Assembly: GCA_902786355.1 (NCBI GenBank)
Contig: CADABZ010000004.1
Coordinates: forward strand, 45,084 to 109,083
From: an uncultured Eubacteriales bacterium
Lineage (GTDB): Bacteria; Bacillota; Clostridia; Peptostreptococcales; Anaerovoracaceae
Direction: 5' to 3'
DNA: 64,000 nt
Shown here piece by piece: positions 1 to 64,000 of this stretch. The notes under the pieces are model-generated. The model was given only the letters and a program-made list of their open reading frames with translations. It was not told where the DNA came from and made no database searches. The position numbers and the translations under genes were made by a program. Each line of letters opens with the position of its first letter. Within the stretch, counting starts at the first letter, position 1.

Positions 1-549
1 ACAGTAGGCGATCTCTCCGGAATCGCAGAGGGCGGTCTCGGACGTGAAGCAACAGACAAGGAGCTTTCGGGCGGAGTAGCCTGCGATGGTATCGGATCAT
101 CTTTTGCAGCATTATTCGGAGTGCTTCCTAACACTTCATTCAGCCAGAACGTAGGACTTGTAGGAATGACCAAGATCGTCAATCTGTATGCGATCTCAAT
201 GGGCGCTATATTCCTGATCCTGTGCGGTTTCTGCCCTAAGCTTGCTGCGATCGTTCAGCTGATGCCTCAGTCCGTACTCGGCGGTGCAGCAGTAATGATG
301 TTCGCATCTATCGTAGTCAGCGGTATCCAGCTGATCACTAAGGAAGGAATCGGCAACAGAGAAGTCACTATCGTTGCTGTTTCACTCGGCCTTGGTTATG
401 GACTCGGCTCAACAGCCAACGTTCTCGCAATGATGCCTGCATGGGTCGGATACATCTTCGGCGGATCCGGAATCGTACCGGCAGCTATCTGCGCGATCAT
501 ACTCAACATCGCACTCAAAAAAGATAAAGCAGAACCTGCTGCAGAATAA
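1..549 (+). CDS. Nucleobase (xanthine/uracil) permease, NCS2 family, 5'-truncated by window edge
   Basis: The reading frame is open from base 1, so only the last 182 residues are present. They contain the NCS2 signature NTSFSQNVGLVGMTK, in which the Gln-Asn pair lines the substrate site in this family, followed by several hydrophobic membrane segments and a short charged tail. The protein should import a purine or pyrimidine base by proton symport at the inner membrane. The signature is closer to xanthine/urate permeases than to the uracil permease encoded at 17.0-18.3 kb, which has TTYGENIGVMAIT at the same place. A hairpin terminator follows at 618-664. Substrate is an inference. Confidence 0.85.
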   Translation, partial: TVGDLSGIAEGGLGREATDKELSGGVACDGIGSSFAALFGVLPNTSFSQNVGLVGMTKIVNLYAISMGAIFLILCGFCPKLAAIVQLMPQSVLGGAAVMMFASIVVSGIQLITKEGIGNREVTIVAVSLGLGYGLGSTANVLAMMPAWVGYIFGGSGIVPAAICAIILNIALKKDKAEPAAE

Positions 550-617
550 CAGACGCCGGGAGCTCGCTCCTGGTGAACACCGGCCGCAGCCTGTACAGCA
601 GTAATAACTATGAACAG

Positions 618-664
618 ACATCCCGCTCTGATACACAGACAGCATCAGTACAGCGGGATGTTTT
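618..664 (+). terminator. Rho-independent terminator after the permease
   Basis: A 10-bp stem (ACATCCCGCT at 618-627 with AGCGGGATGT at 652-661) has a second short helix, CTGAT/ATCAG, inside its loop and runs into TTTTC. Confidence 0.75.
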
Positions 665-733
665 CATTGTATGCCGTCCCGCGCTGGCGTATAATTGAGG
701 ACAGCAGGCAATGCGCAAGGGAGGACTGAGACT

Positions 734-1303
734 ATGCTTACACTTGAAAGAGCAAGAGAACTGAATGATTCGATGGTCACAGAGGACCATCTCAGGATCC
801 ATGCTATGAATGTAATGGCATCAATGGGGGCGATGGCAGAACACTTCGGTGAAGACAGAGAGCACTGGATGGCGATCGGATATCTGCATGATTACGATTA
901 CGAGAAGTATCCTGAGGAACACCTCCAGCATACTGAAAAGCCGCTGCTCGAAGCCGGTCTTGAGCCGGAAGAAGTCAGAGCGATACTTTCGCACGGATAC
1001 GGGATCGTCAATGATGTCGAGCCGGTGACCGATATGGAGAAGTCTCTATATACTGTTGATGAGCTTACCGGCATTATCCAGGCATGCGCAAGGATGAGAC
1101 CTAAGGGGATCACTGATCTGACGGTCAAGAGCTTCATGAAGAAATTCAAGGATAAACGTTTTGCCGCAAAATGCAACCGTGAGGTGATACTCGACGGCTG
1201 CGGAAGACTTGGCATGGAACTGCGGGATGTCGCAGAGATATGCATCGAAGGCATGAAGCCGTTTGCAGCAGAGATAGGTCTGCTCGGGACGGATTCAGAA
1301 TAA
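734..1303 (+). CDS. HD-domain protein, putative phosphohydrolase
   Basis: 189 residues. An in-frame ATG lies at 695, but the one at 734 is preceded by GGGAGGA at the right distance and matches the start of the paralogue at 28.76 kb. The HD metal-binding set is complete: a His in LRIHAMNV, the His-Asp pair in YLHDYDYE and an Asp in YTVDELTG. HD proteins hydrolyse nucleotides or other phosphate esters; nothing visible fixes the substrate. The gene starts 70 bp after a terminator and is followed 18 bp later by pduL, so the two are probably cotranscribed. The C-terminal half (KSFMKKFKDKRFAAKCNRE) also matches the second HD protein, so this is a family with two copies in the window. Confidence 0.75.
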   Translation: MLTLERARELNDSMVTEDHLRIHAMNVMASMGAMAEHFGEDREHWMAIGYLHDYDYEKYPEEHLQHTEKPLLEAGLEPEEVRAILSHGYGIVNDVEPVTDMEKSLYTVDELTGIIQACARMRPKGITDLTVKSFMKKFKDKRFAAKCNREVILDGCGRLGMELRDVAEICIEGMKPFAAEIGLLGTDSE

Positions 1304-1321
1304 AGTTAAGGAGTAGATACT

Positions 1322-1906
1322 ATGGAGAAGAAGGAAGTATTCGTAGATGTTTCAGCAAGACACGTGCATCTGAGCAGAGAAGATCAGGACGTGCTGTTCG
1401 GAAAAGGTTATGAGCTGCAGGTCCACAAAGAGCTGGCCGGAGGCGGCGGCTTCGCAAGCGTAGAGCAGATCGCGATCGAAGGCCCTAGAAGCACATTCCC
1501 TAAGGTAAGGATACTGGGTCCGTGCAGAAAGCAGTCTCAGGTAGAGCTGTCCAAGACAGATGCAAGAGCACTTGGAGTTGATGCTCCTGTAAGACTCTCA
1601 GGAGACCTTGAAGGCACACCGGGAATCAGGCTCATAGGTCCTGCAGGCGAACTCGTACTCGAGAAGGGCGTGATCATAGCCAAGAGACATGTGCATATAG
1701 GACTTAAGCAGCAGAAAGAGTGGGGCCTCAATACAGGCGACACAGTAGCTGTCAGACTGGATACCGAAGACCGCTCCCTTATATTCGGAGATACAGAGAT
1801 CAGAGTACAGGCTGATCAGGAAGATCTCGCACTTATGCATATAGATACAGATGAGGCTAATGCCGCAGGCATGAAGCCGATGAATGGATATATCGTTGAA
1901 TTCTGA
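1322..1906 (+). CDS. pduL: Phosphate propanoyltransferase (PduL-type phosphotransacylase)
   Basis: 194 residues, a usual length for this family. PduL interconverts acyl-CoA plus phosphate with acyl-phosphate plus CoA, acting on propanoyl or acetyl groups. The two zinc-binding His motifs are plain: SARHVHLS near residue 12 and KRHVHIG near residue 121. No encapsulation peptide is evident at the N terminus and no microcompartment shell genes are nearby, so a cytosolic housekeeping role is likely. With an acyl-phosphate kinase it would give ATP; butyrate kinase at 15.7 kb is the only such kinase in the window. An AAGGAG site precedes the start. Confidence 0.9.
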   Translation: MEKKEVFVDVSARHVHLSREDQDVLFGKGYELQVHKELAGGGGFASVEQIAIEGPRSTFPKVRILGPCRKQSQVELSKTDARALGVDAPVRLSGDLEGTPGIRLIGPAGELVLEKGVIIAKRHVHIGLKQQKEWGLNTGDTVAVRLDTEDRSLIFGDTEIRVQADQEDLALMHIDTDEANAAGMKPMNGYIVEF

Positions 1907-1930
1907 TACACAACAGGTGAGAAACTGCCT

Positions 1931-4891
1931 ATGACAATTGAGACTGCAAGAACCCGGGCGATCATGCCTGAGGATATGATAAAAGAAAAGTTCGCAGCTG
2001 CCTCAGACAGCTGCACAGACGCACTTTTTACCAACGCAGCTATGACGAGGGTGCTCGGGATATCCGGGCTCCCTTTTCATATGCCTGTATGCAGCGAGCT
2101 TCTCAATGACCCGGCTTTCCTCAGATGGCTCGACAGAGAAGAAGGAGACATCCTGATAGAATGGAAGCCTGACGGCTGCAGAGCTGTCTCGGCTGACGGT
2201 TCTGAGTCAGAAATGAGCGAAGATGCTGCAGAAGCTGTCATGAGAGCCGTGAAGCGTCTTAAAGACAGCCCGGGATATCTGAACAGCAGGGGCGAGCATG
2301 TCATTGATCTCAGATCACAGACTGTCGGCCTGCACTATCCTGTCAACCTCCTTCTCGGAGACAGGAGCAGATCTGAATTCCCGCTTGTGACTACTCCTAA
2401 GAGTTCTGTAGATGCCTTCGGAAGAGGGTCCTTCAGAGCAGCCGGCGGAGATCAGGTCCTGGCGACAAGATACACACTGCATCCCGAAGAGAACGGCGAG
2501 CCTGCCAACAGACAGTTTTATCTGTATGAGAACGGACGCCAGATATTCTGGTCCGCAGATATAAGCAGCAATGTAGAGAGCGGCATGTGCGTGCATTCCC
2601 AGAACCGGACAGTGATCACATACCGCACTGAAGACGGGCTTGAAATAGTACGCACCATATTCATCCTGCCGCAGGAGGAAGGCCTTCCGGAAGCATGCGA
2701 GGTGCAGAGGATAACCATACGCGATCTTGCAGGCAGAGACAGAGATATAAGGATATGCGCGACCGGCGTCTTCGGCATGATGGGTCCGGATAAGTTCTCT
2801 TCAGATGTCATGTATGTCAATCTGGTCGCTGAGGGCGCCCTCCTCATGGACGGTGACCGCCCTGTTGCGACTATGCTGAGCTCCAAGCCTGCGGATGACA
2901 GACTCAGGAGACGCTTTGCCATGATCCTCTCAGAGGGAGAGACTATGGATGAGTTCTGCCAGAGCCTGTCTGAATTCATCGGATCAGGGAGCCTTGCGCA
3001 TCCTGAGCACGGGCTCAGACTTTCATCGACACTGAGCCGCAAGACAGCATCTTTCTTCGCGATGGGAAAGGACCTCAGGATCCCTGCCGGAGGCTGCACA
3101 GTATGTGATGTCTTCGCAGGACTCAGTTATGCCGGCGGTCCGGTAAGGGCAGCTGAGCTTGCCTACACAGGTGAAGCGTACAGGGTCGACCCGGCAGAAG
3201 CAGAAGCTGCAGAGCTGGAAGCCGATTCGAGGATCATGGAACTCTACAGGAGATTCAGAGATCCTGAGGCACTGAGCAGGGTGATGGATCAGATGGAAGA
3301 AGGCTGGAGCAGATACTGCAGATATCTGATACCTGAAACAGGAGATGAACTCTTCGACTCATATATACACAGCGACCTGCCTTTCCAGGTGCTGTATCAG
3401 ACATATGTATCAAGAGCCTTTGCCTGGACACAGAAGGCATATCGTGAGACAGGCTTCCGCGAGATCCAGGATATCTATGCATCCATGTACTACATGAGCG
3501 CTGCCGGACAGAACGATCTGGTACGCGAACTGATCGGTAGCTGGGTGCGCCATGTGTGGAAGATGGGCTATGCCAACCACAACTTCACGTTCAGAGGCAA
3601 AGAGCCTGGCATGTGCTCTGATGATCAGCTGTGGCTTATACAGGCCGTGTACAGATATGTACATCTTACAGGAGATACAGACTTCCTCAATAAGGAGTTC
3701 AGTATCGAGGGAACAGATGAGAAAAGGACGCTGTGGGAGACCATCCGCGCGATACTGACATACAGCGGATGCATCTCGGTAGGCAGCCACGGACTTCCGC
3801 TGCTCGATACAGCAGACTGGAACGATACTCTGAGACTCGATCACGGAGTGCTTAATGGTCCGGCCAAGGAAGAGGCATACAGAAAACAGCTCGAGATAAA
3901 AGGGCAGGAGTACGGTTCTCCGCTTGAGAATGATCTCAGCGAGAGCGTAATGAATGCATTCCTTCTCAGGATAGCCGCACAGGAGACTGCAGGACTTGCT
4001 GAGATGACAGGCGATGAGAATATGAAGGAGTTCGCTCTCGGCATATCGGAGCGCGTGCTTGAAAGCTGCAGAAAAAATGCATGGAAGGGAGATTTCTATG
4101 CAAGATGTCTCATGAATGACGGCAGACCTTATACATATATCGGAGCCGGAGGAGACGGACTTTCTGCGGATCCTGATGTTCCGGGAAGCTATTTTCTCAA
4201 TTCATACAGCTGGGCTGTACTCTCTGACTCAGCGACAGAAGAGCAGATAGAGATAATGCTCAGGCAGGTCAACAGATACCTGAGGACCGATGCGGGGCTG
4301 AAGCTCTGCACGCTGATAGCATACGAGAGACTTGGAGTCAATACAGGGACAGCACTCTACTTCCCGGGTGACAGGGAGAACTGCGGAGTCTTCAAGCATG
4401 CTGCTATGATGGCAGCCGTCGCATCGATGAAGGCCGCCAAGAAAGTGACCGATTCGGGTCTGGCAGATGAACTGAGAGAGCTTGCATTCTTCATGCTGGA
4501 CAAGACTCTGCCGTACAGGACAATGGAAGATCCTTTCGTATACAAAGGCAACCCGAGATTCTGTACACAGTACAACAACAGCGAGACGGGCGAGAATATC
4601 GGACCTATGCTCTCGGGAACAGCATCGTGGCTGACTCTCGGGATATATGAGCATTTCGGAATAGATGTAAGAAAAGACGAAATAGCCTTTGATCCGCTTC
4701 TGAGACCGGGATCAGACAGACTGGATTATACTGCCGACCTTGGCGATGCAGTCCTTCACGTCAGCATCCGCGGGAGAGAGGGGCGTTTCAGAGCCGGAGA
4801 GAATACTGTTTTCACAGCTGACGGAAAAGCTTTTCCTGGCGTGATGAGAAGGCCGCATTCAGGAGAGACAGAGGTGCTGATCGAACTGTGA
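1931..4891 (+). CDS. GH94-like (glycosyltransferase 36 type) carbohydrate phosphorylase or hydrolase
   Basis: 986 residues, starting at an ATG with AGGTGAG upstream. The layout follows GH94-type phosphorylases: a long beta-rich N-terminal half, then an (alpha/alpha)6 barrel carrying LLDTADWNDTL near residue 625, whose Asp matches the general-acid Asp of the GDWNDG motif, then NNSETGENIGPMLSGTASWL near residue 880. Known members split beta-linked disaccharides or oligosaccharides with phosphate, or process cyclic beta-glucans. The motif differs from the classical cellobiose phosphorylase form (ADWNDT, not GDWNDG), so substrate and even phosphorolysis are uncertain. No signal peptide is seen, so the protein is cytoplasmic. 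It lies 24 bp after pduL and 67 bp before the HAD-SGNH gene. Confidence 0.7.
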   Translation: MTIETARTRAIMPEDMIKEKFAAASDSCTDALFTNAAMTRVLGISGLPFHMPVCSELLNDPAFLRWLDREEGDILIEWKPDGCRAVSADGSESEMSEDAAEAVMRAVKRLKDSPGYLNSRGEHVIDLRSQTVGLHYPVNLLLGDRSRSEFPLVTTPKSSVDAFGRGSFRAAGGDQVLATRYTLHPEENGEPANRQFYLYENGRQIFWSADISSNVESGMCVHSQNRTVITYRTEDGLEIVRTIFILPQEEGLPEACEVQRITIRDLAGRDRDIRICATGVFGMMGPDKFSSDVMYVNLVAEGALLMDGDRPVATMLSSKPADDRLRRRFAMILSEGETMDEFCQSLSEFIGSGSLAHPEHGLRLSSTLSRKTASFFAMGKDLRIPAGGCTVCDVFAGLSYAGGPVRAAELAYTGEAYRVDPAEAEAAELEADSRIMELYRRFRDPEALSRVMDQMEEGWSRYCRYLIPETGDELFDSYIHSDLPFQVLYQTYVSRAFAWTQKAYRETGFREIQDIYASMYYMSAAGQNDLVRELIGSWVRHVWKMGYANHNFTFRGKEPGMCSDDQLWLIQAVYRYVHLTGDTDFLNKEFSIEGTDEKRTLWETIRAILTYSGCISVGSHGLPLLDTADWNDTLRLDHGVLNGPAKEEAYRKQLEIKGQEYGSPLENDLSESVMNAFLLRIAAQETAGLAEMTGDENMKEFALGISERVLESCRKNAWKGDFYARCLMNDGRPYTYIGAGGDGLSADPDVPGSYFLNSYSWAVLSDSATEEQIEIMLRQVNRYLRTDAGLKLCTLIAYERLGVNTGTALYFPGDRENCGVFKHAAMMAAVASMKAAKKVTDSGLADELRELAFFMLDKTLPYRTMEDPFVYKGNPRFCTQYNNSETGENIGPMLSGTASWLTLGIYEHFGIDVRKDEIAFDPLLRPGSDRLDYTADLGDAVLHVSIRGREGRFRAGENTVFTADGKAFPGVMRRPHSGETEVLIEL

Positions 4892-4958
4892 CCCCCAAGC
4901 TCTGTACATCAGAGCGCAGAAGCAGGATGATGAAGCAGCTCATACGGAGATGATACAT

Positions 4959-6236
4959 ATGATCAGAAATATAATTTTCGATATAGGAAGAGTGCTTATC
5001 GACTTCGAGTGGCAGGAATATATGAAGTCATTATTCGATGCAGAGACTGCCAGAACAGTCACCGCAGCTATGTGGGGCAAGGGGTACTGGAGCGAGCTCG
5101 ACATCGCTCTGCTTTCGGATGATGAGATCCTTGAGCTCTTCTACAGCGAGGCTCCGGAGTATAAGAAGGAGATAAGAGAAGCTTTCGACCGCGTAGGCGA
5201 ATGCGTGAAGAGGAGGGACTGGGCTATACCTCTGATCGACAGCCTTAAGGAAAAGGGCTACAGAGTGCTGTATCTGTCCAATTTCTCTGAGCATGTTATG
5301 GGATCCAACCCTGAGGCCCTTGATTTTCTCAGCCACATGGACGGAGGAGTGTTCTCATGTGATGTCAACATCATCAAGCCATCATCCGGGATATATGCTG
5401 AGCTGATCAGAAAATATGACCTGATTCCGGAGGAATGCCTGTTCATCGATGACCACGGAAACAATATTGCGGCTGCCAGAAAATTCGGCATCAAGGGGAT
5501 CCGCTTCGACAGCAGAGAGCAGCTTGAGGCAGATCTTACCAAGGCCCTCGACAAAGACCGCGGGCACGAGAGGATCACAGTGCTCTGCTACGGTGACTCC
5601 AATACATACGGATATGACCCTCAGACTCTGGGAAGATATCCTTATGAGAAGCGCTGGACGACTATACTGGCCGGGATGCTGGGAGACAGATATGAAGTCA
5701 TTGCCGAAGGACTCAACGGCAGGACGACTGCATTTGACAGAAAGGACGCACCGTGGAAGAACGGACTTGCCAGCATAATTCCCTGCCTTGGAACTCACAA
5801 GCCTGTAGACATCCTTGTTATCATGCTGGGGACCAATGACTGCAATACAGAGCTCGGAGTTAGGGCTGAAGATATCGCAGAAGGCATGGCGAAGCTGACA
5901 GAGCTCGCCGAAAAAGCATCTCCGGGGCTTCAGGGATATATTCCTGAGATCATTATCACTGCACCGGTGGCTATACCGGAGGATTTCAGCATGTCGCCTT
6001 TCGTGGATCAGCTGGACAGCGGATCTGCTCAGAAGTCCCGGGATATAGCACCGCTGTATGCCCGGATCGCTGCAGCTCATCATCTGAAGTTCGTCAATGC
6101 GAGCGAAGATGCAGAAGTTTCTGACGACTGCGAACACCTGACAGCCAGGGGGCATGAGCAGCTTGCGAAGCTCATATATGATGAGATCACCAGAGACCCT
6201 GCATCCTACGATATGTCAGAGAAGCTTGTTCCGTAA
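4959..6236 (+). CDS. Fusion of a HAD-family phosphatase and an SGNH hydrolase
   Basis: 425 residues. ATG 4959 is preferred over ATG 4950 because GGAG at 4946-4949 sits 9 bp before it. Residues 1-197 are a HAD hydrolase: nucleophile region IIFDIGRVL (Asp8), LSN at 106-108, Lys140 and the Asp164-Asp165 pair. As in YihX-like members the second Asp of DxD is a Gly. Residues 205-410 are an SGNH esterase/acyl-hydrolase: GDSN with Ser214, Asn in GTND (291-294) and the DCEH pair Asp390/His393. Both active sites look intact, so one polypeptide may remove phosphate and acyl groups from related substrates. A possible internal GTG start at 5580, with GAGAGGA upstream, could make the SGNH part alone. A terminator follows. 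Confidence 0.8.
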   Translation: MIRNIIFDIGRVLIDFEWQEYMKSLFDAETARTVTAAMWGKGYWSELDIALLSDDEILELFYSEAPEYKKEIREAFDRVGECVKRRDWAIPLIDSLKEKGYRVLYLSNFSEHVMGSNPEALDFLSHMDGGVFSCDVNIIKPSSGIYAELIRKYDLIPEECLFIDDHGNNIAAARKFGIKGIRFDSREQLEADLTKALDKDRGHERITVLCYGDSNTYGYDPQTLGRYPYEKRWTTILAGMLGDRYEVIAEGLNGRTTAFDRKDAPWKNGLASIIPCLGTHKPVDILVIMLGTNDCNTELGVRAEDIAEGMAKLTELAEKASPGLQGYIPEIIITAPVAIPEDFSMSPFVDQLDSGSAQKSRDIAPLYARIAAAHHLKFVNASEDAEVSDDCEHLTARGHEQLAKLIYDEITRDPASYDMSEKLVP

Positions 6237-6249
6237 TACTTGAAAACAA

Positions 6250-6281
6250 AAAGGCCTGCGCATCAGACTGCGCAGGCCTTT
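6250..6281. terminator. Bidirectional terminator between convergent genes
   Basis: A perfect 13-bp stem (AAAGGCCTGCGCA / TGCGCAGGCCTTT) with a 6-base loop has A-rich and T-rich flanks, so it can end both the fusion gene and the nitroreductase gene. Confidence 0.85.
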
Positions 6282-6294
6282 GCTGATCATGTGA

Positions 6295-7104
6295 TCAGAG
6301 TTTGCATTTTGCTACGTATGTAACATCAGCCGGAAGACCGAGGTCACGATCTGTAACCGGATCGAAGCTCCACTTTGGAGGATTCGATCTTACTGCGTCC
6401 ATAACAGCATAGAAGTTGAACATTACTATACCGTAGTTGAGGCGTCTGTCGTTTTCGTTGGTCTCATCGTCAGGAAGACCTATCAGAGAGATCTGATCGT
6501 GATCAACGATGATCCTGTAAGGCTGCTTGTTGGCAAAAGACTGTGCGTGAGCGATAGCTCTCAGTCCGTCTTCAAGATCACGATAGAAGAGATCAGTGTC
6601 GATATCCTCTCCGTATCTGAAGCCATCTGTCATCTCGTCGAGGGACTTCTTGTCTGCCTTCTTAGCTGTATCGGAAGGGTCGCGATAGCCGAATGCGACT
6701 ACGCATGCTGCTACCATGTCAGTTTCTTCTCCGAGTGCAGCTTTGACACCATATGCGTCATTGATCGTCAGCCAGCATGCTGCAAGACCGAGCTCTGTCA
6801 TCTTGAGGGTGAGACCCTGAGCGATGTATCCTGCATTCTCGCGATAATGATCGGTGACTTCAGAGAAAATGACCATGTATGCAGGTGCTTTGATGCACTT
6901 CCCGTTATAGCCTACGCACTTCTTCAGCTCGTCCCATACGGTGCCGACATAGAATCTGAGCTCTGTGGCGATGCCGTCGATAAGAACAGATTCTTCATCT
7001 TCATAATATGTCAGAAGTTCATTGAGAACATCGTCACTGACTTTTGTGTCTGTAAACTGTCTGCATGAATTTCTGTTTTTAACTATGTGCTCATAATATT
7101 CCAT
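6295..7104 (-). CDS. Nitroreductase-family FMN oxidoreductase
   Basis: 269 residues. The N-terminal motif VKNRNSCRQFTD corresponds to the FMN-phosphate-binding RRSxRxF motif, and LTLKMTELGLAACWL is the second conserved helix. Family members reduce nitro compounds, quinones or flavins with NAD(P)H. The protein is longer than minimal nitroreductases and has no ferredoxin domain, so it resembles the TM1586-like clostridial group of unknown substrate. It is monocistronic, between a bidirectional terminator and its own promoter at 7157-7186, and has AAGGGGTAAGG before the ATG. Confidence 0.8.
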   Translation of the reverse strand: MEYYEHIVKNRNSCRQFTDTKVSDDVLNELLTYYEDEESVLIDGIATELRFYVGTVWDELKKCVGYNGKCIKAPAYMVIFSEVTDHYRENAGYIAQGLTLKMTELGLAACWLTINDAYGVKAALGEETDMVAACVVAFGYRDPSDTAKKADKKSLDEMTDGFRYGEDIDTDLFYRDLEDGLRAIAHAQSFANKQPYRIIVDHDQISLIGLPDDETNENDRRLNYGIVMFNFYAVMDAVRSNPPKWSFDPVTDRDLGLPADVTYVAKCKL

Positions 7105-7156
7105 TTTGCTTACCTTACCCCTTTTGTAATATCCGATACTTTTTTATCCGCAAAAA

Positions 7157-7186
7157 ATTTTACCATGAGCGATATGCATTTTTCAA
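7157..7186 (-). promoter_or_regulatory. Promoter of the nitroreductase gene
   Basis: On the minus strand TTGAAA and TAAAAT are 18 bp apart, with TGG directly before the -10 box (extended -10). It lies about 55 bp upstream of the start codon. Confidence 0.55.
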
Positions 7187-7197
7187 CGTAAATGCGA

Positions 7198-7227
7198 TTG
7201 ACTTTCATTTTGCACGGGTATTATTAT
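7198..7227 (+). promoter_or_regulatory. Likely promoter of the YitT gene
   Basis: TTGACT is followed after 18 bp by TATTAT inside a short TTA-rich repeat. It faces away from the nitroreductase promoter, making this a divergent control region. Confidence 0.4.
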
Positions 7228-7308
7228 TATCACGTTATTATTATCACGAAGAAGCAGTGCTGAAAAGGCCATGCTCTGATAAAAACCACTGAAAGGAAAC
7301 TCCTACAG

Positions 7309-8301
7309 ATGTCTAAGAAAGATAGCTCGCAGGAAGCCGTGCCGGCTGAGGCTGCTCTGGCAGATGCAGAGCAGCAGCGCACAGATGCGGCCGGAGAGAA
7401 GAAGACTATCCGAACAATAGGAAAGAGCAAACCGGGAAAACTGCTCAGGAGCATTCTGATCGTGCTGCTTTCTGCATTCTTCGGTTCATCAGTCCAGATA
7501 TTCGTCATGATCCCGTGCGGGATGACCTCAGGCGGAATGCCTGGTATATGCAGACTGATAACTCATTTTATGCCGTCGATAAGCTATTCAGTCGTATACT
7601 ATACTCTTTCAATGCTTATACTCATTCTGGTTTTCTTCACGATGGGAAAGGCGGAAGTAGGCAGGATCGTAGCGCTGGCATTTGCTTATCCGGTAATGCT
7701 GTTTATCTTCGAGAAGATGGATTTCGAGCTGCTCGATACTCCCGACCCGCTTCTTGCTTCACTTCTCATAGGGGTATGCTACGGACTTGCAACAGGCATA
7801 GGCTATATCGGCGGATTCTCATCAGGAGGCACTGATTCTCTTGCCAGAGTCATCAAGTTCAAGCTCCTCAACTATGTCAAGGTCGGAGATATCCAGATGG
7901 CTATGGATGTGACTATCATCCTGATCTCGGCATTTGTCTTCAACACGAATGTAGCCTTTTATGCAGTGATCAATGCCGTTGTTGCTGCCAAGGTGATATC
8001 CATGGTAATGATTGGTGTCGGCGGCAGATATGTGCAGTTTGATATCATCTCTTCAAAGCCGGAAGAGATCACGGAATACATACTCAAGACTGTGGACAGG
8101 GCTGTTACATCTCATGTCTCAAGAGGAGAGTACACCGGAAACGAGCGCAGGACCCTTACTGTCATCTGCACTCCTAATGAGAGTATCAAGATCAAGAAAT
8201 TCGTAGCTGAGATCGATCCGGATGCCTTTGCTACAGTGATGCCTATCACTACAGTCTGGGGCAAGCGCTTCTCAGATATCCGTGAAGTCGATAACGTATA
8301 G
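7309..8301 (+). CDS. YitT-family membrane protein (DUF161 plus C-terminal DUF2179)
   Basis: 330 residues. A charged N-terminal stretch of about 40 residues precedes five or six membrane segments; the second carries the conserved GMTSGGMPGI and a later loop GYIGGFSSGGTDSLARV, both hallmarks of YitT proteins. The last 85 residues form the cytoplasmic DUF2179 domain (SRGEYTGNERRTLTVIC). Function is not established for the family; transport has been suggested. The N-terminal extension rich in Ala, Glu and Gln is longer than in typical members. Monocistronic, with a terminator shared with the convergent TetR gene. Confidence 0.85.
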   Translation: MSKKDSSQEAVPAEAALADAEQQRTDAAGEKKTIRTIGKSKPGKLLRSILIVLLSAFFGSSVQIFVMIPCGMTSGGMPGICRLITHFMPSISYSVVYYTLSMLILILVFFTMGKAEVGRIVALAFAYPVMLFIFEKMDFELLDTPDPLLASLLIGVCYGLATGIGYIGGFSSGGTDSLARVIKFKLLNYVKVGDIQMAMDVTIILISAFVFNTNVAFYAVINAVVAAKVISMVMIGVGGRYVQFDIISSKPEEITEYILKTVDRAVTSHVSRGEYTGNERRTLTVICTPNESIKIKKFVAEIDPDAFATVMPITTVWGKRFSDIREVDNV

Positions 8302-8348
8302 ACAGCATGGACCCGGCTGGCATGCATCAGCATCAGTGATATAATCAA

Positions 8349-8379
8349 AAAAGCTATCCCGCGGAAAGGGATAGCTTTT
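8349..8379. terminator. Bidirectional terminator between YitT and TetR genes
   Basis: A 12-bp stem AAAAGCTATCCC / GGGATAGCTTTT with a short GCGGAAA loop is flanked by A's on the left and T's on the right. Confidence 0.85.
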
Positions 8380-8401
8380 TCATTTGAATTATCTCCTGAG
8401 A

Positions 8402-8965
8402 TCAGATTATGCTCGCAGTGTTGGAATCAAGCTCGGTGATGATCTGAATGATAAGCTTTTCCGGCTGCCGGAAACCCTCAGCGACCCATTTGCTGAGTAC
8501 GGAAAGGCAGCCCTGAGCCCGGTAACAGGTCATAAATGTCAGTCTGTCATCCCTGAGATCCGTATCGATCTCTTCCGAAGTCATCTGCTTGAACAGTCCC
8601 TCAAGAGCTCTGTACAGCTTTACGCGAAGCTCAACAGGGGAGTTAGGGGAGAAGACCATCCTGAAGACGTCTCTGTTATCAGATATATAAGATACAAGTC
8701 CCCTGAAGAAATCCGAAGACTCGAGCTCTACGAGATCCAGTATCAAAGTGCTCCAGTCGATCAGGATCTCCTGTTCGACCTTGTCATACAGATCATAGAC
8801 ATCAAGGTAATGCTTGTAGAATGTCGCGCGATTGACATCGGCACTGTCAGCTATCTCTCTGACAGTGATCTTGCTCAGCTCGTTCTCAGCAAGGAGAGAG
8901 AGGAAAGCGCTTTTGATTGCTTTCTGGGTTCTGGCGGTCCTGCGGTCTGCTTTCTTATCTTCCAT
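8402..8965 (-). CDS. TetR/AcrR-family transcriptional regulator
   Basis: 187 residues. Residues 8-60 form the TetR helix-turn-helix: KAIKSAFLSLLAEN, then ITVREIADSADVNRATFYKHY, the classic recognition helix. The C-terminal two-thirds is a ligand or dimerisation region of the short type seen in many Firmicutes. A GGGGGAA site precedes the ATG. It is divergent from the GntR/ABC operon, but that operon has its own regulator, so the TetR target is unknown; the convergent YitT gene is the only other neighbour. Confidence 0.85.
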   Translation of the reverse strand: MEDKKADRRTARTQKAIKSAFLSLLAENELSKITVREIADSADVNRATFYKHYLDVYDLYDKVEQEILIDWSTLILDLVELESSDFFRGLVSYISDNRDVFRMVFSPNSPVELRVKLYRALEGLFKQMTSEEIDTDLRDDRLTFMTCYRAQGCLSVLSKWVAEGFRQPEKLIIQIITELDSNTASII

Positions 8966-9075
8966 CGTGTTTCCCCCGGATACTGCATATTACTGGAATC
9001 TATTATAACACATATCCGGGTTATATATTGGCTATCTCCGGCATATCTTACATAACCCCTAAATCATGAAAGAGC

Positions 9076-9104
9076 TTGACAGAAGATCAATTCTGTATTA
9101 TTGT
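9076..9104 (+). promoter_or_regulatory. Promoter of the GntR-ABC operon
   Basis: A perfect TTGACA is followed after 17 bp by TATTGT. The -10 box lies inside the inverted repeat at 9095-9128, so a bound repressor would block initiation. Confidence 0.65.
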
Positions 9105-9128
9105 ACTAAGTAGGTAATACAATAATAC
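9095..9128. promoter_or_regulatory. Probable operator of the YtrA-like regulator
   Basis: A perfect 11-bp inverted repeat, GTATTATTGTA / TACAATAATAC, has a 12-bp centre. Its position over the -10 box and start region, just upstream of a GntR gene, is typical of autoregulation by this family. Confidence 0.65.
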
Positions 9129-9168
9129 AAACCGGAGCATATCACTCCGATACACGAAAGGAATGGAC

Positions 9169-9537
9169 ATGGATTGGAAATTCAGAAACGGGATACCGAT
9201 CTATCTGCAGATCATAGATGAAATGACGATGCGCATCGCCAGCGGGGCTTACAAGCCTGGGGAAAAACTCCCGTCTGTCAGAGATCTGTCTATGGAAGCG
9301 GGGGTCAATCCAAACACCATGCAGAAAGCAATGGCTGAACTCGAAAGGAAAAAACTTGTTTTTTCTGAACGGACCAGCGGGCGGTTCGTTACAGAGGACG
9401 AATCGGTGCTTAAAGAACTGCATGAGGAGCTGGCGAAGAAGTATTTTGCAGAGCTGTCAGAAAAGCTTACCAAGATAGGTATGACTGGCGAAGAGATAGC
9501 TGAAGCGATCAGGAGCTGGCTTGAAGAATTACGATAG
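9169..9537 (+). CDS. GntR-family repressor, YtrA subfamily
   Basis: 122 residues. ATG 9169 is chosen because GAAAGGA ends at 9162, giving 6 bp spacing; the ATG at 9163 would have none. Residues 9-75 are the winged helix: IPIYLQIIDEMTMRIASG, GEKLPSVRDLS, VNPNTMQKAMAELE. The remaining roughly 45 residues form a short helical dimerisation tail, which defines the YtrA subgroup. In Bacillus such regulators repress an ABC transporter operon that responds to cell-wall antibiotics. Here the gene is followed 11 bp later by an ABC ATPase and a membrane protein. It likely binds the inverted repeat at 9095-9128. Confidence 0.88.
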   Translation: MDWKFRNGIPIYLQIIDEMTMRIASGAYKPGEKLPSVRDLSMEAGVNPNTMQKAMAELERKKLVFSERTSGRFVTEDESVLKELHEELAKKYFAELSEKLTKIGMTGEEIAEAIRSWLEELR

Positions 9538-9548
9538 GAGAGTGTGAA

Positions 9549-10244
9549 ATGGCAAGAATAGAAATCAACGGTCTGACGAAAGAGTTCACGGGACTCACTG
9601 CCCTTGACTCTGTAGACCTGAGCCTTGAGAAAGGGCAGATAGTGGGTCTTCTCGGTCCTAACGGAAGCGGCAAGACGACACTTATCAAGATCCTCAACGG
9701 ACTTCTGAAACCGACTGCAGGTACAGTGCTCATCAATAATATGACGCCGGGGATCGGGACAAAAAAAGCGGTTGCCTTCCTTCCGGACAGGAACGCCCTC
9801 CCGGAATACATGACAACAGATCAGCTGCTTGAACTGTATCAGGACTTCTTCGAAGACTTCAACAGAGAGAAGGCGGAAGCTATGATAGCCGACCTTGGCA
9901 TCAGCACATCACAGCAGATGAAGAAGATGTCGAAGGGCACAAAGGAGAAGCTTCAGCTCTGCCTGGTAATGGCCAGAGAGGCTGACGTATATCTGCTCGA
10001 TGAACCGATTGGCGGTGTGGATCCGGCAACGAGAGATTATATACTCAGGACGATAATCTCAAACTATAACGAAGACGCACTTGTCATAATCGCGACGCAT
10101 CTTATCTCAGATGTAGAGTCGGTACTGGATGATGTCGTGTTCATCAAAGAGGGAAGAGTAGTACTGCACAAACCGGCTGAGACTATAAGAGAAGAAACAG
10201 GAGAGAGCGTAGATCAGCTCTTCAGGGAGGTATTCAGATGCTAG
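9549..10244 (+). CDS. ABC transporter ATP-binding protein (YtrB-like)
   Basis: 231 residues, a single nucleotide-binding domain. Walker A is GPNGSGKT at residues 36-43, the signature region is MSKGTKEKLQL (a degenerate LSGGQ), Walker B is VYLLDEP and the switch His is in ATHLISD. The MSKG signature is common in exporters of the ytr and bcr types. Its 3' end overlaps the next gene by 7 bp, which points to translational coupling with the membrane partner. Likely role: energising export or removal of a membrane-active compound under control of the upstream GntR regulator. Confidence 0.88.
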   Translation: MARIEINGLTKEFTGLTALDSVDLSLEKGQIVGLLGPNGSGKTTLIKILNGLLKPTAGTVLINNMTPGIGTKKAVAFLPDRNALPEYMTTDQLLELYQDFFEDFNREKAEAMIADLGISTSQQMKKMSKGTKEKLQLCLVMAREADVYLLDEPIGGVDPATRDYILRTIISNYNEDALVIIATHLISDVESVLDDVVFIKEGRVVLHKPAETIREETGESVDQLFREVFRC

Positions 10245-11002
10245 GTAAACTGTTAAAATATGAGATCCCTGCACTGGGACGCAGCCTCATGCCGCTGTAT
10301 ATCGGCTGGACTGCAACAGCGGTCCTTCTGGGACTTGCTGTCGGACCGCTTTCGTCCACATCCGACTTTATGGTCATCGTTACAGGCATGATGTATTCGG
10401 CAGTGGCTACAGCTGTTGTTGTAATGGCAGTAGTCATGATCATCCAGAGATATAAGAACAGCCTTCTGGGAGATCAGGCATACTTCTATCAGGTGCTGCC
10501 GGTATCAGCTGCTGAGCATATCGCCAGCAAAAGCATCTCTGCCCTTGTCTGGATCCTTCTGTCCGGAGTAGCTATGCTGCTGACAGGACTGGTCATCGCT
10601 CTGTTCAGCGGAGAACTTCTGAAGATATCTCTTCCGGAGCTGTTCAGAGCTCTTGCAGAGCTGAAGTTATCCGGATGGCTGACCGTGTTACTGTCCATAA
10701 TAGCCCTGGCTTTCAGTATCACCAAGAGCATTCTGGGTATATACGCAGCTATAACGATCGGACATCAGGTCCAGAAGCATACTGTTCTGGCGTCGATAGG
10801 AGCATATATCGGAGTGCTTACTTTTGAGACATGCGCAGGAAGGATACTCTTCGCTCCGATCTCGAGACTCTGGTACAGACTTGATGATCTTGCCAGCTTT
10901 AACCTGATAATGGTGGTCGCCATCCTCGTTTCTGCTGCTCTGGGAGCTGTATATTTCTTCATATGCAGATATCTGATGGAGAATAAGCTGAACATCAGCT
11001 GA
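10238..11002 (+). CDS. ABC transporter membrane protein of the GntR-controlled operon
   Basis: 254 residues with six predicted hydrophobic segments (for example SLMPLYIGWTATAVLLGLAVG and the C-terminal LIMVVAILVSAALGAVYFF). It has no recognisable substrate-binding domain. GGGAGG precedes the ATG, which lies inside the end of the ATPase gene. It forms the permease half of a two-component transporter like YtrC/D. Substrate unknown. A terminator follows at 11037. Confidence 0.8.
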   Translation: MLGKLLKYEIPALGRSLMPLYIGWTATAVLLGLAVGPLSSTSDFMVIVTGMMYSAVATAVVVMAVVMIIQRYKNSLLGDQAYFYQVLPVSAAEHIASKSISALVWILLSGVAMLLTGLVIALFSGELLKISLPELFRALAELKLSGWLTVLLSIIALAFSITKSILGIYAAITIGHQVQKHTVLASIGAYIGVLTFETCAGRILFAPISRLWYRLDDLASFNLIMVVAILVSAALGAVYFFICRYLMENKLNIS

Positions 11003-11036
11003 GGTGACACGAAGCCAGTATACATTGCATATGCAT

Positions 11037-11064
11037 ACCCCGCACCCTGCGGGGTTTATTTTTT
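11037..11064 (+). terminator. Terminator of the GntR-ABC operon
   Basis: An 8-bp GC-rich stem ACCCCGCA / TGCGGGGT with a 3-base loop is followed by TTATTTTTT. Confidence 0.85.
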
Positions 11065-11085
11065 GGGTGTAAATTGGCTAATTGG

Positions 11086-11114
11086 GTGACTTTTTATGCA
11101 TTAAAGCGTATAAT
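11086..11114 (+). promoter_or_regulatory. Promoter of the nhaC gene
   Basis: GTGACT (near-consensus TTGACA) and a perfect TATAAT are 17 bp apart. The start codon is about 90 bp downstream; that leader holds an imperfect ATGCAGTGC/GCATT hairpin. Confidence 0.55.
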
Positions 11115-11204
11115 AATCGAATAATGGCGCAATGATATGCAGTGCGAAGCAGTCTGCTCTGCATTGGATGATAGAAATAATTGCAAATAACGGGAGAATA
11201 ATTA

Positions 11205-12647
11205 ATGGGTAATATTTTTACAGCAGAAAGAGAACATAAAACACCGACGGTCTGGCAGGCGCTCATATCTCTGCTCGGCCTCATAGCTGTAATGTCTGTC
11301 GGGATCATCATATTCCATGTCGATCCTCACATTCCTATGTTTATCGGAGTCATCATTTCCGCAGTTATGGCGATGGCACTCGGGTACAGCTGGAGAGAGA
11401 TCGAGAAGTTCATGATCGAAGGGATCGGCAAGGCGATGCAGTCTATCCTGATACTGTGCATCGTAGGCATGATGATCGGTGCCTGGCTTATATCCGGGAC
11501 GATCCCGACGATGATATATTACGGACTGAAGCTGCTGTCGCCTAAGTTCTTCCTGGCTGCAGCCATGCTGATATGTTCGATCACATCACTCGCTACAGGA
11601 ACATCCTGGGGAACCATGGGCACTATGGGCCTTGCGCTTATAGGAATAGGCGCAGGTCTCGGTATGCCTATCGGACCGACAGCGGGAGCTGTTATTTCGG
11701 GTGCGTATTTTGGCGACAAGATGTCCCCGCTGTCTGATACTACGAATCTGGCACCGGCCATGGCAGGAACTGATGTCTTCACTCATGTAAAATACATGCT
11801 CAAATCCACGATCGCGGCATACCTGCTGGCGCTTGCATTTTTCTTAGTGTACGGCTTCATGCATGTATCGGCGAATCAGGCTGATACCTCGCAGGCGGTC
11901 ATACTCATGGAAGGCCTTCGCAGCACATTCAATATCAACATTGCTCTGCTGATCCCTCCGCTGGTCGTCATACTGTCGATCGCATGCAAGGTTCCGGCTA
12001 TACCTGGGATCACGCTCGGCTTCCTTGCAGCAACACTGATGGCACCTTTCATTCAGGACGGAGTTACATTCGGAAACATCCTCGATGTATCGATGAATGG
12101 TTTTGTCTGCGAATCAGAGATCGAGTCTCTCAACGATCTGCTCTCTACCGGCGGACTTCTCAATATGTCCTCGTCCATACTCATGACTATGATCGCTATG
12201 ATGTTCGGAGGCATCATGGAGGGTACGGGACAGCTTGAAGTCATAATCAATTCCATAATAAAGAGAGTACGCGGCGATGCCGGCCTTATCGGAGCTACAG
12301 AGATAACCTGCATACTGTCTAATATTGTTATTCCGGAGCAGTATGTGTCCATCCTGCTTCCTGGAAGGATGTATGCAGATACTTACAGAAAGAAAGGCCT
12401 GCATCCGAAGAGCCTGTCCAATGCACTTGAGTCGGCCGGTACAGTTACTTCATGCCTCGTGCCTTGGAATACATGCGGTGTGTTCATCACTACGACTCTC
12501 GGCGTAGGCACCGCTGTCTATGCACCTTGGGCGGTATTCAACTATCTGATGCCGGTAATGTGCTTTGTGCTTGCTCTCATGGGAGTAACAGTCACTCATA
12601 TGACACCGGAAGAGCAGGAGCGTGCAGACGCAGGCGAGCTGGTATAG
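11205..12647 (+). CDS. nhaC: Na+/H+ antiporter, NhaC family
   Basis: 480 residues with about eleven membrane segments. The family core is clear: ATGTSWGTMGTMGLALIGIG near residue 131, then GAVISGAYFGDKMSPLSDTTNLAPAMAGTD, whose Asp and Ser/Thr residues are the conserved ion-path motif of NhaC transporters. It exchanges cytoplasmic Na+ for external H+, or carries an organic acid in related members such as malate-lactate exchangers. It is monocistronic, with its own promoter and terminator. Paralogues with different substrates exist, so the ion specificity is inferred. Confidence 0.85.
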   Translation: MGNIFTAEREHKTPTVWQALISLLGLIAVMSVGIIIFHVDPHIPMFIGVIISAVMAMALGYSWREIEKFMIEGIGKAMQSILILCIVGMMIGAWLISGTIPTMIYYGLKLLSPKFFLAAAMLICSITSLATGTSWGTMGTMGLALIGIGAGLGMPIGPTAGAVISGAYFGDKMSPLSDTTNLAPAMAGTDVFTHVKYMLKSTIAAYLLALAFFLVYGFMHVSANQADTSQAVILMEGLRSTFNINIALLIPPLVVILSIACKVPAIPGITLGFLAATLMAPFIQDGVTFGNILDVSMNGFVCESEIESLNDLLSTGGLLNMSSSILMTMIAMMFGGIMEGTGQLEVIINSIIKRVRGDAGLIGATEITCILSNIVIPEQYVSILLPGRMYADTYRKKGLHPKSLSNALESAGTVTSCLVPWNTCGVFITTTLGVGTAVYAPWAVFNYLMPVMCFVLALMGVTVTHMTPEEQERADAGELV

Positions 12648-12711
12648 ACCATTGATCATTCTGCCCGGATGTTTCCTGAAAGCAGTTATACAATTACAGA
12701 TACAATACAGA

Positions 12712-12745
12712 AACACCTTTTGCCCGGAGACAAAAGGTGTTTTTG
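12712..12745 (+). terminator. Terminator after nhaC
   Basis: An 11-bp stem AACACCTTTTG / CAAAAGGTGTT with an 8-base loop is followed by TTTTG. Confidence 0.85.
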
Positions 12746-12796
12746 TTACTTGTGCTTATTGCCCGGGATGCCGGGTTTCAGTAAGTCTGAAGCTTT

Positions 12797-14107
12797 CTAT
12801 TTTGCAATGTATCTTGCTTCGATGTAATATCTCTTCTCGTTAGCTTCGCCCATGGAGAATGTCTTGCGAGGAAGAGCTCCGTCTGCAGCTACTGCAGGGA
12901 AGAGCATGAACTTATCCATTGCAGGAAGCATGAATCCGGCATTGCCGTCTCTTGCAGAAAGCTTCTTGACTGCATCTGTTCCATGGATGTAGTCGATGTC
13001 GCATTCCTTGTTCTCCTTGACCATGATGTCAAGAACATGCTGGAGACAACCTACCTCGAGCTTGTTGGAAGGCTCCTCTACGATGATCTTGCCTTCGCCT
13101 GCGCCTGTGAAGTAAGGGATCTGGAATGCGCCTTCAGGTACTGCTGCATCAGCGTCAGCGAGGTATGCCTTGCCGTTAGCCTCATTAAGAAGTGCAACAG
13201 TCTTCTCTACGAGCTCCATACCGGTCTGTCCTTCCTTAGCGAAGATAACTCTGTGGATAGGCTCGAATACGATACCTTCATCGTGGATGTTCTCGATCTC
13301 GCAGAGTGCATATCTTGCAGGATGTCCTTCGATCTCTTCAGGAGAAAGAGTCTTCTTGATGTTCTCCCATGCAGTCTTTGCTGTGGCCAGTGAGTGGTTT
13401 CCATCGCCCATAGCCTGGAAGATAACGTGTCCTGCACCGTACTTTGCTTCAGCCTTGTCGTAGAGAGCTGAAAGAGCTTCCTTTGCGCCTGCAAGATTCT
13501 CTTCCTTGATGAAGCATCCTGTGATGTGTCCGCCGTCCATCATGAGGTCGGTGTCATAGATAACTTCCTTCGGCTGATCTGCAAGAGGCTCGATGACTGT
13601 CTTGTCAGGATCGTCGATCAGAATGAGAATGTGAGGCATCTCGATAGGGGCGTCGCCTCTGATCCTCAGACGAGGAGGGATACGTTCTACAACTGTTCCT
13701 TCTGTAGCTCTTGTGAGTGACTGTGAACCCTTGTTGAAGTCATATGCTTCGAGGTCTGTAGCGATAACGAGACCCATACGTGTACGTCCCTCAGCAGTTC
13801 TCTTGATGAGCATGCATCCAGGTTCCATCTTGCGGAGTGTTCCGTCAGAAAGGTATTTGTCCATTGCTGCACGTACAGCTTTGATCCTGTCAGCTTCATC
13901 CGGTCCGTCGAGATACAGTTCAGGAAGCATGAGTCTGAGTGTGGAAGGAGCATCTCCTACGATCTCCTCGACCTTTTCCCAGTATTCAGGCTCTGAAGTG
14001 AACTGGTCGCATGCAACGACTGCCCACTTGTAATAATCTGTACCCTCTGCAGGGAGCAGGATTTCAGGGATGTGAAGACCAAATTTGCTCCAATCATAAG
14101 TAGCCAT
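12797..14107 (-). CDS. DUF1015-family protein
   Basis: 436 residues. The ATG at 14107 is preceded by CCGGAGGAAAC, whereas the longer frame starting at 14125 has no ribosome site. The family is recognised by its N-terminal WSKFGLHIPEILLPAEGTDYYKWAVVACDQ and the central ALSALYDKAEAKY with FQAMGDGNHSLATAKTAW; the GNHS segment corresponds to the GHHR-like motif that is the hallmark of DUF1015. The reaction is not established. The gene is monocistronic and convergent with nhaC across a terminator. It often occurs near amino-acid metabolism genes in Clostridia; here the divergent neighbour is an aminotransferase. Confidence 0.8.
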   Translation of the reverse strand: MATYDWSKFGLHIPEILLPAEGTDYYKWAVVACDQFTSEPEYWEKVEEIVGDAPSTLRLMLPELYLDGPDEADRIKAVRAAMDKYLSDGTLRKMEPGCMLIKRTAEGRTRMGLVIATDLEAYDFNKGSQSLTRATEGTVVERIPPRLRIRGDAPIEMPHILILIDDPDKTVIEPLADQPKEVIYDTDLMMDGGHITGCFIKEENLAGAKEALSALYDKAEAKYGAGHVIFQAMGDGNHSLATAKTAWENIKKTLSPEEIEGHPARYALCEIENIHDEGIVFEPIHRVIFAKEGQTGMELVEKTVALLNEANGKAYLADADAAVPEGAFQIPYFTGAGEGKIIVEEPSNKLEVGCLQHVLDIMVKENKECDIDYIHGTDAVKKLSARDGNAGFMLPAMDKFMLFPAVAADGALPRKTFSMGEANEKRYYIEARYIAK

Positions 14108-14356
14108 ATTGTTTCCTCCGGTCATAAAATAGTGTTAAAGCAAAAAGATTAGTTGATAAACCCAATCATCTAATTATCGAATAAATCAGGGAATAATGCA
14201 AGCAGATGCCGGAAGGAAAACCAAGAGAATACTTATGCATCCGTGATAAGCCGGGCAAAATATGGCCCATGGATATTTTCTATTACAAAGAGGAAGGATT
14301 GTGTTACAATTAATACAATATAAAGATCGTAAGGATCATACGGAGGTAGTGTAATT

Positions 14357-15559
14357 ATGATTTCTAATGCAATGAAACCTTTCCTCGAAGGAAGCTCGCA
14401 GATAAGAGCGATGTTTGAAGAAGGTAAGAAAATGGCCAAGATCTACGGAGCAGAGAATGTCTATGATTTCAGTATAGGAAATCCGGGACTCAATCCTCCT
14501 CAGGAAGTATTCGATGCTATCGATGAGATCAACCACAAACTTGATCCGCATTATGTTCACAGCTATCCTTCCAATGCCGGATTTGAGTCAACAAGAAAAG
14601 CTGTTGCTGATGACCTCAATGAAAGGGCAGGCGGGGACTTTTTCGATGTAGATCATATCATAATGTCATGCGGAGCAGCTTACTCCATTAATATGATAAA
14701 CAAGTGCATCTTCGATCCTGGCGACAAGCTTGTCGTATTCGCTCCGTATTTCGTTGAATACGGCAACTGGGCACGCAACTGGGGCGCAGAAACACTTGTA
14801 GTTCCGGCTAATGAAAAACTGGACTTCGATCCTGATGCAGAGGCTCTCAGAGAGATCCTTGTACCTGAAGTCAAGGCAGTAATGCTCAACAACCCTAACA
14901 ACCCTACGGGCAAGATCTATTCAAGAGAAGCACTCGATGCGGTGGCAGATGTTCTCAGAGAAGCAGAGAAGAAATTCGGCCACACCATCTATCTGATCTG
15001 TGATGAGCCTTACAGAGAGCTCGTATATACAGACCAGGATGTACCATTCCCTGGAGACTATTATGCTGATTCTCTGATCGCTTATTCATGGTCAAAATCA
15101 CTCTCGATGCCGGGAGATAGAATCGGATATGTAGCTGTTCCGAAGTGTGCTGAAGGTCATGAAGAGCTTGCATCTGCACTGGTAGTTGCCTGCAGAGTGC
15201 TCGGCGGCACCAACGCTCCGACTATCCAGGAGCTGATCGTTGAGAGATGTCTCAAGTGCAGATCTGATCTTGACTATTACAAGAGAAATGCCAGAGATCT
15301 CTATAAGATCGTCCATGAAGAGGCAGGCCTTGACTGCATATATCCGCAGGGCGCATTCTACATGTGGATAAAATCCCCTGTTGAAAACGAGATGGAATTC
15401 GTGAATGCTGCCAAGGAAGAGCGCATACTCATTACACCGGGAAGCGCATTCCACGGCCCGGGCTGGGTAAGAGCATCCTTCTGCGGAGCCAATGAGACTA
15501 TCCAGAGATCACGCGATTCCTGGCTAAAACTCGGAGAGAAATTCGGCACCAGAAAGTAA
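14357..15559 (+). CDS. Class I/II PLP-dependent aminotransferase (paralogue 1)
   Basis: 400 residues. Fold-type I markers are present in order: SIGNPGLNPP, NNPNNPTGKIYS (substrate/PLP Asn), CDEPYRELVY (Asp binding the PLP nitrogen), YSWSKSLSMPGDRIGYV (Schiff-base Lys) and the C-terminal carboxylate-binding region. The protein should move an amino group between an amino acid and a 2-oxo acid in the cytosol; the substrate cannot be read from sequence. A close paralogue lies at 57.0-58.2 kb. The gene has CGGAGG before the ATG and is single, with a bidirectional terminator at 15615. Confidence 0.88.
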   Translation: MISNAMKPFLEGSSQIRAMFEEGKKMAKIYGAENVYDFSIGNPGLNPPQEVFDAIDEINHKLDPHYVHSYPSNAGFESTRKAVADDLNERAGGDFFDVDHIIMSCGAAYSINMINKCIFDPGDKLVVFAPYFVEYGNWARNWGAETLVVPANEKLDFDPDAEALREILVPEVKAVMLNNPNNPTGKIYSREALDAVADVLREAEKKFGHTIYLICDEPYRELVYTDQDVPFPGDYYADSLIAYSWSKSLSMPGDRIGYVAVPKCAEGHEELASALVVACRVLGGTNAPTIQELIVERCLKCRSDLDYYKRNARDLYKIVHEEAGLDCIYPQGAFYMWIKSPVENEMEFVNAAKEERILITPGSAFHGPGWVRASFCGANETIQRSRDSWLKLGEKFGTRK

Positions 15560-15614
15560 CGATAACGATCCGCCGGAAGATCACCGGATGCCGGGATCAG
15601 CAGAACAACGCAAA

Positions 15615-15645
15615 AGGGACTTCGGATTTCCGAAGTCCCTGTTTT
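15615..15645. terminator. Bidirectional terminator between aminotransferase and buk
   Basis: A 10-bp stem AGGGACTTCG / CGAAGTCCCT has AAA on its left and GTTTT on its right. Confidence 0.8.
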
Positions 15646-15674
15646 CATGTGCGATATGTCCGGCTGCCGGGGAA

Positions 15675-16820
15675 TTATCTCTGAGGCACTGTGCCTGGTT
15701 TTACTCCCGGTACGATGCTTATGCGGTCCTCAGCTGTACGTGCGATCTCGCCGAAGTCCTGAAGGACTTCCTCTCCTCTGAGAACTCTGAGAGCTCCTGC
15801 AGCGAGAGCTTCCATCTCATACTCGCCTGCCATGACCTCAACAGGGCAGATGAATGACACATGCTCTGTGATGTAGTCTGAAACATATTTTGAGTATGCG
15901 ATGCCTCCGGTGAGGATGATGCGGTCGACCTTGCCGCATACTGTAGCTGCCAGCTTGGAGATGTCCTTGGCAACGGTAAGGCACATTGCTTCGTATACGA
16001 TCTTAGCATATTCATCACCGTCTGCGATCATCTTCTCTACATCGCGTGCATCAGCTGTTCCGAGATGCGCAATGAGTCCGCCCTTGCCGTGGAAGAGCTT
16101 CATGGCTTCCTTATATGTATACTTGCCGCTGTAGCAGAGGTCCACAAGACGCTTTGCGCTGACACCGCCGCCTCTCTCAGGTGTGAAGTTGCCTTCGTCA
16201 TCGTTGACAGAATCGATATTGACGCCGTCCTTGTAAAGTCTGATCGAGCTTCCGCCGCCGAGGTGAGCTACGATGAATGTGCACTCATCGAACTTCTTTC
16301 CGAGCTTCTCCTCAGCACATCTGATAGCCATAGCTCTTGTGTTGAGTGTATGACCTACTGTGAAGTGAGGCAGCTCCGGAACTCCGCTGACTCTTGCGAC
16401 AGGCATCTTCTCATCTGTTCCGATAGCATCATATATGCATACAGGAATGCCGTATTCTTTGTTCAGGTCAAAAGCGATCATGCTGCCGATAAGAGATGGA
16501 TGCTTGGCCAGATCCTCAGGTCTTGTGAGGAAATCGATCATAGCCTGATCGATGTTGATAGCTCCGTGAGGACATGGAAGGATGTTTCCGCCTCTTGAAA
16601 CTGCGGCTGTCAGTGAATCGATGCTGACGCCATTCTTCTCCATTGACTCTTTGATCTTGTCATATCTGAATTGATACTGCTCAGTGACATCGCCGAATGG
16701 TGCAAGCTCTTCAGTGGAGTGACGGATAGTATCGTTGAATACTTCCCTGTCATCATCATACACAGCGATCTTGCTGGAAGTTGAACCGAGATTCATGACC
16801 AATATTCTCTCTTTTGACAT
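15675..16820 (-). CDS. buk: Butyrate kinase
   Basis: 381 residues (family about 355-360). It belongs to the acetate/butyrate kinase (ASKHA) fold: VMNLGSTSSKIAVYDDD at the N terminus binds phosphate, HSTEEL is typical of Buk, and VAHLGGGSS plus RIILTGGIAYS form the adenosine site. It makes ATP from butyryl-phosphate or related branched acyl-phosphates. A phosphotransbutyrylase gene is usually beside it; none is visible here, and the only acyl-transferase in the window is PduL at 1.3 kb. AAGGAG lies before the ATG. The tail of the protein is slightly longer than usual. Confidence 0.92.
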   Translation of the reverse strand: MSKERILVMNLGSTSSKIAVYDDDREVFNDTIRHSTEELAPFGDVTEQYQFRYDKIKESMEKNGVSIDSLTAAVSRGGNILPCPHGAINIDQAMIDFLTRPEDLAKHPSLIGSMIAFDLNKEYGIPVCIYDAIGTDEKMPVARVSGVPELPHFTVGHTLNTRAMAIRCAEEKLGKKFDECTFIVAHLGGGSSIRLYKDGVNIDSVNDDEGNFTPERGGGVSAKRLVDLCYSGKYTYKEAMKLFHGKGGLIAHLGTADARDVEKMIADGDEYAKIVYEAMCLTVAKDISKLAATVCGKVDRIILTGGIAYSKYVSDYITEHVSFICPVEVMAGEYEMEALAAGALRVLRGEEVLQDFGEIARTAEDRISIVPGVKPGTVPQR

Positions 16821-16887
16821 AGTGTTCTCTCCTTGTGTTGTTAATCTGTAATAAAAGATTCCGCTAAGATTATACAGAAAATGATCC

Positions 16888-16928
16888 TAAAAAAAGTGAG
16901 CGTTCTGAGAAAAATCTCTCCGCTCACT
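16888..16928 (-). terminator. Terminator of the uracil permease gene
   Basis: Read on the minus strand, AGTGAGCG pairs with CGCTCACT and is followed by TTTTTTT; the loop holds a weaker inner helix. It separates the permease from buk. Confidence 0.75.
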
Positions 16929-17017
16929 ATATTCCATATTGGTTTCTTCTGCCTGCAGATATCATATATCTGAGGTCAGTGGTTTGTCAATCGGCTTATT
17001 TACAGATCTGATGCTTC

Positions 17018-18319
17018 TTACTCTGCATCCTCTTCGTCTTCGTACTCGTTGGTCAGGTGGAATTTGTCGAGCAGATACATGCAGAGCCCGAGGAGCATAC
17101 CTGTTACTGCTGCAAGGCTCATTCCTGAGAGCTGAGCGCTTCCGAGCCTGATTGCTATGCCGGAGAGTCCGACGACGAATACTACAGAAGTCATCGCGAG
17201 GTTGCGAGGCTTGGAGTAATCGATGTGGGCATCTACCATGAGGCGGATACCGGAAGCTCCGATCATTCCGTAGAGCAGGAAGCTGACGCCGCCCATTACA
17301 GGCCCCGGGATAGTCTGGATCAGAGCTGAAGCCTTGCCGATGAATGAAAGTACGATCGAGAAAGCAGCGGCTCCGCCGATGACCCATACACTGTATACCT
17401 TGGTGATAGCCATGACACCGATGTTCTCGCCGTATGTTGTTGTCGGGCATGAACCGCAGAATCCGGAAAGAGCTGTCGATAAACCGTCAGCGAACATGGA
17501 TCTGTGAAGGCCAGGATCCTTGAGGAGATCCTTTCCTACGACCTCTGAGGTAACGACCTGGTGTCCGATATGCTCGGATACAACTACAAGTGTCGCAGGT
17601 ATTATGATCAGTATAGCCTGGATGTTCCACTGCGGAGTCTGGAAAGCAGGGAGTTCGAATACAGCAGCCTGTCCGACAGGCGAGAAGTCTACAAGCCCGA
17701 GCAGAAGTGCTGCGACATAACCAACTATGATGGCGATCAGGATAGCTATAGCGCTCGCAAAACCTCTGTAGAGAACTCCTCCGAATACTGCGAGGATGAG
17801 TGTGATCAGAAATACTGCGAGTACTCTCGGGTCAAGATTCTCTACCATTGAACCGTCAGCATTGAGGATGCCGCCGTTCTGAGCAGCGTTTCCTGCAAGC
17901 TCAAGTCCGATAAGTGCTACTACAGGACCCATTGCCGCAGGAGGCAGTATCGCATCGATCCACTTCGTGCCGACGAATTTTATTAGTATGGCTATTGCGC
18001 ACATGAGCAGACCTGTCACAACGAAGCCGCCGAGAGCATATCTGTAGCCGAGGCCTTCGGTTCCGATGACCAGGAGAGCCGGCGAAATGAATGCGAATGA
18101 TGATCCGAGATATGCAGGAGCTCCGCCTTTTGTGCATATGATGAAGATGAATGTTCCGATACCATTCATGAGAAGTGCGATCGAAGGATTTATCCCGAGA
18201 ATGTACGGTACCAGTACAGACGCGCTGAACATAGCGAATGTGTGCTGGATGGAAAGCGGGATACCTTTGCTGAGAGGCACTCTTTCCTGGATGCCGATGA
18301 TCTTTCTTTGCTTAGCCAT
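17018..18319 (-). CDS. uraA: Uracil permease, NCS2 family
   Basis: 433 residues. The ATG at 18319 has AAGAGGAAC in front, while the longer frame does not. About fourteen membrane segments are present, with the UraA signature TTYGENIGVMAITKVYS near residue 293, whose Glu and Asn contact uracil and which replaces the QN motif of purine permeases, and a conserved Glu in ALIGLELAGNAAQ. It imports uracil with a proton for salvage by uracil phosphoribosyltransferase. The gene is monocistronic, with a promoter at 18360-18388; no PyrR-type attenuator was recognised in the short leader. The tail ends in an acidic EYEDEEDAE. Confidence 0.88.
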   Translation of the reverse strand: MAKQRKIIGIQERVPLSKGIPLSIQHTFAMFSASVLVPYILGINPSIALLMNGIGTFIFIICTKGGAPAYLGSSFAFISPALLVIGTEGLGYRYALGGFVVTGLLMCAIAILIKFVGTKWIDAILPPAAMGPVVALIGLELAGNAAQNGGILNADGSMVENLDPRVLAVFLITLILAVFGGVLYRGFASAIAILIAIIVGYVAALLLGLVDFSPVGQAAVFELPAFQTPQWNIQAILIIIPATLVVVSEHIGHQVVTSEVVGKDLLKDPGLHRSMFADGLSTALSGFCGSCPTTTYGENIGVMAITKVYSVWVIGGAAAFSIVLSFIGKASALIQTIPGPVMGGVSFLLYGMIGASGIRLMVDAHIDYSKPRNLAMTSVVFVVGLSGIAIRLGSAQLSGMSLAAVTGMLLGLCMYLLDKFHLTNEYEDEEDAE

Positions 18320-18359
18320 TATTGTTCCTCTTTTCTTTTGATAAAAATCAGCCACGAAC

Positions 18360-18388
18360 ATTATACTGACACAGGCAGACAGTCACAA
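18360..18388 (-). promoter_or_regulatory. Promoter of the uracil permease gene
   Basis: On the minus strand TTGTGA and TATAAT are exactly 17 bp apart; the start codon is about 40 bp downstream. Confidence 0.65.
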
Positions 18389-18493
18389 CTTCTTTTCATT
18401 CGGTTTTTTGTTCTAAAATCGGAACCCTTGATTATAGGCAATACGCTTCTGTTGTGTTAAAATCATCCATGTAAATTTATCAAATGATACAAA

Positions 18494-19666
18494 ATGAATA
18501 AAAATATGAGCAATAAAATAGATGAAGAAAAACTGAAAAGCGCTAAGGAGAAGCTTGCATGTCATATCGAGCCTCCTAAGAAGTCAGCGCCGGATGCTTC
18601 ACAGAACGGATCTGTAAGGCTGACTGAAATGACAACGGCAGGCGGATGAGGCGCCAAAATAGGACCGGGAGTCCTGTCAAATATTCTCTCCGGGCTGCCT
18701 AAGATAAGCGATCCGAGGATCCTGGTAGGCTTTGAGAGCAGCGATGATGCATGTGTGTATAAGGTGTCGGACGATGTAGCCCTCATCAATACAGTGGACT
18801 TCTTCCCGCCTATAGTTGATGATCCGTATATGTTCGGGCAGATAGCGGCGGCCAATTCGCTCAGCGATGTGTATGCAATGGGCGGCGAGCCGAAGCTGGC
18901 GATGAACCTGCTGACTTTTCCTAACGGAAAGCTTCCGCTTGATGCAGTCAAGGCCATCCTCGAGGGAGGCAACGACAAAGTCACAGAGTGCGGAGCTACT
19001 ATCGTAGGCGGTCACAGCATTGACGACAAAGAACCGAAGTACGGACTTTCTGTCACGGGCTTTGCTCACCCTGATGATATACTGTCCAACAGTGCTGCCG
19101 AGGGAGATTTTCTGGTCATAACCAAGAAGATCGGTACCGGCATACTTACCACAGCTGCCAAGGTCGATCTTCTGACCGATGAGGAGAACAGAGAAGCAGA
19201 ACAGACCATGGCATTCCTCAACAAGTATGCATGGGAGGCTATGAAGGGTGTGAAGGTCGATGGATGCACGGACATAACAGGCTTCGGCCTGATAGGTCAT
19301 GCTGCCGAAATGGCAAAAGCCGGCAATGTCACTCTTGAGCTGTACAGCCACAAGGTCCCGATCTTCCCGAAAGCCATCGAGATGGCAGAGATGGGGATAA
19401 TACCTGCAGGCGCATACAGGAACAGAGACTATACTCAGTCAGATGTGATGGAATTCCTGTCAAAGGATCCGCTTACGGATGCCCCGACGAGAGCAAGGAT
19501 AGACTGCCTGTACGATCCGCAGTCATCAGGCGGACTGCTGATAGCAGCCAGAGAAAAAGAACTTTCGAGACTTATAGAGCAGCTCGGAGAGAAGGGGTGC
19601 CAGACAGAGGTTATCGGATACTTCAAGCCTAAGAAGAGCAGATTCTACATCGAGATCCATGACTGA
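18494..19666 (+). CDS. selD: Selenide, water dikinase; a selenoprotein with an in-frame UGA
   Basis: About 390 residues when TGA 18647-18649 is read as selenocysteine (residue 52 from ATG 18494; ATG 18506 is an alternative start). The UGA sits in TAGG-Sec-GAKIGPGVL, exactly where other SelD proteins have the catalytic Cys or Sec of the GG(C/U)GAK motif. Downstream the frame is unbroken: ESSDDACVYKV, NTVDFFPPIVDDPY, NSLSDVYAMGG and GGHSIDDKEP, the ATP- and metal-binding motifs. A gene caller that stops at UGA would report only the part from 18755. The enzyme makes selenophosphate from selenide and ATP for selenocysteine synthesis. The start site lacks a strong ribosome site. Confidence 0.95.
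18647..18675 (+). promoter_or_regulatory. Selenocysteine codon and bacterial SECIS hairpin in selD
   Basis: The UGA at 18647 is followed, 11 bases after the codon, by a 5-bp stem AGGAC / GTCCT closing the loop CGGGA. A small hairpin with G's in the loop at this distance matches the bacterial SECIS element bound by SelB. selA, selB and tRNA-Sec are all in the window. Confidence 0.75.
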
Positions 19667-19675
19667 TACTAACAG

Positions 19676-19705
19676 AAACGGAGGCTGTGATGCCTCCGTT
19701 TTGAA
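19676..19705 (+). terminator. Terminator after selD
   Basis: A 10-bp stem AAACGGAGGC / GCCTCCGTTT with a 6-base loop is followed by TTG. It also lies downstream of the convergent LysR gene. Confidence 0.75.
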
Positions 19706-19733
19706 ATGCCTGATAAATTGTGATGCAGCTGCG

Positions 19734-20621
19734 CTATATATCTGATGTCCTGTTCTTCACGTAGTCTGAGAAAGCTTCTGCAGAAGGGGACAGCGAGATG
19801 CTGCGAAGATTTATCATATAGAATGAACGCTCTTCGCTGTAATCCTCGATCTCCACTATACGTACATTGCCGCCTATTGAAGAAGCGACTTTCTCAGATA
19901 CGATAGCAACACCGAGACCTGCCTCGACAGACCTGATGATAGAATCCATGTCGTTGAACAGGGCAGCTACATCGAATGTGTCCTTGTCAAAGCCGAGCGC
20001 TGCAGCTGCTGCCTCAAAGCTCTTGCGTGTCGCAGAACCGGTCTCTCTCCAGATGAAAGGATGCCTGACAGCCTCTGACATCGGGATGACATCTCCTATA
20101 TCATAGGAACCCGGTGCTATCAGAACGGTCTTGTCAGTTGCAACCTTAGTAAGTTCAAGTGCATTGCTGAGAACTTCTTCTCCGATAAAACCTATCTCTC
20201 CGCGCCTCTCGATGATATTGTCGACTACTGTCTGTGTATCCGAAGATGAAACATAATACTGGATACCGGAATGCTCCCTGCGGAACCCTGAGAGAAGCTC
20301 CGGAAGGAAGGTGATGCTTGGGATCGAAGATGTCTGTATTTCGAGTATCCCTTTGACATTGTCGCTGTCATTATCAAGTGCGTCGAATGCCTGAGCTCTT
20401 GCATTGATCATCTCTACAGCGTATTTGTAGAACTTGGTCCCCTGGGGTGTCATCTCGACGATACGGCTTTTGCGGTCAAGAAGCTTGACCCCGAGCTCTT
20501 TTTCGAGATTGCGGATGTGTGTGCTGATCGTGGGCTGCGTAAAGAAGGTCGCATCTGCGGCCTTGCTGAAGCTCTTGTATCTGACAACGTTGACAAAAGC
20601 TTCAATCTGTTTGAAATCCAT
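19734..20621 (-). CDS. LysR-family regulator, probably selenium-associated
   Basis: 295 residues. Residues 1-60 are the LysR winged helix (FKQIEAFVNVVRYKSFSKAADATFFTQPTISTHIRNLEKELG); the rest is a periplasmic-binding-protein-like effector domain resembling CysB/CysL. LysR proteins with this architecture are repeatedly found beside selD in selenium-using Clostridia, and here the gene is convergent with selD. The effector, possibly a sulfur or selenium compound, is not known. GGAGGAG precedes the ATG. It follows the ACT-domain gene by 12 bp on the same strand, so regulator and ACT protein are one transcript. Confidence 0.8.
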   Translation of the reverse strand: MDFKQIEAFVNVVRYKSFSKAADATFFTQPTISTHIRNLEKELGVKLLDRKSRIVEMTPQGTKFYKYAVEMINARAQAFDALDNDSDNVKGILEIQTSSIPSITFLPELLSGFRREHSGIQYYVSSSDTQTVVDNIIERRGEIGFIGEEVLSNALELTKVATDKTVLIAPGSYDIGDVIPMSEAVRHPFIWRETGSATRKSFEAAAAALGFDKDTFDVAALFNDMDSIIRSVEAGLGVAIVSEKVASSIGGNVRIVEIEDYSEERSFYMINLRSISLSPSAEAFSDYVKNRTSDI

Positions 20622-20633
20622 TAAATACTCCTC

Positions 20634-21071
20634 CTAATCCATACCCAGGAGCTGCACCTTAGACAGTCCCGGAATATTGCTGATCTCTCTGATCATATCG
20701 TCCAGAGCACCGGCATCCTCACCAAGTTCAAGTGTTATGACAACATTGGCCTTGGCGTCTACGGGAGGATTCTGAGTGATAGTCCATACACTGTAATCAT
20801 AATCGGATATAACACCGATAACATTGGAAAGGACTCCAACGCGATGGCTCATCATCATGCTGATGATGGCGTGGCGACCCATAGAGACTGTGCTTATATC
20901 TCTGATCTTGTCGCGGTATTTATAAAATGTGCTGCGTGAGATCCCCACCATGCTGACAGCTTCACTGACATCCTTTGCAATGCCCTCGTCCAGCAGTTCT
21001 CTGGCGCGGGTCACCTTTTCAAAGTAAGGCGGCAATAAAGCTTTGTCTACGATTAAGTATTTGCCTTGCAT
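20634..21071 (-). CDS. ACT-domain protein, PheB/UPF0735 family
   Basis: 145 residues. The N-terminal half has a helix-turn-helix-like stretch (DVSEAVSMVGISRSTFYKYRDKI) and the C-terminal half one ACT domain (MSHRVGVLSNVIGVISDYDYSVWTITQNPP). ACT domains bind amino acids and control amino-acid enzymes; the PheB family is small, and its members lie beside threonine or phenylalanine genes. Here it lies 131 bp downstream of thrC on the same strand, consistent with sensing an aspartate-family amino acid. The combination of a DNA-binding-like segment with ACT suggests a regulator, but this is an inference. Confidence 0.8.
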   Translation of the reverse strand: MQGKYLIVDKALLPPYFEKVTRARELLDEGIAKDVSEAVSMVGISRSTFYKYRDKIRDISTVSMGRHAIISMMMSHRVGVLSNVIGVISDYDYSVWTITQNPPVDAKANVVITLELGEDAGALDDMIREISNIPGLSKVQLLGMD

Positions 21072-21202
21072 AGTAAATAATACCTTTTAATATAGATAAA
21101 TTCAATACTTCCAGGATTAGAGGTTTTGAATGACTGGTTAATAAAAAGTTAACTCCGATTGAACGATGTGCCGAAAGGCTGAAGCTTATCTTAACAGTAA
21201 GA

Positions 21203-22660
21203 TCATTTCGATTTTGCTATTACGTAATCTTTCATCTCAGCTATATCGATCACATCCCGGCTTCTTATCTCTCTTGAGAATATGCCTGCGAGACCTTCCG
21301 GTACAGGAGCTCCGGTAACCTCGAAGACTCTGTTCATGTTGGCTTCATCACTCTCCATGAGTTCTTCGCCGAGTGCTTCAAGTACTGCGCGGGAGAACTT
21401 GTAAGGGGATGCGGTCGACAGAACTACTGTCGCTGCGGCATCAGAGCTTCCGAGCTTTTCCTTGCATGCCCATGCTATGGATGTGTGTGTATCCATGAGA
21501 TAGTGCTCAGCATCGAATACCGAACGGATGGCAGCTGCGCCTTCATCATCACTTGCGCATACTCCTTTGAATATGCTGCGAATCTCAGACAGCTCTGATT
21601 CTGTAATGGTGTATTCGCCGCACTCGCTGAGGGCCTTCATGTATTCACGAGTATGCTCAGCTCCGCATACATAGTACAGAAGCCTCTCAAGATTGCTGGA
21701 AACAAGGATGTCCATCGAAGGGGAAGTAGTCTTGTGGAATTCTCTTCTCCTGTCATAGTGGCCTGTCTCAAGGAACTCTGTGAGAACGTCGTTTCTGTTG
21801 GATGCGCATATGAGTTTTCCTACAGGAAGCCCCATCTTAAGAGCAAACCAGCCTGCCATGATGTCTCCGAAGTTGCCTGTAGGTACTACGAAATCGATCT
21901 TGTCACCGTCATTGATCTTTCCCGCTTTGAGAAGCTGACTGTAAGCGGAGAAATAGTATACGACCTGAGGGACAAGCCTTCCTATATTGATCGAGTTGGC
22001 ACTTGAGAGAGAAACTCCGCTGACAGGATGAGGGATAGCTCTGAAGAGAGCTTTGACCGATGTCTGGGCATCGTCAAAATTGCCGCGGATAGCGCATGCT
22101 GAAGCGTTGTCGCCAGGCGCTGTTACCATCTGCAGACGCTGAGTCTCTGATACTCCGCCGTGAGGATAGAAGACAACTATTCTTGTGCCCGGGACTCCGC
22201 CGAATCCGCACAGAGCCGCGCTTCCTGTGTCGCCTGATGTAGCAGTGAGGATCATGATCTCATCGGTGAAATCATTCATCTCGCGGGCTGCAGTAAGGAG
22301 ATTAGGAAGAGCTGAGAGTGCGACATCCTTGAATGCAGAGGTCGGACCGTGATACAGCTCAAGGATATAGTCATCACCGACACTTACGACCGGTGTGATG
22401 GCAGGGGATGAGAACTTGTTCAGGTAGCTTCTCTCCACCAGTTCGCTGATCCGCTCTTCACCGTACTCAGGGAAGAAGATGTTCCAGACAGCTTTTGCCA
22501 TGCTGCGGAAATCGCCGCTGATGATATCGTGATAATCGCATCTGATGCTTTCCGGATCCTCCGGGATGTACAGACCTCCGTCAGGAGCCTGGCCCGACAG
22601 GATGGCTTTGCTGGAAGTAACCTTGTGAGACGGATCTCTTGTGCTTATATAGTTGATCAT
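21203..22660 (-). CDS. thrC: Threonine synthase
   Basis: 485 residues, the longer form typical of Clostridia and proteobacteria. The N-terminal domain begins YISTRDPSHKVTSSKAILSG; the PLP Lys lies in HGPTSAFKDVALS near residue 110, and the phosphate-binding loop is TSGDTGSAAL. It converts O-phosphohomoserine to threonine. AGAGGAAAT precedes the ATG. The gene is divergent from aspartokinase; homoserine dehydrogenase and homoserine kinase, needed between Asd and ThrC, are not in the window. Confidence 0.95.
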   Translation of the reverse strand: MINYISTRDPSHKVTSSKAILSGQAPDGGLYIPEDPESIRCDYHDIISGDFRSMAKAVWNIFFPEYGEERISELVERSYLNKFSSPAITPVVSVGDDYILELYHGPTSAFKDVALSALPNLLTAAREMNDFTDEIMILTATSGDTGSAALCGFGGVPGTRIVVFYPHGGVSETQRLQMVTAPGDNASACAIRGNFDDAQTSVKALFRAIPHPVSGVSLSSANSINIGRLVPQVVYYFSAYSQLLKAGKINDGDKIDFVVPTGNFGDIMAGWFALKMGLPVGKLICASNRNDVLTEFLETGHYDRRREFHKTTSPSMDILVSSNLERLLYYVCGAEHTREYMKALSECGEYTITESELSEIRSIFKGVCASDDEGAAAIRSVFDAEHYLMDTHTSIAWACKEKLGSSDAAATVVLSTASPYKFSRAVLEALGEELMESDEANMNRVFEVTGAPVPEGLAGIFSREIRSRDVIDIAEMKDYVIAKSK

Positions 22661-22959
22661 TGTTTAATTTCCTCTTATTCTCTCTGTAAATTATCTTCAG
22701 TTTATTAATTCGTTGAAAAACGTTCGCGTTTATGTTACATTATTTTCGTGCTAAAGACAAGTGTTTTCGGACCGCGGACACGGCATTGACGGTTGTCCGT
22801 TTCTAACGGAAATTATACAAAAATAATCGAAATATTTGTACTCAAAAACAATTATCAGCGAAGAGTCTTGAACGAAAACACAGAAATCGCGGCATGTTCT
22901 GATAAAAGAACAAAATACTGACCCGGCAAAGATCGGTGAGGAAGGCAAGGGACATATTA
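22661..22959. other. Divergent intergenic region thrC / aspartokinase
   Basis: About 300 AT-rich bases between two divergent amino-acid genes. No protein gene, T-box or lysine riboswitch was recognised. A weak GGACA / TGTCC dyad at roughly 22777-22799 surrounds TTGACG and may be a shared control site. Confidence 0.3.
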
Positions 22960-24282
22960 ATGAAGGTATTAAAATTCGGCGGATCGAGTCTTGCTGACAG
23001 CACTCAGTTCGCTAAGGTAAAAGGAATAGTTGAGAGTCAGCCTGAACGCGAGGTCGTGGTAGTGTCGGCACCGGGCAAGAGGTATTCCGGCGACAACAAG
23101 ATCACAGATCTGCTGTATCTCATACACGCACATATCAAATACGGAGTTTCATACGAGAACATTCTCGCTATGATCAAGGAAAGATATGCTGAGATCAGAA
23201 ACAGCTGCTCTCTCACCACAGATATAGAGAAGATAATAGATGAGACTTTTGCCGGAATAGACAAGAACACCTCTGTAGATTTTATCGCCTCAAGAGGAGA
23301 GTACTTCTGCGCAGTGCTCATGGCTGAGTATCTCGGATATACTTTTGTAGATGCAGCAGACTGGCTGGTGTTCGACTATGACGGAAAGACAGACAACAAG
23401 AAGTCTGAGAAGAAACTCCGCGAGCTCAGGAACATATATGATAAAATAGTCACTCCGGGATTCTATGGTGCATATCCGAGTGGTGAGATCAAGGTCTTCC
23501 CGAGAGGCGGATCAGATATTACCGGCTCTCTTGCAGCAGCTTATCTTGGGGCAGAGATATATGAGAACTGGACGGATGTATCCGGCATCCTGATGGTCGA
23601 TCCGAGGATCGTCAAAGAGCCTAAGACTATCGCCCGCGTCACATATGATGAGCTTCGCGAGCTGAGCTACATGGGAGCGTCGGTCCTCCACGAGGACACA
23701 GTATTCCCTGTAAGGATCAAGGATATTCCGGTCAATATCAGGAACACCAACGCACCTGATGATCCGGGCACTATAATCTGCGAGAAATTCGACGATGAGC
23801 TTGAAGAAGAGCATGAGAGATTCATAACCGGAATCACCGGAAAGCGCAACTTCTCGATCATCAATATATATAAGAACAAAATCGGAGAAAACAAGATCAG
23901 ACTGCTCAGGCAGGTCCTCGAAGTATTCGACCGCTATGACATCCCTGTGGAGCAGGTCCCTAGCGGCATCGACAGCTTCTCCGTGGTTTTCCCTAGTGAC
24001 AGCCTCAGAAACAGGAAATACGATCTGATGCATGAGCTCACAGAAAACGATAATATCGACAACTGTGAACTGACTGAGGGAGTCAGCCTGATCGCGATCG
24101 TCGGCCGCCAGATGGCATACCGCACAGGCGTAAGCGGCAAGATATTCGGAGCTCTCGGTGAGAATAAGATCAACATAAGGACCATAGAGCAGGGCGCTGA
24201 TGAGATCAATATCATGGTAGGAGTCTATGACAAGGACTTCGAGAAAGCAGTTAGAGTGCTGTATGACAGCTTTGCCAGATAA
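22960..24282 (+). CDS. Aspartate kinase
   Basis: 440 residues. The in-frame ATG at 22960 gives the canonical start MKVLKFGGSSLAD; the upstream ATG would add eight unconserved residues. The kinase domain holds KFGGSSL, FIASRGEYFCA and the GRGGSDITGSLAA nucleotide motif (here PRGGSDITG); two ACT domains follow from about residue 300 (SIINIYKNKIGEN and VSLIAIVGRQMAYRTGVSGKIFGALGENKINI). It phosphorylates aspartate, the first step to lysine, threonine and methionine, and the ACT domains should give feedback control. Unlike many paralogues it is followed directly by asd, 30 bp away. Confidence 0.92.
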   Translation: MKVLKFGGSSLADSTQFAKVKGIVESQPEREVVVVSAPGKRYSGDNKITDLLYLIHAHIKYGVSYENILAMIKERYAEIRNSCSLTTDIEKIIDETFAGIDKNTSVDFIASRGEYFCAVLMAEYLGYTFVDAADWLVFDYDGKTDNKKSEKKLRELRNIYDKIVTPGFYGAYPSGEIKVFPRGGSDITGSLAAAYLGAEIYENWTDVSGILMVDPRIVKEPKTIARVTYDELRELSYMGASVLHEDTVFPVRIKDIPVNIRNTNAPDDPGTIICEKFDDELEEEHERFITGITGKRNFSIINIYKNKIGENKIRLLRQVLEVFDRYDIPVEQVPSGIDSFSVVFPSDSLRNRKYDLMHELTENDNIDNCELTEGVSLIAIVGRQMAYRTGVSGKIFGALGENKINIRTIEQGADEINIMVGVYDKDFEKAVRVLYDSFAR

Positions 24283-24312
24283 TAACAGAAATAACAGAAA
24301 GGGGTTATGGAA

Positions 24313-25350
24313 ATGAAAAAGTATAATGTAGGTGTAATGGGTGCTACCGGTGCTGTAGGACAGCAGATGATCAAGGTCCTCGCAGAGAGAGACTTCCCTG
24401 TAGGCGAGCTCAGACTTCTCGCAAGTGAGAGATCAGAGGGAAAGACTATCTCCACACCATTCGGAGACATCGTTGTAAAGAGAACATGCGAGACTGCATT
24501 TGACGGACTCGACATCGTGCTCGGAGCAAGCGAGAATGACATCGCTGAGGCAATGGCTCCTCACATCAAGGCAGCAGGCGCTGTATTCGTAGACAACTCA
24601 TCCGCATTCAGACTTTGCGATGATGTTCCTCTGGTAGTTCCTGAGATCAACCCTGAGGATGTCAAGTGGAATAAGGGTATCATCAGCAATCCTAACTGCA
24701 CTACCATCATCTCACTCGTTGCGATCAACGCTATCAACAAGCTGTCGAAGATCAAGGGCATCTATGCTTCCTCATATCAGGCTACAAGCGGTGCAGGAGC
24801 TGCAGGCCCTATAGAGATGTATGAGCAGTCCGAGAAGGTCCTGGCTGCAAGAGCTGCAGGCGGCACCGGCAATTCATACGGCGCTGAGATCGAGCCGAAG
24901 GTATTCCAATACCAGATCGCATACAACGTAATTCCTCAGATCGGCGGATTCGGTGAGAACCTGTATTCATCAGAAGAAATGAAGCTGCAGAACGAAGGCC
25001 GCAAGATCATGCATCTGCCTGAACTCAAGGTATCCTGCACATGCGTAAGAGTACCTGTTGAGAGATCACATGCAGTATCCATCGTAGCTATCACTGAAGA
25101 TAAGCTCGACCTCGATGATGTAAGAGAAGCGATCGCCAATGCTCCTGGTGCAAGACTCTATGATGAGCCTTCCGAAAAGATCTATCCGATGCCTCTGCTC
25201 ACATCCAACCAGGATATCGTATATGTAGGCAGGATCAGAAGAGACCTCGTCAATGAGAATGGCATCAACGTATGGTGCTGCGGAGACCAGGTAAGAAAGG
25301 GCGCTGCTACCAACGCAGTACAGATCGCAGAGCTGCTGATCGAAAAATAA
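24313..25350 (+). CDS. asd: Aspartate-semialdehyde dehydrogenase
   Basis: 345 residues. ATG 24313 is preferred over 24307 because GAAAGGGG lies 9 bp upstream. The Rossmann motif is VGVMGATGAVGQQM, the catalytic Cys is in SNPNCTTI near residue 130, and the ATSGAGAAG loop binds phosphate. It reduces aspartyl-4-phosphate with NADPH to aspartate semialdehyde. It forms an operon with the aspartokinase upstream and ends at a strong terminator. C-terminal residues up to AVQIAELL match the common length. Confidence 0.95.
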   Translation: MKKYNVGVMGATGAVGQQMIKVLAERDFPVGELRLLASERSEGKTISTPFGDIVVKRTCETAFDGLDIVLGASENDIAEAMAPHIKAAGAVFVDNSSAFRLCDDVPLVVPEINPEDVKWNKGIISNPNCTTIISLVAINAINKLSKIKGIYASSYQATSGAGAAGPIEMYEQSEKVLAARAAGGTGNSYGAEIEPKVFQYQIAYNVIPQIGGFGENLYSSEEMKLQNEGRKIMHLPELKVSCTCVRVPVERSHAVSIVAITEDKLDLDDVREAIANAPGARLYDEPSEKIYPMPLLTSNQDIVYVGRIRRDLVNENGINVWCCGDQVRKGAATNAVQIAELLIEK

Positions 25351-25401
25351 GATCACACATACCGTCTGAGAACGGGGATTGTATTAATAGAGAAACAAAG
25401 A

Positions 25402-25444
25402 AATACATAACGCTTAACGTCCGGTTAGCGTTATGTATTCTTTT
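25402..25444 (+). terminator. Terminator of the aspartokinase-asd operon
   Basis: A perfect 13-bp stem AATACATAACGCT / AGCGTTATGTATT with a 12-base loop is followed by CTTTT. It isolates the following RNA gene from read-through. Confidence 0.85.
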
Positions 25445-25459
25445 AGAACAAAAAATCTC

Positions 25460-25488
25460 TTGATTTTTTGTATTGAACGCACTAAAAT
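25460..25488 (+). promoter_or_regulatory. Promoter of the candidate large RNA
   Basis: TTGATT and TAAAAT are separated by exactly 17 bp, directly after the asd terminator and with no protein start codon downstream. The expected transcription start is near 25495. Confidence 0.7.
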
Positions 25489-25494
25489 CAGTAC

Positions 25495-26160
25495 AACAAC
25501 AAGAGATAATAACAAGCCGACAGACAAGTACTTACAGATCAGATGTCAACGTAAGATAAGGCTACGCAGAGGACATCAAAGTAGCGGGTATCGTAGAAGT
25601 GATTACGAAGCCGCAGAAGATCACAGGTACACCACAGTGCAAACCACATGGAGAGAGAGTAGTCAGCAGAAGAAAGAGCGGTGAAGAAGTACTCAGTGGA
25701 AGAAGTACCGGGGATACGGTGAGGCAAGGCAGGGATGCAGAGCTTACACAGAACGGCTAACCGGGAAGAAGTACATAGGGGAAAAAGTAACTGCAGAGAA
25801 AAGTATGCAGACGAAGGAAAGACCTTGATGGGAGCGTGGCAGTCAGAAGTGATCAGCACAGACTTAAGTAAGCACAGATACTCGTAGAGGAGAGAAAAGT
25901 CGGCGACGAGAAAGCGCTGGGCGCGGAACAGGAGGAACGGACCGATGGGATATTCAAATAGAGAGGTTGATCCGGCATAGACTCGCTGTAAAGGAAGCCT
26001 GCTTACAGGCATCAGATATGTGAAAAGAGACTGAAAGATCAGACAAACAGACCGGTTGCCGAGTATCAACAGAAGATAATAAGATTGACACTCACAACTG
26101 AATAACATGATATATGATATAAGTAGAAAGTAACGCCCCGCACAGGATGCGGGGTTTTCT
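25495..26160 (+). ncRNA. Candidate large structured non-coding RNA (about 660 nt)
   Basis: The only long stretch of the window without a protein gene. It has its own promoter upstream and a strong terminator at its end. Open frames here are short or, on the minus strand, have an unnatural Cys/Ser/Leu/Tyr composition and no ribosome site. The plus strand is purine-rich and packed with small hairpins: CTTAC/GTAAG (25531/25551), GCTAC/GTAGC (25561/25581), CGTA/TACG (25592/25604), GTACT/AGTAC (25689/25704), ACCG/CGGT (25707/25717), CTGCA/TGCAG (25791/25806), CTCGT/ACGAG (25881/25906), GCGC/GCGC (25914/25921) and GCCTG/CAGGC (25997/26006), linked by repeated GAAG and AGAAG. Length and style fit ornate large RNAs such as ROOL, OLE or GOLLD. 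It does not look like RNase P, tmRNA, SRP or 6S RNA. Class unassigned. Confidence 0.7.
26136..26160 (+). terminator. Terminator of the candidate large RNA
   Basis: A 7-bp GC stem CCCCGCA / TGCGGGG with a 5-base loop is followed by TTTTCT. Confidence 0.85.
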
Positions 26161-26236
26161 ATTGTGTTCTGTGATACAATGATATCAACCCGGTGCTGTG
26201 ATTCCGGGTGCAGACAACAGACGGACGGAGGTTCAT

Positions 26237-27058
26237 ATGGACGGAAATCTAAGAGCGATGATACGCGAGGCTGCGGATTATCTGCGCAGTAACGGAGTTA
26301 CAGAACCGGATACAGGAGTAATACTCGGAACAGGACTCAACGGATATTCAGACCGCATAGAAGATCCGGTCGTGATCCCGTATGCTGAGATCCCGCACAT
26401 GAGTCCCGGAAAGGTCGAAGGCCACCGTGGCCAGCTCATATATGGGAGACACAAGGGAAAGAAAGTGGTCATTCTCGCAGGAAGGTACCATTACTATGAG
26501 TCCGGAGATATCGTGCTGACATCATTTCCGGCGAGAGTTCTTGTCGAGCTCGGGATAAAGCGCCTTATCATCACCAATGCTTCCGGCTGCGTCAATGAGA
26601 GCTGGAAAGCAGGCCAGCTGATGCTCATAAGCGACCACATCAATCTCACGGGCCAAAATCCACTGATCGGAGCCAATCTCGACGAGTACGGTCCGAGATT
26701 TCCGGATATGACATATACCTACGATCCGGAGCTAAGATCAAAGATAAGAAAAAAAGCCTCCGAAGCAGGTATAGAGCTTACTGAAGGCGTATACACTATG
26801 ATGACCGGACCGTCTTTTGAGACTCCTGCGGAGATCAGGATGGTCAGGATAATAGGCGGAGATGCCGTCGGTATGTCCAGCGTTCCGGAAGCTATAATCG
26901 CTTCTCATTCCGGACTCGAGGTCGTCGGGATCTCGCTCCTTACGAATATGGCTGCCGGAGTTCTCGATCAGCCGCTCACTGCCGAAGAGGTCACCGAAGC
27001 CGGCAGGAAGGCAGAAGCTGAATTCAGCCGGGTCATGGATATAGCCATAGAGATCTGA
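26237..27058 (+). CDS. punA: Purine nucleoside phosphorylase (trimeric type)
   Basis: 273 residues. ATG 26237 has GGAGG 9 bp upstream; the longer frame is unsupported. The phosphate-binding VILGTGLNG near residue 25, HRGQLIYG, AGRYHYYESGD, the base-binding TNASGCVN and MMTGPSFETPAEIRM with GMSSVPE identify the PNP-I family of trimeric enzymes acting on guanosine and inosine. It splits purine nucleosides with phosphate for salvage. An extended -10 promoter (TGATACAAT, 26172-26180) lies about 55 bp upstream, just after the RNA gene terminator. The gene converges on the nuclease-ATPase gene with only 20 bp between. Confidence 0.92.
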   Translation: MDGNLRAMIREAADYLRSNGVTEPDTGVILGTGLNGYSDRIEDPVVIPYAEIPHMSPGKVEGHRGQLIYGRHKGKKVVILAGRYHYYESGDIVLTSFPARVLVELGIKRLIITNASGCVNESWKAGQLMLISDHINLTGQNPLIGANLDEYGPRFPDMTYTYDPELRSKIRKKASEAGIELTEGVYTMMTGPSFETPAEIRMVRIIGGDAVGMSSVPEAIIASHSGLEVVGISLLTNMAAGVLDQPLTAEEVTEAGRKAEAEFSRVMDIAIEI

Positions 27059-27078
27059 GGCGTGCAGCCGGGCAGATA

Positions 27079-28566
27079 TCAGCCTATGATGCCAAGGATG
27101 CTGCGCAGGAGACCCGGTGCATCCATGATCACCAGCACAAGGTTTTCGCGGATGCGCGTTATATCCGGATAGAATATATTAGGGTACAGATCATCCGGAT
27201 CAGGAGCAGGTATGCCGCGAAGATAACCTTCTTCATCGTAATACAGGGAACTGTCGAGAAGGACAACGGCTTTTTCGTATTCACGCCCTGCGACGTGACC
27301 GGGCCTCAGAACTTCTTCGAATTCTGTGAACAGACCATCGGAGCGGTCAGCTCTTGCATCGATGAATATGTGGCCGGAGTCCCTGTAATAGCGGATCATA
27401 TCAGCGGCCTCAGCAGCATTGCCTGCATAATTGACAGAGATGTCGTCATAATCATAAGCCCTGTCGGTCCTGCAGCCAAGATGCCGGAGCTTCTGGATGA
27501 AAGTGTGTATCTCCATGTTGAGACGGAGCCTTTCTGAAAGGACGTATTCACCGGACAGCTCAAGGGCGCGGATCTTTCCGGAAATATCACGGGCTCTCTC
27601 ATCTCTTGTAAGAACAGCGTCCGGATCTGCAGAGAAAATGCAGATGCGGGCGTTTTTGTGTGCGGTATAACATATGATGCTGAACGCTTCGGCGCTCATG
27701 CGAAGGGCCTCATCTACAAGGATATATTCGTATTTTTCGAGTTCCTCAGACGGAGGCAGAGATCCTGCAGAGACAAAATCAAGATTATCTATCGAGTTGC
27801 TTATAGCATTGAGCCCGTCCGAAAGCTCGCCCCTTGCCACGATAAGAGCGGGACCTCTTTCGGCAAGCGTCCTTGCCAGATCATATATAAGAAGTGTCTT
27901 GCCTGTGCACGGCTTGCCGGTGATGCTGAAGAACGCACCTCCTGACACGTTCCCGATGTCGCGGAGGAGCTCCTTTCTGACCTGATCCTGGGCAGGTGTC
28001 AGGAAGTACTGTTTCAGAAGGAATTTGTCAGGATCGTCCTCGGGAGAGATGAGGAATTCTGTAGTGCTGAATGATTTCTCTATATGTCTGTCGTATTCAG
28101 CATCACATCTGCGGACTGAGGCAGCTATCTCTCTGATGCTCGAGGACACGAGCCGTCCTGTGGACGTGAGTCTGTAGCATGTGAGAGTGTCCGTCACAAC
28201 GGTGTACAGCGAGAGCTTTTTGCCGAGATGGTTGAGATAGTGCCGGTTCTTGAGAAGCTGAGCGTGGATGTTTCCGGCTGTGACATCCTGCGATTTGAGC
28301 TCGATGTTCAGGCACCGCTTTGCAGTTACCTTGAGGAGGTCGAACTCCTTGCCGATCCGGGGAATGATGAAGCCGTGATAAAAACCGTCGAACTCTCCGA
28401 CAGTGCATCCTTCTTCAGACAGAGCGTCGACAAGCAGCCGCAGGGATCTGATCTCATGAGAACGTACTCTGTGGTTATCATGGTCATCAGCCTCGTGCTT
28501 TGCGGCGATATTGAAGAGATCCTCATCGCGGATCCTGGATATCCTGAATATATTGACCGGCTTCAT
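27079..28566 (-). CDS. Nuclease-ATPase fusion (PD-(D/E)XK-like domain plus DUF2075-type SF1 ATPase)
   Basis: 495 residues. Residues 55-110 carry the pattern of a NERD-like PD-(D/E)XK nuclease: GKEFDLL (Asp76), then NIELKSQ (Glu89, Lys91) and a downstream helix. Residues 190-490 are a helicase-like ATPase of the DUF2075/Schlafen-like group: Walker A GKPCTGKT at 217-224, Walker B ILVDEALR at 282-289, later SERLRLNMEIHTFI and HVAGREYEKAVVLL (motif V-like). The architecture implies ATP-driven work on nucleic acid with cleavage; such proteins occur in repair and phage-defence settings. It stands alone: no methylase, toxin or second subunit is adjacent. No signal peptide. Function is inferred. Confidence 0.65.
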   Translation of the reverse strand: MKPVNIFRISRIRDEDLFNIAAKHEADDHDNHRVRSHEIRSLRLLVDALSEEGCTVGEFDGFYHGFIIPRIGKEFDLLKVTAKRCLNIELKSQDVTAGNIHAQLLKNRHYLNHLGKKLSLYTVVTDTLTCYRLTSTGRLVSSSIREIAASVRRCDAEYDRHIEKSFSTTEFLISPEDDPDKFLLKQYFLTPAQDQVRKELLRDIGNVSGGAFFSITGKPCTGKTLLIYDLARTLAERGPALIVARGELSDGLNAISNSIDNLDFVSAGSLPPSEELEKYEYILVDEALRMSAEAFSIICYTAHKNARICIFSADPDAVLTRDERARDISGKIRALELSGEYVLSERLRLNMEIHTFIQKLRHLGCRTDRAYDYDDISVNYAGNAAEAADMIRYYRDSGHIFIDARADRSDGLFTEFEEVLRPGHVAGREYEKAVVLLDSSLYYDEEGYLRGIPAPDPDDLYPNIFYPDITRIRENLVLVIMDAPGLLRSILGIIG

Positions 28567-28757
28567 TGCGTCTCCTGAATTCCTGCAATAAAAAGACTTT
28601 ACAGACTTTTCAGTTTGTTTTATTATAGTTTACCGCAATAAGGATTTGATGTAAAATAGCTGTGTTCTCGCTGGCGGGGGTGAACTGCCTGCAGCGCGGA
28701 CCTCGCAACATCATGCACTATTTCACTAACGTAACAGAAACGGAGTCGTACAAATTA

Positions 28758-29333
28758 ATGGAAGCAAAACTCACAAGAGAGCAGGCTAACGAGCTGCTCC
28801 ATAAATACGTAAAAGGCGAACACTATATCACTCACAGCTATGCTGTTGAAGCTATCATGCGCGGTCTTGCAAAGCGCCTTGCACCGGACGATGTAGAGTA
28901 CTGGGGCATCTGCGGACTTCTTCACGATCTCGATGAAGAGACATGCCCGTGGCGCGAAGATATGGCAACACATGGCCCTACAAGCGCTAAGATCCTCAGA
29001 GATGAGGGCTTCGGAGATCCTGTCATGGAGAATGCTATCATGGCGCACAATCCTCAGTGCGGCAAGAACCCTGAGACCACTCTTGAGTACGCACTTATCG
29101 CTGCGGATCCGATGTCAGGTTTTGTCAAGGCTATAGCACAGATCTATCCGGACAAGAAGGTCGCAAGCGTCAAGCACAAGTCTGTAAACAAGAGATATAA
29201 GGAAACAAGATTCGCAGCAGGAGCCAACAGACAGTTCATGATGCTGATCGAGAAGACAGGGATCTCATGGGACGAATTCATCGACATCGCTCTCGAGTCG
29301 ATGAGAGAGATCGCAGATCAGATAGGATTATAG
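28758..29333 (+). CDS. HD-domain protein, putative phosphohydrolase (paralogue 2)
   Basis: 191 residues. The ATG at 28758 is chosen because it aligns with the start of the paralogue at 734 and has CGGAG upstream; a frame open from 28662 has no conserved extension. The HD site is complete: His in ITHSYAVEA, His-Asp in LLHDLDEETCP and Asp in LIAADPMSG. The C-terminal KHKSVNKRYKETRFAAGANR matches the paralogue closely. Likely a metal-dependent phosphohydrolase on a nucleotide-like substrate. It precedes the TSCPD gene by 20 bp and EpsC by some 300 bp, so the three are likely one transcript. Confidence 0.75.
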   Translation: MEAKLTREQANELLHKYVKGEHYITHSYAVEAIMRGLAKRLAPDDVEYWGICGLLHDLDEETCPWREDMATHGPTSAKILRDEGFGDPVMENAIMAHNPQCGKNPETTLEYALIAADPMSGFVKAIAQIYPDKKVASVKHKSVNKRYKETRFAAGANRQFMMLIEKTGISWDEFIDIALESMREIADQIGL

Positions 29334-29353
29334 AAGAAGGAACACTGATATTA

Positions 29354-29611
29354 ATGAATAAGAAATTTACTTTTTATCCTGAAGGCGTATGCTCGATGAT
29401 GATCGAGATAGCGCTTGATGGCGATGTTATCGATGATGTTGTTTTTACAGGCGGATGCAACGGCAATCTTTCGGGGATCTCCAAGCTCATCAAAGGAATG
29501 AAGGCTGAAGATGTAATAGACAGACTCGAAGGAACAAAATGCGGATTCAAGGATACATCCTGCCCGGATCAGCTCAGCAAGGCTCTCAGAGCAGCTATGG
29601 CACAGCAGTAA
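29354..29611 (+). CDS. TSCPD-domain protein
   Basis: 85 residues. Named after its motif: the C-terminal half reads GTKCGFKDTSCPDQLSKAL, preceded by FTGGCNGNLSGISKLIKGM. Four conserved cysteines (GVCS, GGCN, TKCG, TSCP) suggest metal or iron-sulfur binding. The domain also occurs at the end of vitamin B12-dependent ribonucleotide reductases, but here it stands alone, as in many Clostridia. Role unknown. Same operon as the HD protein and probably the serine acetyltransferase. Confidence 0.85.
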   Translation: MNKKFTFYPEGVCSMMIEIALDGDVIDDVVFTGGCNGNLSGISKLIKGMKAEDVIDRLEGTKCGFKDTSCPDQLSKALRAAMAQQ

Positions 29612-29645
29612 CAACTGACATCAGGGATGACAGAGGACCGGAAAA

Positions 29646-30572
29646 ATGACTACGCAAAACAAATGGGCGGGGGCAGCGCGTCTTGAAAGCATAGCCTCGC
29701 AGATGACCGAGATAGATACAAGACCGGACGAAGGGCGTTTTCTCGGTATCGAAGCCATAACTGAAGAAGCTATCGAACATCTCATAACAGCGATGTTCCC
29801 GTACCACTTCGGAAAGTGGCGCGGACGTTTTGTCGAGACAGAGAAGAGGACATGGGAACTGATGCGTGCATATGATGCGCTTAGCCAGGCTCTGAATCTC
29901 GTATTCGATACTCCGCAGGAGACTGCAGAGAAGGCTGAGGAACTGATCGACTCTCTGCCGGAGATACTTGAGGTGCTCAAAACTGACATACAGGCCGGCT
30001 ATGAGGGTGACCCGGCGGCTACCAGCCTCGATGAGGTCGTCATAACATATCCTGCGTTCAAGGCAATAGCCATCTTCAGGATCGCTCACAGGCTGTATGA
30101 TATGAATGTGCCTATGATCCCGCGTGTCATGACAGAGATAGCTCACAGGGCAACTGGCATAGACATCCATCCGGGAGCGACGATAGGCAACTATTTCTTC
30201 ATAGACCACGGAACAGGCGTCGTCATCGGCGAGACTACAGTTATCGGCGAACATGTCAAGCTGTATCAGCATGTGACACTGGGCGCCAAGAGCTTTGACC
30301 TCGCAGAGGACGGGACTCCTGTCAAGGGCGTCAAGAGGCATCCGAATATCGGCAATAATGTAGTCATATATTCAGGCGCTACGATTCTGGGCGGCGATAC
30401 AACGATCGGAGACGACTGCGTCATAGGCGGTAACGTGTGGCTGACTCATTCGATCGAGGCAGGGCAGACTATCACCAACAAGTCTTCGGGGCAGCAGCTC
30501 TGGCAGGGCAGGCGGGAGATCGAGACCGGCACTGTTACACTTGATGAGAGTAACTCTGCGCTGTACATCTGA
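29646..30572 (+). CDS. epsC: Serine O-acetyltransferase, EpsC type
   Basis: 308 residues. The N-terminal helical domain carries DPAATSLDEVVITYPAFKAIAIFRIAH, diagnostic for EpsC enzymes. The C-terminal left-handed beta helix has the hexapeptide repeats around IDIHPGATIGNYFFIDHGTGVVIGETTVIGEHVKLYQHVTLG, with catalytic Asp and His. It acetylates serine with acetyl-CoA, giving O-acetylserine for cysteine synthesis. Its place directly before tRNA-Sec and selA joins sulfur and selenium amino-acid metabolism, though a terminator separates the transcripts. Confidence 0.9.
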   Translation: MTTQNKWAGAARLESIASQMTEIDTRPDEGRFLGIEAITEEAIEHLITAMFPYHFGKWRGRFVETEKRTWELMRAYDALSQALNLVFDTPQETAEKAEELIDSLPEILEVLKTDIQAGYEGDPAATSLDEVVITYPAFKAIAIFRIAHRLYDMNVPMIPRVMTEIAHRATGIDIHPGATIGNYFFIDHGTGVVIGETTVIGEHVKLYQHVTLGAKSFDLAEDGTPVKGVKRHPNIGNNVVIYSGATILGGDTTIGDDCVIGGNVWLTHSIEAGQTITNKSSGQQLWQGRREIETGTVTLDESNSALYI

Positions 30573-30604
30573 CAGACCGGGCCTGCCTGGCAATTAAAAA
30601 TGTT

Positions 30605-30641
30605 AAAGAGTATCAGCAATGTTGATACTCTTTTGTTTTTT
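30605..30641 (+). terminator. Terminator after epsC
   Basis: An 11-bp stem AAAGAGTATCA / TGATACTCTTT is followed by TGTTTTTTT. Its right arm contains the -35 box of the next promoter. Confidence 0.85.
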
Positions 30642-30650
30642 TGCTAAAAT
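30622..30650 (+). promoter_or_regulatory. Promoter of tRNA-Sec, embedded in the epsC terminator
   Basis: TTGATA (30622-30627) and TAAAAT (30645-30650) are 17 bp apart. The predicted start is about 45 bp before the tRNA, and the transcript can run on into selA and selB. Confidence 0.6.
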
Positions 30651-30701
30651 CTTTAGGCATGACTTTCCTGCGGATAATGCGGGGAAATCTTATGGCGACC
30701 T

Positions 30702-30799
30702 GGGGGTAGATAGGTGCTGGTGTGCCTCGCGGTCTTCAAAACCGTTTGCAGGGGGTTAGTAGCCTCCCGGGTGGGTTCGATTCCCACATACTCCCGCCA
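30702..30799 (+). tRNA. selC: tRNA-Sec, anticodon UCA
   Basis: A 98-nt cloverleaf with CCA encoded. The 8-base acceptor arm GGGGGTAG pairs with ATACTCCC (one G-U, last pair G-A), followed by discriminator G and CCA. The D stem has 6 bp (AGGTGC/GTGCCT), the anticodon loop CTTCAAA holds TCA at 30736-30738, the long variable arm is GGGGG...CCTCC, and the T arm is GTGGG TTCGATT CCCAC. The long acceptor-T stack, 6-bp D stem and UCA anticodon identify selenocysteine tRNA. It lies 77 bp before selA. Confidence 0.95.
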
Positions 30800-30875
30800 C
30801 TTTATACTATTGCACGCTGAAGCCGCGCATACATGGCGCCGGCGATACACGGGCATGAACACGGAGGTCGGGATA

Positions 30876-32378
30876 ATGAATAAAAATGAATTACTGAGGA
30901 GACTCCCTAAGATCGATGAGATAATGAAAGAGGGGTCTCTTGTTGTTTTGTCTGAACAGAAGGGCAGCCAGCTTGTTACCGATGCGGTCAGGCAGACAAT
31001 CTCCGGCATGCGTCAGAACATACTTGATCTTGACGAAGGCGACATGGAGAAGCTTAATGAAGCTGAAGCAGCAGGCGAAAGAGGGCGCGTCGCTCTTGAT
31101 GAGTTTTACAGGCAGTTCGATACAGCTGTCGTGGCTGCAGCTGCAGCTGAGAGGCTCGCAGAGGATGAAGAGTTCAATCTGTATCCGGTCGTTAACGCAA
31201 CCGGGACTATACTCCATACCAATCTCGGCAGAGCGCCGCTGTGTGCTGAAGCTGTCGAGAATGTCGCCAGAGTTTCACGCGGATATTCAGACCTTGAATA
31301 CAACGTTGCAAAAGGAGCCCGCGGCTCCAGGCACGATCTCGTCGGCGATCTGATCGCTGAGCTGACAGGGGCAGAGGATGCGATGGTTGTCAACAACAAT
31401 GCCAGTGCAACTATGATAGTGCTTGCTGCCATGGGTGAAGGCAGAGAGATCATCGTCAGCCGCGGAGAACTCGTTGAGATCGGCGGAGCTTTCAGGATAC
31501 CGGATATAATGGCACAGTCCGGAGCCTATTTGACAGAGGTCGGCACCAGCAACAAGACAAAGCCGTCAGATTATGAGAAGGCTATAATGACTGCAGATAT
31601 GATCGCGTCGGAATCATGGAAGAGTGACCCGCGCGGCACCAGAAGATTCGAGACAGGTGCTCTTATGAAGGTGCACAAGTCGAATTATGACATAGTCGGC
31701 TTCACAGAGGAGGCCAGCCTTGAGGACCTGGTTGCAATAGGCAGGAAGCATGATCTTCCTGTCATCTTCGATATGGGCAATGGTCTTATGCTCGATATGA
31801 GCGAGTATGGCCTCAGAGAGCCTAACATACCTGCATCTCTGGCAACGGGAATAGATGTGATGCTGTTCAGCGGAGATAAGCTCCTCGGAGGTCCGCAGGC
31901 AGGGATCATAGTGGGCAAGAAGAAATATATAAGCAGGATGAAGAAGCATCCTCTCGCAAGAGCTATGAGAGTCGACAAGATGACATTTGCCGCTCTTGAG
32001 GCAACTCTTGCAAAATACAAAGATCCTGCGATCGCTCTTCGGGATATACCTGTCCTGAACATGATAGCGGGAAGCAGTGAGGATATGAAGGCAAAGGCAG
32101 AGAGGCTTGCAGAGACCATCAGGCAGTATGCTCCTGATCTGACACTCGAGATCACAGAGGTCGAAGATCAGATCGGCGGCGGCTCCGCACCGATGGTGCG
32201 CCTGCCGGGATGGGCAGTTGCTGTCGGCGATGGCAGCAGGTCTGCCGACAGCATAGAGCGCCGCCTGCGCAAAGCTGAGGTCCCTGTAATTGCGCGTATA
32301 CACGATAACAGGCTCCTTCTCTGCGTACGTACTGTATTCGAGGATGAATTCAGACTGGTTGCAGAAGCACTGAGATAA
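30876..32378 (+). CDS. selA: L-seryl-tRNA(Sec) selenium transferase
   Basis: 500 residues, slightly longer than the usual 460-475. ATG 30876 has GGAGG 8 bp upstream; a longer frame runs back into the tRNA gene and is not used. Markers: NATGTILHTNLGRAPL, LEYNVAKGARGSRHDLV, VNNNASATMIVL, and the PLP Lys in LFSGDKLLGGPQAG. The enzyme uses selenophosphate from SelD to turn seryl-tRNA-Sec into selenocysteyl-tRNA-Sec, working as a large ring. The gene is between its tRNA and selB, the classical order. Confidence 0.96.
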   Translation: MNKNELLRRLPKIDEIMKEGSLVVLSEQKGSQLVTDAVRQTISGMRQNILDLDEGDMEKLNEAEAAGERGRVALDEFYRQFDTAVVAAAAAERLAEDEEFNLYPVVNATGTILHTNLGRAPLCAEAVENVARVSRGYSDLEYNVAKGARGSRHDLVGDLIAELTGAEDAMVVNNNASATMIVLAAMGEGREIIVSRGELVEIGGAFRIPDIMAQSGAYLTEVGTSNKTKPSDYEKAIMTADMIASESWKSDPRGTRRFETGALMKVHKSNYDIVGFTEEASLEDLVAIGRKHDLPVIFDMGNGLMLDMSEYGLREPNIPASLATGIDVMLFSGDKLLGGPQAGIIVGKKKYISRMKKHPLARAMRVDKMTFAALEATLAKYKDPAIALRDIPVLNMIAGSSEDMKAKAERLAETIRQYAPDLTLEITEVEDQIGGGSAPMVRLPGWAVAVGDGSRSADSIERRLRKAEVPVIARIHDNRLLLCVRTVFEDEFRLVAEALR

Positions 32379-32387
32379 CAGAGAAAT

Positions 32388-34319
32388 ATGAAAAACATCA
32401 TTATCGGTACTGCCGGACATGTAGATCACGGCAAGACAAGATTGATAAAAGCCCTCTCGGGAATAGATACAGACAGACTCGAAGAGGAGAAGAAGCGCGG
32501 TATAACTATCGAGCTCGGTTTTGCGCACATTCCTAACGATGCCGGATACAATATAGGCGTCATCGACGTTCCGGGCCACGAGAAGTTCATCAAGAACATG
32601 CTTGCCGGTATCGGCGGAATAGATTTTGTTCTCTTCGTCGTAGCAGCAGATGAAGGCATTATGCCGCAGACAAGAGAGCATTTCGAGATACTGAACGCTC
32701 TCGGGATAGATGACGGTATAATCGCCGTGACCAAGACGGACATGGTCGACGAGGAGTGGCTCGAGATGCTCCTTGAAGAAGTTGATGATTACTTCAGAGG
32801 CACATTCCTCGAGGGAAAGCCGGTCATCCCGGTAAGCGCTGAGACAGGAGATAATATCGAAGTCCTCCGCGATGCCATAATCGCAAAATGCGACCGCGAC
32901 AACAAGCGCCGCGAAGAGCCGGAGCTTTTCAGGCTCCCGGTGGACCGTGTGTTCACTATTTCTGGTTTTGGCACCGTTGTGACAGGCACCCTTATTGACG
33001 GAACTATCCGCGTCGGGGATGATGTCATTATATACCCGCATCAGGGAGAAGGCCCTGGCGGATCAGACGGACGAAAAGTCAAGATCAGAGGTATCGAGAC
33101 ATACGGACAGGAGACTGAGATGGCTGTTGCAGGGCAGAGAACTGCGATCAATCTGGCAGCTGTCGGCAAGGAAGAGATAAGCCGCGGAGATGTGCTGGCA
33201 GCTAAGGATGCTGTCACAGTCACCAGCATGATAGACGTAGATCTTAAGATGTTCAGTGACGCAGACCGCATAGTCCTCAACAACAGCCGCGTGCATCTGT
33301 ACTCCGGCGCAGCCGAGGTCCTGGCTAAAGTCATACTCCTTGACCGCGATGCTCTTTCGGCAGGGGAGAGCTGCTACGCTCAGCTGAGACTTGAAAAACC
33401 TATGGCTCTGAGAAGAGGCGACAGGTTCATAATACGCTTCTATTCTCCGATCATCACAGTCGGGGGCGGCCGCATCCTCGACACACTTCCGGCAAAACAC
33501 AAGAGAAACCGCAAGGAGGTTCTTGCCGGAATGGAAGTGCTCGCAAGCGGCAGCATCCAGGATATAATCATCGCCAAGGCAAGCGAGCACAGGTTCGTAA
33601 GACAGGATGAGCTCGGAAGAGAGCTTGGACTTCTGCCTGAAGAGACTGAGAAGATAATACAGGAGCTCGAGGGTTCATCTGTAATAAAGCTCCGCGACGG
33701 AACACTCCTCGGCGCGCCGAAGTTCGCCAGGATGAAAGAAGTCCTGGAGAATATCATAAGCAGCTATCATGACGCCAATCCGCTTGCGGACGGGATCCCG
33801 AGGCAGGAGCTTCTCTCCCGCCTGAAAGATTCATGGCACACAGACAATGACAAGCTTGTCCAGGCTGCAGTAAAATATCTGATGGAAGACGGCACTCTTG
33901 AAGACAGAGGCAAATCTGTCGCTCTCAGCGGTTTCAGCATCGAGTACACTGAGGAGCAGCTCGCATTCAGGGACGATCTTGCTGACAGATACAGGAAAGC
34001 GGGCATAGAGATGATACGTACAGATGAGGTCCTCGGAATGACTTCCAAGAGTATCAATGCCGGCATCATAACAGCTATTCTGGACGACCTTGTAAGTGAA
34101 GGCGTTATCGTCAAAGTCAATCCTTCCTACTATATCTCTGCTGAAGGCTGGGAAAAAGCGGCAGAAGCGGCAAGGTCATTTGACGGTGAGTTCACTCTCG
34201 CCGAATACCGTGACGTGTCGGGAACATCACGTAAATACGCCGCAGAGCTTCTCGCAGCTATGGACAAGGCGGGGATAACGATTTTCAACGGCAACACACG
34301 CACAGTTGCCAGGAAATAA
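32388..34319 (+). CDS. selB: Selenocysteine-specific elongation factor
   Basis: 643 residues. G1 is GHVDHGKT at residues 10-17, the G2/switch region ITIELGFA, G3 DVPGHE and G4 TKTD. Domains II-III resemble EF-Tu, and from about residue 400 four winged-helix repeats bind the SECIS hairpin of selenoprotein mRNAs. It brings Sec-tRNA-Sec to UGA codons such as that of selD in this window. It starts 9 bp after selA, so the two are cotranscribed. The ribosome site is weak, which suggests translational coupling. Confidence 0.96.
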   Translation: MKNIIIGTAGHVDHGKTRLIKALSGIDTDRLEEEKKRGITIELGFAHIPNDAGYNIGVIDVPGHEKFIKNMLAGIGGIDFVLFVVAADEGIMPQTREHFEILNALGIDDGIIAVTKTDMVDEEWLEMLLEEVDDYFRGTFLEGKPVIPVSAETGDNIEVLRDAIIAKCDRDNKRREEPELFRLPVDRVFTISGFGTVVTGTLIDGTIRVGDDVIIYPHQGEGPGGSDGRKVKIRGIETYGQETEMAVAGQRTAINLAAVGKEEISRGDVLAAKDAVTVTSMIDVDLKMFSDADRIVLNNSRVHLYSGAAEVLAKVILLDRDALSAGESCYAQLRLEKPMALRRGDRFIIRFYSPIITVGGGRILDTLPAKHKRNRKEVLAGMEVLASGSIQDIIIAKASEHRFVRQDELGRELGLLPEETEKIIQELEGSSVIKLRDGTLLGAPKFARMKEVLENIISSYHDANPLADGIPRQELLSRLKDSWHTDNDKLVQAAVKYLMEDGTLEDRGKSVALSGFSIEYTEEQLAFRDDLADRYRKAGIEMIRTDEVLGMTSKSINAGIITAILDDLVSEGVIVKVNPSYYISAEGWEKAAEAARSFDGEFTLAEYRDVSGTSRKYAAELLAAMDKAGITIFNGNTRTVARK

Positions 34320-34350
34320 ACTGATAATCAATAAATTATCCGAGGCAGTA

Positions 34351-34947
34351 ATGGAGAAAAAGCACAGAAACCACAACAGAATAACGAAACTGACAGCTGC
34401 TTTGCTGATGGCTGTTTTGGTGATCATTACAGCCTGCGGATGCACAGACAGCGGCGCTGAGAAGAAGACCGCAGAAGACCTTGAAGCGATGCGTTATGTC
34501 CAGCTTGACGGAGATACTGAAAAAGAGATCAGCAGTCTTCTGAGCGACAGAGGCAGAGAATACTTTGAACTCTTCCTTGCCAAAGCAGGTGAGTTTGAAT
34601 ATGAGATCATTGACTCTGATAAGACCGGCTCGGGGGATGCTCAGGCAGCAAAGATCACGGTCCGCATCAGGACATATGATTTTGCCGAAGAATACCTTAA
34701 GACCTGGACGGATTTCCTTGAGGAATCAGCATCCGAAAAGTATGACGATGCAGTCCTCTATGAGAAGCTCTTCAAAAACCTAAGCAGCATCAAGCAGAAG
34801 GACTACCTTGCTGATGTCGTAATTACCTGTCATACTGATGCAGAAGGGAACTGGACCACTGACGCGAAGTCCAGTCCGGAGCTTCTTGATGCGATCCTGG
34901 GAGGAATGCTCGGAGAGATAGCCGGGCTTGCCGGAACGAGCAAGTGA
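34351..34947 (+). CDS. Putative lipoprotein
   Basis: 198 residues. The ATG at 34351 has GAGG 6 bp upstream. Residues 1-29 are a lipoprotein signal: MEKKHRNHNRITK, a hydrophobic stretch, then the lipobox ITAC with Cys29 as the acylated residue. The mature part is acidic and helical, with EYFELFLAKAGEFEYEII and ADVVITCHTDAEGNWTTD, resembling small DUF5105-like lipoproteins of Clostridia. It is anchored outside the membrane. It starts 31 bp after selB and has a terminator after it, so it may be the last gene of the sel transcript; a selenium role is not evident. Confidence 0.75.
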   Translation: MEKKHRNHNRITKLTAALLMAVLVIITACGCTDSGAEKKTAEDLEAMRYVQLDGDTEKEISSLLSDRGREYFELFLAKAGEFEYEIIDSDKTGSGDAQAAKITVRIRTYDFAEEYLKTWTDFLEESASEKYDDAVLYEKLFKNLSSIKQKDYLADVVITCHTDAEGNWTTDAKSSPELLDAILGGMLGEIAGLAGTSK

Positions 34948-34970
34948 GCATAATACAGACCTATATAACT

Positions 34971-35004
34971 AAGCTGCTTTCTGTTACAGAGGGCAGCTTT
35001 TTTG
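34971..35004 (+). terminator. Terminator after the lipoprotein (end of the sel unit)
   Basis: AAGCTGC / GCAGCTT has an inner TCTG/CAGA helix and is followed by TTTTT. Confidence 0.8.
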
Positions 35005-35139
35005 GTCGGCGGACATGTTTATGTTAACCAACAGTACAGCCATATGTTACAATGATAACAATAACAATTAAGCTGATCAGGTATCAGCTGTCTGTTGAAA
35101 AGCAGTGCTTATGCACTGCCTGAGAGAGGGAGAGAAAGA

Positions 35140-37815
35140 ATGAGATCAAGACATGAGATGCTCATCAAAGTCGCGACTGAGATGTGCTCGGGAGAACTTA
35201 AGATAGACAGCGAAGCGCCGGAGTATCAGGTGCTCGACTATCTTATGACCGACGATGAGCTCACTTTGCTGAGCGAAATGAAGATAGTAACGCCGTATAC
35301 GGCGGGTGCTCTGGCCAAAAAGACCGGCTTCAGCGTGGAGAAGGCCAGAAAGCTTCTTGAGGGAATGGCTGACAAGGCATACTTCCTGGACATCAAGGTG
35401 CCTAAGACCAATACAAAGCTGTATCTGCTCGTACCTTTTGCACCTGGTCTGTTCGAGTTCCAGATGACGAGGAACAACGATTTTGCCGATAAAAACCCGG
35501 AGATCGCCAGACTGTTCCGCCGTCATGGATTCGATTCGTATTTTGATGTCGGACCTGCTAATCCGATGGGCGTCGGGATCATGCGTGTCATACCTGTAGA
35601 GAAAGCTCTGCCGCCGGATGTCAAGAAGCTCACAATGGAGAGGATCAGCACCCTGCTGGATACAACTGTAGGAGGAGCATTCTGTCTCGTTCCGTGCCAG
35701 TGCCGCAGAGTCCGCCGCATAATGGGCGAGGGTACAGGAGATCTGGAAGACGGAATGTGTCTGTATACAGGTCTGCTGGCTGATTCGATGCTCCGTCACG
35801 GACGCGGAGTCAGAGTCACAAAGGAAGAAGCATACGAACATCTTCAGAGATGCGAAGACCTCGGATGTGTCCATCAGATAACGACACTTGAGAACGGCAT
35901 CACTTTTGCCATCTGCAACTGCAACCCTAAGAGCTGCATGGCTATAGGCGGTGCTACATATATCGGCGCTCCTAATATGGTAAGGAGCAATTTCGTCTCC
36001 GAAATCGATGCCGAGAAGTGCGTTGCATGCGGTCAGTGCGTGGAAGTATGCGCTGCCAATGCGCTCCGCCTCGGTCAGAAGATCTGCTCGAAGACTCCTA
36101 TCGTACATGTTCCGAAAGAGCTTCCTGACGATATCGAGTGGGGCCCGGAAAGACACGATCCGGACTATCGTGATCACAGGAAGACAGTCGTCGAGACAGG
36201 TACTTCGCCTTGCAAGACAACATGTCCGGCTCACATCGCTATCCAGGGATATATCAAGCTGGCAGCTCAGGGCAAGTACATGGATGCTCTCGAACTTATC
36301 AAGAAGGAGAACCCGTTCCCGGCTGTATGCGGAAGGATCTGTCCGCACAACTGCGAGAGCGAGTGCACAAGAGGCGAGATCGATCAGCCTATCGCTATCG
36401 ATGAGATCAAGAAGTTCATCGCTGACAGAGAGCTCGAAGCAGATCAGAGATTCGTTCCTAAGAAGCTCTGGCATCATGACAAGAAGATAGCTGTCATAGG
36501 ATCAGGTCCTGCGGGACTCTCATGCGCATATTTCCTTGCGGCAGAAGGCTACAAGGTAACTGTATTCGAGAAAGAAATGCGTCCGGGCGGCATGCTCACT
36601 ATGGGTATCCCTGCCTTCCGTCTTGAGAAGGATGTAGTCGATGCTGAGATCGATGTCCTCAGAACACTCGGAGTCAGATTCAGATGCGGTGTCGAGGTAG
36701 GTACAGATGTGACCATCCCTGAGCTCCGCGAAGAAGGCTATGAGGCATTCTATCTGGGTATAGGCCTCCAGGGATGCGGAAACCTCGGGATCCCGGGTGC
36801 GGATGCAGAAGGCGTCATCCCTGGCGTGAACTTCCTCAAGTCGATCAACCGCGGCAATGATGTAAGCCTTAGCGGACGCGTTGTCGTCATAGGCGGAGGC
36901 AGCATCGGAGCAGACGTAGCCCGCACAGCTGTAAGATACGGTGCAGAAAGTGTCGATCTCTACTGCCTTGAATCCTTTGACGAGATGCCGATGGGCGAGG
37001 AGGACAAGAGCCTCTGCGCAGAGGACGGAGTCAGGATCCACGCAGGCTGGGGACAGACAGAGGTAAAGGTAAAAGACGGAAAGTGCGAGGGCATCAGCTT
37101 CCGCAAGTGCGTCAGTGTCAGGAATGAAGAAGGAAGATTCGATCCGAAGTTCGATGATTCTGTCACTGAGACAGCTGAGTGCGAAACTGTTCTCTTCTGC
37201 ATCGGGCAGAGACCTGACTGGGGCAAACTGCTTGAGGGCACAGGAGTTGAACTCGATGCACGCGGACTTGTCATCGCAGATCCGCTTACATATCAGACGA
37301 GCGTATATGACATTTTTGCCGGCGGAGATATCTACACAGGACAGAAGTTCTGCATCGATGCAATAGCTGCAGGAAAGCAGGGCGCGATCTCGATCAACCG
37401 CGCTGTATGGGAAGGCCACAGCGTATCGCTCGCCCGTGACCGCCGCGAGTACAAGGCTCTCGACAAGAGCGATCTGGACTTCGACAATATCAGCTATGAC
37501 AATATAGCAAGGCAGGTGCCTGGCGTGAACGCTGCTAAGGTTCGCTCAAAATCCGATGAGAGACTTACCTTCACAGAAGATCAGCTCAAAAAAGAGACAG
37601 CAAGGTGCCTCGGCTGCGGCGCTACGGTCGTTGATCAGAACATATGCATAGGCTGCGGACTTTGCACGACCAGATGCAAGTTCGATGCGATCCATCTGAT
37701 CAGAAGATTCAACGAGCCGGTACGCGGCATACGCTTCCGCGGCAAATACGTCGAGAAATACCGCCGTGAACGTGAGCAGCGCATAGCACTCAAAAAGGTC
37801 AGAAAGGAACAGTAG
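35140..37815 (+). CDS. Multidomain iron-sulfur flavoprotein oxidoreductase (GltD-like core)
   Basis: 891 residues. ATG 35140 has AGGGAGAG before it. Order: a winged-helix-like segment (about 25-100); a Cys-rich region (CQC at 186-188, CNCNPKSC at 259-266); a 4Fe-4S ferredoxin motif CVACGQCVEVC (294-304); the GltD-type N-terminal cluster domain (CKTTCPAH at 358-365, CGRICPHNCESEC at 397-409); an FAD Rossmann motif GSGPAGLSC (454-462) and a NAD(P)H motif VIGGGSIGADVAR (583-595); and a C-terminal 8Cys region (CLGCG at 823, CIGCGLCTTRC near 837). It should transfer electrons between NAD(P)H and ferredoxin-like partners. The partner is unknown. The N-terminal module is also found alone in anaerobes, so this looks like a fusion. 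hypA starts 3 bp later. Confidence 0.8.
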   Translation: MRSRHEMLIKVATEMCSGELKIDSEAPEYQVLDYLMTDDELTLLSEMKIVTPYTAGALAKKTGFSVEKARKLLEGMADKAYFLDIKVPKTNTKLYLLVPFAPGLFEFQMTRNNDFADKNPEIARLFRRHGFDSYFDVGPANPMGVGIMRVIPVEKALPPDVKKLTMERISTLLDTTVGGAFCLVPCQCRRVRRIMGEGTGDLEDGMCLYTGLLADSMLRHGRGVRVTKEEAYEHLQRCEDLGCVHQITTLENGITFAICNCNPKSCMAIGGATYIGAPNMVRSNFVSEIDAEKCVACGQCVEVCAANALRLGQKICSKTPIVHVPKELPDDIEWGPERHDPDYRDHRKTVVETGTSPCKTTCPAHIAIQGYIKLAAQGKYMDALELIKKENPFPAVCGRICPHNCESECTRGEIDQPIAIDEIKKFIADRELEADQRFVPKKLWHHDKKIAVIGSGPAGLSCAYFLAAEGYKVTVFEKEMRPGGMLTMGIPAFRLEKDVVDAEIDVLRTLGVRFRCGVEVGTDVTIPELREEGYEAFYLGIGLQGCGNLGIPGADAEGVIPGVNFLKSINRGNDVSLSGRVVVIGGGSIGADVARTAVRYGAESVDLYCLESFDEMPMGEEDKSLCAEDGVRIHAGWGQTEVKVKDGKCEGISFRKCVSVRNEEGRFDPKFDDSVTETAECETVLFCIGQRPDWGKLLEGTGVELDARGLVIADPLTYQTSVYDIFAGGDIYTGQKFCIDAIAAGKQGAISINRAVWEGHSVSLARDRREYKALDKSDLDFDNISYDNIARQVPGVNAAKVRSKSDERLTFTEDQLKKETARCLGCGATVVDQNICIGCGLCTTRCKFDAIHLIRRFNEPVRGIRFRGKYVEKYRREREQRIALKKVRKEQ

Positions 37816-37818
37816 CTG

Positions 37819-38166
37819 ATGCATGAACTGACACTGCTGGTCGGGGTAACTCAGCAGATCGGAGAAGTAGTCAGAGAGAATAATATAGATCACGTCGACG
37901 CCGTCGTACTCGAGGTGGGAGAGGCCACGACTGTAGTGCCTGAATTCCTGCGTGACGGCTGGGAAGTGCTCTCGGATGAATACGATTACCTCCGCGGTGC
38001 TGAGCTGGTCATAGATATCATACCTGCTGTCTGCCGGTGCAGAGAGTGCGGTACACACTTCGCCCCTGAAGAGAATGAAGGCCGCTGCCCGGCATGTGAA
38101 AGCAGCGACCGGGAACTTGTATCCGGCACAGAATTCCTGATCAAAGAGATAAGACTGCTGGAATAA
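37819..38166 (+). CDS. hypA: HypA/HybF-type nickel metallochaperone
   Basis: 115 residues. The N terminus MHE holds the nickel-binding His2 and Glu3. The zinc site is CRCRECG...CPACES, two CxxC pairs near residues 74 and 95. HypA delivers nickel to [NiFe] hydrogenase or other nickel enzymes. No hydrogenase or other hyp gene is visible; the only neighbour is the flavoprotein 3 bp upstream, so its client could differ from the classical one. A terminator follows. Confidence 0.85.
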   Translation: MHELTLLVGVTQQIGEVVRENNIDHVDAVVLEVGEATTVVPEFLRDGWEVLSDEYDYLRGAELVIDIIPAVCRCRECGTHFAPEENEGRCPACESSDRELVSGTEFLIKEIRLLE

Positions 38167-38172
38167 TACCAG

Positions 38173-38208
38173 ACTGCCCTGCATGATCGTATGCAGGGCG
38201 GTTTTTTG
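38173..38208 (+). terminator. Terminator after hypA
   Basis: A 12-bp stem (ACTGCCCTGCAT / ATGCAGGGCGGT, one G-T) with a 6-base loop is followed by TTTTTT. Confidence 0.85.
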
Positions 38209-38295
38209 ATGTGAGCACATGCATAAGAACCCGAAATATTCAGGGATAAAGTGAATTATTTCCTTCAAAGCATGGACTTTATTACAACGAACAAT

Positions 38296-38340
38296 ATATA
38301 ATATATTTTCAATGGCGAATTCGCCTGATTTTTTGATATG
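38296..38340 (+). promoter_or_regulatory. mrp leader: -10-like box and short palindrome
   Basis: A TATAAT-like box near 38297 is followed by the 12-bp palindrome GGCGAATTCGCC (38314-38325) and TGATTTTTTG. The palindrome could fold as a 4-bp hairpin before a T run (a weak attenuator) or be a protein site. Confidence 0.3.
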
Positions 38341-38417
38341 CGGACCTATGGAAGGGCTTCCGGAAGTGCCGGCAGCCTCCGGGGCCTTAAAAGCTATAAT
38401 TCAAGTGAGGGAAGAAA

Positions 38418-39317
38418 ATGCTTAAGAATTTTGAAATCGAACCGATGATGCATCAGGCTGACGGTCAGGGATCTGCAGCTGATGAGAATTGCACACATGA
38501 CTGCAGCAGCTGCGGAGTTGACTGCCCTTCAAGAGAAGGCGGGATCCAGAAAGCTAAGCTCAATGAGCACAGCTCTGTCAAAAAGGTCATTGGTATCGTC
38601 AGCGGTAAGGGCGGCGTAGGAAAATCAATGGTCACAGCACTCAGTGCGCTTGCAGCTACAAGAAACGGCTATAAGACAGGTATCATGGATGCTGACATCA
38701 CAGGACCATCTATTCCAAGGATGTTCGGTGTTCACAGCAAGGCAATGGGATCTGAATTCGGTATCCTGCCTGAAGTCACACCTACAGAGATCAGCCTTAT
38801 GTCGATCAATCTTCTTGTTGAGAATGAGACCGATCCTGTCGTATGGAGAGGCCCTGTTATCGGCGGAGTAGTTGAGCAGTTCTGGACAGATGTATGCTGG
38901 GGAGATCTCGATGTTCTCTTCATCGATATGCCTCCTGGGACAGGCGACGTTCCTCTGACTGTATTCCAGTCACTTCCGATCGACGGCATCATCGTTGTCA
39001 CATCACCGCAGGATCTGGTAAGCATGATCGTTACCAAGGCTGTCAATATGGCTAACCTTATGAACATTCCGGTTCTCGGACTTGTTGAGAACATGAGCTA
39101 TCTCACATGCCCTGACTGCGGACGCAAGATAGAGATGTTCGGACCTAGCCAGGCAGAGGCAGTATGTGCAGCCAACGGCATCAGACTCCTTGAGAAGCTC
39201 CCGATCGATCCGGTCCTCTCACAGGAAGCAGACGCCGGCAAGATAGAATTCAACGAGGGAACCCAGATGGAATCCATCCTCGGAGTTCTCGATGCTCTCG
39301 GACTTGAGAAGAAGTAA
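38418..39317 (+). CDS. Mrp/NBP35-family P-loop ATPase (iron-sulfur carrier)
   Basis: 299 residues. The N-terminal 40 residues hold a Cys cluster CTHDCSSCGVDCPS, the 4Fe-4S site of NBP35-type members. Walker A is the deviant GKGGVGKS, switch I includes DADITGPS, and FIDMPPGTGD is Walker B. A CPDCG motif near residue 237 completes the carrier site. It likely holds and passes iron-sulfur clusters to target enzymes in the cytosol. The two iron-sulfur proteins upstream are possible clients. potA begins 26 bp later without a terminator. Confidence 0.88.
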   Translation: MLKNFEIEPMMHQADGQGSAADENCTHDCSSCGVDCPSREGGIQKAKLNEHSSVKKVIGIVSGKGGVGKSMVTALSALAATRNGYKTGIMDADITGPSIPRMFGVHSKAMGSEFGILPEVTPTEISLMSINLLVENETDPVVWRGPVIGGVVEQFWTDVCWGDLDVLFIDMPPGTGDVPLTVFQSLPIDGIIVVTSPQDLVSMIVTKAVNMANLMNIPVLGLVENMSYLTCPDCGRKIEMFGPSQAEAVCAANGIRLLEKLPIDPVLSQEADAGKIEFNEGTQMESILGVLDALGLEKK

Positions 39318-39343
39318 TTACAGATTTACAGGAGGGTACTTTA

Positions 39344-40429
39344 TTGAGCGAACTTATCAGACTCGATCATATCGTCAAGAGCTTTGATGATACGATGGTT
39401 CTTAACGGCATCGATCTCAGTGTTGCCGAAAATGAGTTTGTGACACTGCTCGGACCTTCGGGCTGCGGCAAGACGACAACTCTCAGGATAATCGGCGGCT
39501 TTGAGAAGCCGGACGAAGGCAGGGTATGGTTTGACGGCAAGGATATCACAGACCTGCCGGCCAATCAGAGACATCTCAATACAGTCTTCCAGAACTATGC
39601 TCTTTTCCCGCATATGACGGTGGGAGAGAACATAGCTTTTGGGCTGAGAGTCAAGAATAAGACAGAGCAGTATATCAAGGACAAGATCAAATATGCCCTT
39701 AAGCTGGTCAATCTTGACGGCTTCCAGAACAGGCGCATCGATCAGATGTCCGGCGGACAGCAGCAGAGGATCGCCATGGCGAGAGCTATTGTCAATGAGC
39801 CTAGGGTACTGCTTCTCGACGAGCCTCTCGGAGCACTCGATCTCAAGCTCAGACAGGAGATGCAGTACGAGCTGGTAAGACTCAAGAAAGAACTCGGCAT
39901 CACTTTCCTGTACATCACCCATGACCAGGAAGAAGCTCTGACAATGTCAGATAAGGTCGTGGTAATGAATGAAGGATACATACAGCAGCAGGGAACACCG
40001 GAGGAGATCTACGACGAGCCTGTCAACGCTTTTGTTGCGGACTTTATCGGAGACAGCAATATCCTCGACGGCGTTATGACTGCAGAGCGAGTCGTTAAGA
40101 TCGACGGCACAGAGTATCCTTGCATAGACGGAACCGAACAGGGCTTCCCGCCAAAACGCAGGGTGGATGTGGTAATAAGGCCTGAAGACATTGACATCGT
40201 CCCTTACGGACAGGGTCAGTGGAACGGCACGATAATCTCCAAGCTCTTCATCGGAGTACATTACGAGATGCTGGTACAGAGTGAGGACGGAAGTGTAGAG
40301 TGGCTTCTGCAGAATTACGATCAGCACGATGTAGGAGAGAAGATAGGTATGAAAGTCGATCCGGAGAACATCCAGATCATGCACAAACCTAAGAGTGAAG
40401 CAGAGTCAGCCATAGAGCTGGATATCTAA
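39344..40429 (+). CDS. potA: Spermidine/putrescine ABC transporter ATP-binding protein
   Basis: 361 residues. The start is TTG 39344 with GGAGGG 7 bp upstream. Walker A GPSGCGKTT, signature MSGGQQQRI, Walker B LLLDEP and the D-loop GALDLKLR are intact, and the C-terminal TOBE regulatory domain begins near residue 270. Energises polyamine import. The operon continues with both permeases. Confidence 0.92.
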   Translation: MSELIRLDHIVKSFDDTMVLNGIDLSVAENEFVTLLGPSGCGKTTTLRIIGGFEKPDEGRVWFDGKDITDLPANQRHLNTVFQNYALFPHMTVGENIAFGLRVKNKTEQYIKDKIKYALKLVNLDGFQNRRIDQMSGGQQQRIAMARAIVNEPRVLLLDEPLGALDLKLRQEMQYELVRLKKELGITFLYITHDQEEALTMSDKVVVMNEGYIQQQGTPEEIYDEPVNAFVADFIGDSNILDGVMTAERVVKIDGTEYPCIDGTEQGFPPKRRVDVVIRPEDIDIVPYGQGQWNGTIISKLFIGVHYEMLVQSEDGSVEWLLQNYDQHDVGEKIGMKVDPENIQIMHKPKSEAESAIELDI

Positions 40430-40438
40430 GGAGAAGAA

Positions 40439-41254
40439 TTGGCATCTAAGAAACGTTTTGCGGTACCTTTTATAATATGGATAATAGCAGGGACAGTGAT
40501 CCCTCTGGCATCGATCGCCTATTACGGCTTCTCGTCCCGTAGCGGCGGCTTTACTTTTGCCAATATCATGGCTATGTTCCAGCACGACCACATGCAGGCG
40601 CTTGGTCTTTCGCTTCTACTGGCTGTCATCAGCACTGTCATATGTCTGATACTTGCCTTCCCGATGGCTATGATCCTAAGGGAGAGCAAGTGGGGCAAAC
40701 AGGGCTTCCTGATCTTCGTCATCATCCTTCCGATGTGGATGAATTTCCTGCTCAGGACGATGGCATGGCAGGTGCTTCTTGAACGTCAGGGAGTCATCAA
40801 TGCGGTGATCACTGCTATGGGACTTCCGCGGCAGGAGCTTATGAATACACCGGGAGCTATCGTGCTCGGCATGGTGTATGATTTCCTCCCGTTCATGATA
40901 CTGCCTATATATAACACAGTATCGAAGATCGACAACCATCTCATAGAGGCGGCATACGATCTTGGAGCGAGCAAGGCTATGACATATGCGAAAGTCATAA
41001 TCCCGCTGTCTGTACCGGGCATCGTGAGCGGCATCACGATGGTGTTTATACCGGCACTTACAACATTCGTCATCTCCAACATGCTCGGAGGAGGCAAGAT
41101 CAACCTGATAGGCAACATCATCGAGCAGGAATTCACCGTGAACTCCAACTGGTATCTTGGATCCGGTCTTTCCCTCGTAATGATGGTATTCATTATAGCA
41201 AGCATGCTGCTGCTGCAGAAGTTCGACAAGACAGGCGGACAGAACCTGATATAG
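40439..41254 (+). CDS. potB: Spermidine/putrescine ABC transporter permease PotB
   Basis: 271 residues with six membrane segments and the EAA loop LIEAAYDLGASKAMTYAKVIIPLSVPGI that contacts PotA. The start is TTG, preceded by AAGGAG. Forms the pore with PotC. Confidence 0.92.
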   Translation: MASKKRFAVPFIIWIIAGTVIPLASIAYYGFSSRSGGFTFANIMAMFQHDHMQALGLSLLLAVISTVICLILAFPMAMILRESKWGKQGFLIFVIILPMWMNFLLRTMAWQVLLERQGVINAVITAMGLPRQELMNTPGAIVLGMVYDFLPFMILPIYNTVSKIDNHLIEAAYDLGASKAMTYAKVIIPLSVPGIVSGITMVFIPALTTFVISNMLGGGKINLIGNIIEQEFTVNSNWYLGSGLSLVMMVFIIASMLLLQKFDKTGGQNLI

Positions 41255-41266
41255 GTAAGGAAATCG

Positions 41267-42055
41267 ATGAAGAAAACACTGGGAAATATTTACATCGTTA
41301 TAATAATGCTGTTCCTGTATCTTCCGATACTGACGCTGATCGCGCTGTCCTTCAACGAGGCCAAATCGATGTCAGTCTGGACAGGATTCAGCCTGCGCTG
41401 GTATGAGGAGCTTTTCGGAAGCAAGCTCATGATGAGTGCCATAGCTAACACATTCTCGATCGCTATACTGGCTGCTCTTATCGCCACTGTTGTCGGCACT
41501 ATGGCCGTGCTCGGAATGGCAGCTATGAAGCCGAGACATGAGAACATGCTCATGGCGTTCAACAATATCCCTATGCTCAATGCGGATATCGTCACGGGAA
41601 TAGCGCTCATGCTCTTCTTCCTGATGATACACTGGCCGAGAGGCTACATGTCGATACTCTTCGCGCATACCACATTCTGCATTCCTTATGTGATACTGTC
41701 GGTAAAGCCGAGGCTCAACATGAATACAGACAGGCTTTTCGAAGCGGCTCTCGATCTTGGCGCATCCGAGAAATACGCATTCCGCAAGATCGTCATACCT
41801 GAGCTCAAGCCGGGCATCATGACAGGATTCCTCCTGAGCTTCACTATGTCTGTCGATGATTTCATCATCACTTACTTCACAAGAGGCGCAGGAATCAACA
41901 CTATATCCACGCTGATATACAGCCAGGTCAAGGTAGGCATCAGGCCGAGTATGTTCGCGCTTTCGACGATCATCTTCCTTGTAGCGCTCGTAGTGCTGAT
42001 CATCGTCAATGTGCGCCAGAAAAGGGAAGACATGCTGCTCGCGGCAGGAGCATAG
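41267..42055 (+). CDS. potC: Spermidine/putrescine ABC transporter permease PotC
   Basis: 262 residues with six membrane segments and the EAA loop FEAALDLGASEKYAFRKIVIPELKPGI. The conserved FSMSVDDF-like segment (FTMSVDDFIITYF) is typical of PotC. It is the last gene of the unit; the polyamine-binding protein PotD, which usually follows, is absent and the next gene is unrelated. Confidence 0.92.
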   Translation: MKKTLGNIYIVIIMLFLYLPILTLIALSFNEAKSMSVWTGFSLRWYEELFGSKLMMSAIANTFSIAILAALIATVVGTMAVLGMAAMKPRHENMLMAFNNIPMLNADIVTGIALMLFFLMIHWPRGYMSILFAHTTFCIPYVILSVKPRLNMNTDRLFEAALDLGASEKYAFRKIVIPELKPGIMTGFLLSFTMSVDDFIITYFTRGAGINTISTLIYSQVKVGIRPSMFALSTIIFLVALVVLIIVNVRQKREDMLLAAGA

Positions 42056-42082
42056 ATCACACTGAATATGACATTTGCAAAC

Positions 42083-42107
42083 AAAAGGGCATTGCTGTGC
42101 CCTTTTC
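42083..42107 (+). terminator. Probable terminator after potC
   Basis: A 9-bp stem AAAAGGGCA / TGCCCTTTT; the T run is inside the stem and short outside. A TATAAT box follows directly at 42111 and probably drives the next operon. Confidence 0.6.
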
Positions 42108-42147
42108 GTGTATAATAGATTTAATATATTGAAAGGTGTTACTTGAA

Positions 42148-43263
42148 ATGACTGACAATAGTATTGTGTATATCGACTGGGAGACTCTGATCTCATTCAT
42201 GACAGATGCTTTCGAAGCGTACGGTGTACCTCGTGAGGAAGCTGAGATCTGCGCAGACGTGCTCGCAGAAGCCGACCGCCGCGGTATAGACAGCCACGGA
42301 TGCAACCGCTTCAAGCCTATCTATATAGACAGGTTCGAGAACGGCACACTGCTTCCTGTAACTGATATAGAGATACTGAAAGAAACTCCTACGACCCTTG
42401 TCATGGACGCTCACGACGGAATGGGCATGGTGGCAAGCTACAGGATGATGGAGCGCCTGATAGAAAAGGCTAAGACTTACGGCATGGCCGGAGGAGCGAT
42501 CCGCAATTCCACACATTACGGAATTGCAGGATACTGGTCCAACATGGCAGCCAGAGAAGGCCTCATAGGACTTACCGGGACCAACGCCAGACCGTCTATA
42601 GCTCCGACCTTCGGAGTGGAGAACATGATGGGGACCAATCCGCTTGTTTTCTCGCTTCCTACCGACGAGGAGTTCCCTTTCTGTATCGACTGCGCGACTT
42701 CAGTAGTCCAGAGGGGCAAGATCGAGTTCTACGCCCGTCAGGGCAAGGACACTCCTGCAGGCCAGGTCATCTCGCAGGACGGAACAGCGATGACTGACAG
42801 TGAGGAGATACTCAAAGCGCTGGTCAGCGGGACCGCAGCTCTCGCACCTCTCGGAGGGATAGGCGATGAGATGGCCGGATACAAAGGCTACGGATATGCA
42901 GCAGTAGTCGAGATCCTCTCCGCAGCTCTTGCCGGAGGCCAGTTCATGAAGGCTCTGACAGGAAGAGATGCAGAAGGCAATCCGCAGATGTATCACCTCG
43001 GACATTTCTTCTTCGTGGTCGATCCTGATGCATTCATGGGACGAGAGGAATTCAGAAAGACCGCAGGGAACATCCTCAGAGAGCTCAGAGCGTCTAAGAA
43101 AGCTCCGGGTCATGACCGCATATACACAGCCGGCGAGAAGGAATATCTTGCATGGCTGGACAGAAAAGATAAAGGAGTTCCGATCAACGCTTCAGAGAGG
43201 AAAGATCTTACAGCAGTCCGCGATAAGCTCGGTCTGCCATACAAATTCAGCTGGGAGGAATAA
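42148..43263 (+). CDS. Ldh-family NAD(P)-dependent oxidoreductase (malate/lactate dehydrogenase type 2)
   Basis: 371 residues. ATG 42148 has GAAAGGTG 9 bp upstream; the longer frame would begin with GTG without a site. The family (MDH2/YlbC/AllD) is shown by ADRRGIDSHGCNRF, the NSTHYGIAGYWSNMA active-site His region, MMGTNPLVFSLPT and the cofactor region DCATSVVQRGKIE. Members oxidise a 2-hydroxy acid (lactate, malate, ureidoglycolate, sulfolactate) to the 2-oxo acid. Substrate unclear. It begins a four-gene unit with rmlA (2 bp gap), an ATP-grasp ligase and an esterase. Confidence 0.88.
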   Translation: MTDNSIVYIDWETLISFMTDAFEAYGVPREEAEICADVLAEADRRGIDSHGCNRFKPIYIDRFENGTLLPVTDIEILKETPTTLVMDAHDGMGMVASYRMMERLIEKAKTYGMAGGAIRNSTHYGIAGYWSNMAAREGLIGLTGTNARPSIAPTFGVENMMGTNPLVFSLPTDEEFPFCIDCATSVVQRGKIEFYARQGKDTPAGQVISQDGTAMTDSEEILKALVSGTAALAPLGGIGDEMAGYKGYGYAAVVEILSAALAGGQFMKALTGRDAEGNPQMYHLGHFFFVVDPDAFMGREEFRKTAGNILRELRASKKAPGHDRIYTAGEKEYLAWLDRKDKGVPINASERKDLTAVRDKLGLPYKFSWEE

Positions 43264-43265
43264 TA

Positions 43266-44168
43266 ATGAAAGGAATAATACTTGCCGGAGGAGCCGGCAC
43301 CAGGCTGTATCCGCTGACTATAGTCACATCAAAGCAGCTTCTGCCGGTATATGACAAACCGATGATCTATTATCCGCTGTCGACCCTTATGCTTGCTGAG
43401 ATCCGCGAAGTGCTCATCATCAGCACACCGGAAGACACACCGAGGATAAAGCAACTTCTTGGAGACGGTTCCCAGTTTGGGATGGAGCTGTCATATGCTG
43501 TTCAGGAAAAACCTGAAGGCCTCGCTCAGGCTTTCACTATCGGCCGCGATTTCATAGGTGACGATGCCTGTGCTATGGTTCTCGGTGACAATATATTCTA
43601 TGGTAACGGTCTCAATCACAAGCTGCTTGATGCAACGAGTGATGCTGAGAACGGAAAAGCCACGATCTTCGGATACTATGTTGAGGATCCTGAGCGCTTC
43701 GGCATCATGGAATTCGAAAAAGAGAGCGGCGATGCACATGGCGTGCGCGTTCTGTCGGTAGAGGAAAAACCTAAGAATCCTAAGAGCAACTACGCTATCG
43801 TAGGCCTGTATTTCTATCCGAAGGGTGTAAGCGATATGGCAGACAATGTTAAGCCGAGCGCAAGAGGCGAGCTTGAGATAACGACCCTCAACGATATGTA
43901 TCTGCAGGAGGGAAGACTCAATGCCCAGCTCCTCGGAAGAGGTTATACATGGATGGATGCAGGCACATTCGACAGCCTTCAGAGGGCAACGGATTTTGTC
44001 AGCATGATCGAACAGTATCAGGGCATGAGCATATCCGCTCCGGAGGAGATCGCCTACCACTTCGGCTGGATCAGTGATGATCAGCTGAGAGAAAGCGCTG
44101 CCCGCTACGGCAAGAGCCCGTACGGCGAGAGACTGATGGCAGTACTCGAAGGCAAGGTCGTACTCTGA
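43266..44168 (+). CDS. rmlA: Glucose-1-phosphate thymidylyltransferase
   Basis: 300 residues. The nucleotidyltransferase signature GIILAGGAGTRLYPLT is at the N terminus, with SKQLLPVYDKPMIYYPLSTLMLA, MVLGDNIFYGNGL (metal Asp) and TWMDAGTFDSL. It makes dTDP-glucose from dTTP and glucose-1-phosphate, the first step to dTDP-rhamnose and related sugars. rmlB, rmlC and rmlD are not adjacent. GGGAGG lies at the end of the upstream gene, so translation is coupled. Confidence 0.95.
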   Translation: MKGIILAGGAGTRLYPLTIVTSKQLLPVYDKPMIYYPLSTLMLAEIREVLIISTPEDTPRIKQLLGDGSQFGMELSYAVQEKPEGLAQAFTIGRDFIGDDACAMVLGDNIFYGNGLNHKLLDATSDAENGKATIFGYYVEDPERFGIMEFEKESGDAHGVRVLSVEEKPKNPKSNYAIVGLYFYPKGVSDMADNVKPSARGELEITTLNDMYLQEGRLNAQLLGRGYTWMDAGTFDSLQRATDFVSMIEQYQGMSISAPEEIAYHFGWISDDQLRESAARYGKSPYGERLMAVLEGKVVL

Positions 44169-44220
44169 CAGACTTATATACAATCAGATAATCATATATA
44201 TAAAGAAGAGGGGGGACTGA

Positions 44221-45417
44221 ATGAACTTTATCTTTATATCACCGAATTTTCCGCATACATACTGGAACTTCTGCGATCGTCTCAAAAAGAACGGCGTCAA
44301 CGTACTCGGCATCGGCGATGCTCCGTACGACAGCCTTGAAGAGCCTCTGAAAGCCGCACTTACCGAATACTACAAAGTCGGCAATATGGAGAATTATGAC
44401 GAGATGTACCGCGCAGTAGCGTATTTTGCATTCAGATACGGCAAGATCGACTGGCTCGAATCCAATACTGAGTACTGGCTCGAGCAGGATGCGAGACTCC
44501 GCGAAGACTTCAACATCACTACAGGAGTACAGCCTGAGAAACTCTCGATGTGGAAGAGCAAGTCGGCAATGAAGCCTTTCTATAAGAAGGCCGGAATACC
44601 GACGGCGCGCAACCACAAGGTCACAAATATAGCTGCTGCCAGAGAATTCCTTGAAGAGATCGGAGGCTTCCCTGTCATCGTCAAGCCGGATATCGGCGTA
44701 GGCGCAGCAGACACATGGAAGCTTGAAAAAGAAGAAGACCTGGTATGGTTCTACGACAATCTTCCGGAGCATCCTTATGTAATGGAAGAGTTCGTATACG
44801 GCAATATCTATTCATATGATGCTATCTGCGATAACAAAGGAGACGTGCTGTTTGAATCATCCAACTGGTTCCCGCCTTCGATCGCTGATCTGGTCAACAA
44901 GGGACTCGACCTGGCTTACTACACTACAGATGTGGTGCCTGAGCAGCTGAGAGAATACGGACGTGCTGCTCTCAAGGCGTTTGAAGTCAGAAGCAGATTC
45001 GTTCACTTCGAATTCTTCCGCCTCACACAGGCAAGGAAGAATCTCGGAGAAGTGGGAGATTTTGTCGGCCTCGAAGTCAATATGAGACCTGCCGGCGGAT
45101 ACACTCCGGACATGATGGATTATGCTCACAACACAGACGTATATGAGATCTGGGCAGAGATGGTCGCATACAATGAACGCAGACTGCCGGATATAGGCGG
45201 AGACCGCTTCTGTGCATATGCATCCAGAAGAGATATACATACATATGTACACAGCCACGAAGAAATACTCGAAAAATACGGAAGCAGCATGAAGATGTGC
45301 GAGCGCATGCCGGATGTCCTCTCGGGCGCTATGGGCAATCAGATGTACACAGCACTGCTCGATACTGAAGAAGAAGTTAAAGAATACAACGAATTTATCC
45401 ATGCAAGGATAGACTGA
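44221..45417 (+). CDS. ATP-grasp carboxylate-amine ligase-like protein
   Basis: 398 residues. An N-terminal pre-ATP-grasp Rossmann-like domain (FIFISPNFPHTYWNFCDRL) is followed by KSKSAMKPFYKKAGIPTARN, the ATP-binding VIVKPDIGVGAADTWK, PYVMEEFVYGNIYSYDAI and the metal-binding LEVNMRPAGGYTPDMM, in which Glu and Asn bind Mg-ATP. Such enzymes join a carboxylate to an amine through an acyl-phosphate. Substrate unknown. A very strong GAGGGGGG site lies before the ATG. It is paired with the esterase 18 bp downstream. Confidence 0.82.
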   Translation: MNFIFISPNFPHTYWNFCDRLKKNGVNVLGIGDAPYDSLEEPLKAALTEYYKVGNMENYDEMYRAVAYFAFRYGKIDWLESNTEYWLEQDARLREDFNITTGVQPEKLSMWKSKSAMKPFYKKAGIPTARNHKVTNIAAAREFLEEIGGFPVIVKPDIGVGAADTWKLEKEEDLVWFYDNLPEHPYVMEEFVYGNIYSYDAICDNKGDVLFESSNWFPPSIADLVNKGLDLAYYTTDVVPEQLREYGRAALKAFEVRSRFVHFEFFRLTQARKNLGEVGDFVGLEVNMRPAGGYTPDMMDYAHNTDVYEIWAEMVAYNERRLPDIGGDRFCAYASRRDIHTYVHSHEEILEKYGSSMKMCERMPDVLSGAMGNQMYTALLDTEEEVKEYNEFIHARID

Positions 45418-45435
45418 AGACAGGAGATATATTAG

Positions 45436-46173
45436 ATGAACGAAACATATAACAGGGAATACAGCTGGATACTCGACCGCGAGATGGAATACGCAGTCTT
45501 CGGCGACAGCGGCAAGGTAATGTTCGCTTTCGCACCTCAGAACGGACACACCTATGATTTTGCGAGCTTCGGTATGGTGGAAACAGTCCGCCCATGGATA
45601 GAGGCCGGAAAGCTCATGGTCGTCTGCGTAGACAGTATAGATGAAGAGACATGGTCGGATAAGTTTGGCGATCCGAGATACAGGATCGAGCTTCAGGAGA
45701 AGTGGTTCCACTATGTGACCGACGAGCTCGCACCGAAATTCGTAAACAGCGGTGACAGAGGAATAGTCACAGGATGCAGCATGGGAGGAACTCACGCAGG
45801 AGTATTCTTCTTCCGCAGACCGGATCTCTTCGACACACTCATCTCACTGAGCGGTACCTTCGATGCAAGAATGTTCTTCGGCGATTATATGGATGATCTT
45901 GTATATGCTAATTCGCCGGTTGATTTCCTGCCTAACATGCCTGAGGATCACCCTTGGATGGACTGGTATGGATCAAGCAACATCATCATCTGCTCCGGAC
46001 AGGGAGCATGGGAGGATGAGATGCGCCGCGATGCAGGACTCATGAAAGAGATCATGGCTGCCAAAGGCATAGACGGCTGGGTCGACTTCTGGGGTTATGA
46101 TGTCAACCATGACTGGCCTTGGTGGAAGAAGCAGCTGCCGTACTTTGTCGGAACTGTTCTCGGAGAAGCATAG
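45436..46173 (+). CDS. Esterase-family alpha/beta hydrolase
   Basis: 245 residues. The nucleophile elbow is GCSMGG near residue 115, with an Asp-rich central region and a C-terminal His in YDVNHDWPWW, so a Ser-Asp-His triad is likely (esterase D/antigen 85-like). There is no signal peptide, so it acts in the cytosol. Being last in the ldh-rmlA-ATP-grasp unit, it may release or edit the product of the ligase. A terminator follows at 46218. Confidence 0.8.
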   Translation: MNETYNREYSWILDREMEYAVFGDSGKVMFAFAPQNGHTYDFASFGMVETVRPWIEAGKLMVVCVDSIDEETWSDKFGDPRYRIELQEKWFHYVTDELAPKFVNSGDRGIVTGCSMGGTHAGVFFFRRPDLFDTLISLSGTFDARMFFGDYMDDLVYANSPVDFLPNMPEDHPWMDWYGSSNIIICSGQGAWEDEMRRDAGLMKEIMAAKGIDGWVDFWGYDVNHDWPWWKKQLPYFVGTVLGEA

Positions 46174-46217
46174 CAGCGGAAGCCGCACTTTAACGGCTTA
46201 ACTAATTAAGGAAAATG

Positions 46218-46239
46218 ACCGCCTCAGGGTGGTTTTTTT
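46218..46239 (+). terminator. Terminator of the ldh-rmlA-ATP-grasp-esterase unit
   Basis: A 6-bp stem ACCGCC / GGTGGT with loop TCAG is followed by TTTTTT. Confidence 0.8.
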
Positions 46240-46256
46240 CTTTGCAAAAATAATTG

Positions 46257-46285
46257 TTGACAGTTGCCTCAGCAAAGAGTATATT
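46257..46285 (+). promoter_or_regulatory. Heat-shock operon promoter
   Basis: Perfect TTGACA and TATATT are 17 bp apart, immediately upstream of the CIRCE element. Confidence 0.85.
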
Positions 46286-46296
46286 ATGCATAGCGA

Positions 46297-46323
46297 TTAG
46301 CACTCTGACTAAGCGAGTGCTAA
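46297..46323 (+). promoter_or_regulatory. CIRCE operator (HrcA binding site)
   Basis: The exact consensus TTAGCACTC-N9-GAGTGCTAA lies between promoter and hrcA. HrcA bound here represses the operon; GroEL titration or unfolded protein relieves it. Confidence 0.97.
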
Positions 46324-46349
46324 CAAAGTAGGAAAAAAGGAGGAACGCC

Positions 46350-47387
46350 ATGGATCTCAGCGAAAGACAATTACAGATATTGCAGGCGATAATCAATGAC
46401 TATGTTGAGAATGCCGAGCCTGTCGGTTCGAGATCGATCGCAAAGAAGTATGACCTTGGCGTCAGTCCGGCAACCATCAGAAATGAGATGTCCGATCTCG
46501 AGGAAATGGGATATCTGACACACCCGCACACGTCAGCAGGCAGAGTCCCTTCAGATAAGGCTTACAGACTGTACGTCAACACACTGATGAAGAAGAAGAA
46601 TCTCAGTGCAAGAGACAAGAGACTCATCAGCGACAGGCTGCAGGCAAGCAGAGATGAATTCGATGCGACCATCAGACACGCGGCAGAGCTGCTCAGTGAG
46701 ATAACACATCTTACAAGCTTCGCACTCACGCCGGCGACTAACGAAGAGACTATCGCCTTTATCAGACTTATGCCGGTGGACGAGCGCACGATCATTCTGA
46801 TGATCGTAGGCGAAAGCGGCAACGTCACCAACACCACGATGAGGCTCAAGGTCCCATACACCCAGGAGTCGCTCGATCTTCTCAGCAAGAACATGACAGT
46901 GACATACAAGGGACGTACTCTTGACGATGTGCTCAAGAGCCACATTATCGAGGACGTAGGAACAGACATCGAAGCCCTGAGCTCGCTCAGAGGCAACGTA
47001 ATGCCGGGATTCCTCAGAACTCTTGAGGATATGCTCAACGTCAATCTGTACATGGAAGGAATGACGAATATATTCAACCTTCCGGAGTATTCAAGCATCG
47101 ACAGAGCCAGAGACTTCATGCAGCTCTTTGCTCAGAAAGACTGGTTCACGCAGAAGATGCTCCAGAGAGCAGATGGTGTCGTCGTCACCATAGGCGATGA
47201 GAACACCAAGATGAAAGACTGTTCTCTCATAACTGCGACATATCATGTTGACGGCAAGCTCGTCGGCAAGCTCGGAGTTATAGGTCCTACCAGGATGAAG
47301 TATGACGAGGTCACATCCCTCATGGAATACCTCACCAACAACCTGAGCGAATCGTTCAGGCTGCCTGACGGCAAGGACGACGAATAG
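46350..47387 (+). CDS. hrcA: Heat-inducible transcription repressor HrcA
   Basis: 345 residues. The N-terminal winged helix (LSERQLQILQAIINDYVENAEPVGSRSI, VSPATIRNEMSDLEEMGYL) is textbook HrcA; the rest is the GAF-like dimer domain with LKVPYTQESLDLLSKN. It binds the CIRCE element just upstream and so controls itself and the chaperone genes downstream. AAGGAGG precedes the ATG. Confidence 0.96.
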   Translation: MDLSERQLQILQAIINDYVENAEPVGSRSIAKKYDLGVSPATIRNEMSDLEEMGYLTHPHTSAGRVPSDKAYRLYVNTLMKKKNLSARDKRLISDRLQASRDEFDATIRHAAELLSEITHLTSFALTPATNEETIAFIRLMPVDERTIILMIVGESGNVTNTTMRLKVPYTQESLDLLSKNMTVTYKGRTLDDVLKSHIIEDVGTDIEALSSLRGNVMPGFLRTLEDMLNVNLYMEGMTNIFNLPEYSSIDRARDFMQLFAQKDWFTQKMLQRADGVVVTIGDENTKMKDCSLITATYHVDGKLVGKLGVIGPTRMKYDEVTSLMEYLTNNLSESFRLPDGKDDE

Positions 47388-47446
47388 CATGAAGCTGTCA
47401 TCGTGACAGTTCAGATATATAAGAAATCTTGAAAGGAAATAACGTA

Positions 47447-48055
47447 ATGGCTGAAGAAACTCGCACACAGATCCCTGTTGAGGATGCTGAAGCGGAAAAA
47501 GAAACGACAGAAGAAGCGGCTGCCGGAACACAGGAAGAGACTCCTGAAGAGAGCTCTCAGACAGCCGGCGAAGGCGCTGAAGAACCTGCAGCAGAAGAGG
47601 CGGATGCTGAGAAAGCAGAAGCAGATGCAAAAGCTGCCGAGGAGCAGGAATCCGAAAGATATATGAGACTGATGGCGGAATTCCAGAACTTCAAGAGAAG
47701 GGCTGCCAGAGAGAAATCCGACATCCACGCTTATGCGAATGAAAAGATAATCGGAGAACTCCTGCCGGTACTCGACAATTTTGAAAGAGCTCTGCAGACA
47801 GAGTCAGGTGATCTCGAAAGCTATTCCAAAGGAATGGAACTTATCTTCACTCAGCTGAAGACAGCACTTGAACATGCAGGCCTTGAGGAGATCAAAGCTC
47901 TCGGCGAGGAATTCGACCCTAACGTTCACAATGCCGTCATGACAGAAGACAGTGAAGAACACGAAGACGGCAGGATAAGCAAGGTTCTTCAGAAAGGCTA
48001 CAAGCTCAATGACAAGGTGATCAGACCTTCTATGGTAGCTGTAGTCAGAAAATAA
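47447..48055 (+). CDS. grpE: Nucleotide exchange factor GrpE
   Basis: 202 residues. ATG 47447 has GAAAGG upstream. Residues 1-70 are very acidic and Ala-rich, longer than usual, with a coiled coil continuing into [21 protein letters not shown]. The C-terminal beta domain ends [20 protein letters not shown]. It releases ADP from DnaK. Confidence 0.95.
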
Positions 48056-48093
48056 CGTTAAAAAATCATCTTACATATAACGGAGGAAACACA

Positions 48094-49998
48094 ATGAGCA
48101 AGGTAATAGGAATCGATCTTGGTACAACCAATAGCTGCGTCGCTGTACTTGAAGGCGGCGAGCCGACAGTTATCACCAATGCAGAGGGCGCAAGAACAAC
48201 TCCTTCTGTAGTAGCATTTACAAATAAGGGCGAAAGGCTTGTAGGCGAGACAGCCAAGAGACAGGCTATCACTAACCCTGAGAGAACAATTGCATCCATC
48301 AAGAGACACATGGGCGAGTCTTATACAGTAGATATCGACGGAAAGGCTTATACACCTCAGGATATCTCAGCTATGATCCTTGCCAAGCTGAAGACAGATG
48401 CTGAGGCATATCTCGGCGAGAAGGTAACAGAAGCTGTTATCACAGTACCTGCTTACTTCTCAGACGCTCAGAAGCAGGCTACCAAGGACGCAGGCAAGAT
48501 CGCAGGACTCGATGTCAAGAGAATCATCAACGAGCCTACAGCTGCATCACTCGCTTACGGACTTGATAAGGACAACGGAAGCCAGAAGATCCTGGTATAC
48601 GACCTGGGCGGCGGCACATTCGATGTATCCGTACTCGAGCTTGGTGACGGAGTATTCGAAGTACTCGCAACCAACGGTGACACACACCTCGGCGGAGATG
48701 ACTTCGACAACGCACTGATGAACTTCCTCGCTGACTCCTTCCAGAAGGAGCACGGCATCGACCTGAGAGCTGACAAGATGGCTCTTCAGAGACTTAAGGA
48801 AGCTGCAGAGAAGGCTAAGAAGGAGCTTTCAAGCGCTCAGACAACCAAGGTCAATCTGCCGTTCATCACAGTATCTGCTGAAGGTCCTCTCCACATGGAT
48901 ATGGACGTAACAAGAGCAAGATTTGATCAGCTGACCAAGGATCTTGTTGACAGAACTATCGAGCCTATGCACAAGGCAATGAGAGATGCAGGCGTTACAA
49001 GCGCAGATCTCGCTAAGGTCATCCTCGTAGGCGGATCCACAAGAATCCCTGCAGTTCAGGAAGCAGTTAAGAGAGTCACAGGCAAGGAGCCGTTCAAGGG
49101 CATCAACCCTGATGAATGCGTTGCTATCGGAGCAAGCATCCAGGCAGGCGTACTCACAGGTGAAGTCAATGACATCCTGCTTCTCGACGTAACACCGCTG
49201 TCACTTTCCATCGAGACACTCGGCGGAGTAGCAACAAAGCTGATCGAGAGAAATACAACTATCCCTACCAAGAAGAGCCAGATCTTCTCAACTGCTGCTG
49301 ACAACCAGACTGCAGTAGACATTCACGTAATGCAGGGTGAAAGAGAAATGGCTGCAGGCAATATCACACTCGGAAGATTCCAGCTCACAGGTATCGCACC
49401 TGCACCAAGAGGGATCCCTCAGATCGAGGTTACATTCGATATCGATGCTAACGGTATCGTTAATGTAAGCGCTAAGGATATGGCAACCGGCAAAGAGCAG
49501 AAGATCACTATCACTTCTTCGACAAAGCTCTCAGAGGACGAGATCAACGCTAAGATCAAGGAAGCTGAGCAGTATGCAGAGGAAGACAAGAAGCAGAAGG
49601 AAGCAGTTGAGACCAAGAACCAGTCTGAGGGCATGATCTTCGAAATCGAAAGACAGCTCAAGGACCTCGGCGACAAGGTAACAGAGCAGGAGAAGAGCCA
49701 GGTAGAGGCAGCTAAGAATGATCTTCAGTCCGCAATCGACGCTAACGACGTTGAAGGCATGAAGACTAAGATGGAAGCACTCACCAACGCATTCTATCCT
49801 ATCTCAACAAGGATCTATCAGGAAGCTCAGGCTCAGGGCGGTGCTCAGGGAGCAGCCGGCGGAGCAGGATTCGATCCTAACAACATGGGCGGCTTCAACC
49901 CTAACATGGGTGGTTTCGGAGGCGGCGCTGCAGGCGGAAATCAGGGCCCATCCAATGACGGAACCGTAGATGCTGACTACGAAGTCGTAGACGACTGA
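48094..49998 (+). CDS. dnaK: Chaperone DnaK (Hsp70)
   Basis: 634 residues. The ATPase domain has [32 protein letters not shown] and [11 protein letters not shown]; the substrate domain follows [16 protein letters not shown]. The tail is rich in Gly, Asn and Ala and ends DADYEVVDD, close to the consensus EVDYEEVKDD end. It binds unfolded chains with DnaJ and GrpE. An ACGGAGG site precedes the ATG. Confidence 0.98.
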
Positions 49999-50021
49999 TC
50001 GGCAATATGATATAGTCAACA

Positions 50022-50047
50022 GGTGCGCGTGCACATGCACGCGCACC
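50022..50047 (+). promoter_or_regulatory. Perfect GC-rich hairpin between dnaK and dnaJ
   Basis: An 11-bp stem GGTGCGCGTGC / GCACGCGCACC closes a 4-base ACAT loop. There is no T run, so it is not a typical terminator; it may protect the dnaK mRNA end or mark a processing site. Confidence 0.55.
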
Positions 50048-50075
50048 AGACTACATACAAAGGAAACATACTGTA

Positions 50076-51224
50076 ATGGCAGATAAGAGAGATTATTACG
50101 AGGTCCTCGGGATTCAGAAGACAGCAAGTGAAGATGAGATCAAGAAAGCTTACCGTAAGCTTGCGATGAAGTATCATCCGGACAGAAATCCCGGCGACAA
50201 AAACGCTGAAGAGAAGTTCAAGGAAGTCAATGAGGCTTATGAAGTGCTCTCAGACGCAGACAAGAAGAATAAATACGACAGATTCGGCTTTGCCGGAGTA
50301 GACCCGAGCTATGGCGGCGGTGCAGGCGGATTCGGCGGATTCGGTGATTTTGGCGGATTCGGCGGTGCCGGCGGGATGAATTTTGAAGACATCTTCGACA
50401 TGTTCGGCGGATTCGGCGGCAGAAGAGGCGGATCGAGACGTAACGGACCGATGAAGGGAAATGATCTGCAGAAGACTGTGACCATCGACTTCACGGATGC
50501 TCTCTTTGGCTGCAGCAAACAGATAGAACTCAGCAAGGACATCAGGTGCAAGACCTGCAACGGCTCAGGCGCAAGACCTGGAACAGGACGCAAGACATGT
50601 GACGCGTGCGGCGGAAGCGGCCAGATCTCACAGGTCAGCAATACTCCTTTCGGCAGGTTCCAGAATGTCACGACATGTTCAAAGTGCGGAGGCACAGGCC
50701 AGGTCGTAGAATCACCGTGTCCTGACTGCAGCGGAACCGGAAGGATCCGCAAGACTGTCAAGATCAAGGTCGACATTCCTGCAGGAGTGGATAATGACAG
50801 CATCGTGACTGTAAGAGGTCAGGGCGAGCCGGGCATCAACGGAGGACCGGACGGCGATCTCTACATCGTTGTCAATGTAAGACCGCACAGCACATATAAG
50901 AGAAGGGGCAATGACCTCTATCTTGAACTGCCTATAACCTTCGACCAGGCGGTACTTGGAGCGAAGGTACAGGTCCCGGGATTTGGTGAGACGTACAGCT
51001 ACACGATCACACCGGGCACTCAGACAGGATCATCATTCAGACTCAGAGGCAAGGGTGTGCCTGATGTAAGGACAGGAAGAAAAGGCGACCTGTATGTCAA
51101 GGTCGTAGTTGAAGTTCCGACCAAGCTCAGCCGCAAAGAGAAGAAAGCTGTCGAGGAGATGGCTTCAAAGCTCGGAGAGGATGCATATCCTAAGAAGAAG
51201 AAATTCGGGACGCTCAAATTCTAG
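50076..51224 (+). CDS. dnaJ: Chaperone DnaJ (Hsp40)
   Basis: 382 residues. The J domain has HPD in [10 protein letters not shown], followed by a Gly/Phe-rich linker with repeated GGFG. Four zinc motifs CxxCxGxG are present ([32 protein letters not shown]), then two C-terminal substrate domains. It stimulates DnaK. The spacing and strand show it is in the hrcA operon. Confidence 0.97.
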
Positions 51225-51283
51225 GCAGACACATAATTCAATACAGGCAGTCAGAACAGCATGACTGCACACAAGTAACCAAT

Positions 51284-51325
51284 GCGCACCGCCCGCAGAA
51301 TCCATATCTGTGAGGGTGCGCTTTC
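51284..51325 (+). terminator. Weak terminator or attenuator between dnaJ and lon
   Basis: A 7-bp stem GCGCACC / GGTGCGC with an inner CAGA/TCTG helix is followed by TTTCTGTTT. lon starts only 30 bp later and no separate promoter was recognised, so partial read-through from the heat-shock operon is plausible. Confidence 0.5.
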
Positions 51326-51354
51326 TGTTTAGTACAAAAGGGCAAGGAGACAAA

Positions 51355-53634
51355 ATGATAGCAGTACCTGTATACAATATGATACTGACTCCGGATGCCA
51401 ATGTGTATTTCGGAACAGATCAGATCCGCCGCAGTGCGGGTGATAAAGGGATCGCCCTTGGTGAAAGAGTAGTTCTGCTTGTAGCAAAGGAGAATGAGAA
51501 TTATGCTGACATGACATCGGAAAGCTTCTATCCGATAGGTCAGGCAGGGGTGATCAAGGAGATCAATCAGCAGGGCTATGTCGTTATCCATACTGACTAT
51601 CGTGTGGATATCGAGAATGTCGAGATCGCATATGATCATACTATCAGGCTTTCTATGAGCCGCAGAAGCGATATCGATGATATGAGTGCTGCTGTAGAAG
51701 CTGAAAAACTCAAAAATCTCATTCAGGAGATGAAAAAATTCGCCTCAGGCTTTGAGTGGGGCGATTCTGCAGAGTACTGGATGAGACAGGTCGATTCGAT
51801 CGGAATGGCAGCGTGCGCTATGTCGCCGTGGCTTGAGATCGAAAATGAACGCAGATACGCGATACTCGCTGAGGACAGCAAGCTCAGACGTGCCGAGATG
51901 ATAGAGGAGATACTGTATGGTTTCCTCGAGGTCGGGCGCATCACCAATGAAGCTGTTACATCGCAGCAGGAAGAGCATCAGCGCATGTACCGCGAGCAGG
52001 CGATAAAACGCCAGATGGAGCATCTTCAGAGAGAGCTCGATGAGATGCATCCGGAAAACATCACAGACATCAGGAAGTTCGAGCAGAAGATCGAAGAGTC
52101 CGGCATGAACGAGACCGCCCGCAAGGAAGCGGACAAAGTCCTGAACCGCCTCAAGCAGGAGGGCAGCCAGAGCGCTGAAGCAGGACTCCTCTACGATTAT
52201 CTCGACTTCATCACCGGGCTTTCATGGAAAAAAGAAGAAGCCCGCCTCATAGACCTCGATGAAGCGAGAAAGGTTCTCGATGAAGATCACTACGGACTTT
52301 CGAGGGTCAAAGACCGTATCATACAGCAGATCGCTGTGATGAACCTGAGAAAACAGCAGAGAGGATCGATACTCCTCTTCGTGGGTGCTCCGGGTACCGG
52401 CAAGACAAGCATCGGAAGGAGCATAGCGAGGGCTCTCGGCCGTGAATATGTCAGAGTATCTCTTGGCGGAGTACATGATGAGTCAGATATCCGCGGACAC
52501 CGCAGGACATATATTGGCGCTATGCCTGGACGTATCATGGACGGCATCAGTAAGAGCGGCGTCAGCAATCCGGTCATGGTGCTCGATGAGGTGGATAAGA
52601 TGTCCGCATCATATCACGGCAATCCGGCAAGTGCTCTGCTCGAAGTACTCGATCCTGAGCAGAACAATACTTTTACCGATCACTATATGAACGTTCCATA
52701 TGATCTGTCAGATGTGCTGTTCATATGCACAGCGAACACCACTGACACGATACCTGAGCCGCTCCTCAACCGTATGGAAGTGATCCAGTTCAGCGGATAT
52801 ACACCGATCGAAAAGCTGCATATCGCAGAGAGACATCTTGTGCCTAAGGCTATGGAGGCAGCCGGTATCTCACCTGAGCAGATGGAGATCAGAAGCGATG
52901 CCATCGAGACACTGATATCTGACTACACAATGGAAGCGGGAGTCCGCGGCCTCAGAAAGTGCATAGACACGCTCTGCCGTATGTTCGCAGTCAAGGTGGC
53001 TACCGATCCTGATGTCAGGTTCATAGTCGATCCTGACGCTGTCAGAGAGAGCATGGATACAAGACCTGTGCAGCACAACAAGATCCTTCCTGAGCCTAAG
53101 GCCGGAGTAGTTACAGGCCTGGCGTGGACACCTGTGGGCGGAGAGATCCTTTACATAGAGACTCTGTTCACCAAGGGCAAGGGTGACATCATAATCACCG
53201 GCAAGGTTGGTGATGTGATGCAGGAATCTGCACGGATAGCAGTGAGTCTGGTCAAGTCAATGTTCCCTGAATCCGAGAAGATGTTCAGTGAGAGAGACCT
53301 CCACATACATGTCCCTGAGGGTGCAGTGCCTAAGGACGGACCTTCGGCAGGCATCGCGATGACAACAGCTCTCGCCAGCCTCGTTACAGGAAAGGTCGTT
53401 GATCCGCATATAGCTATGACAGGAGAAGTAGCTCTGAGAGGAGTAGTCACTCCGATAGGAGGCCTTCCTGAAAAACTCATGGCCGCGGAGAGGGCAGGCA
53501 TAACCAAAGCATTCATCCCTGAAGAGAATATGTTCGATCTCAAGGATGTAGCGGATGAAGTCAAAGGCAAGATCGATATCACACCGGTATCGAAGGTCGA
53601 AGAAGTGCTTCATGCAGCAGGCATTCTGCAGTAA
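51355..53634 (+). CDS. lon: ATP-dependent protease Lon (LonA)
   Basis: 759 residues. ATG 51355 has AAGGAG 6 bp upstream. An N-terminal substrate domain begins IAVPVYNMILTP; Walker A is GAPGTGKTS near residue 346, Walker B VMVLDEVDKM, and the catalytic Ser-Lys pair lies in PKDGPSAGIA near residue 665 with Lys 43 residues later. It degrades misfolded and regulatory proteins in the cytosol. Placement after dnaJ suits heat-shock control. Confidence 0.96.
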   Translation: MIAVPVYNMILTPDANVYFGTDQIRRSAGDKGIALGERVVLLVAKENENYADMTSESFYPIGQAGVIKEINQQGYVVIHTDYRVDIENVEIAYDHTIRLSMSRRSDIDDMSAAVEAEKLKNLIQEMKKFASGFEWGDSAEYWMRQVDSIGMAACAMSPWLEIENERRYAILAEDSKLRRAEMIEEILYGFLEVGRITNEAVTSQQEEHQRMYREQAIKRQMEHLQRELDEMHPENITDIRKFEQKIEESGMNETARKEADKVLNRLKQEGSQSAEAGLLYDYLDFITGLSWKKEEARLIDLDEARKVLDEDHYGLSRVKDRIIQQIAVMNLRKQQRGSILLFVGAPGTGKTSIGRSIARALGREYVRVSLGGVHDESDIRGHRRTYIGAMPGRIMDGISKSGVSNPVMVLDEVDKMSASYHGNPASALLEVLDPEQNNTFTDHYMNVPYDLSDVLFICTANTTDTIPEPLLNRMEVIQFSGYTPIEKLHIAERHLVPKAMEAAGISPEQMEIRSDAIETLISDYTMEAGVRGLRKCIDTLCRMFAVKVATDPDVRFIVDPDAVRESMDTRPVQHNKILPEPKAGVVTGLAWTPVGGEILYIETLFTKGKGDIIITGKVGDVMQESARIAVSLVKSMFPESEKMFSERDLHIHVPEGAVPKDGPSAGIAMTTALASLVTGKVVDPHIAMTGEVALRGVVTPIGGLPEKLMAAERAGITKAFIPEENMFDLKDVADEVKGKIDITPVSKVEEVLHAAGILQ

Positions 53635-53659
53635 CACAGCAGATCATTCATAAATACAG

Positions 53660-53697
53660 CAGACCATCCGGATGACACGGATGGTCTGTGTTATTTT
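53660..53697 (+). terminator. Terminator after lon
   Basis: An 11-bp stem CAGACCATCCG / CGGATGGTCTG with a 7-base loop is followed by TGTTATTTT. Confidence 0.8.
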
Positions 53698-53803
53698 GTA
53701 CAAAATAGCATGGCGGATGTATTTTTGCATCCGGATGATTTATAATAACTGTGTATGAGACAAACAATTCCGTGGTGAACAATACCTGAGGAGGACAGTA
53801 CAT

Positions 53804-54814
53804 ATGATAAATGATCTGTTAGTAGCTGCATGTGTCAAGGGAACAATAGAGCGTCTTGAGAATGCCGGGATCCCTTATGAAATCGAAGAGAATGATGCAT
53901 ACAGAGATTATATGAGTGCATGGGAGAATTCAGATGAAAAGGAACTGCTCATGAGGAAGGTCAGACCTGCTCTTGCAAAATTCGCTAAGCTTGAGCCATA
54001 TCTTCATGAGACCGACGGAGATCCCCTGCGTTTGCGTTTCAACGGACCTAAGAGAGACCTTGATAAGGATTCCTTTGCAGAAGTGCTTCTTGAGAGAAAA
54101 GATCTGAACTGGGCGATCGGTGTATCAATCAAGAATGACGCTAAAGTCCTGACAGACATGCGTATCGCTGACCGTAATATTGATCTGTATATGAACCATA
54201 CTGTCAATACTGTCAACGAGATCGAAGACTTCGGTGACAAGATTTTCGGAGTACCGTGCTCAAATGACTATTTTGATGATGTCAATGAGATCATGGAGAG
54301 GATCCACGCCCATGACAGAGAACGCTGGGCAGAATTGCTTCTGGATGATGATTTTGTCTATGATACAGTTATCACACCTGTACTCAGGGCTCTTTCACGC
54401 GAGCTGCCTAAGATCATGAGAAATCACCCGGAAGCTCCGATGCATTTCTTTGATTTTTTCTACGGCAAGTATGATTACTACTATCTGAATCCTATAGATG
54501 AGCTTCAGATCACCAGAATGGGCGCGGTCAACCCTCGCGGAGGACTTGGACGCATTCCGGGAACAGACAACCACCTTGTCAATGAAGCTGTAAAGCCGAC
54601 CAGACTTCTTGATGTCAGGTTTGCTACAGGCAGTCACGGCGAGATCTCCAGAGATACTATCCAGCTTACATTCGACGGAGGATGGGTCATGAACTTCACC
54701 ATGTTCGTATCCAATACCAAGAAGTACGGCAGGAGCTTCAGCCTCGGAGTATACATGCCAGTCACACCGTTCGGCAGCTTCCGTGACCAGGTCAAATGGG
54801 ATCCTGAATATTAA
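53804..54814 (+). CDS. HaeIII-family restriction endonuclease-like protein (orphan)
   Basis: 336 residues (R.HaeIII is about 320). Similarity is seen through the middle and end: NWAIGVSIKND (Ser108, Lys110) aligns with the WEIG(V/I)SAKNN motif of HaeIII enzymes, then FGVPCSNDYFDDVNEIM, KPTRLLDVRF and TIQLTFDGGWVMNF. The GVSIK Lys is the likely PD-(D/E)XK catalytic Lys. A segment of about 25 residues is inserted after it. HaeIII cuts GGCC. No cytosine methyltransferase lies next to it: lon is upstream and a muramidase downstream, with terminators on both sides. GGCC occurs freely in the window. It may be solitary or protected by a distant methylase. Confidence 0.68.
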   Translation: MINDLLVAACVKGTIERLENAGIPYEIEENDAYRDYMSAWENSDEKELLMRKVRPALAKFAKLEPYLHETDGDPLRLRFNGPKRDLDKDSFAEVLLERKDLNWAIGVSIKNDAKVLTDMRIADRNIDLYMNHTVNTVNEIEDFGDKIFGVPCSNDYFDDVNEIMERIHAHDRERWAELLLDDDFVYDTVITPVLRALSRELPKIMRNHPEAPMHFFDFFYGKYDYYYLNPIDELQITRMGAVNPRGGLGRIPGTDNHLVNEAVKPTRLLDVRFATGSHGEISRDTIQLTFDGGWVMNFTMFVSNTKKYGRSFSLGVYMPVTPFGSFRDQVKWDPEY

Positions 54815-54831
54815 GAGTAAGAAGAAACCAC

Positions 54832-54867
54832 AGCAGCATCGGGACGATTTCCTGATGCTGCTTTTTT
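54832..54867 (+). terminator. Terminator after the HaeIII-like gene
   Basis: A 9-bp stem AGCAGCATC / GATGCTGCT is followed by TTTTTG. Confidence 0.85.
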
Positions 54868-54943
54868 GTGGTAATATTGAAACAGAATAAACTTGATGCA
54901 GCACTGTCCTCCGTGCTGCACGAATATATCACAGGAGACAGAC

Positions 54944-56134
54944 TTGTCCGATAACAATACTAATACCAACAACAATATAACCTCTGAAGAGAGAAGGAAT
55001 GCCAGGATCGAAGCCAAGAGGCGCCGCCTTGCGCAGAAAAGAGCTGAAGACAGGATCAGGACCAGAAGGCCGCTGCCGCCAAAGGCAAAGTTCCGTATAT
55101 TCATCATCGCCATTGCACTGATCCTTGCCGTGTGGGGGATCATCTCCCTTAGTGACTATCTGAGCAAACGCCCGGACTACCGTGTCACCGACGAGGGCTA
55201 TACGCATGCTGAAAAGTTCGCGAATGCAGTTCCTATATTCGGCATAGATATTTCCGAGCATCAGGATGCAGATATAAGGTGGGAGAAGGTCAAGTCAAGC
55301 GGAGTGGATTTTGTCTTCATCCGGGCTGGCTACAGAGGTGCTGACAAAGGTGATCTTCATATAGACAGCAACTTTGAAGAGAATATCAAAGGTGCAGAGA
55401 AGGCTGGACTAATGGTCGGAGTCTACTTCTACTCGCAGGCACTTGATGCGCAGGAAGGCAAGGAGGAAGCAGATTTTGTCCTCGAACTTGTAAAGCCATA
55501 CGACCTGACACTTCCTATAGTCATAGATTATGAGATATATAACGGCGGGAGGCTGCATAACAAGATACAGTCAGGAGACATGTATGCCGCGTCCTTCTAC
55601 CACGACGCTGTGCTGGGATTCTGCAATGAAGTCGAGGAAGCCGGTTACGAATCTGCAGTGTATGCCAACAAGGATATGCTGACCAACTATATGCAGGCAG
55701 ATCTCCTCGATGACTCCGCAACACTGTGGCTTGCCGCATATGGCAGCTCAGTCGATCTTGATGCAGATTACTGGTTCTGGCAGTGCACCGACAGTGCTCT
55801 TGCCGGAGGCATAGATGAGAAGGTGGACCAGGACTTCTGGTACATGGAACCGGGAAAGGTCTATCCGACCAGAGCGAGCAGCAAGGTAAAAGAAGAGAAG
55901 CGTATATCCGCGGGAGAGTTCAGCGTCGTACTTAAGGAAGACCCTTCAGAGCTTCACCATTTCCGCTCAGAGCCGTCGTTCAAAGTCACATACAAGAAGA
56001 GAAAGCTCCGCGAAGGAAGAGACTACATCGCATCGGTCGTGAAAAACACCGAAGAAGGAACCGGATACATAATCCTTCGGGGCATCGGCAAATACAAAGA
56101 CTGGGTCATGCACCCGTTCAGGATAGAGAAATAA
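54944..56134 (+). CDS. GH25 muramidase (lysozyme), membrane-anchored
   Basis: 396 residues from TTG 54944, which has AGGAG 6 bp upstream; a longer ATG frame has no site. The charged N-terminal 60 residues (SEERRNARIEAKRRRLAQKR) precede one membrane helix (FRIFIIAIALILAVWGIISL), so the enzyme faces outward. The GH25 domain runs from FGIDISEHQ, with VIDYEIY holding the catalytic Asp-Glu pair, to DYWFWQCTDS. About 75 further residues form a beta-rich tail of unknown role. It cleaves between MurNAc and GlcNAc in peptidoglycan. xth follows 22 bp later. Confidence 0.88.
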   Translation: MSDNNTNTNNNITSEERRNARIEAKRRRLAQKRAEDRIRTRRPLPPKAKFRIFIIAIALILAVWGIISLSDYLSKRPDYRVTDEGYTHAEKFANAVPIFGIDISEHQDADIRWEKVKSSGVDFVFIRAGYRGADKGDLHIDSNFEENIKGAEKAGLMVGVYFYSQALDAQEGKEEADFVLELVKPYDLTLPIVIDYEIYNGGRLHNKIQSGDMYAASFYHDAVLGFCNEVEEAGYESAVYANKDMLTNYMQADLLDDSATLWLAAYGSSVDLDADYWFWQCTDSALAGGIDEKVDQDFWYMEPGKVYPTRASSKVKEEKRISAGEFSVVLKEDPSELHHFRSEPSFKVTYKKRKLREGRDYIASVVKNTEEGTGYIILRGIGKYKDWVMHPFRIEK

Positions 56135-56156
56135 CAGACAGGGAGATACAGGATAT

Positions 56157-56915
56157 ATGAAATTCGTTAGCTGGAATGTAAATGGATTCAGAGCAGTTCT
56201 CGGCAAGGGCTTCGGAGAAGTCTTCGATTCTCTGGATGCGGATTTTTTCTGTCTGCAGGAGACCAAGATGCAGGCCGGACAGGCCGACTTCCACCCGGAA
56301 GATTATTATGAGTTCTACAATTATGCAGAGAAGAAAGGGTATTCAGGGACCGCTGTCTTCGCGAGAAAATCACTCGGTGAGCCGCTGTCGGTAAGATACG
56401 GCATACGCGGGGAACACGATGATGAAGGCCGCGTTATAACCCTTGAGTATCCGGGATTCTTCCTTGTCTGCTGCTATGTGCCTAACGCCAAGGACGGACT
56501 TGCGAGGATAGACTACCGCTGCGAGTTCGAGGATGCTATGCGCGGTTACCTGAGCGAGCTCGATGCTGAGAAGCCGGTGATCTACTGCGGGGACCTCAAT
56601 GTTGCCCACAATGAGATCGACCTTAAGAACCCTAAGACCAACAGGGGCAATGCAGGATTCTCAGACGAAGAGAGAGGGAAGATGACAGAGCTCCTCGACG
56701 CCGGATTCACAGACACTTTCAGATATCTCTATCCGGATCAGGTCACATATTCCTGGTGGTCCTACAGATTCCGGGCAAGAGAGAAAAATGCCGGGTGGCG
56801 TATAGACTATTTCATCATCTCCGACAGACTCCGGGATAAACTTGCGGATGCCTGCATTCTGACAGATATAATGGGCAGTGATCACTGCCCTGTGACCATC
56901 GAAATCACCCTATAG
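56157..56915 (+). CDS. xth: Exodeoxyribonuclease III (AP endonuclease)
   Basis: 252 residues. Motifs: KFVSWNVNGFRA, FFCLQETKM (metal Glu), GDLNVAHNEIDL, and the C-terminal GSDHCPVTI (catalytic His). It cleaves DNA at abasic sites in base-excision repair. AGGGAGA precedes the ATG; it shares a transcript with the muramidase. Confidence 0.95.
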   Translation: MKFVSWNVNGFRAVLGKGFGEVFDSLDADFFCLQETKMQAGQADFHPEDYYEFYNYAEKKGYSGTAVFARKSLGEPLSVRYGIRGEHDDEGRVITLEYPGFFLVCCYVPNAKDGLARIDYRCEFEDAMRGYLSELDAEKPVIYCGDLNVAHNEIDLKNPKTNRGNAGFSDEERGKMTELLDAGFTDTFRYLYPDQVTYSWWSYRFRAREKNAGWRIDYFIISDRLRDKLADACILTDIMGSDHCPVTIEITL

Positions 56916-56968
56916 TGCACAGGATGAAAAAAACATCTATGTACATGCAATCGTGTTATAATTTTATC

Positions 56969-56990
56969 GAGGAGTCATTTTTTGCTCCTC
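56969..56990 (+). promoter_or_regulatory. Leader hairpin of aminotransferase 2
   Basis: GAGGAG / CTCCTC with a 10-base T-rich loop lies 38 bp before the start codon, downstream of a TATAAT box near 56957. It may be a weak attenuator. Confidence 0.35.
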
Positions 56991-57027
56991 ACATCATAAG
57001 ATTATTATTACTAAAGGAGATAAAGCT

Positions 57028-58221
57028 ATGGTAAATCAGAAGTATTACGGCTATGGCACAGCGCCAAGCATCATCCGTGAACTCTTCGCCTACGGACTGG
57101 AGCAGGCAAAAGTTCTCGGAAAAGACAAGGTATACGACTATTCACTTGGTAATCCGAGCATACCTGCTCCGGCAAAAGTAAACGAAACGATCAAGAAGCT
57201 CGTTGAAGAAGAGAGCTCGATCCTTCTGCATGGATACTCAATGGCGCCTGGTTTTGAGGGTGCACGTGAGGCCATCGCAGCTAATCTCAGAGAGAGATTC
57301 ACCACTAACGCTCAGGCTAACCAGATCTTCATGACATGCGGATGCGCACCTGCACTTGTTTCCGTAGCCTGCGCTCTTACAGTCAAGCCTGAAGACAATT
57401 TTGTAGTCATCGCACCATATTTCCCTGAATACAACGTATTCTTCACAGCCGGCGGCGGCAAGGTCAAAGTAGTTGCTGCTGACGTTCCTGATTTCCAGAT
57501 CAACCTTGAAGCACTTGAAGCAACAGTAGACGAGAACTCCGTTGCTGTTGTCATCAATTCTCCTAACAACCCGTCCGGAGTCGTTTACACCAAAGAGACT
57601 CTGGAGAAGATCGGCGCATTCCTCAAGCAGAAGGAAGCTGAGTACGGACATCCTATCTACATCGTTGCAGATGAGCCGTACAGAGAACTCGTATACGGAG
57701 ATGCTAAGGTTACATTCATCCCTGAAGTTTATGACAATACCATCGTATGCTACTCCTGGTCCAAGAGCCTGTCTCTGCCTGGCGAGCGTATCGGTTATGT
57801 ATATGTACCTGAAAAATGCGAAGACGGCAAGGCTCTCTATGCAGCTATCGCAGGTGCTGCAAGAGAGATCGGTTCTGTATGTCCTCCGACACTCATCCAG
57901 AGAGTAGTACAGGAATGCGTTGGATGCGCTCCTGACCTCGTTGCATATGATGAGAACAGAAACGACCTGTACAACAGCCTCACAGCCATGGGCTATGAGT
58001 GTGCTAAGCCTGACGGAGCATTCTATCTCTTCATGAAGGCTCCTAACGGAGATGACATGGCATTCTCCGAAGCAGCTAAACTCGAAGAAAACATCCTTAT
58101 CGTACCTGGAACAGGATTCGGATGCCCTGGATACCTCAGACTTGCATACTGCGTATCCAACCAGATGATCTGGAACTCGATGCCTGGATTCAAGCGTCTT
58201 ATCAAGAAGTACGGTAAGTAA
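57028..58221 (+). CDS. Class I/II PLP-dependent aminotransferase (paralogue 2)
   Basis: 397 residues. YSLGNPSIPAPAKV, NSPNNPSGVVYT, ADEPYRELVY and the PLP Lys in YSWSKSLSLPGERIGYV match paralogue 1 at 14.4 kb motif by motif. Codon use is of the highly expressed type. It transfers amino groups between an amino acid and a 2-oxo acid; substrate unassigned. It is monocistronic with its own promoter and a 17-bp terminator stem. Confidence 0.88.
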   Translation: MVNQKYYGYGTAPSIIRELFAYGLEQAKVLGKDKVYDYSLGNPSIPAPAKVNETIKKLVEEESSILLHGYSMAPGFEGAREAIAANLRERFTTNAQANQIFMTCGCAPALVSVACALTVKPEDNFVVIAPYFPEYNVFFTAGGGKVKVVAADVPDFQINLEALEATVDENSVAVVINSPNNPSGVVYTKETLEKIGAFLKQKEAEYGHPIYIVADEPYRELVYGDAKVTFIPEVYDNTIVCYSWSKSLSLPGERIGYVYVPEKCEDGKALYAAIAGAAREIGSVCPPTLIQRVVQECVGCAPDLVAYDENRNDLYNSLTAMGYECAKPDGAFYLFMKAPNGDDMAFSEAAKLEENILIVPGTGFGCPGYLRLAYCVSNQMIWNSMPGFKRLIKKYGK

Positions 58222-58260
58222 TCAGAACATACAGACTTCGTTTTACCGATTGAATGAAAT

Positions 58261-58303
58261 AACAGGGGATTTGCGCAGAAATCTTGCGTAAATCCCTTGT
58301 TTT
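58261..58303 (+). terminator. Terminator after aminotransferase 2
   Basis: A 17-bp stem with two G-T pairs (58261-58277 with 58285-58301) ends in TTT. The next promoter's -35 box overlaps its right arm. Confidence 0.75.
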
Positions 58304-58325
58304 AATATGTTAGGTGTCGTATAAT
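58297..58325 (+). promoter_or_regulatory. rpsT promoter
   Basis: TTGTTT and a perfect TATAAT are 17 bp apart, about 45 bp before rpsT. Confidence 0.75.
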
Positions 58326-58371
58326 ACCCGTTGCGAATTAATACATTACTTAAGAAAGTGGGGTAAATTTA

Positions 58372-58638
58372 ATGGCAAATATTAAATCCGCAAAGAAGAG
58401 AATCAAAGTTATCGACAAGAAGACAGCTCGCAACATCAGAGTTCGCAACCACGTCAAGGATGCTGAGAAGGCTTTCCTGGCTGCAGTTGAGGCTGGCAAT
58501 GTCGAAGAAGCTCAGAACGCTTTCAAGCACGCTGAGAAGAAGTACATGCAGGCAGCTGCAAAGGGTACTTATCACAAGAACACTGCTTCAAGAAAGGTAG
58601 CAAGATTCGCTAAGAAACTTAACGAGATGTCAAAGTAA
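58372..58638 (+). CDS. rpsT: 30S ribosomal protein S20
   Basis: 88 residues, a normal size. The start MANIKSAKKRIKV and the end TASRKVARFAKKLNEMSK are typical; the protein is lysine-rich and helical. It binds the 5' and 3' minor domains of 16S rRNA. It stands just before lepA, an order common in Clostridia. Confidence 0.97.
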   Translation: MANIKSAKKRIKVIDKKTARNIRVRNHVKDAEKAFLAAVEAGNVEEAQNAFKHAEKKYMQAAAKGTYHKNTASRKVARFAKKLNEMSK

Positions 58639-58678
58639 TCTCACCCGTCCCCACACCGCGTATAAGTTAAATACGCCA

Positions 58679-58708
58679 GGCAGCCGGAGTGTCTCCCGGC
58701 TGTCTTTT
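58679..58708 (+). terminator. Terminator after rpsT
   Basis: A 9-bp stem GGCAGCCGG / CCGGCTGTC is followed by TTTTA. Confidence 0.7.
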
Positions 58709-58818
58709 ATGTTGCAGGGAGGTGTCATCAAGTTGACAAGGCGACTCGGACCATGCGAAAATAACTATGTATGAGCCCTGACACGGAAGGGCTGCAGAAA
58801 AATAGTAAAGAGGACAGA

Positions 58819-60627
58819 ATGAGTTATTTAGACAACATCAGAAATTTCAGTATTATTGCTCATATCGATCACGGCAAGTCCACTCTGGCAGACCGTCTCA
58901 TAGAGAAGACCGGTCTGGTGGAAGCGCGCGACATGAAGGAGCAGTATCTTGACAACATGGACATCGAGCGCGAGCGTGGTATCACGATCAAGCTTCAGAC
59001 CACCCGTCTTGAGTACAAGGGAAAAGACGGTAAGGAATACATCCTCAACCTTATAGATACTCCGGGCCATGTAGACTTCAACTATGAGGTATCAAGATCT
59101 CTGGCTGCCTGCGATGGCGCCGTCCTTGTCGTTGACGCAACTCAGGGTGTCGAAGCTCAGACTCTCGGCAATGTATATCTGGCACTCGATGAAGACCTCG
59201 AGATACTGCCGGTGCTCAACAAGATGGACCTTGATTCGGCAAGACCGGATGATGCCAGAGCAGAGATAGAGGATATCATCGGCCTTGATGCATCCGAAGC
59301 TCCGGAGATATCAGCCAAGACAGGCATGGGTATCGATGAGATGCTCGAGAAGCTCGTTGAGGTCATACCTCCTCCGAAGGGCGATCCTGAAGGCAGACTC
59401 AAAGCTCTTATCTTCGACTCATACTACGACAGCTATAAAGGCGTTATCATATACACCAGGATCTTCGACGGAAGAGTAAAGCGCGGCGATGTCATCAGGA
59501 TGATGAACACCGGCAAGCAGTATGAAGTTACTGAGGTCGGATACTGCATCCCGAGGACGCTGCCGGCTGATGAGCTCAAGGCCGGAGAGGTAGGATACAT
59601 ATGCGGAAGCATCAAACAGGTCGCAGATGCTCGCGTCGGTGACACCATCACGCTTGCCTCAGCGCCTGCAGACGCACCGCTCAAAGGATACAAGAAGGCG
59701 CAGTCCATGGTATACTGCGGGATCTTCCCGGCTGAGGGCGAGAAATACGAGAACGTCAAGGATGCTCTCGAGAAGCTCCAGGTCAACGACGCCGCCTTCA
59801 ACTTCGAACCGGAGAATTCAGCAGCTCTCGGATATGGTTTCCGCTGCGGCTTCCTCGGACTTCTGCACATGGACGTCATAACAGAGAGACTGGCACGTGA
59901 ATTCGACCTCGATGTCATTACGACACTGCCGTCAGTAGTGTACAAGGTAGTGATGAAGGACGGTACTGTACTCGATATACAGAACCCGTCGAATCTGCCT
60001 AATCCGGTGGACATCGCACACATAGAAGAGCCTATCGTCAAAGCAGACATCATGACTCCTAACGAGTATGTCGGCAGCATCATGGCTCTCTGCCAGAACA
60101 GGCGCGGCAATATGATCCACATGGAGTACCTCACCAAGACAAGGGTGCAGCTTCACTACGAGATGCCTCTCAACGAGGTCATATATGATTTCTTCGACGC
60201 TCTCAAATCGAGGACGCGCGGCTATGCTTCACTGGATTATGAGTTCCTGAGATATCAGCCGGCGAAGCTTGTCAAGCTGGACATCCTGCTCAACAGAGAG
60301 CTTATCGATGCTCTGAGCACCATAGTTCCTGAAGAGGAAGCAATGGCCAAGGGCAGAGGCATATGCGAAAAGCTCAAGGACATCATCCCGAGACATCAGT
60401 TCGAAGTTCCGATCCAGGCTGCTATCGGACAGAAGATAATAGCCCGTGAGACTGTAAGGGCATACCGCAAGGACGTACTTGCCAAGTGCTACGGCGGAGA
60501 CGTCTCGCGTAAGAAGAAGCTTCTGGAAAAACAGAAGGCCGGCAAGAAGAGGATGCGCCAGTTCGGTACAGTAACAGTTCCGCAGGAAGCTTTCACAGAA
60601 GTACTCAAGCTCGATGACGGAAGATAG
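58819..60627 (+). CDS. lepA: Elongation factor 4 (LepA, back-translocating GTPase)
   Basis: 602 residues. ATG 58819 with AAAGAGGA gives the standard start [22 protein letters not shown]; the longer frame is not conserved. G1 AHIDHGKS, G3 DTPGH and G4 NKMD are present, and the C-terminal domain ([25 protein letters not shown]) is unique to LepA. It remobilises stalled ribosomes. Confidence 0.97.
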
Positions 60628-60643
60628 ACATCTGCAGGAGACA

Positions 60644-61864
60644 ATGACTGAATTGGACAAAAAAACCGGTTTATATATACACTTCCCGTTCTGCGTCAGA
60701 AAGTGCAATTACTGCGCATTTCTGTCTTTCAGCGCAGATGAGGGGGTAAGAAGAGAATACGCCGGCGCTCTGATGCGTGAGATCGAGCTTGCAGGCAGAA
60801 GCTTCAGCGGGCAGATAAGCACGATATATCTCGGAGGCGGGACACCTTCGGTAATGGATGTGTCGCTCCTGTCTCTCATAATCAAGAAGGTCAGGCAGTG
60901 TTTCGATGTTGCGCCTGACGCAGAGATAACTAACGAAGCCAATCCCGGTACTCTGGGCATCAAGGACAGGGTCGTCAGAGCAAAGCTTACGGCATATAAG
61001 TACATGGGCATCAACCGTCTTTCGATGGGTGTCCAGTCGATGGATAACGACAGGCTTCACATGCTCGGAAGGATACACACTGCGGAGAATGTGGTCAGGG
61101 ATTTTGACATAGCAAGAGAACTTGGCTTTGACAATATCAATCTTGACCTGATCTTCTCGGTGCCGGGCGAGAGCACCGAAGACGCGCTGGATGATGCGAA
61201 GAAGATAATAGCCCTCGGCCCGGAGCACATTTCATGCTACAGCCTTCAGCTGGAGGAGGGAACACCTTTCTACGAGATGGCTGAAAGGGGCGAGATCACA
61301 GAGGTGGCTGATGAAGAGGACCGCGGGACGTATCACCGCATCTGCGGCCTTCTCAGGAGCAGCGGCTACGAACACTACGAGATAAGTAATTTTGCACGTG
61401 AGGGCAGACGGTCACGCCATAACAGCCTGTACTGGAATATGGATGACTATATAGGCCTCGGCCTCGGAGCAAGCGGATTCACACGCGGGGTCAGATACCG
61501 GAACACTTCCGATCTCAGTACTTATCTCGCATATTACGGCGGTCAGGATGCGGACGGGGCTGAGTGGACAACGGAGCGTCCGCTTGATGAGATCCATGAG
61601 AATACGGATTTCGATAACATCAGCGAGGCTGTTTTCACCGGACTCAGGCGTACAGAAGGGATAACATATGAAGAGGCTCTTGCGGCTTACGGGATGAGCC
61701 CGCAGAAGGATGCCGCGGAGCAGTTCTGGAAGATATTCCGCGATGCCGAAGATGAGGCAAAGCGATTTGCTGATCAGGGTCTTCTGATCATCGATGATGC
61801 AGGCCTCAGACTGACCGAAGAGGGGATAGATATCAGCAACAGCATCATGTCGCTTTTCGTATAG
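60644..61864 (+). CDS. hemW: Radical SAM protein HemW (heme chaperone, coproporphyrinogen oxidase-like)
   Basis: 406 residues. ATG 60644 follows AGGAG closely; TTG 60653 is an alternative. The cluster motif is CVRKCNYC (CxxxCxxC), lacking the extra Cys of true oxygen-independent coproporphyrinogen oxidase HemN, which marks HemW. Later motifs are YLGGGTPS, NLDLIFSVPGES and GLGLGASGF. It carries heme rather than making it. It lies 16 bp after lepA, the conserved lepA-hemW pair. Confidence 0.9.
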   Translation: MTELDKKTGLYIHFPFCVRKCNYCAFLSFSADEGVRREYAGALMREIELAGRSFSGQISTIYLGGGTPSVMDVSLLSLIIKKVRQCFDVAPDAEITNEANPGTLGIKDRVVRAKLTAYKYMGINRLSMGVQSMDNDRLHMLGRIHTAENVVRDFDIARELGFDNINLDLIFSVPGESTEDALDDAKKIIALGPEHISCYSLQLEEGTPFYEMAERGEITEVADEEDRGTYHRICGLLRSSGYEHYEISNFAREGRRSRHNSLYWNMDDYIGLGLGASGFTRGVRYRNTSDLSTYLAYYGGQDADGAEWTTERPLDEIHENTDFDNISEAVFTGLRRTEGITYEEALAAYGMSPQKDAAEQFWKIFRDAEDEAKRFADQGLLIIDDAGLRLTEEGIDISNSIMSLFV

Positions 61865-61983
61865 AAATACCATACTAACATCATGCTACTATTGGTATAG
61901 AGTTACCGCATTAACATCATGTAACTATTGGTATAGAGTTACCGCATTAACATTTTGTCACTTTTGAATAGAATTATCGCATT
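61859..61983 (+). repeat. 36-bp tandem repeat, 3.5 copies
   Basis: Units begin at 61859, 61895 and 61931, with a partial fourth from 61967. Units 1 and 2 share GTATAGA..TACC..A..AACATCATG..ACTATTG; unit 3 keeps GTATAGAGTTACCGCATTAACAT exactly. The first overlaps the hemW stop codon. In unit 2 an inverted pair GTTAC...GTAAC could form a dyad. No spacers, so not CRISPR. It occupies the whole hemW-glpK gap. Confidence 0.85.
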
Positions 61984-62004
61984 GCAGGCGGAGGAGTTAA
62001 GCCG

Positions 62005-63489
62005 ATGAAGCAGTACATTATGGCGCTCGATCAGGGCACAACCAGCTCGAGAACTATCATCTATGACAAGAACGGAAACACCGTCAGCGTGGTCCAGAGG
62101 GAATTCACTCAGATCTTTCCGCATGAGGGCTGGGTGGAGCACGATCCGATGGAGATATGGGCATCTCAGATGGGAACCGCTCAGGAGGCGCTGCTCAAAG
62201 CCGGTCTTACTTACAAGAATATCGCGGCGATAGGCATCACCAACCAGAGAGAGACGACTGTCGTGTGGGACAAGCGCACAGGAGAACCTGTATACAATGC
62301 CATAGTGTGGCAGTGCAGACGTACTGCAGATTACGCTGCAAGGCTCAAACCTCATGAGAAGATGATCCGTGAGAAGACTGGCCTTCTCGCTGACCCGTAC
62401 TTCAGCGGCACAAAGCTTGCCTGGATACTCGATAATGTCCAGGGCGTTAGGGCGAGGGCTGAGAGAGGCGAGCTGCTTTTCGGAACGATCGAATCGTGGC
62501 TCATATGGAAGATGACAGGCGGCAAAGTCCATGTAAGTGATTATTCCAACGCGTGCAGGACCATGCTCTTTGACATCAATACACTTAAATGGGACGAGGA
62601 GCTTTGCGAGCTTCTGAATATTCCGATGTGCATGCTCCCTGAACCTGTGGAGTGCTCAGCTCACTACGGCGATACTATAAGTGAGCTCTTCGGCGGTCCT
62701 ATACCGATCACCGGATCGGCAGGTGACCAGCAGGCGGCACTTTTTGGTGAAGCATGCTTCTCTGAAGGTGATGTCAAGAGCACATATGGAACCGGAAACT
62801 TCCTCCTGCTCAACACCGGAGACAAGCCGGTCGCATCTGATAACGGGCTTCTCACGACTATAGCGTGGGGCCTTAACGGTAAGGTCACCTATGCGCTTGA
62901 AGGTTCTGTCTTCGTATGCGGCGCAGCGGTCCAGTGGCTGAGAGACCAGATGAAGTTCTTCCGCAGCGCACCTGAATCTGAAGAGATCGCATCGCAGGTC
63001 CCGGATACAGGCGGCGTGTACGTCGTACCTGCTTTTGTCGGACTCGGTGCTCCGTACTGGGATCCTGAAGCAAGAGGCGCGATGTTCGGTATCACCAGAG
63101 GCACGACAAGAGAGCACATAGTCAGGGCGACTCTGCAGTCTCTTGTATTCCAGAATGAAGACCTGCTCTCTGCGATGACCGCAGATACCGGCAAGGAGAT
63201 CACTGCTCTTAAGGTCGACGGAGGAGCAGCTCTCAACGATCTTCTGATGCAGTTCCAGGCTGATATCTCCGATGTTGACATCGTTAGATACGCTTCGATC
63301 GAATCCACATCACTCGGATCCGCTTATCTTGCAGGTCTTGCAGTCGGCTACTATGACAGCCTCGCGGATATCCTCGCAAGCAAGGAGATTTCCAGAACCT
63401 TCAAACCATCGCTCGGAGAGAAGGAGAGAAAGGAAAAGCTCGCCGGATGGCACAGAGCCGTCAAAGCAACGATGGCATTCCACGAATAG
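62005..63489 (+). CDS. glpK: Glycerol kinase
   Basis: 494 residues. The FGGY motifs are clear: [17 protein letters not shown] (phosphate 1), [13 protein letters not shown], and [13 protein letters not shown] plus [19 protein letters not shown] (adenosine). It phosphorylates glycerol to glycerol-3-phosphate. No glpF or glpD is adjacent. GGAGGAG lies before the ATG. Confidence 0.97.
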
Positions 63490-63505
63490 AGAGAATTTCA
63501 CACTT

Positions 63506-63555
63506 TTCAACGGCTATTCATACTTTTCAATTCAACGGCTATTCATACTTTTCAA
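63506..63555 (+). repeat. Perfect 25-bp tandem duplication
   Basis: Two identical copies of a 25-bp unit (starting TTCAACGGCTATTC) lie side by side at 63506-63530 and 63531-63555, between glpK and the tRNA-Glu promoter. Confidence 0.9.
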
Positions 63556-63563
63556 AAAAGTGC

Positions 63564-63592
63564 TGGACAAACACTTTGCAGTCCGTTATAAT
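63564..63592 (+). promoter_or_regulatory. tRNA-Glu promoter
   Basis: TGGACA and TATAAT are 17 bp apart, about 33 bp before the tRNA. Confidence 0.75.
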
Positions 63593-63625
63593 TACACTTG
63601 CGCTGAACAAATCAGCGCATAATAT

Positions 63626-63700
63626 GGCGCATTGGTCAAGCGGTTAAGACGTCGCCCTCTCACGGCGGAATCTGGGGTTCGATTCCCCAATGCGCTACCA
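63626..63700 (+). tRNA. tRNA-Glu, anticodon CUC
   Basis: A 75-nt cloverleaf with CCA encoded. Acceptor GGCGCAT/ATGCGCT, D arm GGTC...GAC, anticodon loop CTCTCAC with CTC at 63659-63661, T arm TGGGG TTCGATT CCCCA. The anticodon arm and D-loop AAGCGGTTAA are typical of bacterial tRNA-Glu. Confidence 0.95.
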
Positions 63701-63714
63701 AGACAGACCTATCC

Positions 63715-63760
63715 GAACCTTTACTTCTACCGAGGTGGTTACGCCACCAGGAGATGGTTC
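63715..63760 (+). ncRNA. Structured element downstream of tRNA-Glu
   Basis: Three nested helices GAACC/GGTTC, CTTCT/AGGAG and GGTGG/CCACC fold 46 bases into one long hairpin, and TCCG/CGGA may extend it. It lies between the tRNA and its terminator, so it is in the same primary transcript. Function unknown. Confidence 0.4.
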
Positions 63761-63777
63761 TGAAGGCAGACGGAAAG

Positions 63778-63799
63778 AACGGCTGAGGCCGTTTTTTTC
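63778..63799 (+). terminator. Terminator of the tRNA-Glu transcript
   Basis: A 6-bp stem AACGGC / GCCGTT is followed by TTTTT. Confidence 0.85.
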
Positions 63800-63877
63800 A
63801 TGTCTGAAAACACAGTGTTTTCAAAGCTTCCAGAAGTAGCAAATTTTGGATTTTAAAGAAATTTTGGATATAAGCAA

Positions 63878-63916
63878 CGAAAAAGGCATGAAGGATAATT
63901 ACCCTCATGCCTAAAA
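63878..63916 (-). terminator. Terminator on the minus strand near the window end
   Basis: On the minus strand AGGCATGA pairs with TCATGCCT, followed by TTTTT; it should end the gene entering from the right edge. Confidence 0.65.
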
Positions 63917-63947
63917 AACGCTTGAAAATGGCCGTTATTACACGCAA

Positions 63948-64000
63948 TTAAGCGTTGCTCAAATCGTCAGTGCTCTTATTGTACATCTTGAACTGTAACC
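63948..64000 (-). CDS. Possible C-terminal end of a gene entering from the right edge
   Basis: One minus-strand frame reads LQFKMYNKSTDDLSNA then stop, and a minus-strand terminator follows at 63878-63916. Only 16 codons are visible, so the product cannot be named. Confidence 0.3.
   Translation of the reverse strand, partial: LQFKMYNKSTDDLSNA

Follow-up and report, generated by a model that had tools for sequence, protein, structure and literature searches.

The locus between asd and punA of an uncultured member of the Clostridia raises the question of what is encoded by a T-poor segment of about 667 nt. Within the window, i.e. the whole stretch of 64,000 nucleotides that we analysed, asd occupies 24307-25350 and punA lies to the right (AUG at 26237; frame listed as 26198-27058 from a GTG). 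The first-pass annotation had proposed a large structured non-coding RNA with its own promoter and terminator, sealed off by the asd terminator and by punA. These boundaries were recovered: a hairpin at 25397-25444 of the plus strand, with arms of 23 nt that are 83% complementary, is followed by a short T run and is probably the terminator of asd. All further RNA features given here lie on the plus strand. The annotated sigma-70-type promoter, TTGATT and TAAAAT at a spacing of 17, is present at 25460-25488, and the same layout recurs 5' of homologues. The annotated intrinsic terminator is likewise present (26135-26162, hairpin 26135-26155) and is preceded by a conserved ACAACUGAAUAA at 26094-26105, which was seen in homologues by eye. 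From these signals we infer a gene for a long-form RNA of about 667 nt (25496-26162), whose transcription, start and end are thus predicted from sequence. Within the 1 kb scanned, three promoter-like and three terminator-like sites were found compared to 1.4 and 0.8 in shuffled sequences, so that the two signals of the window are weak when taken alone. Across 36 complete copies of the RNA, a -10-like site precedes every one (in G066 it was mis-assigned by the scan, TACAAT being visible there), and a terminator was found in 33 and seen by eye in the remaining three.

The largest open frame of the segment encodes 189 aa on the minus strand (25539-26108). Neither this frame nor three plus-strand frames matched Pfam above cut-off, the one weak match having an E-value of 0.057. 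In G010, the protein identity of the 189-aa frame is 62.8% at a DNA identity of 87%, and its match in G007 is broken over two frames. Its being open is probably a result of the low T content of the RNA strand. We therefore reject a protein-coding reading of the segment, given the lack of Pfam matches and the poor conservation of the frame in relatives, in agreement with the earlier statement that no credible protein frame is present.

The annotation had also been unable to assign the RNA to ROOL, OLE or GOLLD, and our comparison with known families leads to the same result with HEARO included. No Rfam 15 family reached the gathering threshold over the window RNA or in ten homologue loci. ROOL, GOLLD, OLE and HEARO gave no match in the region at the gathering or a permissive threshold (E <= 10 for ROOL), none in the ten homologue loci at gathering and none in seven loci at E <= 0.5. 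Sub-threshold matches comprised rli22 (E 0.0036, covering the asd hairpin plus the promoter), Trp_leader (0.093), L20_leader (0.092) and five weaker ones. ROOL was rejected by context, too: it is encoded in phages or prophages, often close to tRNA islands, and the window copy lies between asd and punA and has no phage match. tmRNA (RF00023) and 6S RNA (RF00013) do not match the region; the genome carries its own tmRNA on contig C11 (G000, 189.7 bits) and its own 6S RNA on contig C1 (G000, 49.2 bits). A search of the window genome for RNase P type B gave no match. A CsrB-type sponge of CsrA was discarded with PF02599 occurring in 0 of 47 genomes of the genus, and a leader-peptide attenuator with no consistent downstream gene on the same strand in the 36 copies. 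A published survey (PMC8040213) reportedly lists thousands of candidate RNAs. Among the openly accessible papers listed by our literature searches, we found no description of this RNA.

Homologues were found in related Clostridia. When the genomes of 59 relatives were searched at the DNA level, G010 and G007 gave copies close to full length, with 87% and 86% identity across the whole query, and others gave partial copies; the window genome, searched likewise, gave a single copy. Scanning a collection of 84,980 species with a pattern of the core yielded 93 stretches, 22 of which are homologues as judged by eye, while most others look like gene starts. The 17 pattern homologues with titles come from metagenome-assembled genomes named uncultured Clostridiales, Clostridiales or Mogibacterium sp., and six of these titles name sheep or goat gut. 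A covariance model of the core, R1, was built from 18 short-form copies, leaving out the clade of the window. The window scores 54.7 bits with this model (E 1e-13). Of the 47 genus genomes, 35 have strong matches to it (E <= 1.8e-8) and G035 has a weak one; 11 have no match at E 0.1, among them G005, which has a repeat form of the RNA. Of the 35 genomes, 33 have a single strong copy, and the others, G008 (L037, L174) and G070 (L182, L428), have two each. Outside the genus, weak matches occur in 15 of 393 genomes of the order at E <= 0.01, in four of 349 of the family at E <= 0.001 and in four of 391 of the class. Those in G169 and G328 are probably due to chance, being located within open frames that encode 295 and 399 aa; G106 counts as a relative by its anatomy. 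The pattern scan of viral contigs gave at least 120 loci, and rescanning 80 of them with R1 produced short weak matches (best E 0.0027). Neither the window RNA nor one short form matched the phage and plasmid collections searched.

Short members of the family measure about 250-390 nt and lack the long 5' part, the 5' domain ranging from 21 nt (G022, G026) up to about 446 nt; the lengths for G004, G006, G012, G014, G016 and G065 are about 45 nt too long since a second downstream hairpin was taken as the terminator. The long 5' part is a lineage extension and the conserved core lies 3' (25931-26073). A size of about 640 nt, which the annotation had treated as a signature of the class, does not hold up, as the core of the shortest members is preceded by only about 21 nt.

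The core behaves as a conserved structure. Across the 36 complete copies (34 distinct rows), 92.2% of the cells of the 17 pairs in the model are paired, and 11 of these pairs change on both sides, six of these 11 among the ten pairs of stem P3. Double changes fill 40 cells compared to a mean of 10.0 in shuffles (0/500 shuffles), with slid controls at no more than 9; further pair types number 24 compared to 19.7 (4/500). Because the alignment had been fitted to the model, this comparison is biased in the model's favour. With just the 18 model sequences, no excess over shuffles was seen, so that the signal comes from the divergent copies. P3 joins a 5' strand at 25965-25977 to a 3' strand at 26057-26070 (UGCCG-AGU-AUCAAC), with 11 Watson-Crick pairs in the register of the window. 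The modelled pairs of hairpin P5, GCCUGCUUACAGGC at 25997-26010, form in 100% of cells and one of them changes on both sides. A small GCGC/GCGC hairpin 5' of the core (25914-25924) has one pair with a compensatory change. A brute-force pair scan revealed no further clear helix; a putative P4 (CUGY/RCAG) and putative H-type pseudoknots were read by eye. Folding of a short form (z -6.2, 0/100 shuffles) gave an end-to-end helix that joins the 5' end to the terminator tail. Overall, the modelled stems covary, and we are nearly certain, by sequence and covariation, that this is a real RNA family. The opposite reading, a functionless intergenic sequence that is degenerate or mobile, could draw on the changing orientation and locus of the RNA between species and on the 11 genus genomes without a match. 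Covariation argues strongly against it, as do the recurring promoter and terminator and the copy number of one, or in two genomes two, so that this reading can hardly be correct.

The family is not simply non-coding, because all complete copies bear a module of Shine-Dalgarno (SD) sequence, AUG, mini-ORF and stop; of the earlier designation as a non-coding RNA, the structured RNA gene stands and the word non-coding has to be revised. In the window, the conserved module GGAGGAACGGACCG, an SD sequence plus GACC, occupies 25931-25944 and leads into the mini-ORF MGYSNREVDPA with the stop UAG (25945-25980), the second half of which is the 5' strand of P3. The arrangement of SD, AUG and stop is complete in 36/36 copies, with 11 codons in 31 and 10 codons in five. 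Fifteen of these copies, and 15 of the 18 model sequences, had been found with a pattern that demands AUG, and 21 without it (11 by DNA search, 10 first by R1). The start of P3 lies 20 nt past the A of the AUG in the 11-codon class and 19 nt past it in the 10-codon class, and the stop begins 13 or 11 nt beyond the start of P3, just past its ten positions. Thus, in the five copies whose P3 is 1 nt nearer to the AUG, the stop lies in a new frame and is still just past P3. This 1-nt shift may reflect one or few events, and the two classes may be old paralogues, because G070 carries both. Could the RNA be a small mRNA for a functional peptide of 10-11 aa with structured untranslated regions? The complete SD-AUG-stop in 36/36 copies and a peptide start of MG in 35/36 would fit. 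However, 24 different peptides occur, those of the window and G015 differ in their N-terminal halves, the C-terminal halves change with P3 and the frame, and in relatives from other genera the frame at the module is 3, 6 or 10 codons long (partly by eye), which makes a functional peptide quite improbable. The frame seems to be kept rather than the peptide, given the 24 different peptide sequences; as far as these sequences tell, start, length and stop position look selected. We consider it likely that the mini-ORF is translated.

The strand shared by mini-ORF and P3 is predicted to have a second partner. P3 does not form in the minimum free energy (MFE) fold of the window, where forcing its 11 pairs costs 5.1 kcal/mol (from -157.4 to -152.3), and it is absent from the consensus fold of five long forms. 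Instead, the window MFE pairs its 5' strand with 25938-25946, over GACC and AUG, in a local hairpin (25938-25941/25971-25974 and 25943-25946/25966-25969) that is also found in the MFE of the long-form alignment. A P3-like long-range pairing appears in the core MFE of 27 of the 36 copies and is absent in nine. With the 3' half removed, pairing of the module with the 5' strand of P3 is predicted for 22 of the 24 distinct segments, and in 18 of the 24 no more than one base of the AUG stays unpaired. In stability, these local hairpins do not exceed those of shuffled sequences (mean z -0.42). The predicted folds suggest that P3 and the local hairpin are two exclusive states, or else that MFE prediction is unreliable here.

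We propose that in the core a mini-ORF of 10-11 codons would be served by a ribosome entry module (GGAGG-N-GACC-N-AUG), and that the second half of this mini-ORF would choose between two exclusive partners. Pairing with the far 3' strand of P3 would leave the module free, whereas pairing with the module itself would form the local hairpin over GACC and often over the AUG. Since the stop directly follows the shared strand, either pairing would be opened by a ribosome that translates as far as the stop. Such a translation-engaged two-state RNA could report initiation capacity or tie it up, and its 5' domain, which varies from almost nothing through a short form to a long rod, would act as a scaffold. 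We put this mechanism, in which translation, switch and output are all inferred, forward as our favoured but tentative reading, at somewhat less than even confidence.

Relatives in which the module is repeated bear on this proposal. The RNAs of G106 and G179 (other genera) carry five modules each, that of G035 (same genus, at a contig end) six, and those of G005 and G454 one or two followed by another short frame. They lie at L166 520-1140 (G106), L348 870-1330 (G179), L171 2060-2611 (G035), L332 (G005, minus strand) and L351 (G454, minus strand), and very short frames such as MDR*, MIM*, MYR* and MGKFEG* were observed in them. The module thus appears to be a duplicable unit, being repeated up to six times. 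As judged by eye, only the first and the last module have a start codon in G106, G179 and G035. Because the inner modules lack one, the partner bound by the motif may not be an initiating ribosome, and retention of the motif without a start codon counts against translation as its only role. The repeat-module RNAs probably form a wider class, of which the single-module form, as a free-standing RNA family, was found only in one genus of gut Clostridia. That all of them make up an undescribed RNA class of repeatable ribosome-entry modules (GGAGG-GACC-N-AUG plus mini-ORF), each embedded in structured RNA, which would engage initiating ribosomes not for making a peptide and whose shared strand would switch between P3 and the start-site hairpin, is conceivable and in our view rather doubtful.

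A second lead comes from the magnesium transporter gene mgtE, which was found in 47/47 genomes (split over contigs in G001 and G034; with a second paralogue, 31% identical, in G028). In 17 of the 46 genus genomes scanned, its start region GGAGGACRGACCAATGG (L322, L323 and other mgtE loci) contains a 17-mer that is almost the same as the RNA module. The RNA could accordingly be a molecular decoy, in which the module copies the translation start of mgtE and titrates a shared factor, protein or small RNA, that controls this gene, the mini-ORF being a by-product of the copied start site. The 45 matches of the pattern RGAGGNNRGACCAAWGG in the 46 genus genomes do split, as counted by hand, between these RNAs (27, including the repeat forms of G005 and G035) and mgtE (18, in 17 genomes), and a single match in another genus (L319) is an MgtE-like gene as judged by sequence. 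GACCN precedes the start codon in 0/56 other GGAGG-led gene starts from 23 genus loci, a set in which orthologues repeat. Moreover, where the SD-AUG spacing of the RNA is 9, that of mgtE is also 9 in 8/8 such genomes of the tree and in G003; the tree covers 43 of 45 rows (G003 and G026 dropped), leaving out G001 and G034 with their split mgtE. On the other hand, this concordance amounts to about two changes on the tree, and mgtE has a spacing of 9 next to an RNA spacing of 8 in G015, G067, G008, G029 and G016. Shared control of RNA and mgtE is therefore a lead only, since the spacing agrees in most genomes but not in these five. The mgtE genes of the window clade have drifted from the motif, and those of G013 and G021 keep it though no single-module RNA is present. 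Outside the genus, 11 of 15 genomes have single matches at unrelated places, and a reversed control pattern matches in 11 genomes. We regard a decoy acting through such a hypothetical factor as unlikely.

The long 5' domain was the part that the annotation had described as at least nine local hairpins joined by GAAG/AGAAG linkers. The purine-rich motif is indeed enriched, but most of the domain is predicted to be a rod in which the motif forms internal loops rather than linkers. The window RNA folds better than 20/20 shuffles (z -3.7). Its 5' domain is closed by a stem of GCCGAC (25516-25521) with GUCGGC (25899-25904), for which GCCGGA/UCCGGC is the counterpart in many short forms as read by eye. 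The MFE fold turns the larger part of the domain into a rod of short helices with purine-rich internal loops between them (25637-25837), and the GAAGAAGUA stretches become internal loops of 9x9, 9x9, 9x11 and 10x10. Two GAAGAAGUA strands (25683-25691, 25699-25707) form one side of the two 9x9 loops, opposite GAAGAAGUA and GAAAAAGUA (25765-25789). The GAAGAAGUA/GAAGAAGUA loops have AGUA/GAA on each side and GA/GA between, which we take to be possibly two bulged-G (loop E) motifs around tandem sheared pairs. The motif occurs five times in the window compared to 0.33 expected (0/500 shuffles), and the enrichment reaches 0/500 in eight of ten long forms (21/500 in G007, 145/500 in G070). In five long forms, 20 of 113 predicted pairs show compensatory changes, 14 of them in the rod; the five sequences amount in effect to two groups and the covariation term of their alignment is unfavourable (+2.4). 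A possible second initiation module, AAGGAAAGACCUUG-AUG, was read by eye at 25814-25887, with a frame of 19 codons in the window and nine in G007 and G010. Also by eye, the extension of G070 (L182, 5' of 4075) consists of repeated GGAAGCG and CGUAU-type hairpins without GAAGAAGUA loops, and L175, L176, L177 and L183, from four species, have a common extra 3' domain GGACCACCGUCCUGUUGC...AACAGGGU. Long rods with repeated purine loops and the pseudoknot-like elements would suit an architectural RNA or ribonucleoprotein scaffold with a role like that of ROOL, GOLLD or OLE, the SD-like module serving as an untranslated contact for protein or RNA. Modules repeated without AUG agree with such a contact, and a conserved 3' part beside a variable 5' part resembles what has been described for GOLLD. 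Yet this reading leaves the 36/36 AUGs with in-frame stops at a fixed place unexplained, and the shortest members have almost no 5' domain; a purely architectural role thus seems improbable.

The gene context, counted by hand in the 36 copies, is mixed: 19 copies lie tail to tail with asd directly and three more with one gene between, five are downstream of asd on the same strand (including the window copy), and nine lie beside other genes or near contig ends. There is therefore no consistent target in cis. The tRNA nearest to the window copy is a single selenocysteine tRNA 4.5 kb away (30702-30795), directly 5' of an ORF that looks like selA, so that the organism may make selenoproteins. Among ten homologue loci scanned, two non-window copies have one tRNA each within 3 kb; at L037, a tRNA (6075-6147) lies about 0.7 kb from one RNA copy of G008.

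To our knowledge, few large bacterial RNAs of unknown function have been recognized. The compact core described here ties frame, stop and covarying stem together and thereby opens the mechanism to direct test, and the natural short members of about 250 nt ease structural work. If the proposed engagement with translation is true, the regulation of ribosome use would be a role to consider for stand-alone RNAs.

ROOL and GOLLD are likewise large structured bacterial RNAs of similar size; in contrast to them, the window RNA has neither an Rfam match nor a phage or plasmid match and carries a mini-ORF. OLE RNA, of about 600 nt, occurs in Firmicutes, so that size and host are similar, but cmscan gave no OLE match for the window RNA. 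The dual-function small RNAs RNAIII, SgrS and SR1 are stand-alone transcripts with their own promoter and terminator and a short frame, and the window RNA has sequence signals for such an arrangement. Here, however, the frame has just 10-11 codons, the peptide is unconserved and the stop is fixed beside a covarying stem. In leader-peptide attenuators, translation of a short frame competes with alternative stems, as it would in the proposed mechanism, whereas our RNAs have no consistent downstream gene, 22 of 36 copies being tail to tail with asd, three of these with a gene between. Lambda bar is a two-codon minigene. The mg2 minigene of axe-txe acts in cis on txe (PMC8708949). Both resemble, as read by eye, the SD sequence and very short frames of the repeat-module relatives (MDR*, MIM*, MYR*), but the frame of the present family is set in a structured RNA.
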